Positions 1 through 51,701 of a stretch of DNA of 51,701 nucleotides are shown here, one piece after another. Origin of the DNA: Roseospira visakhapatnamensis (GTDB taxonomy: Bacteria; Pseudomonadota; Alphaproteobacteria; Rhodospirillales; Rhodospirillaceae); the NCBI RefSeq assembly GCF_014197915.1, contig NZ_JACIGK010000031.1, forward strand, positions 1 to 51,701. Reading direction: 5' to 3'. Each line of letters begins with the position of its first letter. Position 1 is the first letter of the stretch. The translations under genes were made by a program, and so were the position numbers. The notes under the pieces are model-generated. The model was not told where the DNA came from. It saw nothing but the letters and a program-made list of their open reading frames with translations, and ran no database searches.

Positions 1-19
1 TGAAACGCTCGTGATCCAT
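1..19 (-). pseudogene. possible 5' end of an IS transposase (six codons only)
   Basis: On the minus strand an ATG at position 19 reads M-D-H-E-R-F to the window edge, preceded by a G-rich stretch (AGGGGGTC) at ribosome-binding distance. Further upstream (about 60-95) lies the sequence GGGCCTGTTGACAATTAGGG, which has the look of an insertion-sequence terminus next to CTAG. Only six codons are visible, so neither family nor intactness can be judged. Confidence 0.2.
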
Positions 20-95
20 CCAAGACCCCCTGCAAAAGGAATCTTGAATCACGTTTCCGCCCGGCTCGGAATCCCCTAATTGTCAACAGGCCCTA

Positions 96-146
96 GTGCA
101 GCGACGCATTCAAGGGATTCCCCCTTGAATGCAAGCGTCGCTGCAC
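96..146. repeat. IR2 hairpin, copy A
   Basis: Long imperfect inverted repeat: left arm 96-116 (GTGCAGCGACGCATTCAAGG...), right arm ending GCGTCGCTGCAC at 146, with a small bulge of about 3 nt. It lies beside palindrome IR1 copy A (160-219). The same hairpin accompanies IR1 at 32393-32443 and 39595-39645, always on the side of IR1 away from the neighbouring gene. There is no T-run, so it is not a textbook terminator. Confidence 0.8.
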
Positions 147-159
147 AAAATATTGTTAT

Positions 160-219
160 TAGTGCACTGATCCAGACAATAGACTGCGAACTGCATCTTT
201 TGTCTGGATCAGTGCACTA
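160..219 (-). repeat. IR1 palindromic MITE-like element, copy A
   Basis: Perfect 18-bp inverted repeats (GTGCACTGATCCAGACAA at 162-179 and its complement at 200-217) flank a 20-nt centre, and both outer edges are the dinucleotide TA (160-161, 218-219). On the minus strand the element begins 3 nt after the TGA of the membrane-protein gene at 223-798. Short size, terminal inverted repeats and TA flanks fit a MITE moved by a Tc1/mariner-IS630-type transposase, but no such transposase is present in the window. Confidence 0.8.
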
Positions 220-222
220 GGT

Positions 223-798
223 TCAGGAGGTCAGCAGACTGTAGGCGAAGACGTGGTTGAACACGCTGATGGTCAGTTGCAGGACGGTGACCCCGACCAC
301 GGACCACCAGGGCACCCGCAGGCCATGGCGCGCCAGGACGGCGGTATAGATCAGCGTCATGGCGATGATCATCAGGACCAGGCCGGTGGGCACGATGCCC
401 AGGCGCGCGCCCAGGTCCAGCGTCATGATGGCCAGCCCGGCCACAATCTGGAACCAGTTGAACGGCACCAGGAAATGGAACGCGCGGCCGCCGAAGCCGA
501 GGAAATCGCCCAGCGTCAGGATGACCAGCGGAAAGGCCACCCAGTCGATCACGTAGGCGATCAGCTGGATGGCGACGAACCGAACCGGGTGCGGCGCCGG
601 GTCCAGGATGGCACCGGCCATCAGGCTGACCGCCACGGTCACCAGGAACAGGGGCAGCAAGACGACCGGACCCCAGAACGACTTGAGGAGTCCCGACGCG
701 GAGGTCTCGAAGTAGTCCAGGCCCGTCCAGTCAAACCGCAGCACGCGAGCCACCCCGTGCAGCGCGCCGGCAATGTCCGCGGGACTGAGGAGCGGCAT
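223..798 (-). CDS. polytopic membrane protein of unknown function
   Basis: 191-aa hydrophobic protein with about five likely transmembrane segments, including residues ~40-62, 72-100 and 130-185. I do not recognise a named family; a role in transport or envelope function would be a guess. The N-terminus (MPLLSPADIAGALHGVARVL) is amphipathic rather than a cleavable signal. It follows dapE on the same strand after 70 bp and may be the last gene of the cytidylyltransferase-HAD-dapD-dapE unit. Its stop codon is followed after 3 nt by palindromic element IR1 copy A, which may serve as its 3' end. Confidence 0.7.
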   Translation of the reverse strand: MPLLSPADIAGALHGVARVLRFDWTGLDYFETSASGLLKSFWGPVVLLPLFLVTVAVSLMAGAILDPAPHPVRFVAIQLIAYVIDWVAFPLVILTLGDFLGFGGRAFHFLVPFNWFQIVAGLAIMTLDLGARLGIVPTGLVLMIIAMTLIYTAVLARHGLRVPWWSVVGVTVLQLTISVFNHVFAYSLLTS

Positions 799-868
799 GG
801 TCGTATCCGTGCTCTGAGGCGAGGTCCGAAACGCGGACGCGCGTTCCGGGCCACTCCGGGTGGGTGAC

Positions 869-2104
869 TTACCCGTCCACTCCGTTTGTGTAACGTATCA
901 GGAAATGGCGGTAAATCTCTGTCAATCCTTCCAAATCCGCACAAGCCGTGCACTCGTCGGCTTGGTGAATCGTGCGGTTCACCAGGCCGAACTCGATCAC
1001 CGGGGCGATCGCCTTGATGAACCGGGCATCCGACGTGCCGCCCGATGTGGACAGGGCCGGCCGACGTCCGGTGACCGCCTCCACGGCCTCCACCAGCAGA
1101 TCGGAGAGCATCCCGGGCGGCGTCAGGAAGCTCTCGCCCGACACCTGGACGTCCAGATCGAAGCGGCCCGGCTGGCCGGCCTGCACCCCCTCGCACACCG
1201 AGCGGAGATGGGCGGCCAGGCCGGCGCCGTCGTGCCGGTCGTTGAAGCGGATGTTGAAGCGCGCCACCGCCCGCCCGGGAATCACATTGGTGGCCGGATT
1301 GCCCACATCCACGCTGGTCAGGGTCAGGGTGGAGGGATCGAAGTGGTCACTGCCGTCGTCCAGGGGCGCGGCGCACAGCGCATCCAGCATGGCCATCAGA
1401 CGGGGAATGGGGTTGTCCGCCAGATGGGGATAGGCCGCATGACCCTGGCGCCCGATGACCGTCAGGGTGGCGTTGAGGCTGCCGCGCCGCCCCACCTTGA
1501 TCATATCGCCCAACGCCTGCGGGTTGGAAGGCTCGCCAACGATGCAGTGGTCCAGGCGCTCCCCCTCGGCGGCCAGGGTGTCCACCATCCGCGTCGTGCC
1601 ATTGACGGCCGGCCCCTCCTCGTCGCCCGTGATAAGCAGCGCGATGCCGCCCTGGAGCGCCCGATCCCGGGTCTCCCGCCGCACCCGGGCGATGGCGGCG
1701 ACGAAGGCGGCGATCGCCCCCTTCATGTCGACGGCCCCGCGACCATAGAGCACGCCGTCGATCACCTCGGCGGCGAACGGATCACGGGTCCAGCCGGTGC
1801 CCACCGGCACCACGTCGGTATGGCCGGCGAAACACAGCACCGGACCGGCGCCGGCCGCATCCAGGTCCAGGCGCGCATAAAGATTGTCCACCGGATCGGT
1901 ACCCGGCGCCGAGAACGGCATCCGGCGACAGCGAAACCCCAGGGCCTCCAGGGCGGCTTGCAGCACGTCCAGGGCGCCGTTGTCGGTGGGCGTGACGCTG
2001 GCGCGCTGAATCAGGGCCCGTGCCAGCGGCAGCGGGTCGGTGAGCGCCGTGGGCGTCCACTCCAGACGCGGCGGCGGCGTGTCGTGGTGGCCGGAGTCAG
2101 TCAC
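869..2104 (-). CDS. dapE: succinyl-diaminopimelate desuccinylase
   Basis: M20-family metallohydrolase that removes succinate from N-succinyl-LL-diaminopimelate in the cytoplasmic lysine/peptidoglycan pathway. Visible motifs: [10 protein letters not shown] (H95, D97), GRGAVDMKG (D126, bridging metal) and TGDEEGPA (E162 as general base, E163 as ligand), then the dimerisation lid domain and the C-terminal His region near ECTACADL. The 411 aa are somewhat longer than the usual ~375-380 because of a ~20-residue N-terminal extension. The GTG start overlaps the end of dapD by 8 nt, which implies translational coupling and joint control of two steps of the same branch. Confidence 0.95.
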
Positions 2105-2939
2105 GCAGCAGGTCGTTGATCGAGACCTTGGCGCGCGTGCGTTCGTCCACGCGCTTGACGATCACGGCGCAGGACAGGCCCGGACCGGGCGAACCATCGG
2201 GCAACGGCTTGCCGGGCAGCGTGCCCGGCACCACCACGGCGTAAGCCGGCACGCGGCCCATGAAGATCTCGCCGGTGGCCCGGTCGATGATCTTGGTGGA
2301 GGCGCCGATGTACACCCCCATGGACAGCACCGCGCCTTCCTCGACGATCACGCCCTCGGCCACCTCGGCGCGGGCGCCGATGAAGCAGTTGTCCTCGATG
2401 ATGACCGGCCCCGCCTGCAACGGCTCCAGCACGCCACCCAGGCCGACCCCGCCGGAGATATGCACGTTCTTGCCCACCTGGGCGCAGGAGCCCACGGTGG
2501 ACCACGTGTCGATCATCGTGCCGCTGTCCACATAGGCGCCCAGGTTGACGAACGAAGGCATCAGCACGACGCCCGGGGCGATGTAGGCGGAATGACGCAC
2601 GGCACAGGGGGGCACGGCGCGGAACCCGGCGGCGCGAAAGCGGGTCTCGTCCCAGCCGGCGAACTTGGACGGCACCTTGTCCCACCACGGGGCGTGGCCG
2701 ACACCGCCGCCGATGGTCGCCATGTCGTTGAGGCGGAAGCTCAGCAACACCGCCTTCTTCAGCCATTGATTGACCCGCCAGGCGCCGCCGACCTTCTCGG
2801 CCACCCGGTAGACACCGCTGTCCAGGGCATCCAGAACCGTGGTCACGGCGTCGCGGACCGGGCCGGTGGTGGTCGCGCCGAGGGTGTCGCGGGCATCCCA
2901 GGCGTCTTCGATGATCGGTTCAAGGGCCTCAGGGGTCAT
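2097..2939 (-). CDS. dapD: tetrahydrodipicolinate N-succinyltransferase
   Basis: Left-handed beta-helix acyltransferase that succinylates tetrahydrodipicolinate using succinyl-CoA. The hexapeptide-repeat core is clear ([20 protein letters not shown], then [20 protein letters not shown]). I chose the ATG at 2939 because AGGAACC lies upstream and the resulting 280 aa match the usual ~275; an in-frame GTG at 2963 would add 8 residues. It overlaps dapE by 8 nt, and the HAD gene ends about 100 bp upstream on the same strand, so these genes probably form one operon. Confidence 0.95.
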
Positions 2940-3035
2940 GCGGCGTGGTTCCTGTCCTGTCACGAGCCGGCGGCATCCGGAAGCATCCGTCCCGCGATGC
3001 CGGCGCGCCCGACCATAGCCGGCGGATGGGGCAAG

Positions 3036-3758
3036 TCAACCGGCGCTCCTGGAGACCGGCCGGGCGGCGGTTCGCGCCGCCACCAGGTCGCCCAGCCATT
3101 GCACCAGGTCCTCGGTGATATGGTGGCAATGGCTGGTGTCGGCATCGGCGTCGAACGCCCAGTGCCACCGGTCACGCACCAGGACCGTGGTCATGCCCAT
3201 GGCGGCGGCCGGGACAAGGTTCTTCAGGCTGTCCTCGAACATGGCCGAATCCTGGGGCCGCAGGCCGAACCGGTCCAGCATCGCCCGATAGGTCTCCGGC
3301 GAGGGCTTGGGGATGAACGCGCCGGCCTCGATGTCGAAGATGGCCTCGAAGTGGTGGGCGATGCCGACCCGCTCCAGCACCATCTCGGCATGGCGCAGCG
3401 AGCCATTGGTGAACACCACCTTGCGACCGTCCAGCCCCGCCAGGGCCCGGTCGAGGTCGGGCAGCGATGGGATGACGGAGTGGTCGATGTCGTGCACGGC
3501 ATCCATGAAGTCATGCGGATCCATGCCATGCTCGATCATCAGGCCGCGCATGGAGGTACCGTAGAGGTGGTAGTAGTGTTTCTGGACGACGAAGGCTTCT
3601 TCCTCGGACACGTCGAGAAACCGGGCAATGAAGCGTTTCATGCGCTTGTCGATCTGTCGGAACACATCGGTCGACGCGGGATAGAGAGTGTTGTCCAGGT
3701 CGAAGACCCAGCTGACCAGATGCGGCAAGCCACAGGAAGGCGGAGGAGTCAGAGTCAT
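3036..3758 (-). CDS. HAD-family pyrimidine 5'-nucleotidase-like phosphatase
   Basis: HAD hydrolase of the SDT1/pyrimidine 5'-nucleotidase type, expected to dephosphorylate nucleoside monophosphates or small phosphosugars in the cytoplasm. Motif I is FDLDNTLYP (D20 nucleophile, D22 acid/base), motif II FTNGS, motif III the Lys in PKPSPETY and motif IV MFEDSLKN; a helical cap follows motif I. The start at 3758 puts motif I at residue 19, as usual; an upstream in-frame ATG at 3773 is possible. It lies between a cytidylyltransferase gene and dapD on the same strand. Substrate is not predictable. Confidence 0.85.
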   Translation of the reverse strand: MTLTPPPSCGLPHLVSWVFDLDNTLYPASTDVFRQIDKRMKRFIARFLDVSEEEAFVVQKHYYHLYGTSMRGLMIEHGMDPHDFMDAVHDIDHSVIPSLPDLDRALAGLDGRKVVFTNGSLRHAEMVLERVGIAHHFEAIFDIEAGAFIPKPSPETYRAMLDRFGLRPQDSAMFEDSLKNLVPAAAMGMTTVLVRDRWHWAFDADADTSHCHHITEDLVQWLGDLVAARTAARPVSRSAG

Positions 3759-3834
3759 GATGGGGGACCACATGGCGCGGCGGGAATGAAGCGGGCGCGA
3801 CCAGCGTCGCACAGCCCGGGGTCGGGAACCAGGA

Positions 3835-4569
3835 TCATTCCGCCAATCCAGGTCCCGCCCGCCTCTTGTGGCCGCACAGCGCCTCGGCCAGGACGAAGTC
3901 GTCCTCGTCGTCGATGTCCAGTGAGTCCAGTGTCGGCGTGGCCCACAGGAGCGGCCGGGCGCCGATGCGGTTCGCGCGGGTCCGCAGGGTCTCGGCGGTG
4001 AACAGATAGAGGCAGGAGTTCTCCTCGAACACCGGCGCCAGATCCTGAGTCGGCAGAAGGCGATCGGGATCGTGGTTCAGCGGCCGCCCGCGATCATCCC
4101 ACAGCCGGATCTGGCGGCGCGTGACGGCCATCAGGCTGTCGTAACCCGGCCAGGCGGCCCGCAGGGCGGCGATCCCCGCCGTGATGGTCCCGGCCGACAG
4201 GAACGGACTGGTGGCGTGGGTCTGCAGGATCAGGCCATCGGCGTCCGGTAGCCGGGCCACCGCATCCATCAGCACGGCGTTCATGGGGGTGTCCGGCGCC
4301 GACAGGGCCACGGGGCGGTTCTGGGGAACGATCCCGGGAAAGGCCGCCTGGACGTCGTCGAGCAGACCCGGGTCGTCGCTGTTGACCACCACGGTGCCGA
4401 TGTCCGGCACGGCGGTCAGGGTCCCGAGAATATGGTGGAAGAGCGGACGCCCCCCAAGCGGGCGCCGGTTCTTGCCGGGCACGCGCTGACTTTGGCCGCG
4501 CATGGGCAGGATAGCCCGGACCGGGTGCAGACACGCGGATCCGCCGGTCGCTCGGCCGGAGACGGTCAT
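3835..4569 (-). CDS. acylneuraminate cytidylyltransferase-like protein
   Basis: Nucleotidyltransferase of the NeuA/KdsB type (GT-A fold), expected to transfer CMP from CTP to an acidic sugar. The N-terminal CTP-binding signature is LPMRGQSQRVPGKNRRPLGG (about residues 21-40); the usual Lys of GGSK is Gln here. Further family features are VVNSDDP, QTHATSPFLS and the C-terminal LDIDDEDDFVLAE. 244 aa is normal length. No Shine-Dalgarno is evident before the ATG and a later start is possible. No sialic acid or legionaminic acid genes are nearby, so the sugar is unknown. Confidence 0.8.
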   Translation of the reverse strand: MTVSGRATGGSACLHPVRAILPMRGQSQRVPGKNRRPLGGRPLFHHILGTLTAVPDIGTVVVNSDDPGLLDDVQAAFPGIVPQNRPVALSAPDTPMNAVLMDAVARLPDADGLILQTHATSPFLSAGTITAGIAALRAAWPGYDSLMAVTRRQIRLWDDRGRPLNHDPDRLLPTQDLAPVFEENSCLYLFTAETLRTRANRIGARPLLWATPTLDSLDIDDEDDFVLAEALCGHKRRAGPGLAE

Positions 4570-4738
4570 GGAGCCGGGCAGGTCGGGAAACGGAACGACG
4601 AGCGAGACGCGTCACACCCCTTGCGGCGACGCTGGCGGGCCAGTCGCCTTAAGAGAGTAGCCCAAACGCCATGCCGCCCCCTGTCCGGTTCCAGGCGGCC
4701 AGGAGACGACATGACAAAGGGGATGCGCGTGGTTCGGC

Positions 4739-5218
4739 TCAGATCAGTTCGACCTTGCCGGCCATCGGACCCTTCTTGCCCATGCGACAGAGCATGCGCA
4801 CCCGCTGCCCGGGATCGAGCACGGACAGGCCCGAGCTTTCCAGCGCGCGGCTGCCCACATACACGTCCTTGCCGCCGCCGTCCGGGGTCACGAACCCGAA
4901 CCCCTTGTCGACGCTGAAGAACTTCACCACGCCGTCAATGGTTTCACCATCCGGGTCGCCACTGTCATACCCGCCGCCGTCGTGGCTGACCTCCACGGCG
5001 GACGCGTCGATCTCATGGATGAAGGACACCTGCGGTCCCTTCTGACCCATCGACAGATCGCAGATGAGGGTCGCGCCCTCGGGAACGTCCCTGTATCCCG
5101 CGCGCTGCAGCACGGAAATGTGGAGGAACGCGTCTGGAGTACCATCCGAAAGGGCAACGAATCCGAAACCCTTGGTAGCATTGAACCACTTGACGGTGGC
5201 TGTGGACCGAGACTGCAT
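4739..5218 (-). CDS. cold-shock protein with two CSD domains
   Basis: 159-aa single-strand nucleic-acid-binding protein with two cold-shock domains. Domain 1 (residues ~3-62) has RNP1 KGFGFV and RNP2-like DAFLHIS. Domain 2 (~94-157) keeps RNP1 KGFGFV, but its RNP2 position reads DVYVGSR instead of VFVHxS. An acidic linker (DGGGYDSGDPDGE) joins them. Two-domain CSPs are common in alphaproteobacteria and act as RNA chaperones or regulators. I prefer the ATG at 5218; a TTG 21 nt upstream is in frame. It is monocistronic, with a long upstream region that could carry a structured leader. Confidence 0.9.
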   Translation of the reverse strand: MQSRSTATVKWFNATKGFGFVALSDGTPDAFLHISVLQRAGYRDVPEGATLICDLSMGQKGPQVSFIHEIDASAVEVSHDGGGYDSGDPDGETIDGVVKFFSVDKGFGFVTPDGGGKDVYVGSRALESSGLSVLDPGQRVRMLCRMGKKGPMAGKVELI

Positions 5219-5582
5219 AGCGTAGGGAGAGCCTTGCAAAATTGGAACCTAACGCGGAAGGCATACCCGAAAATCGCAGAGTCGCCAATTGTTCTTCGCA
5301 TGACGGTTCGAAATTTTCCGCCCACACCCCAGGCAATCCGCCGCCGTCGGTGGCGACAAAGGCGGTCGGCGCGCCGCATCCCGGCGCCCAACACGTTGAT
5401 TGAAAACACGGATCAATGACCGGCATGAGGCATTGTCCCCGCTGAAGGTGGAGGGGGGCGCCGCGCCGAGTGTCCGAGCCCCCATGTTGGCAACCCGGAG
5501 TCTTTCCGGGTCGGGAAGGACCCGTCGACCGAATCCATCCGCATCCCCGATTCCGGCCCGGCGGATCGATGGTCCTGGTCCA
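5219..5582. other. gene-free stretch upstream of the cold-shock gene
   Basis: 364 bp between the cold-shock gene and the 3' end of the CNBD/TPR gene, both on the minus strand. No convincing ORF, tRNA or T-tailed terminator is seen. It probably carries the promoter and 5' leader of the cold-shock gene. The part next to that gene is locally A/T-rich (5235-5330). Confidence 0.4.
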
Positions 5583-7568
5583 TCAGCGCAGGTTCTCTTC
5601 CATCGGTAGGGCTTCCGGAATATCGCCCCCCGCGTCACCGGATCCGGCCGGGTCGACGCCGGGGCGGCGACCGGCCCAGGTGGGGTCCGCCGTCGGGCGG
5701 GTGGACGACTGCCGGTCGATCAGGTTCTCGACCCGACTGAGGTTGCGCGTGACCACGTCGGCTTGCCGCTTGGCGCCATTGAGTTCATAGGTGCTTGCCG
5801 CCTGGTGGAAGGCTTCCCGCGCCTGGTGCAGGGCGCCCACGTCGCGGTCGACACGGAACAGCAGGAACAGGGCCGATCCCAGGTTGTTCTGGGTCGCCGC
5901 CCACAGAAGCGGAACCTGATCGCGCGGCCGCACGTCCAGCGCCGCCGTGGCGGCCTCGGCCGCCCGCCGCAGCACCTCGGCGTTGCGTTCCTGACCCCCG
6001 TAAACCTGAAGGACCTGGGCCAGGTCGTTCATGATCTCGCCCCACCGGTCCGGCGCCTCGGCCCGCCCGAACACCTGGAGCGCGGCCTGGAAGGCGGCGA
6101 TGGACTCCCGCACGGCGGCCGGATCACCCTCGGCCATGTGGACCTTGTAGGCCAGCACGCCGATGCGGTTCTTCAGGCTGGCCCACTCATGCGGGTAGAG
6201 GTCGCGGTGGAACGACTCCAGCGCCGCCTTGAAGGAGTCCATGGCCTGACGCGGCCCGACGGCGGTGCTGGCCCGATCCGCCATGGCCTGTTGCACCAGG
6301 CCCAGCGATCGGTGGAACACGCCCCACTCGGCCTCCGCATCACGCGGCAGGTGGCGGATGGCCTCCTCGTGGGCGGCGGCGGCATGTTCCAGCCAGGCGA
6401 GTTCATTGGCCCAGGCGCCCACCACCGCCAGGACATTGCCATAGCAGGCCACGATCTGCGCGGTCTCCAGGCCGCTCAGGCCGTAGGGCAGGTCCGACAG
6501 CAGGCCGCCCGCCTCCTCGGCCAGGCCGGGCAGGACCTCCAGCATGGCGTGGCCCTGCTGCTCGGTGCGCGGTTCCAGCGCCGCCTGGGCCACCGCCCGC
6601 AGCAGAACCGACCACTTCTCCTCGAAGTCCAGGGGCAGGAACAGTGCGTTCTGGGGCGACATCATGCCCACGCGCTCCGGTTCCTTGCTACTCCAGGGAT
6701 TCAGGAAACGCAGCTCCAGCAACCGGCCGCTGGGGTCGGGTCCCCCCCAGATCATCAGATCGCCGCGTGCCTCCAGCAGCATCTGGCGCCCGGCGACCAC
6801 CGCGCCTGCCACGGCGGTGTAGGAATCCAGGTCGCCGGAGTAAGGCACGGAGCGGTCCAGCTTGATCAACCGCACGCCCGGCAGCGCTTCCAGGCCCGCG
6901 ACCACGCGGCTCCGTTGCTCGTCGGCGCCGGCCCCGGAGAACCCGGCCACCACCAGGACCTGTTGACGCCCACGCGCCACGGCGGCAAGCGCGTCGTCCG
7001 CCGCCCGGGGCGGGTCGCTGGCGCCGCGCAGGACGTTGAACACGCGGCGGAACAGGCTCCGCGAGGCGCCGCCGCTCCGTCCCGACGGGGACGACGTCGC
7101 GTATCGCGCCATGGCCTCGCCGCCGGCGGGCACCAGGGCGGTTCCGGCCCCCTCCCCGCCCCCCGCCTCCGCCTGGAGGTCGGCGGCCGGAACGTCGGCG
7201 TGCGGCTCCAGGCTGACGATGCGGTCATGGGCGCTGGCCAGCCGGCGGGACAGACGAACCAGCAGACGCAAGGTTAGATCGGGATCCTCGCCCAGGCGCC
7301 GCAGGCCGGCCTTGCGCGGGAAGACATGCAAGGTCACCTCACCCCGGGCCACGGCCATGACCCCGCGCGGGTCCTGGTCCACGGCGGGAAGGTCGCCGAC
7401 CAGGTCTCCCCGGCCGATGGTGGCCAGGTGCACGAGTCCGGCGTTCCCCTCCTTGAACAAGGCGACCTCGCCCGACGCCACGAGATAGAGCGTGTCGCTG
7501 GACTCGCCCTCACGGAAGATGATGTCTCCGTTCTCGTAGCGTTCAACCGTGGGCTTGGGTGCGGCCAT
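5583..7568 (-). CDS. cyclic-nucleotide-binding-domain / TPR fusion protein
   Basis: 661-aa soluble protein. Residues ~8-115 form a cNMP-binding (Crp-like) domain: IIFREGESSDTLYLVASGEV, then the phosphate-binding-cassette region GDLVGDLPAVDQDPRG, where the canonical GE is GD while an Arg remains. A low-complexity linker (~120-185) follows. Residues ~200-330 form an alpha/beta segment with ARGDLMIWGGPDPSGR, a type I associate with alphaproteobacterial TPR proteins. Residues ~370-620 are TPR-like helices (PLLWAATQNNLGSALFLLFR). There is no DNA-binding, GGDEF or kinase domain, so a sensor-scaffold role is inferred. A 95-aa gene lies 73 bp upstream on the same strand. Confidence 0.75.
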   Translation of the reverse strand: MAAPKPTVERYENGDIIFREGESSDTLYLVASGEVALFKEGNAGLVHLATIGRGDLVGDLPAVDQDPRGVMAVARGEVTLHVFPRKAGLRRLGEDPDLTLRLLVRLSRRLASAHDRIVSLEPHADVPAADLQAEAGGGEGAGTALVPAGGEAMARYATSSPSGRSGGASRSLFRRVFNVLRGASDPPRAADDALAAVARGRQQVLVVAGFSGAGADEQRSRVVAGLEALPGVRLIKLDRSVPYSGDLDSYTAVAGAVVAGRQMLLEARGDLMIWGGPDPSGRLLELRFLNPWSSKEPERVGMMSPQNALFLPLDFEEKWSVLLRAVAQAALEPRTEQQGHAMLEVLPGLAEEAGGLLSDLPYGLSGLETAQIVACYGNVLAVVGAWANELAWLEHAAAAHEEAIRHLPRDAEAEWGVFHRSLGLVQQAMADRASTAVGPRQAMDSFKAALESFHRDLYPHEWASLKNRIGVLAYKVHMAEGDPAAVRESIAAFQAALQVFGRAEAPDRWGEIMNDLAQVLQVYGGQERNAEVLRRAAEAATAALDVRPRDQVPLLWAATQNNLGSALFLLFRVDRDVGALHQAREAFHQAASTYELNGAKRQADVVTRNLSRVENLIDRQSSTRPTADPTWAGRRPGVDPAGSGDAGGDIPEALPMEENLR

Positions 7569-7641
7569 GGGGTATCCCGTTCGCGTGTCAGCGGCCCCGT
7601 TCGGACGGCGGGAGCCACTCAGAAGGGTCGAGGGGCATCAG

Positions 7642-7929
7642 TCACGGGTTCGACGGGACCGATCCGGGGACCGATCCTTCGGGCGGTTCGCCCAGGTGCA
7701 GGATGCGGTCCTTGTAGACGCGGGCCGCCCGCCGGGCCTCGCCCGTGCCATGGGCGGCCAGGACAAACGGGGCGCCCCGATCGTCGCGCCCCGTCTCCAG
7801 GGTAATCGCGCCGTCCTCCAGAAGACGGGCGAGGGTGTCCTCCGGGACATCCAGCGCCTTCGCGAGGGTCCCAAACAATACATTGATTTCATTATACATG
7901 TCCGGCGTCTGTGACACCATGCACCTCAT
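7642..7929 (-). CDS. small hypothetical protein (95 aa)
   Basis: Small soluble protein of no recognised family. Residues ~12-36 read as a helical pair (MYNEINVLFGTLAKALDVPED), followed by a short beta-like stretch (ITLETGRDDRGAPFVLAAHG) and a Pro/Ser-rich tail. ATGs at 7929, 7920 and 7899 are all in frame and the true start is uncertain. It precedes the CNBD/TPR gene by 73 bp on the same strand and may be co-transcribed with it. Confidence 0.5.
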   Translation of the reverse strand: MRCMVSQTPDMYNEINVLFGTLAKALDVPEDTLARLLEDGAITLETGRDDRGAPFVLAAHGTGEARRAARVYKDRILHLGEPPEGSVPGSVPSNP

Positions 7930-8084
7930 GGGAAGCGGAACCGGGGTTGGAGGCCGACGGGCCCCCCCGCCGCATCTTTACCAGGACTGCAGGAAACTCT
8001 AAAGATGAGGTGGCATGCGTCGCGCCGCGCTCGGACGTGGGGCTCCGGATGGCCATACGGTGAGGGTACACGTGGAGGATCGCC

Positions 8085-8348
8085 ATGAGTTACGAGCAGG
8101 TCGAGGAAGCCTGGGGCCTCATCGACGAGGCGGTGAAGCTGAAGGAAGAGGCCGGAAAGGACCTGCAACCGGACGAGTACTGGGATCCGTTGTTCGCCCA
8201 ATCCGACTTGGTTGACTTGGACCGCACCAAAAGCGAGGGAGGCTCACCCCTAGCCAAGGTCTTCCTGAAATCTCCGTATGGGCTTCAGTTCCGAACCGAA
8301 TACATGGACTGGATTCCCTTTCGTCATGGCGAGGTCAAGCTGGACTGA
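8085..8348 (+). CDS. small acidic hypothetical protein (87 aa)
   Basis: 87-aa acidic protein with a charged helical N-terminus (EEAWGLIDEAVKLKEEAGKD) and an aromatic C-terminal half (YGLQFRTEYMDWIPF). A good Shine-Dalgarno (GTGGAGGATCGCC) precedes the ATG, supporting it as a real gene despite its size. It is the only plus-strand gene between 0.2 and 21 kb. I do not recognise a family; it has no signal peptide or membrane segment. Confidence 0.6.
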   Translation: MSYEQVEEAWGLIDEAVKLKEEAGKDLQPDEYWDPLFAQSDLVDLDRTKSEGGSPLAKVFLKSPYGLQFRTEYMDWIPFRHGEVKLD

Positions 8349-8545
8349 ACACGGCACGCCCGACACGGTTCCGAACGGATCCACGAGGGATCCGGACCGA
8401 GGGGGCACCCGGCGTCCGTCCATCCCGGGGGTCAAGCCGGCCATGCGGGCGCGGCGCGGCCCGGCAGCGCGACACGAGTCGCGGGAACTCGTCGAGGACG
8501 CCGCCGGTCTGGTTGGCGACCGCCCCCCCCGGACACCGACCCGCA
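8349..8545. other. gene-free stretch between the 87-aa gene and the triple-hairpin repeat
   Basis: GC-rich DNA without a supported gene. Together with the repeat at 8546-8647 it makes up a gap of about 335 bp between convergent genes. No T-tailed terminator is seen. Long ORFs in this stretch on either strand run into the repeat and look spurious. Confidence 0.4.
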
Positions 8546-8647
8546 GGGGGAGCGGGCCGGGGTCGCCCTGGCACCGCTTTGCGGTGCCAAGATCTGAAAC
8601 ATCCGGGCGCCTGCAAGGCGCCCGGGGGCGGATGAGTCACACTCATC
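8546..8647 (-). repeat. triple-hairpin repeat, copy 1
   Basis: About 100 bp nearly identical to 13141-13250. Three hairpins in series: 8570-8588 (GGCACCGC, loop TTT, complement), 8603-8625 (CCGGGCGCC, loop TGCAA, complement) and 8631-8647 (GATGAGT, loop CAC, complement). It begins 36 bp beyond the stop codon of the 460-aa gene at 8684-10066, in the same gene-relative orientation as copy 2 has to hom. Possible 3'-end structure or non-autonomous mobile repeat. Confidence 0.8.
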
Positions 8648-8683
8648 AGCTACGGCGACCACACGTGTCCGCTACCGCCCTGA

Positions 8684-10066
8684 CTACAGGGCCTTGGCGA
8701 ACTCGTCCGGCGCCGTCCGATAGGCCTGGAAAACAAAGGTCAGCTTGCGGTCGAAGTCTTCCGGATCGTCGCGATCCACGCGCAGTTGCGCGGCCTTCTG
8801 GGCGAACGCGCGCGCCAGCTTCGGGTTTCCCGGAACGCCAAACACGGTATCGAACACCTCGCGACCCAGCACCGCGTCGGCGACACGCAGGAACGGTGCG
8901 ATCTGGGGCCGCTGCAAGAACTTGACCAGGGAGTCCACGCTGTTGGATCCGATCCGATCCAGGTGGGTGGCCATCTCGACGATGTCGGCGGTGCTCTTGG
9001 TGCGAAGACTGTCCAGCACATCGAGCTCGGCGAACACCGTCCAGAACCGCGGCCCCATGTGCGCGTGCAGGCCGCTCCGCAGGCGTTCGTACTCCTTGCC
9101 GCCGGCGCGGGTCACGCCCTGGGCCGCGCGGGGATTGGTGTCCAGCATCTCGCGCGACAGATCGCCGCAGATGGCCTGGGCCTCGTTGAAGTCGGCGCGC
9201 CCGATGCGCAGCAGGGATTCCAGGTCATCGGGTCGACGGAGGCTCAACAGCCCCTCGCCCATCTCGGCGACCAGCGTACGCGGCAAGGCCACATAGTAGG
9301 GTATCAGCGGGACCTGCCACGGATGGCGCAGGTAGGGCGCCATGGCCTCGTACAGCCGGTCCGCGCCACCCTTGTCGGTGGGCTTCCGCGCCGGATCCGA
9401 GGCCGGCTTGCGTCCGTCCCGGCTCGGCCACAAGCGGGCCACCAGGTCGAACAGACGCGCCACGAGCGAGGCACTCACCGTACCGCCCGCGCGGGCCTTG
9501 GTCTCATCGGCGTTGTGGATGCGGTCCCCGTGAGCCCGGAAGTACTTCTTCGCCGCCGTGCGGACCACCAGGGTCCGGATATCGGTGACCGACCGGCCGC
9601 AGCGCAGCGGCGTATCGTCATCGGTCACCGGCGCGCCGGTCTCCGTGACCAGCAGGGCGGCGAACAGGTCGCGCCGTTTCTCGAACAGCCTCAGACAGCC
9701 GTCCACCAGCGTCGGGGTGGCCAGGATCCCCTCGTAGTCCATGGTGCGCAGCGGCGGCAACAGCGACCGGTAGATCTCCAGCACCGGCCCCCGCAGGGTT
9801 TCATTGATGGTCTGAATGACGTGGGCCTGTCCGGCCCTCTCCTGTCCGCCCTTGTGGCTCGCCCGCTTGTCCTGTCCGGCCTTGTCCCGCGCACCCCCCT
9901 TCTTGGCCGCTTCGCCGGATCGGTTGCGGTTGGCGGCCGGTGGCGGTGGTCGGGGTGGCGATGCCGGTGTGCGTGCCATGGCGCGCGCTGGCCTCCTCGT
10001 CGAGAGCCCGGGCTCTCCGAGCGACGCGGGGTCGATCCGGGGCCGGGCGGGTTCACGATACTGCAT
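8684..10066 (-). CDS. hypothetical protein downstream of recJ (460 aa)
   Basis: 460 aa, no recognised family. Residues 1-80 are basic, Pro/Ala/Lys-rich and probably disordered. The rest (~80-460) is predicted mostly helical, with recognisable stretches such as HVIQTINETLRGPVLEIYRS and EMATHLDRIGSNSVDSLVKF. No catalytic motif, membrane segment or signal peptide is seen. An internal ATG at 9979 is an alternative start that removes 29 residues. It starts 34 bp after recJ on the same strand, so it is probably the last gene of the alaA-hom-glpX-recJ unit. Its 3' end is followed by triple-hairpin repeat copy 1. Confidence 0.65.
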   Translation of the reverse strand: MQYREPARPRIDPASLGEPGLSTRRPARAMARTPASPPRPPPPAANRNRSGEAAKKGGARDKAGQDKRASHKGGQERAGQAHVIQTINETLRGPVLEIYRSLLPPLRTMDYEGILATPTLVDGCLRLFEKRRDLFAALLVTETGAPVTDDDTPLRCGRSVTDIRTLVVRTAAKKYFRAHGDRIHNADETKARAGGTVSASLVARLFDLVARLWPSRDGRKPASDPARKPTDKGGADRLYEAMAPYLRHPWQVPLIPYYVALPRTLVAEMGEGLLSLRRPDDLESLLRIGRADFNEAQAICGDLSREMLDTNPRAAQGVTRAGGKEYERLRSGLHAHMGPRFWTVFAELDVLDSLRTKSTADIVEMATHLDRIGSNSVDSLVKFLQRPQIAPFLRVADAVLGREVFDTVFGVPGNPKLARAFAQKAAQLRVDRDDPEDFDRKLTFVFQAYRTAPDEFAKAL

Positions 10067-10100
10067 CCCTGCCCCGACCGATAGTCACGGTCGGCGATTC

Positions 10101-11990
10101 TCACGCGGTTTGGATGTCGGCGGAAACGGCGATGGTCCGGGCCGTCGGGCGCTCCATCGCCGCCATCATGTCGCTGACGACGAGTTGCGGTTGCACCCGG
10201 CCCTGCCAGCGGTCGAGCCGCAGCGTGCCCGCCATGTGGACCACGGTGCCACGGCCGCACAGCAACGCCTGACCAAGGTCCTCGTCGGCGGCCTTGAAGG
10301 CAATCGCCTTGAGTCGGCCACCGGCCCGGCCCTCCAGGGCGCAGCGCACATGCCCCATGCCCACCACGTCGGCATGGACGATGCGCGCGTCGGTGATGGC
10401 GAACACCGGTTCGGGGTTGCCCGGACCGAAGGGGGCCACCTGATCCAGGCGCGCCAGCAGGTCGGCGTTGGCGCCCTCCACCGTCAGCACGCCGTCCAGG
10501 TCCATCGGCGCGTCCAGCAGCGCGCCGTCCGGCCCCATCTGATCGGCCAGGTGAGTCGCCAGGGCGGCGTGGAGGGCATCGAGTCGATCCGGGTCCAGGC
10601 TGAATCCGGCGGCCATGGGGTGCCCGCCTCCCAGGGTCAGCACCCCGGCTTCGCGCGCGGCGATGACGGCGCGTCCCAGGTCCAGCCCCGGAACCGAGCG
10701 GCCGGAGCCCTTGGCATGGTTGCCCTCGATGGCCACCACGCAGGCGGGCAGCCCGAACCGCTCCCTGAGGCGGCTGGCGACGATGCCGATCACGCCGGGG
10801 TGCCACCCCTCCCCCGCCGCCATCACCAGCGGGCCGTCGTGGGCGGCCGGGCGACCCTCCACCTGCTCGATGGCCTCCAGCAGCACCTGGGCCTCGATCT
10901 CCTTGCGATCGCGATTGAATCCGTCCAGGGCCTCGGCCAGCCGCCGAGCCTCCGTCGGATCGGCCGTGGACAGCAACCGCATGCCCATGGGCGCCTCGCC
11001 CACCCGGCCGCCGGCGTTGACGCGCGGTCCCAGGACGTAGCCGAGGTGGTAGGCCGTGGGCGCCTCCGTCACGCCGGCCACGTCGGCCAGGGCGGCCAGG
11101 CCGGCGTTGCCGCGCCGGGCCATCACCCGCAGCCCCTGGACCACATAGGCGCGGTTCAGCCCCACCAGTGGCACCACGTCGCACACCGTGCCCAGGGCCA
11201 CCAGATCCAGCAAGGCCATCAGGTCCGGCGCGGTCCGCCCGGCGTCCCCGGCATACCAGCCGGCCTCGCGCAGATGCCGGTTGAGCCCGACCACCAGCAG
11301 GAAGGCCACACCCACGGCGGCCAGATCCGTATGAGGCGTGGTCTCGTCGTGCCGCTTGGGATTGACCACCGCGATCGCCTCGGGCAGGCGGTCCCCCGGG
11401 CTATGATGATCAATCACGATCACGTCCAGGCCGGCGGCGCGTGCCTCGGTCAGGGCGGTGAAGGCGGTGATGCCGCAGTCCACGGTCACCGCCACGCCCG
11501 CGCCCTTGTCGCGCAGGGACCTCAGGGCCGGCCCGTTGGGACCATAGCCCTCCGTCAGTCGGTCGGGAATATGAACCAGGACCCGGGCGCCAACGGCCTC
11601 CAGGAACCGCCGCAACACCGCGCTGGACGTCGCGCCGTCCACATCGTAGTCGCCGAACACGGCAATCGTCTCGCCGTCCCGCACCGCGCGGCCCAGGCGG
11701 GCCACCGCCGCGTCCATGTCGCGAAAGGACGACGGGTCGGGCAGTTGCGCGCGCATGCTGGGGTCGAGGAACGTCGGGGCATCATCCAGGTCGACTCCCC
11801 GGCCGGCCAGCAGACGTCCCACCACCTCGGGCAGGCCAAGCCGCTGCGACAGGGCCTCCGCGAGCCGCTCGTCGACCGGACGGGCGCGCCAGCGCCGCCC
11901 CAGCACGGAGCGGCGTCGCCACGGCTCCGGCGCCCCGGACTCGGTCTCCCGGGTGGCCGCGACGGTCGCGGGCGGCGCGCCGCCGGTCAC
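10101..11990 (-). CDS. recJ: single-stranded-DNA-specific 5'-3' exonuclease RecJ
   Basis: DHH-family exonuclease acting in RecFOR recombination and mismatch/base-excision repair. Motifs: VFGDYDVDGATSS (~112-124), VDCGITAF, VIDHHSPGD (DHH core), GTVCDVVPL, and in the C-terminal DHHA1/OB part GWHPGVIGIVASRLRERF, GSGRSVPG and GGGHPMAAGF. I place the start at the GTG at 11990 (629 aa): it overlaps the glpX stop as GTGA, and the open frame upstream of it lies inside glpX and has no RecJ character. Translational coupling to glpX is likely. Confidence 0.95.
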   Translation of the reverse strand: MTGGAPPATVAATRETESGAPEPWRRRSVLGRRWRARPVDERLAEALSQRLGLPEVVGRLLAGRGVDLDDAPTFLDPSMRAQLPDPSSFRDMDAAVARLGRAVRDGETIAVFGDYDVDGATSSAVLRRFLEAVGARVLVHIPDRLTEGYGPNGPALRSLRDKGAGVAVTVDCGITAFTALTEARAAGLDVIVIDHHSPGDRLPEAIAVVNPKRHDETTPHTDLAAVGVAFLLVVGLNRHLREAGWYAGDAGRTAPDLMALLDLVALGTVCDVVPLVGLNRAYVVQGLRVMARRGNAGLAALADVAGVTEAPTAYHLGYVLGPRVNAGGRVGEAPMGMRLLSTADPTEARRLAEALDGFNRDRKEIEAQVLLEAIEQVEGRPAAHDGPLVMAAGEGWHPGVIGIVASRLRERFGLPACVVAIEGNHAKGSGRSVPGLDLGRAVIAAREAGVLTLGGGHPMAAGFSLDPDRLDALHAALATHLADQMGPDGALLDAPMDLDGVLTVEGANADLLARLDQVAPFGPGNPEPVFAITDARIVHADVVGMGHVRCALEGRAGGRLKAIAFKAADEDLGQALLCGRGTVVHMAGTLRLDRWQGRVQPQLVVSDMMAAMERPTARTIAVSADIQTA

Positions 11991-13003
11991 GACGACCGGA
12001 TCTCCGGCCCCTTGCGGCCCAGGTCGTGATGGGCCTCGATCCGGCGCACGGTGCCCGAGGTGGTGCGTGCCACCAGAGAGTGGGTGATGCCGGTTCCACT
12101 GTGGAAGCGAACCCCCCGCAACACGCCGCCATCGGTCACGCCGGTGGCGGCGAACATGACCTCGCCGTGCACCATGTCGGCCAGGTCCATGGTGCGGTCC
12201 ACGTCGGTCAGGCCGGCGGCCCGCAACGCCTTGCGGTCGGCGGCGTCGCGCACCAGCGGTCGGCCCTGCATCCATCCCCCCAGGGACAGCATGGCGGCGG
12301 CCGACAGGATGCCCTCGCGCGCGCCACCACTGCCCATCAGCATGTCCACCCCACTGAAGGGATCGGCGGTGGCCAGGCTGCCCGAGACGTCGCCGTCCTG
12401 GATCAGTTGCACGCGGGCGCCCGCCTTGCGGACGGCGGCGACCACGGCCTCGTTGCGGGGACGATCGAGGACGCACACCACCAGGTCGGCCGGCTCCAGG
12501 CCCTTGACCCTGGCGAGCGCGCGCACGTTGTCGCCGGGCGGCTGGTCGAGGCTGAGCACGCCATCGGGCACGCCCGGACCGACCACGATCTTTTCCATGT
12601 AGGTGCCGGGGGGCGCCGGGGTGATGCCCCCCGGCTCGGCGATGACCAGCAACGCCAGCGAGTTGGGGGCGCCCGTGGCGCAGATGGTCGCGCCTTCCAG
12701 GGGTTGCGCCGCGACCTCCACCGCCGGGCCTCCGCTGGTGCCCACCGTGGTTCCCTCGCTGACGCCGGCCGTGGACTCGTTCTCGCCGGATTCCACGGGG
12801 TGATCATCCCCGATGATCACCCGGCCGGTGATGTCCACCCCATTCAGCGTCACCCACATGGCGTGACTGGCGGCGCGGAAGGCGGCGCGATCATCGCCGC
12901 GTCCCAGGTGGCGGGCGGCGGCCAGGGCGGCCGCCTCGGTCACCCGGGCCATTTCCAAAACTAGATTGCGGTTGAGAACATGAAGCGAGGCATCGGCGAT
13001 CAT
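11987..13003 (-). CDS. glpX: GlpX-like class II fructose-bisphosphatase, active site altered
   Basis: 338-aa protein clearly of the GlpX family (Li+-sensitive phosphatase fold): N-terminal NRNLVLEMARVTEAAALAA, PLEGATICATGAPNSLAL, YMEKIVVGPG, QDGDVSGSLAT, GSGGAREGILSAAA. Against E. coli GlpX (from memory) the metal ligand D33 aligns with F, E57 with D and D85 with Q, and the substrate T90 with A; E88 and E213 are kept. The DEAPMLYIGE segment is replaced by an unrelated, slightly longer stretch (about residues 67-85). Catalysis as a normal FBPase is therefore doubtful. It sits between hom and recJ, as is usual in this group. Confidence 0.85.
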   Translation of the reverse strand: MIADASLHVLNRNLVLEMARVTEAAALAAARHLGRGDDRAAFRAASHAMWVTLNGVDITGRVIIGDDHPVESGENESTAGVSEGTTVGTSGGPAVEVAAQPLEGATICATGAPNSLALLVIAEPGGITPAPPGTYMEKIVVGPGVPDGVLSLDQPPGDNVRALARVKGLEPADLVVCVLDRPRNEAVVAAVRKAGARVQLIQDGDVSGSLATADPFSGVDMLMGSGGAREGILSAAAMLSLGGWMQGRPLVRDAADRKALRAAGLTDVDRTMDLADMVHGEVMFAATGVTDGGVLRGVRFHSGTGITHSLVARTTSGTVRRIEAHHDLGRKGPEIRSS

Positions 13004-13051
13004 TGGACTCTCGGCGGGTCGAGGAAAGGCACGCAAGACTGTCCCTTATAC
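13004..13051. other. short leader upstream of glpX
   Basis: Part of the 342-bp gap between hom and glpX, most of which is occupied by five hairpins (13052-13250). No gene is present. Whether glpX has its own promoter here cannot be told by eye. Confidence 0.3.
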
Positions 13052-13076
13052 CAACGGTCATTGAGAATGACCGTTG
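13052..13076. repeat. hairpin 1 of the hom-glpX array
   Basis: Perfect 11-bp inverted repeat CAACGGTCATT, loop GAG, AATGACCGTTG. It is nearest to glpX. The palindrome is separate from the triple-hairpin repeat and is not repeated elsewhere in the window. Confidence 0.75.
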
Positions 13077-13086
13077 CAGTCCGTGG

Positions 13087-13155
13087 CCGGCCCGCTCCCC
13101 CACCCGGCCACCCACGGCAGTATACTTGGGGTGGCCGGGTGGGGGAGCGGGCCGG
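13087..13155. repeat. perfect 27-bp inverted repeat between hom and glpX
   Basis: Arms 13087-13113 and 13129-13155 are exact reverse complements over 27 bp, separated by a 15-nt loop that contains GTATAC. It is the most stable hairpin in the window. The right arm runs into triple-hairpin repeat copy 2, and its last 15 bases are shared with the start of copy 1. There is no T-run on either side. Confidence 0.85.
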
Positions 13156-13250
13156 TGCCGCCCTGGCACCGCCTTGCGGTGCCAGGATCTTGACCATTCG
13201 GGCGCCTGCAAGGCGCCCAGCGGAGGATGAGTCACACTCATCCTCCGCTG
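13141..13250 (-). repeat. triple-hairpin repeat, copy 2
   Basis: Nearly identical to 8546-8647. Hairpins: 13165-13183 (GGCACCGC, loop CTT), 13200-13218 (GGGCGCC, loop TGCAA) and 13218-13250 (15-bp stem CAGCGGAGGATGAGT, loop CAC). It lies 95 bp after the hom stop. The longer third stem compared with copy 1 shows base pairing extended on both sides, which hints at selection or transposition boundaries at paired positions. Confidence 0.8.
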
Positions 13251-13345
13251 GTACTATAAATCCCGCCTGGACTCACACCACGGGACGAACGGTTTCGAGA
13301 GTGTAACACAACGCGGCGGACCGATGCATGCACAGCGCGCAGAGG

Positions 13346-14668
13346 TTATACGTCCTCAATGCGGATCAGGCAGGGCGGCTCGACGACCGCCTCAATGCGG
13401 CTGATATGGGTCAGCGCGCGGATGGCGGCGGCTTCCACCGTCTTGTGCAGCGTCATGACGACCGGCACCGTCTCGCCCGGATCGTGGCCCCGCTGCAGGA
13501 TGGACTCCATGGAGACCTGCGCGTCACGCAACGCCGTGGCGATGTCGGCGAAGACCCCCGGCCGATCCACCACCATCAACCGGACATAGTAGGCGCCCAC
13601 ATGCGTCTCGATCGGCGCCGACGGACCTTGCCTCAGGTCGTCCACCGACACACCGAAGGCCGGCGCCGTCCGGCCGCACGTCAGGTCCATGATGTCGGCC
13701 ACCACCGCCGAGGCGGTCGGCCCCGCCCCGGCGCCGCGCCCCTCCAGCATGGAGCGGCCGGCATGGTCCCCTTCCATCACCACGGCGTTGTAGACACCGT
13801 CGACGGAGGCGATCGAGCCTCCCTTCGGCACCAGGCAGGGGTGCACCCGCTGCAACACCCCGTGCTCGGTGTCCTCGGCCACGCCGAGCAGCTTGATGCG
13901 GTAGCCCAGGGCATCGGCGAAGGCGATGTCCATGGCATCGACGCGGCGGATGCCCTCGATGGACACGGCCGGGAAATCCACCGGTCGGCCGAAGGCGAGG
14001 CTGGTCAGGATGGCCAGCTTGTGCGCGGCGTCCACGCCATCCACGTCGAAGCTGGGGTCGGCCTCGGCGTACCCGAGGCGTTGCGCCTCGCCCAGCACGT
14101 CGTCGAAGCCGCGTCCCGTCTCCTGCATGGTGGTCAGGATGTAGTTGCAGGTGCCGTTGAGGATGCCGTAGATGCGCCGCACGCGGTTGCCCGCCAGCCC
14201 CTCGCGCAGGGCCTTGATGATCGGGATGCCGCCGGCCACGGCCGCCTCGTAGGCCAGATGGGCGCCGGCCTGCTCGGCCGCGCGCGCGAGATCCAGCCCG
14301 TGCACCGCCAGCAGCGCCTTGTTAGCCGTGACCACCGAGCACCCGCTGGCCAGCGCCGCCTCGACCGTGTCCCGGGCGGCGCCACTGGTGCCGCCGATCA
14401 CTTCCACCACCACGTCGGCCCCGCCCTCGCGGGCCATGGCCACGGGATCATCGAACCAGGCGATGCCCGACAGGTCGCAGCCGCGATCCCGGGTCCGGTC
14501 GCGCGCGCACACGGCCGTGATCTCGACAGGCCGGCCGCAGCGCGCGGTGATCAGGTCGGCGTGGTCCTGTAACAGCCGGACGGTGCCCGCGCCGACCGTT
14601 CCCAGGCCGGCGATGGCCACCCGAAGGGGGGCGTTGCTATGGGGAACGATCCTGGGGGGCATCGCCAT
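13346..14668 (-). CDS. hom: homoserine dehydrogenase with C-terminal ACT domain
   Basis: Reduces aspartate semialdehyde to homoserine (threonine/methionine branch). N-terminal NAD(P)-binding GLGTVGAGTV, catalytic-domain motifs GILNGTCNYILTTM and GYAEADPSFDVDGVDAAHKLAIL, and a C-terminal ACT domain from about residue 345 (YYVRLMVVDRPGVFADIATAL), which normally mediates feedback by threonine. I use the ATG at 14668; an ATG at 14662 and a TTG at 14680 overlapping the alaA stop are alternatives. It follows alaA almost without a gap. Its 3' end is followed by the five-hairpin array. Confidence 0.95.
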   Translation of the reverse strand: MAMPPRIVPHSNAPLRVAIAGLGTVGAGTVRLLQDHADLITARCGRPVEITAVCARDRTRDRGCDLSGIAWFDDPVAMAREGGADVVVEVIGGTSGAARDTVEAALASGCSVVTANKALLAVHGLDLARAAEQAGAHLAYEAAVAGGIPIIKALREGLAGNRVRRIYGILNGTCNYILTTMQETGRGFDDVLGEAQRLGYAEADPSFDVDGVDAAHKLAILTSLAFGRPVDFPAVSIEGIRRVDAMDIAFADALGYRIKLLGVAEDTEHGVLQRVHPCLVPKGGSIASVDGVYNAVVMEGDHAGRSMLEGRGAGAGPTASAVVADIMDLTCGRTAPAFGVSVDDLRQGPSAPIETHVGAYYVRLMVVDRPGVFADIATALRDAQVSMESILQRGHDPGETVPVVMTLHKTVEAAAIRALTHISRIEAVVEPPCLIRIEDV

Positions 14669-14676
14669 GGGGGATC

Positions 14677-15897
14677 TCAAGCCTCCGCGCGTTTGCGTTC
14701 CGAGTCCTCAAGGACTTTGTCATAGTTCGAAAGGAACAGTTTGATATTCCTGGCCGCTTGCCGGATGCGCTGACGGTTTTCGACGAGCGCGATACGGATG
14801 TGCTGGTCGCCGTGCTCGCCGAACCCGATGCCCGGCGAGACGGCCACCTTGGCTTCCTGAAGCAGAAGCTTGGAAAACTCCAGCGACCCCATGTGAGCGA
14901 AGGCCGGCGGCAGCGGCGCCCAGGCGAACATGGTCGCCGGCGGCGACGGGATCTCCCAGCCGGCCTGGGCCAGTGACTCCACCATGGTGTCGCGGCGGTC
15001 CTTGTACAGGGCGCGGATCTCGCTCACGCACTCCTGGGGGCCGTTCAGCGCCGCCGTGGCCGCCACCTGGATCGGCGTGAAGGCGCCATAGTCCAGGTAG
15101 GACTTGATGCGCGTCAGCGCCCCGATCAGGGCACGGTTGCCGGCCGCGAAGCCGATCCGCCAGCCCGGCATGCTGTAGCTCTTGGAGAGCGAGGTGAACT
15201 CCACGGCCACCTCGCGGGCGCCGGGCACCTGCAGGATCGACGGCGGCGGCTGATCGTTGAAGTAGATCTCCGAATAGGCCAGATCGGACAGGATCCAGAT
15301 GCCGTGATGGCGGCAGAAGTCCACCACCTGCCCATAGAAGTCCAGGTTGGCCACCAGCGCCGTCGGATTGGACGGATAGTTCAGCAGCACGGCGATCGGC
15401 TTGGGCACCGAATGCTGGACACCGCGTTCCAGCGCCTCCAGGAAGGTGGCGTCGGGCTCGCAGGGGATATGCCGCACCGAGCCGCCGGCGATGATGAAGC
15501 CGAAGGCGTGGATCGGATAACTCGGATTGGGGGCCAGCACGATGTCGCCCGGGCTGGTGATGGCCTGGGCCAGGTTGGCCAGCCCCTCCTTGGACCCCAG
15601 GGTGACGATCACTTCCGTGTCCGGATCCACGGCCACGTTGAAGCGCCGGTCATAGTAGGCCGCCAGGGCCCGCCGCAACCCGGGAATGCCGCGCGAGGCC
15701 GAGTAGCGATGGGCGCGCGGGTTGGCGGCGGCCTCGGTCAGCTTCTCGACGATGTGCGCGGGGGTGGGCTGGTCGGGATTGCCCATGCCCAGGTCGATGA
15801 TGTCCTCGCCCTCGGCGCGGGCGCGCGCCTTCATGGCGTTGACCTCGGCGAAGACATAGGGTGGCAGCCGCTTGACGCGGTAGAAGTCGCTTTGCAT
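14677..15897 (-). CDS. class I aminotransferase (AlaA/AlaC type)
   Basis: PLP-dependent fold-type I aminotransferase, probably alanine/glutamate-pyruvate transaminase; relatives are often labelled LL-diaminopimelate aminotransferase. Motifs: IIDLGMGNPDQPTP near the N-terminus, NYPSNPTA, LSDLAYSEIYF (cofactor Asp/Tyr) and the Schiff-base Lys in SLSKSYSMPGWRIGF, with the C-terminal Arg in HIRIALVEN. Start at 15897 gives 406 aa and matches the usual MxxDFYRVKRLPPYVF opening. It is translationally close to hom, so amino-acid supply genes are grouped here. LL-DAP activity is unlikely because dapD and dapE of the succinylase branch are present. Confidence 0.85.
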   Translation of the reverse strand: MQSDFYRVKRLPPYVFAEVNAMKARARAEGEDIIDLGMGNPDQPTPAHIVEKLTEAAANPRAHRYSASRGIPGLRRALAAYYDRRFNVAVDPDTEVIVTLGSKEGLANLAQAITSPGDIVLAPNPSYPIHAFGFIIAGGSVRHIPCEPDATFLEALERGVQHSVPKPIAVLLNYPSNPTALVANLDFYGQVVDFCRHHGIWILSDLAYSEIYFNDQPPPSILQVPGAREVAVEFTSLSKSYSMPGWRIGFAAGNRALIGALTRIKSYLDYGAFTPIQVAATAALNGPQECVSEIRALYKDRRDTMVESLAQAGWEIPSPPATMFAWAPLPPAFAHMGSLEFSKLLLQEAKVAVSPGIGFGEHGDQHIRIALVENRQRIRQAARNIKLFLSNYDKVLEDSERKRAEA

Positions 15898-16075
15898 GGC
15901 GGGCGGAGCCCCTCGGGGTGGCACTAAGGATTACTCCGGAACGCGCCCTCGGCCGGACCGCCAGACGGCGGCGCGGCGTGACTTGGCGCGCCCCGGGAGC
16001 CCGGGACAGTGGCGCAGCCGCCGGTCGCGGTCAAGGTCCACATCGCCGGCGGCCCGCCCCGCCCATCAACGGACC

Positions 16076-17347
16076 CTAAAGCCGGAACGGCAGGTACAGG
16101 GCCAGGTCCGGCACCAGGTACAACACCGCCGCGATACCCAGCATGAACAGCACGAAGGGCCAGACCCCCGCCGCCACGTCGGTGATGCGGGCGCGGGCCA
16201 CCGCCTGGATGACGAACAGGTTCAAGCCGACGGGCGGCGTGATCAGGGCGCATTCGATCAGCACCACGAAGAAGATGCCGAACCACACCGGATCCAGTCC
16301 CATGGGCATCAGCGCCGGATAGAGCACCGGCACCATGACCAGCAGCATGGACAGGCTTTCCAGGAACAGCCCCATCACCAGCAGCACGCCGGCCACCACG
16401 GCCACGAAGAGCGCCGGCTCGGAGATGTTGGTGGTCAGGAAGGTGGAGATGTCCTGAGGGATGCGGTACAGCGTGATCGCCTTGCCGAACAGCTTGGCCC
16501 CGGCCAGGATCAGCAGGATGCTCACCGTGGTGTTCATGGACTCGGTGACCGCCTGGCGCAGGCGTGCCCAGGTCAGCCGCCCCATGGCGGCGACGATCAC
16601 CAGCGACAGCGCGAAGCCCGCCCCGGCCGCCTCGGTGGGCGTGAAGATGCCCAGATAAATCCCCAGCAAAATGAAGGCCGCGAGGGCGACGCTCGGCAGC
16701 GCCCGCAGGGTGGCGACGCCGCGCTCGGTGGCGGAGGCCCGGGGGACGCGCGTGAAGCCGCGCCCGAACCGGGCCAGCAGCATGGAATAGACGATGAAGA
16801 TGCCGGCCAGCGCCAGCCCCGGCCCGACACCGGCCAGGAACAGGTCGCCGATGCTCTCTTCGGTGATGACGCCGTAGATGATCAGCGGAATCGACGGCGG
16901 GATCAGGATCCCCAGGGTGCCGCCGGCGGCCAGCAGGCCGTAGACGAAGCGGCGGTTGTAGCCGCGCTCGATCATCTCCGGGATGGCCACGGTGCCGATG
17001 GTCGCGGCCGTGGCCACCGACGAGCCCGAAATGGCCGAGAAGATGGCGCAGGACAGAATGGTCGCCACCCCCAGCCCGCCGGGCCAGTGACCGACCCAGC
17101 TTTGCACGGCGGCGAACAGGTCGCGCCCCACGCCGCACTTCAGCAGCACGTTGGACATCAGCAGGAACAGCGGCACGGCCACCAGGATGAAGCTGTCCAT
17201 GGAGCTGTAGAGCGCCTGGGGCACCATGACGAGGTTGAAGTCCGCCAGGTACAGCAGCGACAGCCCCAGCATGCCCAGCGTGAAGGCGATGGGCACGCCC
17301 AGCGCCAGCAGGGCCAGCAGCGCGGCCAGGATCGCCACGGCGGTCAT
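16076..17347 (-). CDS. dctM: TRAP transporter large permease subunit (DctM)
   Basis: 423-aa, ~12-TM ion-coupled permease of the IT superfamily that moves the substrate delivered by DctP across the inner membrane. Family signatures: SILLILAGAKLFG, GTLGILIPPSIPLIIYG, SGSSVATAATIGTVAIP and the C-terminal IECALITPPVGLNLFVIQ. Its ATG overlaps the dctQ stop as ATGA. Length is typical. The substrate is not evident from this subunit. Confidence 0.93.
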   Translation of the reverse strand: MTAVAILAALLALLALGVPIAFTLGMLGLSLLYLADFNLVMVPQALYSSMDSFILVAVPLFLLMSNVLLKCGVGRDLFAAVQSWVGHWPGGLGVATILSCAIFSAISGSSVATAATIGTVAIPEMIERGYNRRFVYGLLAAGGTLGILIPPSIPLIIYGVITEESIGDLFLAGVGPGLALAGIFIVYSMLLARFGRGFTRVPRASATERGVATLRALPSVALAAFILLGIYLGIFTPTEAAGAGFALSLVIVAAMGRLTWARLRQAVTESMNTTVSILLILAGAKLFGKAITLYRIPQDISTFLTTNISEPALFVAVVAGVLLVMGLFLESLSMLLVMVPVLYPALMPMGLDPVWFGIFFVVLIECALITPPVGLNLFVIQAVARARITDVAAGVWPFVLFMLGIAAVLYLVPDLALYLPFRL

Positions 17348-17868
17348 GAGCGCCCCTCCCCCCGGCCGTGGCCGTCACCGGCACCGTCGCGATCCCGCGC
17401 GGTCCCCGTCCAGAGGCGGCCAAGCTCCACCAGGGCCTGCGCCAGCAGCAGGCCGAAGCCCACCGGGATGGCGACCTCCGTCATCCACTTCGGCACCTGC
17501 AACATGGTGGAGGTCCGCCGTCCCTGCGCGATCGAATCACCGACGATGTCGATGCCATGCGCCACCACCACGCCGCTGAAGACCGCGATGATCACCAGCG
17601 CCAGGCTATCGCAGAGCCGCCGTCCGGTGGCGCCCAGCTTGTCGTACAGCAGCGTGATGCGGATGTTCTGGCGCTGCCGCAACACCGAGGCGGCGGCCAG
17701 ATACGTGGCCCACAGCAACAGGAACTCGGAGATCTCCAGCGCCCATTTGGTGGGGGCGTTGAACACGTAGCGCAGGAACACATCGTAGGAGACCATCAGG
17801 CCAATGGCCACGAACAGCCAGGCGGCCAGTTGGCCCAGGACGTGACTGGTTTGGTCGAGGGCGCGCAT
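17344..17868 (-). CDS. dctQ: TRAP transporter small permease subunit (DctQ)
   Basis: 174-aa membrane protein with four transmembrane helices, the partner of DctM. The family stretch YDVFLRYVFNAPTKWALEISEFLLLW (helix 1-2 region) is visible. I chose the ATG at 17868 (MRALDQTSHVLG), with a weak AGGTGCTC upstream; the frame is open to 17925. A 271-bp gap carrying palindromic element IR1 copy B separates it from dctP, which may lower QM expression relative to the binding protein. Confidence 0.88.
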   Translation of the reverse strand: MRALDQTSHVLGQLAAWLFVAIGLMVSYDVFLRYVFNAPTKWALEISEFLLLWATYLAAASVLRQRQNIRITLLYDKLGATGRRLCDSLALVIIAVFSGVVVAHGIDIVGDSIAQGRRTSTMLQVPKWMTEVAIPVGFGLLLAQALVELGRLWTGTARDRDGAGDGHGRGEGRS

Positions 17869-18079
17869 CGGCGGAGAGCACCTGCAAGCAAGGGAGCGGG
17901 GCGCCATGACGGCGAACCCGGACACACCGACCTCACCGAGAGGGCGGGGCCGTGGGGCCTCGACGCGGGGCGGGACCCGCGTTCGGATGGATCATCGCTC
18001 AGAACCCGCCACGGTCCCCGCCCGCCCTCGGGGACCGCGTTCGGACGCGGCCCGACGGCGGCGCACAACACATTGTTTC

Positions 18080-18142
18080 CAGTGCACTTTCGATCCAGAC
18101 AAAAGAACGCGGACGGCATCTTTTGTCTGGATCAGTGCCCTA
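18080..18142 (-). repeat. IR1 palindromic element, copy B, at the dctP stop codon
   Basis: Minus-strand reading: TA-GGGCACTGATCCAGACAA, 20-nt centre, TTGTCTGGATC..., ending at TG (a TA in the other complete copies). The first TA plus G forms the TAG stop of dctP (18140-18142). Beyond it (18061-18079) a fragment resembling the linker and the start of hairpin IR2 remains (AAACAATGTGTTGTGCGC read on the minus strand); the rest of IR2 is lost or diverged. Confidence 0.75.
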
Positions 18143-19162
18143 GGGGCGCAGGTCGCGGGCGGCGTCCAGAAGCTGCCGGCCGAGGTCGCCGGTGGCCGCG
18201 AGGTAACTGTCGCGTACCGGTTCCACGGCCCCGTCCCAGGCGGCCAGATCCGCGTCGGTCAGTTCCACGACGTTGGCGTGCTCGCGGGTTTCCTTGATGG
18301 CCTCGGCCTCGATCACCTGGATCCGCTCGTTGATCCAGGTCTCGGCGGCGGCGGCGGACTCGGTGATGATGGCCCTGTGCTCATCGCTCAGGCCCTGCCA
18401 CACATCCTCGTTGATCAGCACCACGAACTCGATGGCCGCCACGTTGGCCACGGTCACGGTGTCCATCACCTCCCACAGCTTGCGGCCGGTCACGGCGGTG
18501 ATGCCGGTCAAGCCGGCGTCGACGGTGCCGCGCTGGTAGGCCATGTACTGCTCGGACCCGGAGATCAGGGTCGGCACGCCGCCCACGGCCTCGACGAAAT
18601 CGCCGAGGGTCTTGCCGAACACCCGGACCTTGAGGTCCTGCATGTCGGCCGGTGTGCGCAGCGGCGTGTCCTTGGACAGCATCACGGCGCTGCCATAGGC
18701 CTGCCACCACAGCACGCGGGCGCCGGTCTCCAGGATGGCGGCGTCGATGGGTCCCCGCACCGGGCCGTCCTTGGCGGTGGCCTTGAACAGGCTGTCATAG
18801 GTGGGGAAGGTGAAGGGCACGTAGAAGAGATCCACGGCCGGGATGGTGCCGGCGAACCGGGTCAAGGAGGCCACGCCCATCTCGATGGCGCCGGAGGAGA
18901 CGGCCTGCGGTACCTCCTTGTCCTTGTAGAGCTGCGCCGAATCATAGATCTCGACGGTCAGGTCGCCACCGCTCTTCTCCTCGACCAGGTCCTTGAACAC
19001 CCGCATGTTCTGGCCGAGATGATGCTTCATCGGCAGTTGCAAGGTGATGCGCAAGGTCTCGGCCCGCGCCTGATCAGCCAGGCTGGTCAGGCCCAGTGAC
19101 AGGCCGCAGGCCAGCGCGGCGGCGGCAACGGTGCGGCCGAGGCCGCGGCGGTGGAACGACAT
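18140..19162 (-). CDS. dctP: TRAP transporter solute-binding protein (DctP)
   Basis: 340-aa periplasmic binding protein. Signal peptide at residues 1-34 with likely cleavage after ARA (QARA|ETLRITLQ). Family features: MKHHLGQNMRVFKDLVEEKSGG, YDSAQLYKDKEVPQAV, and the substrate-carboxylate region around KVRVFGKTLGDFVEAVGGVPT. I place the start at 19162, where AGGGAGAAG precedes the ATG and gives a normal signal peptide; the frame is open 65 codons further upstream. Substrate is probably a C4-dicarboxylate or other organic acid. Its stop codon TAG is built by the end of element IR1 copy B. Confidence 0.92.
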   Translation of the reverse strand: MSFHRRGLGRTVAAAALACGLSLGLTSLADQARAETLRITLQLPMKHHLGQNMRVFKDLVEEKSGGDLTVEIYDSAQLYKDKEVPQAVSSGAIEMGVASLTRFAGTIPAVDLFYVPFTFPTYDSLFKATAKDGPVRGPIDAAILETGARVLWWQAYGSAVMLSKDTPLRTPADMQDLKVRVFGKTLGDFVEAVGGVPTLISGSEQYMAYQRGTVDAGLTGITAVTGRKLWEVMDTVTVANVAAIEFVVLINEDVWQGLSDEHRAIITESAAAAETWINERIQVIEAEAIKETREHANVVELTDADLAAWDGAVEPVRDSYLAATGDLGRQLLDAARDLRP

Positions 19163-19380
19163 GGATGGCTTCTCCCTTGACGGCGCGAGTCGGTGTTTCA
19201 CGTTCAAGTCCGGGGGTGTCTCGTCGGGGGCCGGGTCATCGGGCGACGGTTCATGACGGGACCTGTCGTCGCATGATTCGGGCGGCGCGCGCATCAGCGT
19301 TCGCGGGCACAGGCGCGGAGTCAACACAGGAGACGGCCGGAGGCGACCGGCGTCCACCCCCCGACCATGCCGGACACCAC

Positions 19381-19411
19381 GAAAAGGGGGGCGTGCCCGG
19401 GCACGCCCCCC
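19381..19411 (-). terminator. rho-independent terminator of rplM-rpsI
   Basis: Read on the minus strand: a 13-bp GC-rich perfect stem (19386-19411) followed by TTTTC. It lies 40 bp after the rpsI stop and is the clearest intrinsic terminator in the window. Confidence 0.85.
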
Positions 19412-19450
19412 TCGGTCGTCCAGGTGGCCGGCAGGGCACCGGCCCCAGGG

Positions 19451-19975
19451 TCAGCGCTTGGAGAACTGGAAGCTGCGGCGGGCCTTGCGGCGACCGTACT
19501 TCTTGCGCTCCACCACACGCGAGTCCCGGGTCAGGAAGCCCTGGGCCTTCAGGGACGGCCGCAGGGTCGGATCCCAGCGGCTCATGGCATGGCTCAGGCC
19601 ATGGCGCAGGGCGCCCGCCTGACCCGACAGGCCGCCGCCCTTGACGGTGCAGACGACGTCGAACTGCCCCATGGTGGCGGTCACCACGAAGGGCTGGTTG
19701 ATCACCATGCGCAGCACCGGGCGCGGAAAGTAGGTCTCCAGCTGGCGACCGTTGACGGTGATGCGGCCACTCCCGGCCTTCACCCACACCCGCGCCACCG
19801 CGTTCTTGCGGCGACCGGTGGCATAGGCGCGACCCATCGCGTCGCGCTGCGGCTCGCGCTGGGGCGCGCCCTCCGGAGACACGACGCCCGGCGTCGCGGC
19901 CACGGCGGCCGCCGCGGCGGCACCGTCCCGCAGGGCGTCCTTGAGGCCGTCCAGGCCCACGCGTTCATCGGCCAT
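19451..19975 (-). CDS. rpsI: 30S ribosomal protein S9
   Basis: Ribosomal protein of the small-subunit head; the C-terminal tail (...[17 protein letters not shown]) reaches the P-site tRNA. The conserved core begins near residue 49 ([21 protein letters not shown]). The 174 aa exceed the usual ~130 because of an Ala-rich N-terminal extension of about 45 residues, a known alphaproteobacterial feature. It follows rplM after 3 nt and is ended by a strong terminator. Confidence 0.98.
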
Positions 19976-19978
19976 GGA

Positions 19979-20443
19979 TCAGTGACTCCTCTTGTTCTTC
20001 GGGTTGCGGGCGGCCAGGTCCAGCGGTTCGGGCTGCTGGGCCGTATGGGGGTGCTCGCCGCCGGTGTAGACCCGCAGCTTGCGGAGCTGGGCACGACCCA
20101 GGGGACCACGCGGCACCATGCGCTCGATGGCCTTTTCGACCACCCGCTGCGGGTGCTTGCCGTCCAGGATCTGCTCCATGGTCTTGCTCTTGATGCCGCC
20201 GGGATAGCCGGTGTGCCAATAGAACCGCTTCTGGGTCAGCTTGCGGCCGGTCAGGCGCACCTTGTCGGCATTGATGACCACCACGTGGTCCCCGGTATCG
20301 ATGTGCGGGGTGTACATGGGCTTGTGCTTGCCCCGCAGGAGGGTGGCGACGGTGGCGGCCAGGCGGCCCAAAACGACGCCCTCGGCGTCGATCAGGTACC
20401 ACTTGCGCTCCACCTCGCTCGGCTTGGCGGAATAGGTCTTCAT
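19979..20443 (-). CDS. rplM: 50S ribosomal protein L13
   Basis: 154-aa L13, an early-assembly protein of the large subunit. Family signatures: [16 protein letters not shown] at the N-terminus, [15 protein letters not shown] and [16 protein letters not shown]. First gene of rplM-rpsI; a sigma-70-type promoter is visible about 100 bp upstream, leaving an untranslated leader of about 90 nt that could host autoregulation. Confidence 0.98.
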
Positions 20444-20541
20444 TCGGCTCTCCGTCCGCGCCGCTGGCGACTGTTGCTGGGACTGGGAAGGAAACGGGTC
20501 GCGGGGCGCCCGATGGACGGGGGTCGCCGCGTGGAGAGGCT

Positions 20542-20570
20542 GTCTAAGTCATCGACATCCCCGCTGTCAA
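20542..20570 (-). promoter_or_regulatory. sigma-70-type promoter of rplM-rpsI
   Basis: On the minus strand TTGACA (20570-20565), a 17-bp spacer and TTAGAC (20547-20542). Transcription would start near 20535, about 90 nt before the rplM ATG. A perfect -35 with ideal spacing fits a strongly expressed ribosomal operon. Confidence 0.65.
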
Positions 20571-20608
20571 CCGCGAAAAGCAGGCGAACTCAGATGATTG
20601 GCGCGTAA

Positions 20609-20622
20609 GGTATCTGGATACC
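20609..20622. repeat. 14-bp palindrome after the thioesterase stop
   Basis: GGTATCTGGATACC directly abuts the stop codon of the thioesterase gene and lies upstream of the rplM promoter. It could be a short 3' hairpin or an operator; the sequence alone does not decide. Confidence 0.4.
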
Positions 20623-21102
20623 CTATTCCCAGGACCCGGCCTCGATGGCCCGGGACACCGCCGCCGCGTCGGGATTGGGCGGCGCCGAATAGGTGCCGGT
20701 CACATGCGCCACCAGCGCGCGGTCCGCATCACCGGGCGCGGTCCCCGAGTAGAGTTCCACCTCCACCACGGTCAGCCGTTTTCCCCCTTTCAGCGCGCGC
20801 GCCTCGGCCAGGATGTCGCCCGGGGCCGGCTTGCGCAGGAAGTTAATGTGCAGGTTGGTGGTCACCGCCAGTTCCACCGGACCCAAAAGGCTGAGCACCA
20901 CCGCGTACATGGCCACGTCCGCAAGCGCCATCATCGCCGGTCCGGCCACGGTGCCGCCGGGACGCACCAAATCCGGGTTGTAGATCATGCGCAACCGCCC
21001 CTGTCCGTGCGTGATGGCCTCGGTATGGATGCCCAGAAGCCGCGTGATCGGCAGTTCCCGGTCCAGGATGGCGGTGAACTCTGGCAATGAAATTCGGGAC
21101 AT
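20623..21102 (-). CDS. PaaI-family hotdog thioesterase
   Basis: 159-aa hotdog-fold protein, expected to hydrolyse acyl-CoA thioesters in the cytoplasm. The family core GGTVAGPAMMALADVAMYAVV (helix with catalytic Asp) sits at residues ~49-69, followed by the beta stretch LAVTTNLHINFLRKPAPGD. Length is typical. It is divergently oriented from the secreted-protein gene at 21279 and may share an intergenic promoter region with it. Substrate unknown. Confidence 0.8.
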   Translation of the reverse strand: MSRISLPEFTAILDRELPITRLLGIHTEAITHGQGRLRMIYNPDLVRPGGTVAGPAMMALADVAMYAVVLSLLGPVELAVTTNLHINFLRKPAPGDILAEARALKGGKRLTVVEVELYSGTAPGDADRALVAHVTGTYSAPPNPDAAAVSRAIEAGSWE

Positions 21103-21278
21103 GGGCGTCTATAGTCTCGATGAGAGGGCGCGTGGACAGTCAGCATAGATCTAGACGGCACCGTATGGAACACGGAATGACGCTGTGCGTGCACACCGCC
21201 GAACCGGTCCCGCGCCACCGCGATCACGGATCGACCCCTGAACAAGGGGCGCGGTCCATCAGAGGGGGACAGCACGGC

Positions 21279-21944
21279 ATGGAAGCAGCAGACAAGACCC
21301 GCGCCGCCAGCCGTTGGCTGGGCATCACGGCGCCTCGGGGCATGGCCCGGGGGATGGGGCTGGGACTGGCGTTGAGCGCCGCCACGGTGGCGGTCGGATC
21401 GGAGGTCGCGGCCGGCCCGGCGGCGGTGGCCCCAGGGGACGCGCGCGCGGCCGTGGCCCGCGCCGCCGAACGGATCACGGCCGGTCAGCCGGCCGAGGCC
21501 GTGGACGCCCTGCGCGAGGCCACGCTGGCGGTGTGGAGCGCCGCGCCCCTGGACCTGGTGATGGTGTCGCAGGCCACCGGACAGGCCGAGGGCTATCGCG
21601 ACTACGAGCCCCGCGAGCAAGGCCCCTACCCCGCCGGGGAACCCCTGCACCTGTACATCGAGCCCATCGGCCTTCAGTACGAGTTCGCCGAGGGCGTGTA
21701 CTCCATGGGTCTGGCCGCCGACTTCCTGGTGCTGAACGGCGAGGGGACGATACTGGGGGGCCAACGCAACTTCGCCGACTTCCCGTTCACCTTCCACGTC
21801 CCGTCGACGGCGGTCTACATGACCGCGTCGTTCCAGACCGAGGGCCTGCCACCGGCCGACTATCTGCTGCAACTGACGGTGCGGGACACCATCGGCGGGG
21901 GATCCGTGACGCGGGACGTTCCGTTCTCCATCACCGAACCCTGA
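21279..21944 (+). CDS. secreted protein of unknown function (221 aa)
   Basis: Starts at 21279 (AGAGGGGGAC upstream); the frame is open further upstream without a good start. A basic N-terminus and a hydrophobic segment at ~25-48 form a signal peptide, probably cleaved in the AAGPAAVA region. Then a helical, Ala-rich part (~50-90; AAERITAGQPAEAVDALREA) and a beta-rich domain from ~100 (LHLYIEPIGLQYEFAEGVYSMGLAADF ... TVRDTIGGGSVTRDVPFSI), which looks like a ligand- or partner-binding sandwich. I recognise no named family. 54 bp upstream of the crotonase gene on the same strand. Confidence 0.65.
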   Translation: MEAADKTRAASRWLGITAPRGMARGMGLGLALSAATVAVGSEVAAGPAAVAPGDARAAVARAAERITAGQPAEAVDALREATLAVWSAAPLDLVMVSQATGQAEGYRDYEPREQGPYPAGEPLHLYIEPIGLQYEFAEGVYSMGLAADFLVLNGEGTILGGQRNFADFPFTFHVPSTAVYMTASFQTEGLPPADYLLQLTVRDTIGGGSVTRDVPFSITEP

Positions 21945-22001
21945 CCCCGGCGCCCCGCCGGCGCCAGACCACAGGGCCGCCAGACCACAGGGAGGACCGT
22001 G

Positions 22002-22847
22002 ATGACCGCCCCCGCCGCCCCGTCGACCGCCCCATCGACCGCCCCATCGACCTCCGCGTCCGATCAGCCCGACGAGCCCCTTCTCCTGCGCGACGATCGG
22101 GACGGCGTGGCGACGCTGACCCTCAACCGGCCGGCGGCGCGCAATGCCCTCTCGGTGGGCCTGATGGCCGCCCTTCGGAAGGCCGTCGCCGACATCGCCG
22201 CCGATGACTCCGTGAAAGTGGTGATCCTGGCGGCCAATGGCCCGGCCTTCTGCGCCGGCCACGACCTGAAAGAGGTGCGCGCCAACCCGGGCCGCGAGAC
22301 CTACGAAGCGCTGTTCCGCCAGTGCTCCGACCTGATGCTGGCCATCGTGCGCCTGCCCAAGCCGGTGATCGCCCGGGTGCACGCCATGGCCACGGCCGCC
22401 GGCTGCCAGCTCGTGGCCACCTGCGACCTGGCGGTGGCCGCCGAGGGCGCCCGCTTCGCCACACCCGGCGTCAACATCGGCCTGTTCTGCTCCACCCCCA
22501 TGGTCGCCCTGTCTCGCAACGTGGGCCGCAAGCAGGCCATGGAGATGCTGTTGACCGGCCGTCCCATCGATGCCGACGAGGCGCAAGCCTTCGGGCTGGT
22601 CAACCGGGTGGTGCCCGCCGCCGACCTGGACGCCACGGTGCGCGAGATGGCCGAGGGGCTGGTGGGCAAGTCGCCGCTGACCCTGGCCATCGGCAAGGAC
22701 GCCTTTTATCGCCAACGCGACATGCCCCTGGCCGAGGCCTACGCCTATGCCAGCGAGGTGATGACCACCAACATGATGGCCCGCGACGCCGAGGAGGGCA
22801 TCGACGCCTTCCTGGGCAAGCGTCCGCCGACGTGGACGGGGCGGTAG
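22002..22847 (+). CDS. enoyl-CoA hydratase/isomerase family protein (ECHDC3-like)
   Basis: 281-aa crotonase-fold protein. Oxyanion-hole motifs are intact (AARNALS, NGPAFCAGHDLKEV), so it should bind acyl-CoA. The positions of the two catalytic glutamates of classical hydratases read Q (AAGCQLVATCD) and G (ATPGVNIGLFCST), as in the ECHDC3 group, so ordinary enoyl-CoA hydration is doubtful. The N-terminus has a repeated Ser-Thr-Ala-Pro stretch. GGGAGG precedes the ATG; an overlapping GTG at 21999 is possible. It follows the secreted-protein gene by 54 bp. Confidence 0.8.
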   Translation: MTAPAAPSTAPSTAPSTSASDQPDEPLLLRDDRDGVATLTLNRPAARNALSVGLMAALRKAVADIAADDSVKVVILAANGPAFCAGHDLKEVRANPGRETYEALFRQCSDLMLAIVRLPKPVIARVHAMATAAGCQLVATCDLAVAAEGARFATPGVNIGLFCSTPMVALSRNVGRKQAMEMLLTGRPIDADEAQAFGLVNRVVPAADLDATVREMAEGLVGKSPLTLAIGKDAFYRQRDMPLAEAYAYASEVMTTNMMARDAEEGIDAFLGKRPPTWTGR

Positions 22848-22893
22848 TCGCGTCCGTCGCGACCCACGCCGCCGTGACAGAGCCAAAAAACCG

Positions 22894-22938
22894 TTGACTT
22901 TCAAAAGATTACAGGGGTATCCTCGTTCACAATGTGAA
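22894..22938 (+). promoter_or_regulatory. promoter with operator-like palindrome upstream of the CHAP gene
   Basis: TTGACT (22894-22899), 18-bp spacer, TATCCT (22918-22923). Just downstream, at the expected start of transcription, lies the perfect palindrome TTCACA-A-TGTGAA (22926-22938), suitably placed for a repressor. The region is A/T-rich against its surroundings. Confidence 0.5.
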
Positions 22939-22949
22939 TGAGGTGCCCT

Positions 22950-23672
22950 ATGGCCTTGTTCTCCCGTGCAAAGAGACGCCTTGGCAACGTCGCGATGCCC
23001 CCCCTGCCCCGCCGGGCCGTGCGGGCGGGAGCGATCGTGTGCCTGGGGATGGCGTTGAGCGCCTGCGCCGGTGGCCCGGACGTGGGGCATGAGGCCGGGC
23101 TCTACCCCGTGCCCACCTATACCGGCGGCGAGCGCTTCGTCTGGTGCGTGCCCTATGCGCGGCAGATCTCGGGCATCTCCATCCGGGGCGATGCCGACAC
23201 CTGGTGGGGGCAGGCGTCCGGCCGCTACGCGCGTGGCAACCGCCCGGCCCCTTATGCCGTGCTGGCCCTGAAACCCACCCGGCGTTTGTCGGACGGCCAT
23301 ATCGGTGTGGTCACGGGTCTGGTCGGACCGCGTGAAATCCGCGTCAGTCATGCCAATTGGGGCTGGACCGGCGCAACCCGGGGACGCGTGTACACGCACA
23401 TGCCCGTGATCGACGTCTCATCGGGCAACGACTGGACGGCCGTGCGCTTCAAGCACCCCGCCGTGGGGGCCTATGGCCGCGTCTATCCGGCGCTGGGCTT
23501 CATCTATTCGCCCAAGGATCCGAACGTGCGGATCGCCCGGGCGAGCCCCCCGCGACCCCGGCCGGCGGCACCGGCGCGCGTCGTCGCCCGGCCGGTCCGC
23601 GCCGCGTCGCCGCCCGCCGCCCCCGCGCCCGTCGCGGTTCCCCACACGAACGCCACCCTGCGGCTGTTCTGA
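22950..23672 (+). CDS. CHAP-domain lipoprotein, putative cell-wall amidase/peptidase
   Basis: 240-aa lipoprotein: positively charged N-terminus, hydrophobic segment and lipobox LSAC with Cys39. The CHAP domain follows: catalytic Cys66 in FVWCVPYAR, then ISIRGDADTWWGQASGRYARGN and the His in SDGHIGVV, with VSHANWG completing the site. The C-terminal 45 residues are Pro/Ala/Arg-rich. CHAP enzymes cut peptidoglycan stem or cross-bridge peptides. ATG at 22950 has GAGGTG at proper distance; an ATG at 22938 lies inside the operator-like palindrome and is less likely. Own promoter upstream; bidirectional hairpin after the stop. Confidence 0.82.
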   Translation: MALFSRAKRRLGNVAMPPLPRRAVRAGAIVCLGMALSACAGGPDVGHEAGLYPVPTYTGGERFVWCVPYARQISGISIRGDADTWWGQASGRYARGNRPAPYAVLALKPTRRLSDGHIGVVTGLVGPREIRVSHANWGWTGATRGRVYTHMPVIDVSSGNDWTAVRFKHPAVGAYGRVYPALGFIYSPKDPNVRIARASPPRPRPAAPARVVARPVRAASPPAAPAPVAVPHTNATLRLF

Positions 23673-23700
23673 GTCCGGCGCCGACCAGGGCGCCGGACTC
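23671..23700. terminator. bidirectional hairpin between the convergent CHAP and glgP genes
   Basis: Perfect 12-bp inverted repeat GAGTCCGGCGCC, 6-nt loop, complement. It begins within the CHAP stop codon and lies 18 bp beyond the glgP stop. No T-run is present, so it may act as a transcript end-stabiliser or a weak terminator for both genes. Confidence 0.6.
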
Positions 23701-23718
23701 ATCGCGCGGCGGGCGCCA

Positions 23719-26253
<2,535 letters not shown>

Positions 26254-26348
26254 GATGTCCTCTGTCTTGATCTGACCGATGGTCCGCCCCGGTCGTGACC
26301 GTGATCCCTCCGGGCCTGGATGGCCGGACGACGACCGTGACGATCAGC

Positions 26349-27779
26349 CTACTCCGCCGCGCCATCGCGTTCAGCCCAAACTTGGCGTTTTCGGTAAATC
26401 GTCGAGGCGCTGACCTCAAGATGCGCGGCGGCACGCGGAATGTTCCCGTCACAGGCGGCAATGGCCCGTTCGATGGCCTCCCGTTCCACCTGCCACAGGG
26501 GACGAATGGCGGCGGTGCTGCCGGTGCCGGGCGCGATGCCGGCCGACGATCCTGAAGCGTGCTGTTGGCCGGCGCCGTCAAGCGTCGGGCCGGGCGGGTC
26601 GACAGGGGCCCCCTGCCCCTCGCCCATGGCCGCGACCAGCATGCCTTCCTCGACCAGTTCGCCGTCGTTGAGCACCACCACGGTTCGGATCACGTTTTCC
26701 AACTGGCGTACGTTGCCCGGCCACAGGCAGGCCAGCAGGCGGGCTTCGGCCGCCGCCGTGAATCCCGAGAACCGCTTGCCCTCCTCCGCCGCGAAATGAA
26801 CCAGCAGGGCGCGGGCGATCTCCAGGGCGTCGTCGCCCCGCTCGCGCAGCGGCGGCAGGTGGATGGGAATCACATGCAGGCGGTAATAGAGATCCTCGCG
26901 AAACCGGCCGGCCCGGACCTCGGCCCACGGGTCGCGATTGGTGGCGCAGACGATGCGGCAGGAGACCGCCTGGTCCACGTCCGCGCCGACCGGCCTTACC
27001 CGTCCCGTCTGAAGGAACCGCAGCAGCTTGGTCTGAAGGTCCGGCGGCAGTTCCCCCACCTCGTCCAGGAACAGGGTTCCACCATCGGCCCGGCTGGCGG
27101 CACCGGCGCGCGCCTGAACCGCCCCCGTGAACGCGCCCTTCACATGCCCGAAGATCTCGCTTTCCATCAGGTCGCGGGGAATGGCGCCACAGTTGATGGC
27201 CACGAAGGCGTGCTTGGCGCGGTTGCCTTGGCGATGCAGGGCCTCGGCGCAGAGTTCCTTGCCGGTGCCGCTTTCACCGGTGATGAACACCGTGGCCCCG
27301 CTGTCGGCGGCGGCCTCGATCAGCCGATAGACGCCTTGCATCGCCAGCGACGCGCCGATGAAGCGGTGGAAGGCGGGGCGCCCGGTCTCGGTCCGCAGGC
27401 GCCGCACCTCGCCTCGCAGCGACAGCCGCTCCAGCGCGTGCCGCAAGGTGAACAGCAACCGGTCCCGATCAAACGGCTTCACCAGGAAATCGTCGGCGCC
27501 GGCCCGCATCGCGGACACCGCCGTGTTCACCGAGCCATGCGCCGTGGCCACCACCACCGCCATGGGCAGGGCACGATGCCGAACCTCGGTCAGAACCTCC
27601 AGCCCGTCGATGTCCGGCAGGCGGATATCCAGCAACATCCCGCGTGGTGGTGAGGCGGCGTCCATCTGTCGCAGGGCCTCGCGCCCGGTTTCGGCGATCG
27701 TCACCGGGTAGCCCACCTCCTCCAGGATGGTGGCATAATGTCGGGCCAGCGCGCGGTCGTCCTCGACCACCAGGATCAT
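26349..27779 (-). CDS. sigma-54-dependent response regulator (NtrC family)
   Basis: 476 aa: receiver domain (1-115; acidic pocket EDD at 6-8, phospho-acceptor D51 in LLDIRLPDIDG, Lys in LVKPFD), AAA+ domain (~145-370) with Walker A GESGTGKE, the sigma-54 contact loop GAFTGA, Walker B GGTLFLDEVG and an Arg-finger region, then a Fis-type HTH at the C-terminus (IPRAAAHLEVSASTIYRKRQ). It should activate sigma-54 promoters on phosphorylation. No histidine kinase gene is nearby, so it is an orphan. ATG at 27779 is preceded by GGGGAGAG. It sits between a thioesterase gene and glgP. Confidence 0.93.
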   Translation of the reverse strand: MILVVEDDRALARHYATILEEVGYPVTIAETGREALRQMDAASPPRGMLLDIRLPDIDGLEVLTEVRHRALPMAVVVATAHGSVNTAVSAMRAGADDFLVKPFDRDRLLFTLRHALERLSLRGEVRRLRTETGRPAFHRFIGASLAMQGVYRLIEAAADSGATVFITGESGTGKELCAEALHRQGNRAKHAFVAINCGAIPRDLMESEIFGHVKGAFTGAVQARAGAASRADGGTLFLDEVGELPPDLQTKLLRFLQTGRVRPVGADVDQAVSCRIVCATNRDPWAEVRAGRFREDLYYRLHVIPIHLPPLRERGDDALEIARALLVHFAAEEGKRFSGFTAAAEARLLACLWPGNVRQLENVIRTVVVLNDGELVEEGMLVAAMGEGQGAPVDPPGPTLDGAGQQHASGSSAGIAPGTGSTAAIRPLWQVEREAIERAIAACDGNIPRAAAHLEVSASTIYRKRQVWAERDGAAE

Positions 27780-27853
27780 CGTCTCTCCCCCGCATGACGG
27801 TCGTTCCGACCCTCCATGGGCACCCGGTCCGTCAGCATGACGCCGAAAGGGTT

Positions 27854-28393
27854 TCACAACCCAACCGGATCTTCTTGCATGTATGCCCCAAGAGCGTCGC
27901 GCACATCCATGGGCATGGGCAAGGACTTTCCCTTGGTCGTGTCGAACCACACGCACACGTTTTGCGCCTCGCCAAAACAGCGCGAGCCGATAAACAACCC
28001 CTGACCAATGACGCAAGAGGATCGCCCGAGTCGCAGAATGCGCGAGCCAATATCCACCTCGGCCGGGTAGTGCGCCTCGCCAACGAAGTCCAGTTCCAGG
28101 CGCGCGATCACCCAGCCGATCCCTCGCCCCACCGTCGAGCCGGGCTTGAGGGTTTCCAGGAGGTCCACGCGTCCCGACTCCAGATAGATGGCGAAGGAAA
28201 CGTTGTTGACGTGCCCCAGGCGGTCCAAATCCTGGAAGCGCACCAGATCCCGGGTCCAGAACCGATAGCTGGCGCGCAGGCGGCCACCGGAGTCGCGAGA
28301 CTCCGGCTGGGGGCGTGGACTCGGCCCACAACCGGGAGGGTCGTCCGCGCGAGACAGGCGCGCACGGGCGAAACGGAACTCGATACTGCTCAT
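27854..28393 (-). CDS. acyl-CoA thioesterase (4HBT/YbgC-like hotdog)
   Basis: 179-aa protein with the 4-hydroxybenzoyl-CoA-thioesterase signature VRFQDLDRLGHVNNVSFAIYLE (catalytic Asp, then HVNN) at ~51-72, followed by the hotdog beta strands (GWVIARLELDFVGEAHYPAEVDIGS). The first ~45 residues are Arg/Pro-rich and not part of the fold; the ATG at 28393 has AGAAGGAGC upstream, so the extension is probably real. Heads a possible unit with the NtrC-type gene and glgP. Physiological substrate unknown. Confidence 0.8.
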   Translation of the reverse strand: MSSIEFRFARARLSRADDPPGCGPSPRPQPESRDSGGRLRASYRFWTRDLVRFQDLDRLGHVNNVSFAIYLESGRVDLLETLKPGSTVGRGIGWVIARLELDFVGEAHYPAEVDIGSRILRLGRSSCVIGQGLFIGSRCFGEAQNVCVWFDTTKGKSLPMPMDVRDALGAYMQEDPVGL

Positions 28394-28576
28394 GAACGCT
28401 CCTTCTGCGGGCAACGATCTTCCGGGGGCACCGAGGGGTCCGCGCGGGACCATCCGTCGGGCGGCGGCACGCCGGACAGGGCCTGGTGTGAACCGGCCGA
28501 TCAGCCCTTGCCCGCGTCGAACCATTCGATCTAGACGGGGGGCGATCCATATCACCCTTCCGGAAGGTCTCGCACC

Positions 28577-29323
28577 GTGCTCCTCCACCTGTCCACCTGG
28601 CCCGAGGTCGAACGCTACCTGACGCACCGTCGTGCCATTATCCTGCCCATCGGATCGACCGAACAGCATGGCCCCACCGGCCTCATCGGCACCGACATCA
28701 TCACCGCCCAGGCCATCGCCGAGGAGGTCGGACAACGCACCGACACCCTGGTGGGACCCGGCATTCCGGTGGGCATGGCGCATCACCACATGGCCTTCCC
28801 GGGCAGCATGACGTTGCGCCCAAGCACCCTGGTCCAGCTGCTACGCGACTACGTGATGTCGCTGTCGGCCCATGGCTTCCGGGAGGTCCTGGTGATCAAC
28901 GGTCACGGCGGCAACATCGCCTCTGTGACGGCGGCGTTCTACGAGATCTACGAGGAGATGCGGCTCGCCGGGCGGGACACCACCCCGCCCCTGCGCTGCG
29001 AGCTGTGCAACTGGTTCCTGATGCCGGCGGTGGCCGCGTTGCAGCAGGAGCTGTATGGCGAGCGCGAGGGCCTGCACGCCACGCCCAGCGAAGTGGCCGT
29101 CACCCAGTACATCCATCCCACCCGCATCAAGATCGCGCCCCTCGACCCGCATCCCGGCACGTCGTCGTCCTTCAGCGACTGGCGCGATTTCCGAACCCGG
29201 TTTCCCGACGGGCGCATGGGCTCCGATCCCTCGCTGGCCACGCCCCGGGATGGCGAGCGGTTCGTGCAAACGGCGGTGGCGGAGATCGTCGCCCGTCACG
29301 GGGACTTCCTGAACGGCGTTTGA
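28577..29323 (+). CDS. creatininase-family amidohydrolase
   Basis: 248-aa metal-dependent amidase of the creatininase/MftE/FAPy-deformylase superfamily. Ligand motifs: LPIGSTEQHGP (Glu and His), LIGTDIITA (Asp), HHHMAFPGS, NGHGGN and the Glu in LHATPSEVAVT. Expected cytoplasmic, cutting a cyclic or linear C-N bond; members include creatininase, FAPy deformylases and peptide-trimming enzymes, and the substrate cannot be told here. GTG start at 28577. Followed by a strong hairpin at 29344-29372. Confidence 0.85.
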   Translation: MLLHLSTWPEVERYLTHRRAIILPIGSTEQHGPTGLIGTDIITAQAIAEEVGQRTDTLVGPGIPVGMAHHHMAFPGSMTLRPSTLVQLLRDYVMSLSAHGFREVLVINGHGGNIASVTAAFYEIYEEMRLAGRDTTPPLRCELCNWFLMPAVAALQQELYGEREGLHATPSEVAVTQYIHPTRIKIAPLDPHPGTSSSFSDWRDFRTRFPDGRMGSDPSLATPRDGERFVQTAVAEIVARHGDFLNGV

Positions 29324-29343
29324 CATCCGGGCCGGAGCATGGA

Positions 29344-29388
29344 GGACCCCCGGGGAGGTCCCCCGGGGGTCCCTTTCCGAGGGACCCC
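29344..29388 (+). terminator. alternative hairpins between the creatininase and DCC genes
   Basis: Stem GGACCCCCGGGG (29344-29355), loop AGGTC, complement (29361-29372), 12 bp. The downstream arm can instead pair with the following GGGACCCCC to make GGGGGTCCC-TTTCCGA-GGGACCCCC. The two structures exclude each other. There is no T-run, so either a factor-dependent terminator or a leader switch for the DCC gene is possible. Confidence 0.45.
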
Positions 29389-29399
29389 CGCGCGCCCAT

Positions 29400-29852
29400 A
29401 TGCGCCCCATGACGACGACCACGCCCGCGCGCGACACGCCGCCCGGCGTCGCGGCCGATCCCGGCTCCGGCGCCGACCTCACCGTTTTCTACAACGGCGC
29501 CTGCCCGGTCTGCCGTACCGAGATCAACCACTACCGGCGCATCGACGCGCGCGCCGGCCTCGGGCTCGGCTGGCATGATGTCAGCGCGGGACGGGGCGCC
29601 CTGTCGGCGCACGGGATCAATGCCCGGGCCGCCACCCGCCGGCTGTACGCCATCGACGAGACCGGCCACCTGCACGCCGGGGTGGACGCCTTCGTCCAGG
29701 TGTGGCGCCGCCTGCCCCGGTATCGGTGGCTGGCCTGGCTGGTCACGCGGCCCGGGATCCGGCCGGCGGCCGGGCTGGTCTATGAAAGCGTCCTGGCGCC
29801 GGCCCTTGACCGTTGGAACCGATGGCGTCACCGTCACCAAACTCCGAGTTGA
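29400..29852 (+). CDS. DCC-family thiol-disulfide oxidoreductase-like protein (DUF393)
   Basis: 150-aa protein with the family signature FYNGACPVCRTEINHYRR (CxxC at about residues 35-38), which resembles a thioredoxin-like active site. The C-terminal half contains a hydrophobic, amphipathic stretch (RYRWLAWLVTRPGIRPAAGLVYE). DCC proteins are predicted redox proteins; partners are not known. ATGs at 29400 and 29409 are both possible. It stands alone between hairpins and an A/T-rich region. Confidence 0.8.
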   Translation: MRPMTTTTPARDTPPGVAADPGSGADLTVFYNGACPVCRTEINHYRRIDARAGLGLGWHDVSAGRGALSAHGINARAATRRLYAIDETGHLHAGVDAFVQVWRRLPRYRWLAWLVTRPGIRPAAGLVYESVLAPALDRWNRWRHRHQTPS

Positions 29853-29890
29853 TGGCGGCGGGGTATTTTCACGAATTGAATCTGCATAAT

Positions 29891-29921
29891 TTGACATTTT
29901 ACCAAAATGAAGGCGTATTTG
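29891..29921 (+). promoter_or_regulatory. candidate promoter of metY-hemB
   Basis: TTGACA (29891-29896) followed, after a long 19-bp spacer, by TATTTG (29916-29921), in a locally A/T-rich stretch 80-110 bp upstream of metY. The -10 is weak. I looked for SAM riboswitch features in the leader and recognised none. Confidence 0.35.
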
Positions 29922-30004
29922 ACCTGCGTTCGAGTCATCGACTCCACGATGGTTTGATCCTGCCCGTTCCGTGACTCACGATCCCTATCCGACGGAGGCG
30001 TCCT

Positions 30005-32316
<2,312 letters not shown>

Positions 32317-32319
<3 letters not shown>

Positions 32320-32379
32320 TGCACTGATCCAGACAATAGATGCAGTCCGCATTCTTTTGTCTGGATCGGAAGTGCCCTA
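32317..32379 (+). repeat. IR1 palindromic element, copy C, at the hemB stop codon
   Basis: TA-GTGCACTGATCCAGACAA, 20-nt centre containing ATGCAGTCCGCAT, TTGTCTGGATCGGAAGTGCCC-TA. The left TA (32317-32318) plus G is the hemB stop TAG; the right TA is at 32378-32379. The sequence AAACAACGTTTTG and hairpin IR2 follow. Confidence 0.85.
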
Positions 32380-32392
32380 GAAACAACGTTTT

Positions 32393-32443
32393 GTGCAGCG
32401 ACGTTTGCATTCAAGGGGGACTCCCTTGAATGCGTCTCTGCAC
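32393..32443 (+). repeat. IR2 hairpin, copy C
   Basis: Arms starting GTGCAGCGACG (32393) and ending TCTCTGCAC (32443), with the shared core ATTCAAGGG-GGACT-CCCTTGAAT. One mismatch and a small bulge weaken the stem compared with copy D. Downstream bases (GAGGACC) still align with copies A and D. Confidence 0.8.
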
Positions 32444-32595
32444 GAGGACCACCGCGAGTCGACCGGAGCGGGGCATGTTGCTCCGGACCCACGTCGGCCG
32501 CGCGACAGTATTTGTGCTCCCGGACACGCTTGGTTTGCGTCAGGATGGACGCGCGGGTGTTTCATTTTGATCGCCCGTAATGATCGTGTCAGCGG

Positions 32596-33258
32596 ATGGA
32601 CACCATGCGCATAGACATCGTCTTCGACACCGTGTGCCCCTGGTGCTTCGTCGGTCAGCGTCGGCTTGACCAGGCGCTCGCCCAGCGCCCGGGTCTGGCG
32701 GTCGAGGTGCGCCACCATCCCTTCCTGCTCAATCCCGACATGCCGGCGGGGGGCATCGACCGGCGCCTGTACCTGGACCGCAAGTTCGGCGGCGCCCATC
32801 GGGCGCGGCGGGTGCTGGACGCGGTGACCCTGGCCGGACGCTCGGCCGGAATCGCCTTCAATTTCGAGGCCATCCGCCGCATGCCCAACTCGGTGGACAG
32901 CCATCGGCTGCTGCTGGCCGCCGGACAGGGACCGTTGGCGGGACGCCTGCTGGATACGGTGTTCCGGGCCTACTTCCAGCATGGCGAGGACATCGGCGAT
33001 CGCCGGATCCTGCGGCGCCTGGCTTCCGAGGCCGGTTTGTGCGCCGAGCGGCTGGAGGCCGAACTGGGAACATCCAGCGGTGTCGTCGAGGTGATGGCGG
33101 CCAACAGCCGCGCCCATGCCATGGGTGTGGCCGGGGTGCCGACCTTCATCTTCGACCACGCCTATGCCGTGGCTGGCGCCCAGGAGCCGGACGTGCTGTT
33201 GCGGCTGATCGACCTCGCCCTGGAAACCGGGGTCAAGGTGCCGGTGACGGTGGGATAG
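32596..33258 (+). CDS. DsbA-family (FrnE-like) oxidoreductase
   Basis: 220-aa thioredoxin-fold protein of the DsbA/FrnE group without a signal peptide, hence cytoplasmic. Active site CPWC in VFDTVCPWCFVGQ near the N-terminus; family positions VGVTxP-like VAGVPTFIFD (cis-Pro) at ~182-191. FrnE-type proteins act in disulfide exchange or as HCCA-isomerase relatives. An ATG 9 nt downstream (32605) is equally plausible. Its last 26 nt overlap the convergent folK gene. Confidence 0.85.
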   Translation: MDTMRIDIVFDTVCPWCFVGQRRLDQALAQRPGLAVEVRHHPFLLNPDMPAGGIDRRLYLDRKFGGAHRARRVLDAVTLAGRSAGIAFNFEAIRRMPNSVDSHRLLLAAGQGPLAGRLLDTVFRAYFQHGEDIGDRRILRRLASEAGLCAERLEAELGTSSGVVEVMAANSRAHAMGVAGVPTFIFDHAYAVAGAQEPDVLLRLIDLALETGVKVPVTVG

Positions 33259-33775
33259 GCGGTGGCGCAACGGCCCCCCCCGTATCGTCCGGGTCCCGCA
33301 TGATGCCGTCGAGCGGGCCCAGGGCGGCGATCAACGCGGTCACCGACTGGCCCAGGATGGGGTGGCGCCACGCGGGCGCCACGTCCGCCAGCGGCAGCAG
33401 CACGAACGCACGCTGGTGCAGGCGGGGATGGGGCAACACCGGACCGGCGGCGCGCGTCATGCCGTCGACGTCCAGCAGGTCCAGGTCCAGGGCGCGGGCG
33501 GCATTCAGGGTACCGTCGCGGCGCCGTCCGAAGTCGGCCTCAACCATGTGCAGGCGGTCCATGAGGGCCTCCGGCGGTCCGTCGAAACGCACCTCGGCCA
33601 CGCCGTTCACGAACCAGGGCTGGTCCGAGGGGGGCACCGGAGCGCTTCGGTACCAGGGCGAGCGGCGCGCCACCGTCACGCCCATGGCCGGCAGGCGCGC
33701 CAGGGCGGCGGCCAGCGTGTCGCGGGGCGGGCCGGCCGGGCCGGGCAGGTTGGCGCCAAGGGCGACGAGGATCAT
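33233..33775 (-). CDS. folK: 2-amino-4-hydroxy-6-hydroxymethyldihydropteridine pyrophosphokinase
   Basis: 180-aa HPPK of folate biosynthesis, transferring pyrophosphate from ATP to the pterin. Motifs: VALGANLPGP at the N-terminus, SAPVPPSDQPWFVNGVAEV, ARALDLDLLDVDG (metal aspartates) and LPHPRLHQRAFVLLPLADVAP. Start at 33775 has GGGAG upstream; the frame is open 18 codons further. The C-terminus is Pro-rich and its end overlaps the DsbA-like gene on the other strand. Confidence 0.93.
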   Translation of the reverse strand: MILVALGANLPGPAGPPRDTLAAALARLPAMGVTVARRSPWYRSAPVPPSDQPWFVNGVAEVRFDGPPEALMDRLHMVEADFGRRRDGTLNAARALDLDLLDVDGMTRAAGPVLPHPRLHQRAFVLLPLADVAPAWRHPILGQSVTALIAALGPLDGIMRDPDDTGGAVAPPPIPPSPAP

Positions 33776-34055
33776 GGCGCACTCCCGGATGGAACGGACG
33801 GAACGGGCGGACACGCGGGCCTGCGCCACGCGAGGGACGCGTCACCGTCATCCGCTCCCTGTGTAACCGCGCGGCTTTCGCGCTTGCGCAACGGCTGGGA
33901 AAGCCCTAGCTTCAAATATGTCGGGCTGGTCATTCAGCGAGCAACCGGCACTTTTCTCACGAGTATTTCTCGATCATTGTCCGTGTATGCATTGACTGTA
34001 CCAAGATGGTCCACATCAGCATTACCGGCGGATCGCGATATAGGGACATCATCGC

Positions 34056-34691
34056 ATGATTTTCTATCCTCAGGAGCGGATCGGTCTCTTCATCGACGGG
34101 GCCAATCTGTATGCAGCCGCACGCGCGTTGGGTTTCGACATCGATTATAAACGTCTGCTCGACCTGTTCGCGGCGAAAGGCCGACTGATCCGCGCCTTTT
34201 ACTACACGGCCCTGGTCGAGGACCAGGAGTATTCTCCGATTCGCCCCCTGGTCGACTGGCTGGATTACAATGGCTACACCATGGTCACCAAGCCGACCAA
34301 GGAGTTCACCGATGCCATGGGTCGCCGCAAGATCAAGGGCAACATGGACATCGAACTGGCCATCGATGTCATGGAGATGGCCCAGCACCTGGACCACATC
34401 GTTCTGTTCTCGGGCGATGGCGACTTCCGCCGCCTGGTGGAGGCGGTACAGCGCAAGGGTGTCCGCGTGACCGTCGTCAGTACGGTTCGGTCCCAGCCCC
34501 CCATGGTGGCCGACGAACTGCGCCGCCAGGCCGACAACTTCCAGGAATTGCAGGACCTGGAGCCCAGCATCTGCCGGGTCCAGCGGGAGCCCCGGGAACC
34601 CAGGGAGCCGCGTGGCGAGCGCCGCGAGCCGCGGGACACCGGCTCGCAACAGGTTCTGAGCAGCCAGGACGTGGACACCACCCCGCGATGA
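34056..34691 (+). CDS. NYN-domain (LabA/DUF88) putative ribonuclease
   Basis: 211 aa. NYN/PIN-like nuclease fold at ~5-155 with the acidic site residues in GLFIDGANLYAAAR, KIKGNMDIELAIDVM and LFSGDGDFRRLVEA. The last ~40 residues are a charged tail with the tripeptide Arg-Glu-Pro repeated, probably disordered and suited to RNA or protein contact. NYN proteins are predicted RNases acting on tRNA or mRNA. The UDG gene follows after 22 bp on the same strand. Confidence 0.85.
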   Translation: MIFYPQERIGLFIDGANLYAAARALGFDIDYKRLLDLFAAKGRLIRAFYYTALVEDQEYSPIRPLVDWLDYNGYTMVTKPTKEFTDAMGRRKIKGNMDIELAIDVMEMAQHLDHIVLFSGDGDFRRLVEAVQRKGVRVTVVSTVRSQPPMVADELRRQADNFQELQDLEPSICRVQREPREPREPRGERREPRDTGSQQVLSSQDVDTTPR

Positions 34692-34713
34692 CGCTGACGG
34701 CGGGCGGGGCCGC

Positions 34714-35385
34714 GTGACCATGCCCATCCACCAAGGTTCGCCCGACGCCCCGATGCCGGCGTCCGACTGCGCGCTGTGCCCCCGGCTGGCCGCGTTCCGG
34801 CGCGCCGCCGCCGCCGACCATCCCGACTGGTTCAACGCCCCGGTGCCATCCTTCGGGCCGGGGTCGGCGCGGTTGCTGGTGGTGGGTCTGGCCCCGGGCC
34901 TGCGGGGCGCCAATCGCACGGGACGTCCCTTCACGGGGGACTTCGCCGGGGACCTGCTGTACCGGACCCTGCTCGACCACGGTCTCGCCTCGGGCACCTA
35001 CGAGGCCCGGCCGGACGACGGCCTGACCATGGTGGACACGCGCATCACCAACGCGGTCCGCTGCGTGCCGCCGGAGAACAAACCGACTCCAAAGGAGCAG
35101 GCCACCTGCCGCCCGTTCCTGGTGGCGGAACTGGCGGCCATGCCCCGGCTGGTGGTTCTGCTGGCGCTGGGGCGGCTGGCCCACGATGCCGTGCTGCGCA
35201 CCCTGGGCCTGCGTCTGGCCGCCCACCCCTTTGCCCATGGCACCCGTCACGCACTGCCCGACGGGCGGGTCCTGATCGACAGCTACCATTGCTCTCGCTA
35301 CAACCAGAACACGGGACGGCTCACGCCGGCCATGTTCCGGGCCGTGCTGGACACCTGCGTCGAGGCCATGGCCGGCACGGCATGA
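34714..35385 (+). CDS. family 5 uracil-DNA glycosylase (UdgB type)
   Basis: 223-aa 4Fe-4S glycosylase that removes uracil and other deaminated bases from DNA. Cluster cysteines: CALC near the N-terminus, AVRCVPPENKPTP and ATCRPF. Motif 1 GLAPGLRGANRTGRPFTGD and motif 3 HCSRYNQNTGRL match family 5 rather than families 1-4. The start is GTG at 34714 or ATG at 34720. It ends 12 bp from the convergent glutathione peroxidase gene. Confidence 0.88.
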   Translation: MTMPIHQGSPDAPMPASDCALCPRLAAFRRAAAADHPDWFNAPVPSFGPGSARLLVVGLAPGLRGANRTGRPFTGDFAGDLLYRTLLDHGLASGTYEARPDDGLTMVDTRITNAVRCVPPENKPTPKEQATCRPFLVAELAAMPRLVVLLALGRLAHDAVLRTLGLRLAAHPFAHGTRHALPDGRVLIDSYHCSRYNQNTGRLTPAMFRAVLDTCVEAMAGTA

Positions 35386-35397
35386 TCTGGCGTCGCC

Positions 35398-35994
35398 TCA
35401 GTCGGTCGCCGGCCGCGGAAGCGCCTCCTCGATGGCCTTGGTCAGCTTGCCGGACTCCGGCCCCGTCGTGGACGAGAACCAGTCCAGCAGGCGACCGTCC
35501 GGGCCGACCAGATACTTGTGGAAGTTCCACTTCGGCGACCCCACGACGCCCACCTGCTCCCGCGCCCAGGCATAGAAGGGATGGGCGGCGGCCCCGATGA
35601 CCCGCACCTTGGACGTCATGGGAAACGAGACGTTGAACTTGGTCGAGCAGAACGTCTTGATGCGGTCCTCGGTGTTCGGTTCCTGGCTGCCGAAGTCGTT
35701 CGACGGCACCCCCAGCACCACCAGGCCGCGCGCCTCATAACGCTCCCAAATCGCCTGCAAGCCGTCGTATTGCCGCGTCAGGCCACAGAACGACGCGGTG
35801 TTGACGACCAGCACCGCCTTGCCGGCAAACTGGCGGAAGGGCAGATCCTCGCCGTCGATGCTGGTGAAGCTGAAGTCGTGGGCGGTCTGCCCGGCGGCGC
35901 TCGCCGTATCCGGCTGGGCGGCGCCGAGGCCGACGGCGGTCAGGGCGGCGGACGCCAGCCCCCCGAGGCGACGGCCGAGGGACGGATGGGACAT
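35398..35994 (-). CDS. exported glutathione peroxidase (Cys type)
   Basis: 198 aa. An N-terminal signal peptide is likely (cleavage after ASA near residue 33), so the enzyme should act in the periplasm. Peroxidatic Cys in NTASFCGLTRQY, GVPSNDFGSQEP (catalytic Gln) and PKWNFHKYLVGPDGR (catalytic Trp/Asn) are intact. Being periplasmic, it probably uses thioredoxin-like reductants rather than glutathione. Monocistronic. Confidence 0.9.
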   Translation of the reverse strand: MSHPSLGRRLGGLASAALTAVGLGAAQPDTASAAGQTAHDFSFTSIDGEDLPFRQFAGKAVLVVNTASFCGLTRQYDGLQAIWERYEARGLVVLGVPSNDFGSQEPNTEDRIKTFCSTKFNVSFPMTSKVRVIGAAAHPFYAWAREQVGVVGSPKWNFHKYLVGPDGRLLDWFSSTTGPESGKLTKAIEEALPRPATD

Positions 35995-36123
35995 GAGTCG
36001 GTTCCTCCGTGGCGGCGACCGGCCGCCCCCTCTCGGGACACGCCGGTCAGTCTTGGTTGACCGGTCTTACGGACAACCGCCCCGTCCGGATCAGCCTGGA
36101 CGTCCGCCCCGGCGCCCTCCCAC

Positions 36124-36615
36124 CTACCCCTTGTCCCTGAGAATCCGCGCCTTCTGGCGGTTCCAGTCGCGTTGCTTGACGCTTTCGCGCTTGTCGACCG
36201 TCTTCTTGCCCTTGGCCAGGCCGAGTTGCAACTTGGCGATGCCCCGGCTGTTGAAGTACAGCGACAGCGGCACCAGCGTCATCCCCTCGCGGCTGACCGC
36301 GCCCAGCAGCCGGCGCACCTCGCGCTTGTGCATCAACAGCTTGCGGGGCCGTCGGGGTTCGTGAGTGAAGTGCCGGGCGTTGCCGTACTCGGGGATATGG
36401 CAATTGAACAGAAACAACTCGTCCTGCTTGCCGCCGGCATAGGACTCGCTGATGTTGGCGCGGCCCAGGCGCAACGACTTGACCTCGGTGCCGTGCAAGA
36501 TCATGCCGGCCTCGAAGGTCTCATGGACGGCATACTCGTGCCGTGCCCGTCGGTTCTCGGCGACCCGTCCGGTGGCGATCATGCCGGAGCCGCGTGGTGT
36601 CTTGTCCTTGCTCAT
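36124..36615 (-). CDS. smpB: SsrA-binding protein
   Basis: 163-aa tmRNA partner for trans-translation. Family signatures: [52 protein letters not shown] and the basic C-terminal tail ([17 protein letters not shown]). The start MSKDKTPRG (36615) gives a normal length. It lies 97 bp downstream of dapA on the same strand, a common alphaproteobacterial pairing. Confidence 0.96.
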
Positions 36616-36712
36616 GGTCGCGCTGGTATAGGCCGCGAGGCCACGCGGGCGCAAGCCGCCAGCGCGGCCCGCCCCCATCGTCCCGCCCGCGGGCCCCGAC
36701 CGGTCACTGGCG

Positions 36713-37591
36713 TCAGCCCAGCACCCCCACCCGGCGGAGCACCGCTTCCACGGAGTCCCGGGTGGCGTCCGAGATCGGCACCAGCGGCAGGCGCGTGGTG
36801 GGCGCGCACTTGCCCAGCAGCGCGGCGGCCGCCTTCACCGGCCCCGGGCTGGTATCGGTGAACAGGACCTGATGCAGGGGCATCAGGCGATCCCGCACGG
36901 TGGCGAAGGTCGCCAGGTCCCCGGCCCGCCAGGCCGCGTGCATCTGCGCGCACAGGGCCGGCGCCACGTTCGAGGTCACCGAGATACAGCCGTGCCCGCC
37001 CTGGGCCAGGAAAGCGGCCGCCGTGGCGTCCTCGCCCGACAGCAGGCAGAAGTCCGGGCCGATCTCCAGGCGTGTCGCCAGCGGACGCGCCAGATCGTTG
37101 GTGGAGTCCTTGACGCCGACGATATTGGGCAGCTTGGCCAGACGCGCCATGGTCGCGACCGACATGTCCACCACGGACCGGCCGGGGATGTTGTAGATGA
37201 TGATGGGAATGTCGGCGGCGTCGTGGATGGCCTTGTAGTGCTGGTACAGGCCCTCCTGACTGGGCTTGTTGTAGTAGGGCGTGACCACCAGGGCGGCGTC
37301 CGCCCCGGCGCTCTTGGCATGGCGGGCGAAGTCCATGGCCTCATGGGTGGCGTTGGACCCCGCCCCGGCGATCACCGGCACGCGGCCGCCCACCGCCTCC
37401 ACGCACAACTCCACGACCCGCTTGTGCTCCTCGTGGGTCAGGGTCGGGGACTCGCCCGTCGTGCCCACGGGGATCACGCCGTTCGAGCCCTCTTTGATCT
37501 GCCAGTCCACGAACGCCTGGAACGCGTCGGCGTCCACCGACCCATCGGCGGCGAACGGCGTGATGAGGGCGGTCAACGAGCCCTGGAACAT
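36713..37591 (-). CDS. dapA: 4-hydroxy-tetrahydrodipicolinate synthase
   Basis: 292-aa TIM-barrel lyase, first committed enzyme of lysine/DAP synthesis. Active-site residues are visible: [17 protein letters not shown] (Tyr, Arg) and the Schiff-base Lys in [20 protein letters not shown] precedes the ATG at 37591. It works upstream of dapD and dapE found at 0.9-2.9 kb. A 543-bp gene-free region lies between it and the divergent AmpG-like gene. Confidence 0.96.
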
Positions 37592-38134
37592 GGCGGATCC
37601 TCTCCTTGGAACGAACGACAGCATACGATGCGGAACCGACCCGGATCGACGGAGACGCAAGCCGGGCGTCCCGCCACGGGGCGAGGCGGCGCGGCACATG
37701 GCGTTGGGCTCTTGTTCGCGCCCCCGCGACGGGACGCCGCCTTTGTAACACAGCGAGTCGCCGGGGCAAGGGCGGGGCGCGGGGCAACGGGCGCCGGTTG
37801 ACCGGGGGCGAGGGACCCGGAGATGGAGATCCGTCGGGGGCCTCGCGCCGTCAGGATCACGCAAGGTCACAATCGGCACCCCTCATCCTGAGTCCCTGAG
37901 GGGGGCGACGACTCTCCCCCGAAACACCGCCCCGTGGCCGGGGTTGGCCGGAGCCCGTCACGGTCGCACCGCCGAAGCTCCGCTTGCCACGCGCCGCCTC
38001 GCCCCGGATGATGGCCCCTGGTGTTTTGATCTGTCCCCCGTGCCCCGTGACGTCCCGGGTCACGGCGTGTCGTCGCTTTCGCGGCGCCGGCGCCTGCGCG
38101 CCGGCCGATCCTTCTGGCTGAGAGACGCCCGACC
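37592..38134. other. 543-bp gene-free divergent region
   Basis: Lies between dapA (minus) and the AmpG-like gene (plus). No credible ORF or tRNA is seen. It contains small hairpins, for example CCCCTCA-TCCTGAGTCCC-TGAGGGG near 37880 and CGTGAC...GTCACG near 38045-38075. Presumably both promoters lie here; a small RNA cannot be excluded. Confidence 0.35.
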
Positions 38135-39523
38135 GTGACCCCTCCCACGACCGCCGCCGTCCGCGACTGGTGGAGCAGCCTCGCCGTCTACCGCGACATC
38201 CGCGTCATTCGGGTGCTGTTCCTGGGCTTCTCCAGTGGCCTCCCCCTGCTGCTGGTGTTCTCCACCCTCTCCTACTGGCTGGCGGAGGCCGAGGTCTCCA
38301 AGACCGCCATCGGTCTGTTCGCCTTCGCCAGCACCGCCTACGGCTTCAAGTTCCTGTGGTCGCCGCTGGTGGACCGGCTGGCGCTGCCGCCGCTGACGAC
38401 CTGGCTGGGGCAGCGGCGGGGCTGGCTGATCGCCGCGCAGGCGCTGGTCATCGGCTGCATGCTGGGGCTGGGGGCCACCGACCCGACCACCGACCTGTGG
38501 TGGACCGCGGTGTGGGCGGTGCTGCTGGCCTTCGCCTCGGCCACGCAGGACATCGTCATTGACGCTTACCGCGTGGAAAGCCTGGAGGAACACCAACTGG
38601 GCGCCGGCGCCGGGACCATCGTGCTGGGCTATCGCATCGGCATGGTGGCGGCCAGCGGCGGGGCGCTGATCATCGCCGACATGGCCGGCTGGTTCTGGGC
38701 CTATGCGGCCATGGGTGGGCTCATGGCCGTGGGCATGACCACCGTCCTTCTGAGCCCCGAGCCCGACCGCGCCGCCGCCACCGCCTCCGCGCGGCGGGAA
38801 GAGACGCGGGTCGATGCCTTCCTGGCGCGGCGCGCTCACATGCCCGCGTGGGCCCGCGACACCCTGGGATTCCTGTACGGCGCGGTGGTCTGCCCGTTCG
38901 TGGACTTCATGACGCGACGCCACTGGATCCTGATCCTCGTGTTCATCGCGCTCTACAAGTACGGCGACGCGCTGTTGGGTATCATGGCCATGCCGTTCTA
39001 CGAGGACATCGGCTTCACCAAGACCGAGGTGGGCGTGATCTCCAAGGGCTACGGCGTGGTCATGACCATCATCGGCGGTCTGGCCGGGGGGGTACTGGTG
39101 GCCCGTGCCGGGCTCCTCAAGGCGCTGCTGATCTGCGGCATCGCGCAGGCGGCCTCCAACCTGGTGTTCGCATGGCAGGCCTATGTGGGCGCGGACGTGG
39201 GCTGGCTGGTGGTCACCATCAGCGTCGAGAACCTGACCGGCGGCATGGGCACGGCGGCCTTCGTCGCCTATCTGTCGTCGCTGTGCAACATCGCCTACAC
39301 GGCCACGCAATACGCCCTGGTCTCCAGCCTGATGAGCTTCGCGCGCACCTTCTTCTCGGCGGGCGGCGGCTGGCTGGCGGATCACGTGGACTGGGTCAGC
39401 TACTTCCTGATCACCACGCTCGCAGCCGTGCCCGGGCTGGTGCTGCTGCTGTGGATGATGAAGCTGTTCCCCAGCGATGTCCGCCGGGCCGATCCCAGGG
39501 ACGCGCTGGCGGACAGCGACTAA
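38135..39523 (+). CDS. AmpG-like MFS permease (muropeptide transporter)
   Basis: 462-aa inner-membrane protein with ~12-14 TM helices. AmpG-type features: LLFLGFSSGLPLLLVFSTL-like N-terminus, WSPLVDRL, SATQDIVIDAYRVE and VENLTGGMGTAAFVAYLSSLCN. AmpG imports anhydromuropeptides for wall recycling and beta-lactamase signalling. GTG start at 38135 with GAGAGA upstream. Its stop TAA is formed with the TA end of palindromic element IR1 copy D. Confidence 0.88.
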   Translation: MTPPTTAAVRDWWSSLAVYRDIRVIRVLFLGFSSGLPLLLVFSTLSYWLAEAEVSKTAIGLFAFASTAYGFKFLWSPLVDRLALPPLTTWLGQRRGWLIAAQALVIGCMLGLGATDPTTDLWWTAVWAVLLAFASATQDIVIDAYRVESLEEHQLGAGAGTIVLGYRIGMVAASGGALIIADMAGWFWAYAAMGGLMAVGMTTVLLSPEPDRAAATASARREETRVDAFLARRAHMPAWARDTLGFLYGAVVCPFVDFMTRRHWILILVFIALYKYGDALLGIMAMPFYEDIGFTKTEVGVISKGYGVVMTIIGGLAGGVLVARAGLLKALLICGIAQAASNLVFAWQAYVGADVGWLVVTISVENLTGGMGTAAFVAYLSSLCNIAYTATQYALVSSLMSFARTFFSAGGGWLADHVDWVSYFLITTLAAVPGLVLLLWMMKLFPSDVRRADPRDALADSD

Positions 39524-39583
39524 GGCACTGATCCAGACGAAAGATGCAGTCCGCATTCTCTTGTTTGGATCGAAAGTGCACTA
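39521..39583 (+). repeat. IR1 palindromic element, copy D, at the AmpG-like stop codon
   Basis: TA-AGGCACTGATCCAGACGA, centre with ATGCAGTCCGCAT, TTGTTTGGATCGAAAGTGCAC-TA. The left TA with the next A makes the stop TAA (39521-39523). Two substitutions in the arms show some age. Confidence 0.85.
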
Positions 39584-39594
39584 AAAACAACGTC

Positions 39595-39645
39595 TTGCGC
39601 AGCGACGCCTTCAAGGGGGACTCCCTTGAAGGCGTCGCTGCGCAA
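39595..39645 (+). repeat. IR2 hairpin, copy D (perfect 23-bp stem)
   Basis: Arms 39595-39617 and 39623-39645 are perfect complements around the loop GGACT. It is the best-preserved IR2 copy and follows IR1 copy D after the linker AAAACAACGTC. The arms differ from copies A and C by compensated changes (GCGC against GTGC, and a 4-nt shorter middle), so pairing is kept while sequence drifts. Confidence 0.85.
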
Positions 39646-39915
39646 GGGCCTGAAACGTGCAACACCCGTCACCCGCGCGGCGGGTGTTGGGTTTCCGCGC
39701 GCTTGCGTCATGGGTTCGACCGATTTCGGGCGCGGAAGGACCGGCTTCAGTTGTCAGGGGGTCCACCGCGATCCAAGATGGATCGAACGGTCACGTCGCA
39801 TGCCCAACGTCCGGGTCATGCGACTTTGACGCGGGCAGGGACTCGCGCGCCAACCATGGGGCGCAGAGGCAGGGGGAATGCCGACACCCTTTTCGACCAA
39901 GAGAGGTGCCATCCA
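39646..39915. other. leader region of the antiporter-usp operon
   Basis: No gene. It contains GTCGCATG (39795-39802) and CATGCGAC (39817-39824) forming a hairpin followed by TTT, and GATCC-AAGAT-GGATC slightly upstream. If transcription begins upstream, the first hairpin is a candidate attenuator. The open frame across this region that joins the antiporter frame arises from repeat sequence and has no antiporter character. Confidence 0.4.
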
Positions 39916-41649
39916 ATGATCGAGTCTCTTTTTGCAGAGAATGTCTTCATTGAACTGGCGGTCATCCTCTTGTTTTCAACGGTCATTGCCGCCGTCGGCC
40001 TGTTTCTTCACCAGCCCCTGATCGTCTCGTTCCTGGCCGCCGGTATCCTCGCCGGGCATTCGGTGTTCGGGCTGGTGCATTCCGAGGAACAAATCGCCGT
40101 CCTGGCCGAATTCGGCATCGCCCTTCTTCTCTTCGTCGTCGGCCTGAAGCTGGATCTCGGCCTCATCCGAACCGTAGGGCGGGTCGCCCTGGTCACCGGG
40201 CTCGGCCAGGTGCTGTTCACCTCCGTGATCGGCTTCGTGATGTGCCTGGGCCTGGGATTCGAGCCCCTGCCCAGCGCCTACATCGCCGTGGCCCTGACGT
40301 TCTCGTCCACCATCATCGTCGTCAAGCTGTTATCCGACAAGGGCGAGATCGATGCCCTGCACGGCCGGGTCGCGCTCGGCTTCCTGATCGTGCAGGACAT
40401 CGTCGTGGTGCTGGTCATGATCGGCCTGTCGTCGATGGGCGTTGGCGACGGCGACGGGGACCGCTCCGTGATCCTGGCCTGGGTCCTGGTGGTGCTGAAA
40501 GGGGGGCTGTTCCTGGCCGGCATCGCCGTGTTCATGCGTCTCCTGGCCGACCGGGTGCTGCGCCGGCTGGCCCACTCCCCGGAGTTGCTCGTGCTGTTCG
40601 CGGTGACCTGGGCCGTCACCCTGGCGTCATTGAGCGAGACGATGGGCTTCAGCAAGGAAATGGGCGCCTTCCTGGCCGGGGTCAGCCTGGCCTCCACGCA
40701 TTATCGCGAGGCGATTGGCGCGCGTCTGGTCAGCCTGCGGGACTTCCTGTTGCTGTTCTTCTTCATTCACCTGGGAAGCGGCCTGGAGATGGGCCTGATC
40801 GGAGCCCAGATGTGGCCGGCCGTGTGGCTGTCCCTGTTCGTCCTGATCGGCAATCCTGTGATCGTGCTGATCCTGATGGGGGTGATGGGCTATCGCAAGC
40901 GGACCGGGTTCCTGGCCGGGCTGACCGTGGCGCAGATCAGCGAGTTTTCCCTGATCTTCGCCGCCCTGGGCCTGTCGCTGGGACACATCGGGCTGGAGCA
41001 CGTGGGGCTCATCACCCTGGTCGGCCTGATCACCATCGGCCTGTCCACCTACATGATCATCTATTCCCAGGCCCTGTACGCGCGCCTCGACCCCCTGCTG
41101 GGGCTGTTCGAGCGACACAATCCGGTGCAGGAACAGGCCCTTGAGGACCGGCTGTCCGAAAACCAGACCTTCGACGCCATCGTCATCGGGCTTGGCCGGT
41201 TCGGCAGCAACATCGCGCGGGGGCTGCGTCAGGAGGGGTGGACCGTGTTGAGCATCGACTTCGATCCCCAGATGGTCCGGCAGGCCCGCAAGCAGGGACA
41301 CCCGGTCCTGTTCGGAGACGTCACCGATCCGGAGTTCATCCGGGACCTGCCCCTGCGTCCGAAGCAATGGATCATCAGCGCCTTCCGGGTCCGCCAGGAG
41401 GGCGCGGCCGGCACCAACACCGTGCTGACCCTGTTGAAGACCCTGAAGGATCAGGGATACCCCGGACAGATCGCGGTCACCGCTCAACAACCCTCGGAAG
41501 TCATCACATACAGGGGTCACGGCGCTGATCTGGTGCTGTTGCCGTTCGCCGACGCCGCGCGTCACGCGGTGGCCAAGCTGACACGGGACACCAGGGACGA
41601 TGCATTCCGTTTCCTGGACATGGGGGGTGTCCCGGAGGCCGAGCGATGA
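39916..41649 (+). CDS. KefC-type cation:proton antiporter with RCK domain (CPA2)
   Basis: 577 aa: ~12 TM helices (1-385) of the Na+/H+ exchanger fold (LAEFGIALLLFVVGLKL, ALTFSSTIIVVKLLSDKGEIDALHG, LGFLIVQDIVVV) and a cytoplasmic TrkA-N/RCK domain from ~415 (IVIGLGRFGSNIARGL, Rossmann GxGxxG). Likely K+ or Na+ efflux coupled to proton entry, gated by nucleotide. No KefF/KefG partner is adjacent. ATG at 39916 has AGAGGTG. Its stop overlaps usp (ATGA), indicating tight coupling to the stress protein. Confidence 0.9.
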   Translation: MIESLFAENVFIELAVILLFSTVIAAVGLFLHQPLIVSFLAAGILAGHSVFGLVHSEEQIAVLAEFGIALLLFVVGLKLDLGLIRTVGRVALVTGLGQVLFTSVIGFVMCLGLGFEPLPSAYIAVALTFSSTIIVVKLLSDKGEIDALHGRVALGFLIVQDIVVVLVMIGLSSMGVGDGDGDRSVILAWVLVVLKGGLFLAGIAVFMRLLADRVLRRLAHSPELLVLFAVTWAVTLASLSETMGFSKEMGAFLAGVSLASTHYREAIGARLVSLRDFLLLFFFIHLGSGLEMGLIGAQMWPAVWLSLFVLIGNPVIVLILMGVMGYRKRTGFLAGLTVAQISEFSLIFAALGLSLGHIGLEHVGLITLVGLITIGLSTYMIIYSQALYARLDPLLGLFERHNPVQEQALEDRLSENQTFDAIVIGLGRFGSNIARGLRQEGWTVLSIDFDPQMVRQARKQGHPVLFGDVTDPEFIRDLPLRPKQWIISAFRVRQEGAAGTNTVLTLLKTLKDQGYPGQIAVTAQQPSEVITYRGHGADLVLLPFADAARHAVAKLTRDTRDDAFRFLDMGGVPEAER

Positions 41650-42512
41650 CCACACCCGACCCGCTGTACGACGATCCCGAACCCTATCTGCGCTGCCTCG
41701 TGGCCACGGACCTGTCCGCGCGTGGCGACCGGGCCCTGGTGCGCGCGTTCCGCCTGGTCTCCAGAGGGCAAGGGCTGGTGACGATTCTTCACGTCGTGGA
41801 GGACACGTATCCAAAAGATATCCTCAAGAGGATAAAGGAAGACGTCCATATCCACCTGCGACAACAGATCATGTACATGCCAGAGTCACAGGGCATCTAC
41901 TACCGGATAGAAGTGATGTCCGGGCATGACTGTGATATCATCAACGAGAGATCCGTTAATCATGACATGATCGTTCTGGGGGGACGCCGGGAGCCCAAGC
42001 TTCAGGACTATGTGCTCTCGTCAACAGTCCAGCGCGTCGTTCGTGGCGCCTCCGTCCCGGTCCTGGTCGTCAAGACACCCTACAGGGGGCCCTATGGCCT
42101 CGCCCTGGCCGGCCTTGATGAGCACCCCGAGGCCATGCGGGCCCTGGCCTTCGCCCTGACGACCTGTCCGGAAGCGAGGGTCGTGGCGTTTCACGCGATC
42201 GACTTGCCCACGTCCGGCGCGCGGTCCGAGGACACCACCGTCGACGACGACAGCGGTGTGCACGACCACATGACGGACTGGTTCGCACCCTTCCTGCGTC
42301 GCCTGGAGGCCCTGCCCGGCTTCCGGGACCGCGGCCGGGTGCAGGGCGTGATCGGCTCCGGTCCCGAGGCGCTGGACCGCCTCTGCCGGGACAAGGCGCC
42401 GGACCTGCTGCTGTTCGGCCGACCCCATCGCAACCGGTCCTTCTTCTTCGGCGAGGATCTGCCCGGCTACGCCCTCATGACCAAGACGCACGATATTCTG
42501 ATCGTGCCGTGA
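41646..42512 (+). CDS. tandem UspA-domain stress protein
   Basis: 288 aa. N-terminal Usp domain (~14-145): RCLVATDLSARGDRALVRAF, HDMIVLGGRREP, VLVVKTPYRG. C-terminal Usp-like domain (~150-288) ends DLLLFGRPHRNRSFFFGEDLPGYALMTKTHDILIVP. The ATP-binding G-x2-G-x9-G(S/T) motif is degenerate in both, so it may bind another ligand. ATGA overlap with the antiporter gene suggests it modulates or is produced with that transporter. Confidence 0.88.
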   Translation: MTTPDPLYDDPEPYLRCLVATDLSARGDRALVRAFRLVSRGQGLVTILHVVEDTYPKDILKRIKEDVHIHLRQQIMYMPESQGIYYRIEVMSGHDCDIINERSVNHDMIVLGGRREPKLQDYVLSSTVQRVVRGASVPVLVVKTPYRGPYGLALAGLDEHPEAMRALAFALTTCPEARVVAFHAIDLPTSGARSEDTTVDDDSGVHDHMTDWFAPFLRRLEALPGFRDRGRVQGVIGSGPEALDRLCRDKAPDLLLFGRPHRNRSFFFGEDLPGYALMTKTHDILIVP

Positions 42513-42752
42513 TCCGGATCGTATGCCCCCCGCCGCGCTCCCGTGAGGAACCGGCCGCCGGTAGGCCGCCCCGGGCCTCGCCTCGTCCGCTCCCCCTTGG
42601 CATGGCCCCGATCCGGGGAGTAGAACGGCGCGGCCGGTCCCTGCGCCCGTCACAGGCCACGCCACCGGCCATGAACCGCACCCGGTGCGGCGACGCCGCC
42701 AAGGGCTCATCCCTGATGGCCTGGGTCGTTGCACATGATCTTGAATTGAGGG
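42513..42752. other. gene-free stretch upstream of trpB2
   Basis: Together with the following palindrome it makes 310 bp between usp and trpB2. No leader peptide rich in Trp codons and no anti-TRAP or T-box feature was recognised. GATCCGGATC directly follows the usp stop. Confidence 0.35.
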
Positions 42753-42802
42753 CCCTGATCCAGACAAACGCGTGCAGACGGCATTGTTTGTCTGGATCAG
42801 AG
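42753..42802 (+). repeat. IR1 palindromic element, copy E, in the trpB2 leader
   Basis: Perfect 15-bp arms CTGATCCAGACAAAC (42755-42769) and complement (42786-42800) around a centre related to the other IR1 copies. The outer bases have diverged and no TA flanks remain. It ends about 20 bp before the trpB2 ATG, with the ribosome-binding GGGGGAG immediately after it; it is the only copy located upstream of a gene. Confidence 0.75.
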
Positions 42803-42822
42803 CACCAGGGGGAGCCGCCAAG

Positions 42823-44181
42823 ATGAGTGAGAGCACCAAGTACCTGCTTGATGAAGAGCACCTGCCCAAGGCCTGGTACAATCTGGCCGCCGACCTGGAG
42901 GCACCCGCCCCACCGGTCAACCCCGGCACGGGCCAGCCGATGGGGCCGGACGACCTGACGCGGTTGTTCGCGACGGGCGTCGTCGAGCAGGAAATGAGCA
43001 CCGAGCGCTGGATCGACATCCCCCAACCGGTCCGCGAGGTCTACCGCCTGTGGCGACCGTCGCCGTTGATCCGCGCCCGACGGCTGGAAAAGGCCCTGGA
43101 TACCCCCGCGCGCATCTTCTTCAAGTACGAGGGCGTCAGCCCCGCCGGCAGCCACAAGCCCAACTCGGCCATCGCCCAGGCGTTCTACAACCAGCAGGAC
43201 GGTGTGAAACGGCTGGTGACCGAGACCGGCGCGGGGCAGTGGGGCAGTTCGCTCGCCTTCGCCGGTGACCTGTTCGATCTCGACGTGCGGGTCTACATGG
43301 TGAAGATCTCCTTCAATCAGAAGCCCTACCGCCGGGCGCTGATGGAGACCTATGGCGCCACCTGCATCGCCAGCCCGTCCTCCGAGACCGCCGCCGGCCG
43401 CGCCATCCTGGAGGCCAACCCCGACTCCAACGGCTCCCTGGGTATCGCCATCTCCGAGGCCGTGGAAATCGCCGCCAGCCGCGACGACACCAAGTACGCC
43501 TTGGGCAGCGTGATGAACCACGTCTGCCTGCACCAGACCATCATCGGCGAAGAGGCCATGATGCAGATGGAGATGGCCGACGCCGACCCGGACATCGTCA
43601 TCGGGTGTGTGGGTGGTGGCTCCAACTTCGCCGGCCTGGCCTTCCCCTACATGCGCGAGAAACTGAAAGGCAAGGCGGTCCGCTGCATCGGTGTCGAGCC
43701 CACGTCTTGCCCGACGCTCACCAAGGGCGCGGTGGCCTATGACTTCGGCGACACCGGCAAGCTGACCCCGCTGGTGCGGATGCATACCCTCGGCTCCGGC
43801 TTCATGCCGCCGGGCACGCACGCGGGCGGCCTGCGCTATCACGGCATGGCGCCCATGGTCAGCCTGGCCATGGAAAAGGGGCTGATGGAGGCCCGCTCCT
43901 ACCAGCAGACCGAGTGCTTCGCCGCCGCCGTGACGTTCGCCCGCAACGAGGGCATCGTGCCCGCGCCGGAATCCTCGCACGCCATCAAGGCGGTCATGGA
44001 CGAGGCCCTGCGCTGCAAGGCCGAGGGCAAGGCCGATACCATCCTGTTCAATCTGTCCGGCCACGGGCATTTCGACATGCAGGCGTACACCGACTACTTC
44101 GGCGGCAAGATGACCGACACGCCGTTCGATCAGGCGGCGCTCGACGCGTCGCTGGCCACGCTTCCCAAGGTGGCCGTCTAG
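42823..44181 (+). CDS. trpB: tryptophan synthase beta-like protein, TrpB2 type
   Basis: 452-aa fold-type II PLP enzyme. PLP-Lys in EGVSPAGSHKPNSAIAQA, ETGAGQWGSSLAFAG (catalytic Glu) and GCVGGGSNFAGLAFP (phosphate cup). The long N-terminus and PAGSHKPN rather than GAHKxN identify TrpB2, which lacks the TrpA interaction loop and may work alone with indole. No trp genes are adjacent. ATG at 42823 follows GGGGGAG; the frame is open upstream through repeat sequence. Confidence 0.92.
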   Translation: MSESTKYLLDEEHLPKAWYNLAADLEAPAPPVNPGTGQPMGPDDLTRLFATGVVEQEMSTERWIDIPQPVREVYRLWRPSPLIRARRLEKALDTPARIFFKYEGVSPAGSHKPNSAIAQAFYNQQDGVKRLVTETGAGQWGSSLAFAGDLFDLDVRVYMVKISFNQKPYRRALMETYGATCIASPSSETAAGRAILEANPDSNGSLGIAISEAVEIAASRDDTKYALGSVMNHVCLHQTIIGEEAMMQMEMADADPDIVIGCVGGGSNFAGLAFPYMREKLKGKAVRCIGVEPTSCPTLTKGAVAYDFGDTGKLTPLVRMHTLGSGFMPPGTHAGGLRYHGMAPMVSLAMEKGLMEARSYQQTECFAAAVTFARNEGIVPAPESSHAIKAVMDEALRCKAEGKADTILFNLSGHGHFDMQAYTDYFGGKMTDTPFDQAALDASLATLPKVAV

Positions 44182-44549
44182 ACCGGTGGCGCCGGCGGAC
44201 GGGGCGACGGGGCCCCGTCCGTGCCCGCGCGGACACCACGGAAGGTTCTCCACGACATCGTCATGCGATCCGGCGAAACGGCCCGATCGCATGACGATCG
44301 GACTCGACAGGATCATCAAGACGAAGGATATCTGTGGTCTTTGTCGCGAGGCGCGTGTACGCGACCTCGATCCGAGCGAAGGGTTACCCCCCTGTTTCGG
44401 GCTGGCGCGTCCTGGGGCGCGTGCCTTGTCCAAGGAACACCACCATCATACGGCCGCCGGAACCAGGGGGACCAAACCGGTCCGAGCGCTTGTCTGGAAA
44501 GCGCTGGTCACACCCCATGCGGCATGCTTGATCGGAAGCGAAACACGAC
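44182..44549. other. gene-free stretch between trpB2 and the OpgC-like gene
   Basis: 368 bp. It contains GGACGGGG (44197-44204) pairing with CCCCGTCC (44213-44220), a possible trpB2 3' hairpin without T-run, and a perfect 12-bp inverted repeat 44259-44270 / 44285-44296. GC content falls gradually toward the OpgC-like gene. Confidence 0.4.
44259..44296. repeat. 12-bp perfect inverted repeat
   Basis: CGTCATGCGATC, 14-nt loop, GATCGCATGACG. Lies 78 bp after trpB2. Either a 3' hairpin or a binding site; no T-run. Confidence 0.6.
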
Positions 44550-45758
44550 ATGGTGCTGCGCTCGTCGCGATGGTCCGGACAGCCTTCTCCGCACGCGAAC
44601 CCCTCGGACACGACGCGTCGGGATCTCGCGCTGGACGCCATCAGGGGCATCTTCATTGTCATTCTGACGGTCGACCACATGCATGGGCTTATCGTGAAGC
44701 TCACGTGGCAGACGTTCGGCTTCGTGACCGTGCTCCCGGGGTTTCTTTTCATTTCCGGGTACATTGTCGCGAGGGCATACGGCGGCGCGATCCTGAAGCA
44801 TGGGATACTGGTCGGGATTCGACGAATATTCTATCGAGTCATACAAATATACATCTGGCACATCGCTTCGGTCACGGTCGTAATTGGCGGCACTATATTT
44901 TTATTGCCGTATGTCGAACATCTTCACGAAGGCATAGCCAACCTGGAAACATTTCTGTCGGCTGCACTTCTGACTGAATTAAGCGTATATTTCAATATCA
45001 TCCCATTATACATATTATTTCTGGTGATGGCCGGTTTCCTTTTGATCTTTTGTTTGAAGTCACCGGGTCTGGTGGCGCTGATCGGCCTGTCCGTCTGGCT
45101 GGCGTCCGACATCATTCCGCAAGAGCTTCACCCCTGGGGCGAAAGCGCGCTGTTGAAGCCCCTCTACTGGCAGGCCGTGTTCACCCTGGGTCTGTCGCTC
45201 GGCCTGTTTCACATGCAGGGGCGCGTGGTGTCCCTGCCGGCGTGGGTGTACGGCCTGGCGGCCGTGCTGGCCGTTCTGTTCTTCTGTATCCGCTGGAACG
45301 TGATCGATGTCGGCAGCGTCTCCCTCCGCCACGCGCTGTTCCATCGGGACCGGCTGGAGATCGGCCGCCTGCTGAACATCCTCTGTGTCTTTCTGCTGTT
45401 TTCGCTGATCCTGCCGACACTGCGGCCGTGGTTGCGGTGCAGGAAGGTCCTTGTGATGATCGGGCAGAACAGCCTGATCGCTTTCAGCCTACAGATCGTG
45501 ATCGTGTACTATCTGAAGGTCGTGCGCGGGGGGCTTGCGTTTCATGAACACCCTTGGGTCCAGGCGCTGGCGGACCTGGACGTCAATTGGGTCTTCCTTC
45601 TGTATCTCCTTGTCTTCGACATCCTGAGTATCGCCCTTGTGATCCTGGCCACGGCCCTGGCCGTGCGGACCATGAAAGCCGGCCGCGCGTTGTCCTGGCG
45701 CGTTCGTCGCGTCGGCCGCGCGGCCCAGCCCGGTCCGGCCGGATCGGGCGACGATTGA
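44550..45758 (+). CDS. OpgC-like membrane acyltransferase
   Basis: 402-aa inner-membrane protein with ~10 TM helices. The N-terminal RRDLALDAIRGIFIVILTVDHM and SGYIVARAYGG match the OpgC/acyltransferase-3-related family, which succinylates periplasmic glucans. Two parts differ in base composition: about 44800-45060 is A/T-rich while the rest is host-like. No opgG/opgH or ndv genes are seen, so the acyl acceptor is unknown. Converges with the methyltransferase gene after 19 bp. Confidence 0.8.
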   Translation: MVLRSSRWSGQPSPHANPSDTTRRDLALDAIRGIFIVILTVDHMHGLIVKLTWQTFGFVTVLPGFLFISGYIVARAYGGAILKHGILVGIRRIFYRVIQIYIWHIASVTVVIGGTIFLLPYVEHLHEGIANLETFLSAALLTELSVYFNIIPLYILFLVMAGFLLIFCLKSPGLVALIGLSVWLASDIIPQELHPWGESALLKPLYWQAVFTLGLSLGLFHMQGRVVSLPAWVYGLAAVLAVLFFCIRWNVIDVGSVSLRHALFHRDRLEIGRLLNILCVFLLFSLILPTLRPWLRCRKVLVMIGQNSLIAFSLQIVIVYYLKVVRGGLAFHEHPWVQALADLDVNWVFLLYLLVFDILSIALVILATALAVRTMKAGRALSWRVRRVGRAAQPGPAGSGDD

Positions 45759-45777
45759 CGCACCGCGCCGCCACCCC

Positions 45778-46494
45778 TCAGACCTTGAATACCACGCCCT
45801 GCGCGGCCTCGCCGGCGTAGAGGATCCGCACGGTTTCGGGCCGGTCGGCGAAGAACGGGTCGGCCGCCCGGCGCACGCCCGGATTCACGTCCACGCACGG
45901 CCAGATCTCCGGCGCCGCGTAGTCCATCAGCAGCAGCGCCGCGCCGGACGCCAGGCGGGGATAGACATGCTCCAGGCATCGGCGGACGACACGGGCATGA
46001 TCGTCCGGATCGCCACCGAAGCCGCAATCGATGTGGGCGAAGGCGATGGTGTCCGGCAGGGCGTCGGGCAGCGTCTCGTCGAAGGCCCCCGCGTGCACCT
46101 CTGGCACGGGCAGGTGGCGCGCCCGGAAGTTCTCCTCCAGGACCGCGCGCACCGGCCGGTCCAGATAGAACGGCACCGCGAAGCTGTCATACAGATGCAT
46201 CGGCCGGGGGGGCTGCCCCTCGTCCTGATTGATCGTCTGGATCATGGCCGCCGTCTCGCCCACGAAGCAGCCCAGTTCCACGAACGCCCCCGGCACGCCG
46301 GCGCGCAACACCTGGCTGACCAGATGATAGATGTTGATGCGCTGGTCCTGGTTGGTCATGTCGTGCCAGGAGTCCAGCGGCTCCACGAGGCGCGCCCGCA
46401 CCCCCAGCGTCTCCAGCAGGCGGTTGGCCAGGGCGACCTTGCGCGACGGCTTGTTCCAAGGGAACAGGGTGGCGATGTAGGTGTTGGTCCGCAC
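45778..46494 (-). CDS. TylF-like class I SAM methyltransferase
   Basis: 238 aa, resembling the macrocin O-methyltransferase (TylF/MycF/NovP) family: VELGCFVGETAAMI (SAM motif I), HLYDSFAVPF, FAHIDCGFGGDPDDHARV, YPRLASGAALLLMDYAAPE and VRRAADPFFADRPE. The usual metal/catalytic D-G-D and D-D pairs read D-C-G and M-D, so metal-dependent sugar methylation is uncertain. I chose the GTG at 46494 because GGGAGG sits 5 nt upstream; the frame is open to 46635. No sugar or polyketide genes are adjacent. Confidence 0.75.
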   Translation of the reverse strand: MRTNTYIATLFPWNKPSRKVALANRLLETLGVRARLVEPLDSWHDMTNQDQRINIYHLVSQVLRAGVPGAFVELGCFVGETAAMIQTINQDEGQPPRPMHLYDSFAVPFYLDRPVRAVLEENFRARHLPVPEVHAGAFDETLPDALPDTIAFAHIDCGFGGDPDDHARVVRRCLEHVYPRLASGAALLLMDYAAPEIWPCVDVNPGVRRAADPFFADRPETVRILYAGEAAQGVVFKV

Positions 46495-46820
46495 GAGGCC
46501 CTCCCGAATCCGGTAACACGATCGGCGCGCGTCCCCACTGTGCCATGGGCCAGGGGCGGCGCGCACCCCGTCGCGGATCATGGGACGGCGGCCACCAAGA
46601 CGGCCGTGCGGGTGCATGGCGCGGCCAATGGGCATGCCCAGGGCGTGGTGATCGACCCGGTTCGGGCGCGGTGCCCCCCGGTGCGTCCGAACGCCGGCAG
46701 CACGCGTGACGTGTCAACCGTCTGGTCCCGCTCTGCTCGGCCGGTTAGACTCGGGGGAACGACGACGCGGGTTCGCCGGGCTCACCGGACCGGTGGCGCG
46801 GAAACGGGAGGACGACACGG
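46495..46820. other. divergent intergenic region, methyltransferase / KefB-type antiporter
   Basis: 326 bp between divergent genes; both promoters should lie here. No gene or striking repeat was recognised. In-frame upstream extension of the methyltransferase into this region has no family similarity. Confidence 0.35.
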
Positions 46821-48611
46821 GTGCTTCATGTCACGGCGATCGACATCCTGGCCTTGCTGGCCTGCGCCATCGTGTTCGTCACGATCTTCCAGCGCCTCGG
46901 CCTGGGCTCGGTTCTGGGCTACCTCACGGCGGGGTTGTTGATCGGACCCTGGGGCGTGGGCCTGATCGTCGAGGGCGAGGGCCTGTTGCACTTCGCCGAA
47001 CTGGGCGTGGTCTTCCTGCTGTTCCTGATCGGGATCGAGTTGCGGCCGGCGCGCCTGTGGATGTTGCGGCGGGACGTGTTCGGCCTGGGCTCGGCCCAGG
47101 TCATGCTCTCCGGTCTGGTGCTTGGCGGCATCGCCTGGACCTGGGGGCTGGCCCCGGGAGCGGCGGTGATCGTCGGCTTCGGTCTGGCGCTGTCGTCCAC
47201 CGCCATCGTGCTGCAAATCCTCGCCGACCGGAATGAGCTGGGCACCCGCCACGGCCGCAGCGTTTTTTCCATTCTGCTGTTGCAGGATCTGGCCGTCGTC
47301 CCGCTGCTGGCCCTGGTCTCCATCCTGTCGACCAGTTCCGACGCCGGCGAGGGCTGGGAGGCGGTCGCCCTCGACGTGGGTCTGGCGGTGGCCGCCATCC
47401 TAGGCGTCATCCTGGGCGGCCGGTTCCTGTTGCGCGGCCTGTTCCGCGCCGTGGCCGGGGCACGCAACCACGAGGTCTTCGCCGCGCTGAGCCTGCTGAT
47501 CGTGCTCGGCGTCGCCTACCTGATGCAGGCGGTGGGGCTGTCCATGGCCATGGGCGCCTTCATGGCGGGCCTGCTGCTGGCCGAGTCCGAATTCCGCCAC
47601 CAGGTGCGCGCCGATATCGAGCCGTTTCGCGGATTCCTGCTGGGCCTGTTCTTCATGGCCGTGGGCATGAGCATGGACTTCGGCACCGCCATGGCAGCGG
47701 GGCCGATGGTGATCATGCTGGTGCTCGGCCTGCTGCTGATCAAGGTGACCCTGCTCTACGGACTGACACGCCGCTTCGGCCTGGGCCGGGACGACGCCAT
47801 CCGGGCCTCGGTGCTGCTGTGCCAGGGCGGCGAGTTCGGATTCGTGCTGTTCACCCTGGCGGCGTCGACCGGCCTGCTGGACCGCGCCACCGCGCAGATT
47901 CTGATCCTGACCGTGTCGATCACCATGGCGTTGACCCCGCTCATGGTGAAGGCCCTGCCGCTGCTGATCCCGCGCCGGCCGGACCGGGCCATGCGCGCGC
48001 TGGCGCCGCAAGGGGGCGCGTCCGGTGAGGCGTCCGGGCCGGGGGGACCGGTCATCATCGCCGGGTACGGCCGCGTCGGGCAGACCGTGGCCCGCCTGAT
48101 GGAGGCCGCCGACATCCCCTACCACGCCCTCGACCTCCAGGCCGACCGTGTCTCGCGCGCGCGCCGGGACGGTCAGCGCGTCTACTACGGCGACGCCAGC
48201 CGGGGCGATGTGCTGCGGGGCGCCGGCCTGGACGATGCCCGCGCCGTGGTCATCACCCTGGACCAGCCGGATCATGCCGAACGCGCCGCCGCAGCGGTGC
48301 GTCGTATTCGCCCCAACGTGCCGGTGTTCGCCCGCGCCCGCGATCCCGTCCACGCCGCCGAACTGGCCCGCCACGGGGTCACGGCCAGTGTCTCCGAGGC
48401 CCTGGAATCGAGCCTGCAACTGGGGGCGCTGCTGCTGCGTGACGCCAAGCAGACGCCGCAGGATGTCGATCGCCTGCTCGGCGATCTGCGCGCCGAGTGC
48501 CTTGCCAGCGGAACGGCGGTCCCGCCGCCCGTGCGGGCGGTGGTGGCCGGTGGCGCCGATCCGGCACAGGGCGCGCTCACGCCCGAGGCCCGCCCGCTTA
48601 CCGGTGCTTGA
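46821..48611 (+). CDS. KefB/KefC-type monovalent cation:proton antiporter (CPA2)
   Basis: 596 aa: TM domain (1-385) with LGYLTAGLLIGPWGVGLI, FAELGVVFLLFLIGIELRP, GLALSSTAIVLQILADRNELGTRHG and LLQDLAVVPLLAL, then a TrkA-N domain (~415-530; VIIAGYGRVGQTVARLME). Closer to E. coli KefB/KefC than the antiporter at 39.9 kb, which suggests glutathione-gated K+ efflux, but no KefG/KefF ancillary gene is adjacent. GTG start at 46821 with GGGAGG upstream. The MFS gene follows after 31 bp. Confidence 0.92.
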   Translation: MLHVTAIDILALLACAIVFVTIFQRLGLGSVLGYLTAGLLIGPWGVGLIVEGEGLLHFAELGVVFLLFLIGIELRPARLWMLRRDVFGLGSAQVMLSGLVLGGIAWTWGLAPGAAVIVGFGLALSSTAIVLQILADRNELGTRHGRSVFSILLLQDLAVVPLLALVSILSTSSDAGEGWEAVALDVGLAVAAILGVILGGRFLLRGLFRAVAGARNHEVFAALSLLIVLGVAYLMQAVGLSMAMGAFMAGLLLAESEFRHQVRADIEPFRGFLLGLFFMAVGMSMDFGTAMAAGPMVIMLVLGLLLIKVTLLYGLTRRFGLGRDDAIRASVLLCQGGEFGFVLFTLAASTGLLDRATAQILILTVSITMALTPLMVKALPLLIPRRPDRAMRALAPQGGASGEASGPGGPVIIAGYGRVGQTVARLMEAADIPYHALDLQADRVSRARRDGQRVYYGDASRGDVLRGAGLDDARAVVITLDQPDHAERAAAAVRRIRPNVPVFARARDPVHAAELARHGVTASVSEALESSLQLGALLLRDAKQTPQDVDRLLGDLRAECLASGTAVPPPVRAVVAGGADPAQGALTPEARPLTGA

Positions 48612-48642
48612 CCGATCTCCCCAATCTGGCAACTATACGGCA

Positions 48643-49947
48643 ATGGATACAACTCAGCCTAGCCGGCGGGGCTCGCCTCCGGTGCCGCCCGCCCTACCCT
48701 GGATCATGTGGGGCCTCGGCGCCCTGTTCTATTGCTACGGGTTCTTTCAGCGCACGTCCCCAAGCGTCATGGTGGACGAGCTGATGCGCGAGTTCGCCGT
48801 GGGCGCGACCCTGGCCGGCACCCTGTCGGGCCTGTACTTCTATACCTACGCGGGGCTCCAGATCCCGGTGGGCCTGATCCTGGATCGATTCGGCCCGCGC
48901 CGGGTGCTGGCGGTCAGTTGCGCCCTGGCCGGCGCCGGGAGCGCGCTGTTCGCCCTGGCCGACAGCCTGATGATGGCCTATGCCGGACGCCTGATGATCG
49001 GTGGCGCGGTGGCCTTCACCTGGGTGGGGGCGCTTCTGATCATCTCGCGCTGGTTCCCGTCGGGGCGCTTCGCCATGATCTCCGGCCTGACCCTGGCCCT
49101 GGGCATGGCCGGTGGCGTCGGCGGCCAGGCCCCCCTGGCGTTGCTGATCGCCGAGGTCGGCTGGCGCGGCGCCCTGGGGATCGCCGCCGCGCTGGCCCTG
49201 GTGCTGGCGGCGCTGATCGCGCTGGTCGTGCGCGACCACGGGCCTTTCCTGGCGCGCCCGGACCCGGCCACGCCCGAAGCCCCCAGAAAGGGGCTGGTGG
49301 CCGGACTGGCCCGGGTGTTGCGCAATCCGCAAACCTATACCGTCGGCCTCTATGGGGCGGCCCTTACCTCTCCCATGCTGGCCTTCGCCGGCCTGTGGGG
49401 CGTGCCCTACCTGGAACGGCTCCATGGCGTCGAGCGCGAGGTCGCCGCGCTGGCCACCTCGGCCATGATGATCGGCTGGGCCATCGGCGCGCCGCTGATG
49501 GGCTGGCTGTCCGACCGCCTGCGCCGGCGGCGGCGCGTCATGCTGCTGGCCTCCAGCGGATCCCTTCTGACCCTGGCCGCCGCCCTGTACGCGCCGGGCC
49601 TGCCGTTCGAGGCGGTGGCGGTGCTGCTGGTCGCCAATGGCGTGTTCGGCGGCGGCATGGTGTTGTGTTTCGCCGCCGGGCGCGAGCACAATCCCGCCTG
49701 GGCGGCCGGTGCCGCGCTGGGCGTGGTCAACATGCTCGCCATGTCGAGCGGCGCCATCTTCCAGCCGCTGCTGGGGTGGCTGCTGGACCAGGGCTGGGAT
49801 GGGGTGATGGAAGCCGGGCGGCGGGTCTATTCGGCCGCGGCCTTCCAGGACGCGGTCTGGGTGCTGGTGCTCATGCAGGGCGTCGCCGTGACCGCCGCCC
49901 TGCTGACCCGCGAGACCCATGGCCGGCCCCGCGCCGAAGACACCTGA
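48643..49947 (+). CDS. MFS permease
   Basis: 434-aa, 12-TM major-facilitator protein. MFS motif A-like segments ILDRFGPRRVLAV (loop 2-3) and LSDRLRRRRRVML (loop 8-9) are visible. ATG at 48643 chosen; the frame is open upstream across the antiporter gene end without membrane character. Substrate not predictable. Probably co-transcribed with the upstream antiporter. Confidence 0.88.
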   Translation: MDTTQPSRRGSPPVPPALPWIMWGLGALFYCYGFFQRTSPSVMVDELMREFAVGATLAGTLSGLYFYTYAGLQIPVGLILDRFGPRRVLAVSCALAGAGSALFALADSLMMAYAGRLMIGGAVAFTWVGALLIISRWFPSGRFAMISGLTLALGMAGGVGGQAPLALLIAEVGWRGALGIAAALALVLAALIALVVRDHGPFLARPDPATPEAPRKGLVAGLARVLRNPQTYTVGLYGAALTSPMLAFAGLWGVPYLERLHGVEREVAALATSAMMIGWAIGAPLMGWLSDRLRRRRRVMLLASSGSLLTLAAALYAPGLPFEAVAVLLVANGVFGGGMVLCFAAGREHNPAWAAGAALGVVNMLAMSSGAIFQPLLGWLLDQGWDGVMEAGRRVYSAAAFQDAVWVLVLMQGVAVTAALLTRETHGRPRAEDT

Positions 49948-50115
49948 GCACGGCCGGCGCCAGGCTCTCAGGCGGGCACGTCGCCCTTGCCGCCGTCCCT
50001 GGCGAACACCGGGGCGCCGGTCATGACCGGACCCTCCCTCTCGCTGCTGGATGGCGGCGACTGTACATCGGTCGCATCCGTAACGGAATTGCCGCCCTAT
50101 CGTCCTGGCGGCCCG
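49948..50115. other. intergenic stretch with a possible 18-codon ORF
   Basis: Between the convergent MFS and CGNR genes. On the minus strand an ATG at 50024 preceded by AGGGAGG encodes 18 residues (MTGAPVFARDGGKGDVPA) ending at 49968. The ribosome-binding site is good but size alone makes it doubtful. Confidence 0.25.
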
Positions 50116-50697
50116 CTACGCCCGCGCCCGGAAGCGCTCCGCCTTGGCCCGGTTGCCGCACCCGCTCATGCGGCACCAGCGCCGGCCCCGACCGCGCCCA
50201 TGATCCAGGTAGAGCCCGGTGCACCGCCCGCATTCCCGCACGCGGGCCAGTTCCGGGCTCGCCAGCAGGGCCGCCAGGGTCAGCGCCAGACGGGCGCGAA
50301 TCAGGTCGGCGCCGGCGCGGTCCAGCCCGATCCGCCAGCGCGCGACCCGCGACTCGATGCCGAGCGCCGCCAGGCCATGGGCCCCGGCGATGACCGCCGA
50401 GACGGCCCGCGCATCCTCGGGCGCCGGAGCGGCGTCCCCGGCCACGGCGCTGAGCAGGCGCCACACGGCCTCGCGGAAGGCCACCAGGTCGCCGAGCGCC
50501 CGGTCCGCGTCGGAGACCTCCGCCAGGGCCTCGGCCTCGGTCGTGGTGATCACCTCGGCTTCGACCGCCCAGGCCACGGCAATCGGCCAGTCCGGCAAGG
50601 CGTCGCGGTCCCGCGTCTTGCCCTCGTCATTGACCGTATTCACGAAGTCCAGGGCCACGTGCCCCCCGAAAAACCCCGTGCGTTGCCAGGCATGCAT
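50116..50697 (-). CDS. CGNR zinc-finger (ABATE domain) transcriptional regulator
   Basis: 193 aa. N-terminal ABATE domain (FFGGHVALDFVNTVND at ~9-24, then helices to ~140), C-terminal CGNR zinc finger with CGRC, WC and SGCGNRAKAERF. Members are putative stress- or ligand-responsive DNA-binding regulators. ATG at 50697 fits the family start; the frame is open 10 codons upstream. Divergent from the alpha/beta hydrolase gene, across a 117-bp region with repeated CGGTT(A/G)T motifs that may be its operator. Confidence 0.85.
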   Translation of the reverse strand: MHAWQRTGFFGGHVALDFVNTVNDEGKTRDRDALPDWPIAVAWAVEAEVITTTEAEALAEVSDADRALGDLVAFREAVWRLLSAVAGDAAPAPEDARAVSAVIAGAHGLAALGIESRVARWRIGLDRAGADLIRARLALTLAALLASPELARVRECGRCTGLYLDHGRGRGRRWCRMSGCGNRAKAERFRARA

Positions 50698-50746
50698 GTC
50701 GAAACGGCCCTCCCGCGTCCGCTGCAACCTTTTCTACCCAAAAAAA

Positions 50747-50800
50747 CGGTTGTCGGCCAGATCTCCCGGTTATAACCTATAAATCGTCAATAACGGTTAT
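50747..50800. promoter_or_regulatory. candidate operator: three CGGTT(A/G)T motifs
   Basis: CGGTTGT at 50747, CGGTTAT at 50767 (within the palindrome GGTTATAACC) and CGGTTAT at 50794 (within ATAACGGTTAT). They lie in the divergent region between the CGNR regulator and hydrolase genes, the last one immediately before the hydrolase ribosome-binding site (GGAGAGAG). Confidence 0.5.
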
Positions 50801-50814
50801 GGAGAGAGCGTGCC

Positions 50815-51681
50815 ATGCTGCCGATGACAGAGACCTTTGTTCACAAGGGGCAGGCCGTCGCCTGGGGATGCATGGGCGACGGAGACCCGCTGGTTCTGGT
50901 GCATGGGTTCCCCTGGTCGGCCCAGGCATGGCGGCGCGTGGCCCCCGCCCTGGCCACCCGGCACACCGTCTACTGGTTCGACATGATCGGCTGCGGCCGG
51001 TCGGACAAGCACGACGGCCAGGACGTCTCCCCGGCCGTGCAGAGCACCCTGCTGACGGCGCTGCTGCGGCATTGGGGATTGGAACACCCCCATGTGGTGG
51101 GTCACGACTTCGGCGGTCTGGCCGCCCTGCGCGGATACGTCATGGACGGCGCGCGCTATGGCCGCCTGACCCTGATGGACGCCGTGGCTGTGTTGCCGTC
51201 GGGATCGCCCTTTTTCGCCCACGTGCGCCACCACGAGGCCGCCTTCGCCGGCCTGCCGCCCTATGCCCACGAGGCGCTGTTCCGCGCCTACATCGGCCAG
51301 GCGGCGGCCCGGCCACTGTCCGACGAGGCGGTGGCGATCTACGGTCAGCCCTGGCGCGGCACGCTCGGCCAGGCCGCCTTCTACCGCCAGATCGCCCAGG
51401 CCAGCGAGCGCGCCATCGCCGAGGCGCAATTGCGCTACGGGCCTCTTGGATGCCCGGTGGACCTGCTGTGGGGAGAGGACGACACCTTCATCCCCGTCGC
51501 CCAGGGAGACCACCTCGCGGACATGCTCGGCGTGGACCGCCCCGCCCGCGTACCCGGCGCCGGGCACATGATCCTGGAGGATGCCCCCGAGGCCGTGGTG
51601 GCGGCGCTGCTAGAGTGCTCTGGGGTCGGGTTGAGTCGCCAGGGATTCCCATGGGATCGATTTTATGATTCAACGGACTGA
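50815..51681 (+). CDS. alpha/beta hydrolase with Asp nucleophile
   Basis: 288 aa. Oxyanion-hole motif LVHGFPWSAQAW, nucleophile elbow VVGHDFGG with Asp instead of Ser, WFDMIGCGRSD, catalytic acid region LLWGEDDTFIPV and His in GAGHMILEDAPE. Asp at the elbow is typical of haloalkane/fluoroacetate dehalogenases and epoxide hydrolases; the Trp that usually follows (HDWG) is Phe here, so halide stabilisation may differ. GGAGAGAG precedes the ATG at 50815. Probably controlled by the divergent CGNR regulator. Confidence 0.85.
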   Translation: MLPMTETFVHKGQAVAWGCMGDGDPLVLVHGFPWSAQAWRRVAPALATRHTVYWFDMIGCGRSDKHDGQDVSPAVQSTLLTALLRHWGLEHPHVVGHDFGGLAALRGYVMDGARYGRLTLMDAVAVLPSGSPFFAHVRHHEAAFAGLPPYAHEALFRAYIGQAAARPLSDEAVAIYGQPWRGTLGQAAFYRQIAQASERAIAEAQLRYGPLGCPVDLLWGEDDTFIPVAQGDHLADMLGVDRPARVPGAGHMILEDAPEAVVAALLECSGVGLSRQGFPWDRFYDSTD

Positions 51682-51700
51682 CCGTTAGGAGGTCGGTCCG
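51677..51700 (+). terminator. hairpin after the hydrolase gene
   Basis: GGACTGACC, loop GTTAGGA, GGTCGGTCC: a 9-bp stem with one G-T pair that overlaps the stop codon. The window ends before a possible T-run, so it is only a candidate. Confidence 0.45.
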
Positions 51701-51701
51701 C

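Follow-up and report, generated by a model that had tools for sequence, protein, structure and literature searches.

A MITE-like double-hairpin repeat that probably inserts at CTAG-like sites and rebuilds native stop codons in Roseospira visakhapatnamensis and its relatives

A family of ~131-bp repeats in the genome of Roseospira visakhapatnamensis forms the stop codons of many predicted genes with its own ends, and a homologous family does so in a genus of another bacterial family. We consider it quite probable that this is a MITE-like repeat whose insertions target the TA of CTAG-like sites and rebuild native stop codons, the surviving copies being gathered at stops and at intergenic CTAG. 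The element itself, with two hairpins joined by a short linker, would be non-autonomous and moved by a transposase; its insertion would duplicate the TA and yield C-TA-[G...C]-TA-G. With the G after TA supplied by each end on its own strand, a stop of the form xxC-TAG would stay intact in either orientation, and between convergent genes one insertion could serve the stops at both ends.

Structure of the repeat and its copies in the window

The window, that is, the whole stretch of 51,701 nt analyzed here, had been described as holding five copies of a TA-bounded palindrome, and the profile and covariance-model searches recovered all five (Table 1). Three of them (32317+, 39521+, and 18142−) were reported to begin exactly at a stop codon, and they indeed open with TAG, TAA, and TAG, the stops of predicted genes; the TA of the fourth (219−) begins 3 nt past a TGA, as stated, while the fifth lies 14 nt from the predicted start codon of a PALP-family enzyme gene at 42823-44181(+). 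The palindrome delimited at 32317-32379 is real but is only the left half of the element, whose homology extends to 32446 and includes a second hairpin. In addition, the window contains a second repeat, with 102-nt copies at 8546-8647 and 13141-13242 that are 89% identical; a perfect 27-bp inverted repeat with a 15-nt loop (13087-13155) overlaps one of these copies.

Table 1. Copies of the repeat and associated features in the 51,701-nt window
Feature	Position	Strand	Evidence or remark
Copy A, full-length, both ends CTAG	93..220	-	TGA of gene 223-798(-) at 225-223
Copy B, full-length, right end CGAG	32316..32446	+	nhmmer 142 bits, model 1-131; covariance model 155 bits
Copy B, hairpin 1 (IR1)	32317..32379	+	sequence, fold
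Copy B, hairpin 2, overlooked in the preliminary description	32391..32446	+	sequence; whole-element fold -68.2 kcal/mol, z -9.2
TAG stop of delta-aminolevulinic acid dehydratase (hemB-like) gene 31345-32319(+)	32317..32319	+	left TA+G of the element
Copy C, full-length	39520..39646	+	opens with the TAA stop (39521-39523) of MFS transporter gene 38135-39523(+)
Copy D, left part only (model 1-88)	18056..18143	-	profile search
TAG of copy D	18142-18140	-	stop of DctP-type solute-binding protein gene 18140-19162
Copy E, degenerate, ends CTGG and CCGG, without TA at the ends	42682..42808	-	

A search of the genome with positions 32316-32450 gave matches that mostly span ~131 bases and are bounded at both ends by CTAG-like sequence, the repeat unit thus being composed of CTA-G, hairpin 1, a linker, hairpin 2, and C-TAG. 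The left part of the consensus reads C-TA-GTGCACTGATCC, hairpin 1, and CGAAAGTGCAC(T/G)AG, then AAACAATGTTTT, and the right part that follows reads GTGCAGCGACG, hairpin 2, and CGTCGCTGCAC-TA-G; each end begins with G on its own strand. Among the 45 full-length copies, CTAG was found at 27 left and 27 right ends, and 27 of the remaining 36 ends were one substitution off. The inner and outer end bases are equally little varied (43, 41, 42, and 41 of 45), so that the copies of this genome do not fix the length of the duplication. Short forms with a single hairpin also occur, for example one with hairpin 1 and CTAG at both ends (C24:54703) and one with hairpin 2 (C2:104158).

Six copies folded singly gave energies of −68 to −87 kcal/mol (z of −9 to −14). 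Moreover, 19 of the 33 modelled pairs were changed on both sides in the 64 distinct copies from this genome and the same genus, which 0 of 500 shuffles reached, a result that is not a probability because the sequences are related. The motif GANTC was located at the hairpin-2 loop in 30 of these 64 copies (GAATC in an example from the second family, below), and its overall frequency was 0.73 per copy, compared with 0.51 after mononucleotide shuffling. Rfam gave no match in the window at the gathering score.

Distribution across genomes

Profile search of the stretches of the R. visakhapatnamensis genome revealed 70 hits, corresponding to at least 68 sites after two split copies were merged; the halves of the split copies at C21:424 and C40:3946 were dropped before counting, and the hairpin-2-only copy lies outside the 68. 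With 150 candidates scored per genome, the covariance model matched in five of six genomes of the genus, and exact pattern matches were found in records from Rhodospira trueperi and an uncultured Rhodospira (4 stretches). Across the order, 297 genomes drawn evenly from the larger group were searched with at most two candidates scored in each, and six matched, comprising four of the same genus (R. visakhapatnamensis included) and two of g51, a genus of another family. The homologous g51 element is 121 bp long and has kept the outer stems, a CGAAA stretch, part of the linker, and both ends, while its inner stems differ in sequence with pairing retained. When 40 of the ~60 g51 candidates per genome were scored, 69 copies on overlapping stretches were obtained and grouped into 24 clusters, an approximate number as one cluster merges several arrays.

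Overlap with stop codons

An element end forms the TAG or TAA stop of a predicted gene at 34 of the 68 R. visakhapatnamensis sites, with the left end in 21 cases, the right end in 14, and both in 1. This does not indicate an orientation preference (21 versus 14, p = 0.31), and none was observed in g51 either. Compared with non-coding TA in 400 kb (103 stop and 773 intergenic), the overlap is not due to chance (odds ratio 7.5, p = 3e-13), and the suspicion of a non-random placement relative to stops is thereby borne out by copies collected with profile and covariance models, in both orientations. Genes were called by a codon-usage script at a threshold of 10 for the copies of this genome and its genus and of 12 for both backgrounds and the g51 sites; three of the stop genes score below 30 (C28, C47, and C10), and omitting them leaves 31 of 68.

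The picture changes when CTAG rather than TA is taken as the background. Element-free non-coding CTAG fell on stops in 17 of 47 cases (36%; 30 intergenic, with 19 further CTAG in coding sequence) in 400 kb of R. visakhapatnamensis and in 24 of 82 (29%; 58 intergenic) in 400 kb of g51, both backgrounds being element-poor stretches (one and two match regions) hand-picked once copy positions were known. Because CTAG is scarce in the coding sequence of these GC-rich genomes and about one-third of non-coding CTAG are stops, surviving insertions would collect at stops and at intergenic CTAG. Against this background, the 34 of 68 sites show an odds ratio of 1.8 (p = 0.18), and the low-scoring copies (18 of 44 at stops) one of 1.2 (p = 0.67), whereas high-scoring copies (16 of 24; odds ratio 3.5, p = 0.023) and copies with CTAG at both ends (15 of 20; odds ratio 5.3, p = 0.007) exceed it, in subset tests that overlap and with p values uncorrected for multiple testing. 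The same-genus relatives, a smaller set, had 6 of 20 sites at stops and no excess over CTAG availability. In g51, gene stops coincide with an element end in 15 of 24 site clusters, including 3 in which both ends are involved (odds ratio 4.0, p = 0.004), and pooling g51 with the R. visakhapatnamensis genome gave a Mantel-Haenszel odds ratio of 2.4 (p = 0.005). Target choice and the scarcity of CTAG in genes thus explain most of the stop pattern but leave an excess unaccounted for in the two main sets.

Accordingly, the first view of the element as a TA-targeting one whose leading G regenerates TAG keeps its core, with the correction that the favored target is CTAG and not any TA. Likewise, the "safe haven" at gene ends is right as an outcome and unproven as a strategy, the CTAG distribution explaining most of the coincidence. 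A general rule that all TA repeats prefer stops found no support, as none of the 11 end matches of a second TA repeat, with TAGAGCGTGTTGCGTGA ends, fell on a stop (as many as 4 mismatches were allowed, some matches are perhaps chance, and 2 of the 11 are preceded by C).

The remaining excess could reflect hairpins that are useful as mRNA 3′ ends (stabilizers or terminators), or a transposase that prefers 3′-end DNA, so that stops are occupied beyond CTAG availability. The overlapping, uncorrected high-scoring and double-CTAG subsets, the g51 and pooled results, and the covarying hairpins all point in this direction, while the full R. visakhapatnamensis set, the low-scoring copies, the same-genus relatives, and the absent orientation preference do not. 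Moreover, older copies are not richer in stops, as seen from the proportions in the low- and high-scoring groups. Full-length copies at stops do score higher than the others (n = 23, median 140.7 bits, versus n = 22, 114.3 bits; p = 0.009), but the ratio of paired to unpaired divergence was 0.58 at stop sites and 0.56 at non-stop sites, so that added structural selection at stops is not indicated; the selection for a 3′ hairpin that the preliminary description had also offered is unproven. On balance, we regard 3′-end selection or directed targeting as possible but unlikely.

A bolder version holds that evolution, in at least two families of a single bacterial order, has led a CTAG-targeting hairpin repeat to use stops as landing sites beyond CTAG availability, with ends that rebuild TAG on both strands and cores that were replaced wholesale yet stayed paired. 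We put it forward only tentatively, as a rather doubtful proposition; if true, a uniform double-hairpin 3′ end would have been installed on many unrelated genes and, at some sites, on both of two convergent genes.

Native origin of the stops

To place the stops relative to the insertions, the element-free ends of orthologous genes in five relatives were examined for 19 R. visakhapatnamensis genes (30 loci, 40 regions of 115 matches). Sixty-nine of the 74 element-free ends lie within 3 residues of the R. visakhapatnamensis end, indicating that the stops are native and pre-date the element. TAG terminates 33 of these 74 ends, compared with 32 of the 137 other genes located on those stretches (p = 0.002), and CTAG is present in 10 of the former and 8 of the latter (p = 0.07). 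One insertion is common to R. visakhapatnamensis (C33:15949) and a relative (G005:C580), at the same stop, with TTAG in one and CTAG in the other.

The element might instead create new stops by inserting at any TA near a gene end, truncating or extending the protein, and some reading frames do end inside it (C20:480, with a TGA at +10, and an IS1380-like copy at C41). The 69 matching orthologous ends refute this for most of the 19 genes compared, and as a general account it appears extremely improbable. Separately, the gene at C3:147561 has a hairpin-1-only copy at its stop, and its orthologue in another genome (G003, L188) has TAGAGTGTTTTGCGTGA at the stop, perhaps another repeat at the same place. 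Many natural genes carry a strong double hairpin right after the stop and have element-free orthologues in sister species, by which effects on mRNA 3′ ends are testable.

Insertion mechanism

Fifteen joined g51 flank pairs were searched, and five matches bridged the junction in the other g51 genome (G053/G070). At each of the five empty sites, the flanks are separated by exactly four bases, of which the central two are TA (CTAG twice, CTAA twice, and GTAA once), the length expected from a gain of G...C (115) + 2 bp. Consistently, the longest of six head-to-tail arrays has a period of 117, that is, G...C (115) + 2; the arrays are found at G053:C4:36335-36805 and at five more places in the two g51 genomes, with two to four copies in one orientation each. 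Six internal array junctions (L293, L295, and L298) read CCAG, CTCG, or CGAG, of the form C-NN-G and none with TA. The inner G and C are kept in all 37 g51 copies listed, and the right outer base is not G in 5 of them; one further g51 copy (L322) departs from the inner G/C conservation. A TA duplication within CTAG-like targets would fit the empty sites, the array period, and the g51 end bases.

TA was present at the empty site in five of the six filled/empty comparisons overall, so that the TA duplication expected at first was matched at every g51 site but not in the remaining case. There, the element lies inside the transposase gene of two related insertion sequences (L036 2998-3127 and L037 3001-3127; 93% identical) that we take to be IS1380-like (Pfam name DDE_Tnp_1_4), and element-free copies of this insertion sequence exist in a relative; the element stands between AA and TG, and the empty site is GA, not TA. 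Furthermore, the six array junctions without TA count against such a duplication, and three of the five g51 comparisons pair an empty CTAA or GTAA with a filled site having CTAG at both ends, for which the TA-duplication model needs later substitutions. Young copies often have one altered end, explained in the model only by rapid later change; such change does occur, as an orthologous pair shows CTCG in one copy (L285) and CTAG in the other (L296).

Tandem arrays are typical of BIMEs. Together with the two hairpins, each with CTAG just outside, and with a right end of CTAG at the three g51 sites whose empty counterpart ends in A, they recall a REP/BIME-like or IS200/IS605-like element mobilized by a Y1 (HUH) transposase, with a tag and hairpin per end and no target duplication. 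However, the right outer base is A, C, or T in the 5 exceptional g51 copies, which argues that it is not part of the element, and the ~60-nt hairpins exceed the 20 to 40 bp described for REPs (PMC3733652). HUH/REP-like mobilization had been raised from TTAG at left ends only, and it is disfavored by g51 right ends of CTAA, CTAC, and CTAT and by the TA empty sites; we consider it very unlikely. TA duplication at CTAG-like targets, as preferred here, would offer a simple quantitative route to a near-neutral mobile element, requiring a palindromic, TAG-containing target and ends that rebuild TAG on both strands.

Search for an autonomous partner

No autonomous element with matching ends was detected when the two-end terminal pattern was searched in six genomes, and no convincing GTGCA-type end pair was found around DDE_3 transposases in six genomes or IS630 and DDE_Tnp_1 transposases in five. 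Likewise, neither inverted-repeat scans around some of the transposases found and the element profile on 45 stretches, nor an end-pair scan of 53 transposase stretches and g51, gave a convincing partner or GTGCA-type pair; the R. visakhapatnamensis genome is a draft, and the partner may be missing from it. Weak end pairs (L234/L258 and L088/L240) look like chance, and an IS630-like fragment ~1 kb from C3:147561 lies outside the repeat. Of four loci that we take to be of IS630 type, two yielded ends, of the types TTATACCAACGG and TTAGAGCG, and none were shared with the element.

Several further sequences were noticed during these searches. One element copy, broken into two parts that lie apart, overlaps the remnant of an IS630-like transposase (L252 3742-4136), and the right-end pattern matches outside known copies at C10:21413 (R. 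visakhapatnamensis), G002 C82:20542, and G003 C15:49309, the first two of which share 22 bases. The second TA repeat family, with TAGAGCGTGTTGCGTGA ends, has R. visakhapatnamensis blocks at C6:11058, C4:12464, and C21:1 and was also seen in L107 and L112; it abuts the element in one case (C4:15460), and its ends are similar to a terminal repeat of IS630 type in G002. In addition, identical sequences occur near R. visakhapatnamensis contig ends (C21 ~208-267, C42 ~33-92, and C47 below 92; C26 above 70195 and C37 29-88), where they adjoin or disrupt different copies of the element at CTAG or close to it, which suggests insertion sequences for which the repeat serves as a target.

Comparison with known repeats

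A literature search, mainly of freely accessible papers, yielded no report that we recognized of this repeat family or of stop-codon placement on this scale. REP/BIME elements are defined by a GTAG or CGTC tag and palindromes of 20 to 40 bp (PMC3733652), while the present repeat has CTAG ends and ~60-nt hairpins. IS630 family members are described as inserting at TA with duplication (PMC2170065), and a CTAG preference of an IS630-based transposon is given in the title of Tenzen & Ohtsubo 1991, cited there. Among the traits of IS630/Tc1-mariner MITEs, our repeat would have the TA duplication and has the CTAG preference (with the caveat that only two of the five g51 empty sites read CTAG today), but terminal repeats shared with a resident IS630 were not found; it may therefore work like an IS630-type MITE, judging from the sequences, without being filed as one.

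Insertion at gene 3′ ends is common to our element and to the MITE-like QMITE2 (Coxiella) and RU-1 (enterobacteria), which sometimes end the reading frame (PMC5896051 and PMC2759123); those are described as single cases in which residues were added or the normal stop was removed, whereas the element here regenerates the native stop at many sites. In Brucella, IS711 duplicates TA at YTAR and is reported to prefer Bru-RS1, a 103-bp palindromic repeat (PMC2266754 and PMC3163539), and by analogy another insertion sequence could behave alike. Compared by description, Bru-RS1/Bru-RS2 with IS711 resemble the contig-end sequences that abut the CTAG of several copies here, although the portions of those two papers that deal with them mention no stop codons. 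MITEPsy1 of Pseudomonas syringae, with 100 nt and a CTAG or YTAA target, is similar in size and target type but is reported to duplicate 4 nt, to carry 18-nt terminal repeats, and to derive possibly from ISPsy2 (PMC3189936). The pneumococcal RUP shares the ~100-bp size, TA-containing target, high copy number, and insertions in IS elements (PMC2229807); it differs in forming one end-to-end stem rather than two linked hairpins and in sharing terminal repeats with IS630-Spn1, a kind of partner that our searches did not find for the element.

By published descriptions of architecture, the closest likeness appears to be with the alphaproteobacterial CIR, the Caulobacter CcrM-associated intergenic repeats (Chen & Shapiro 2003, via PMC2229807 and PMC10969869). 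CIR are described as ~110 bp long, with two long inverted-repeat arms, a linker, TA termini, and GANTC at one terminal loop (PMC2229807), and our element likewise has two arms with a linker and TA ends; GANTC lies at the hairpin-2 loop in 30 of its 64 distinct copies. CIR are reported to be absent inside genes (PMC2229807 and PMC10969869), whereas about half of the R. visakhapatnamensis copies touch a stop codon, some copies sit inside transposase genes (the two related IS1380-like ones), and one overlaps the IS630-like remnant. The cross-family pair described here, with outer stems conserved and inner stems replaced, helps to define what CIR-like repeats must keep.
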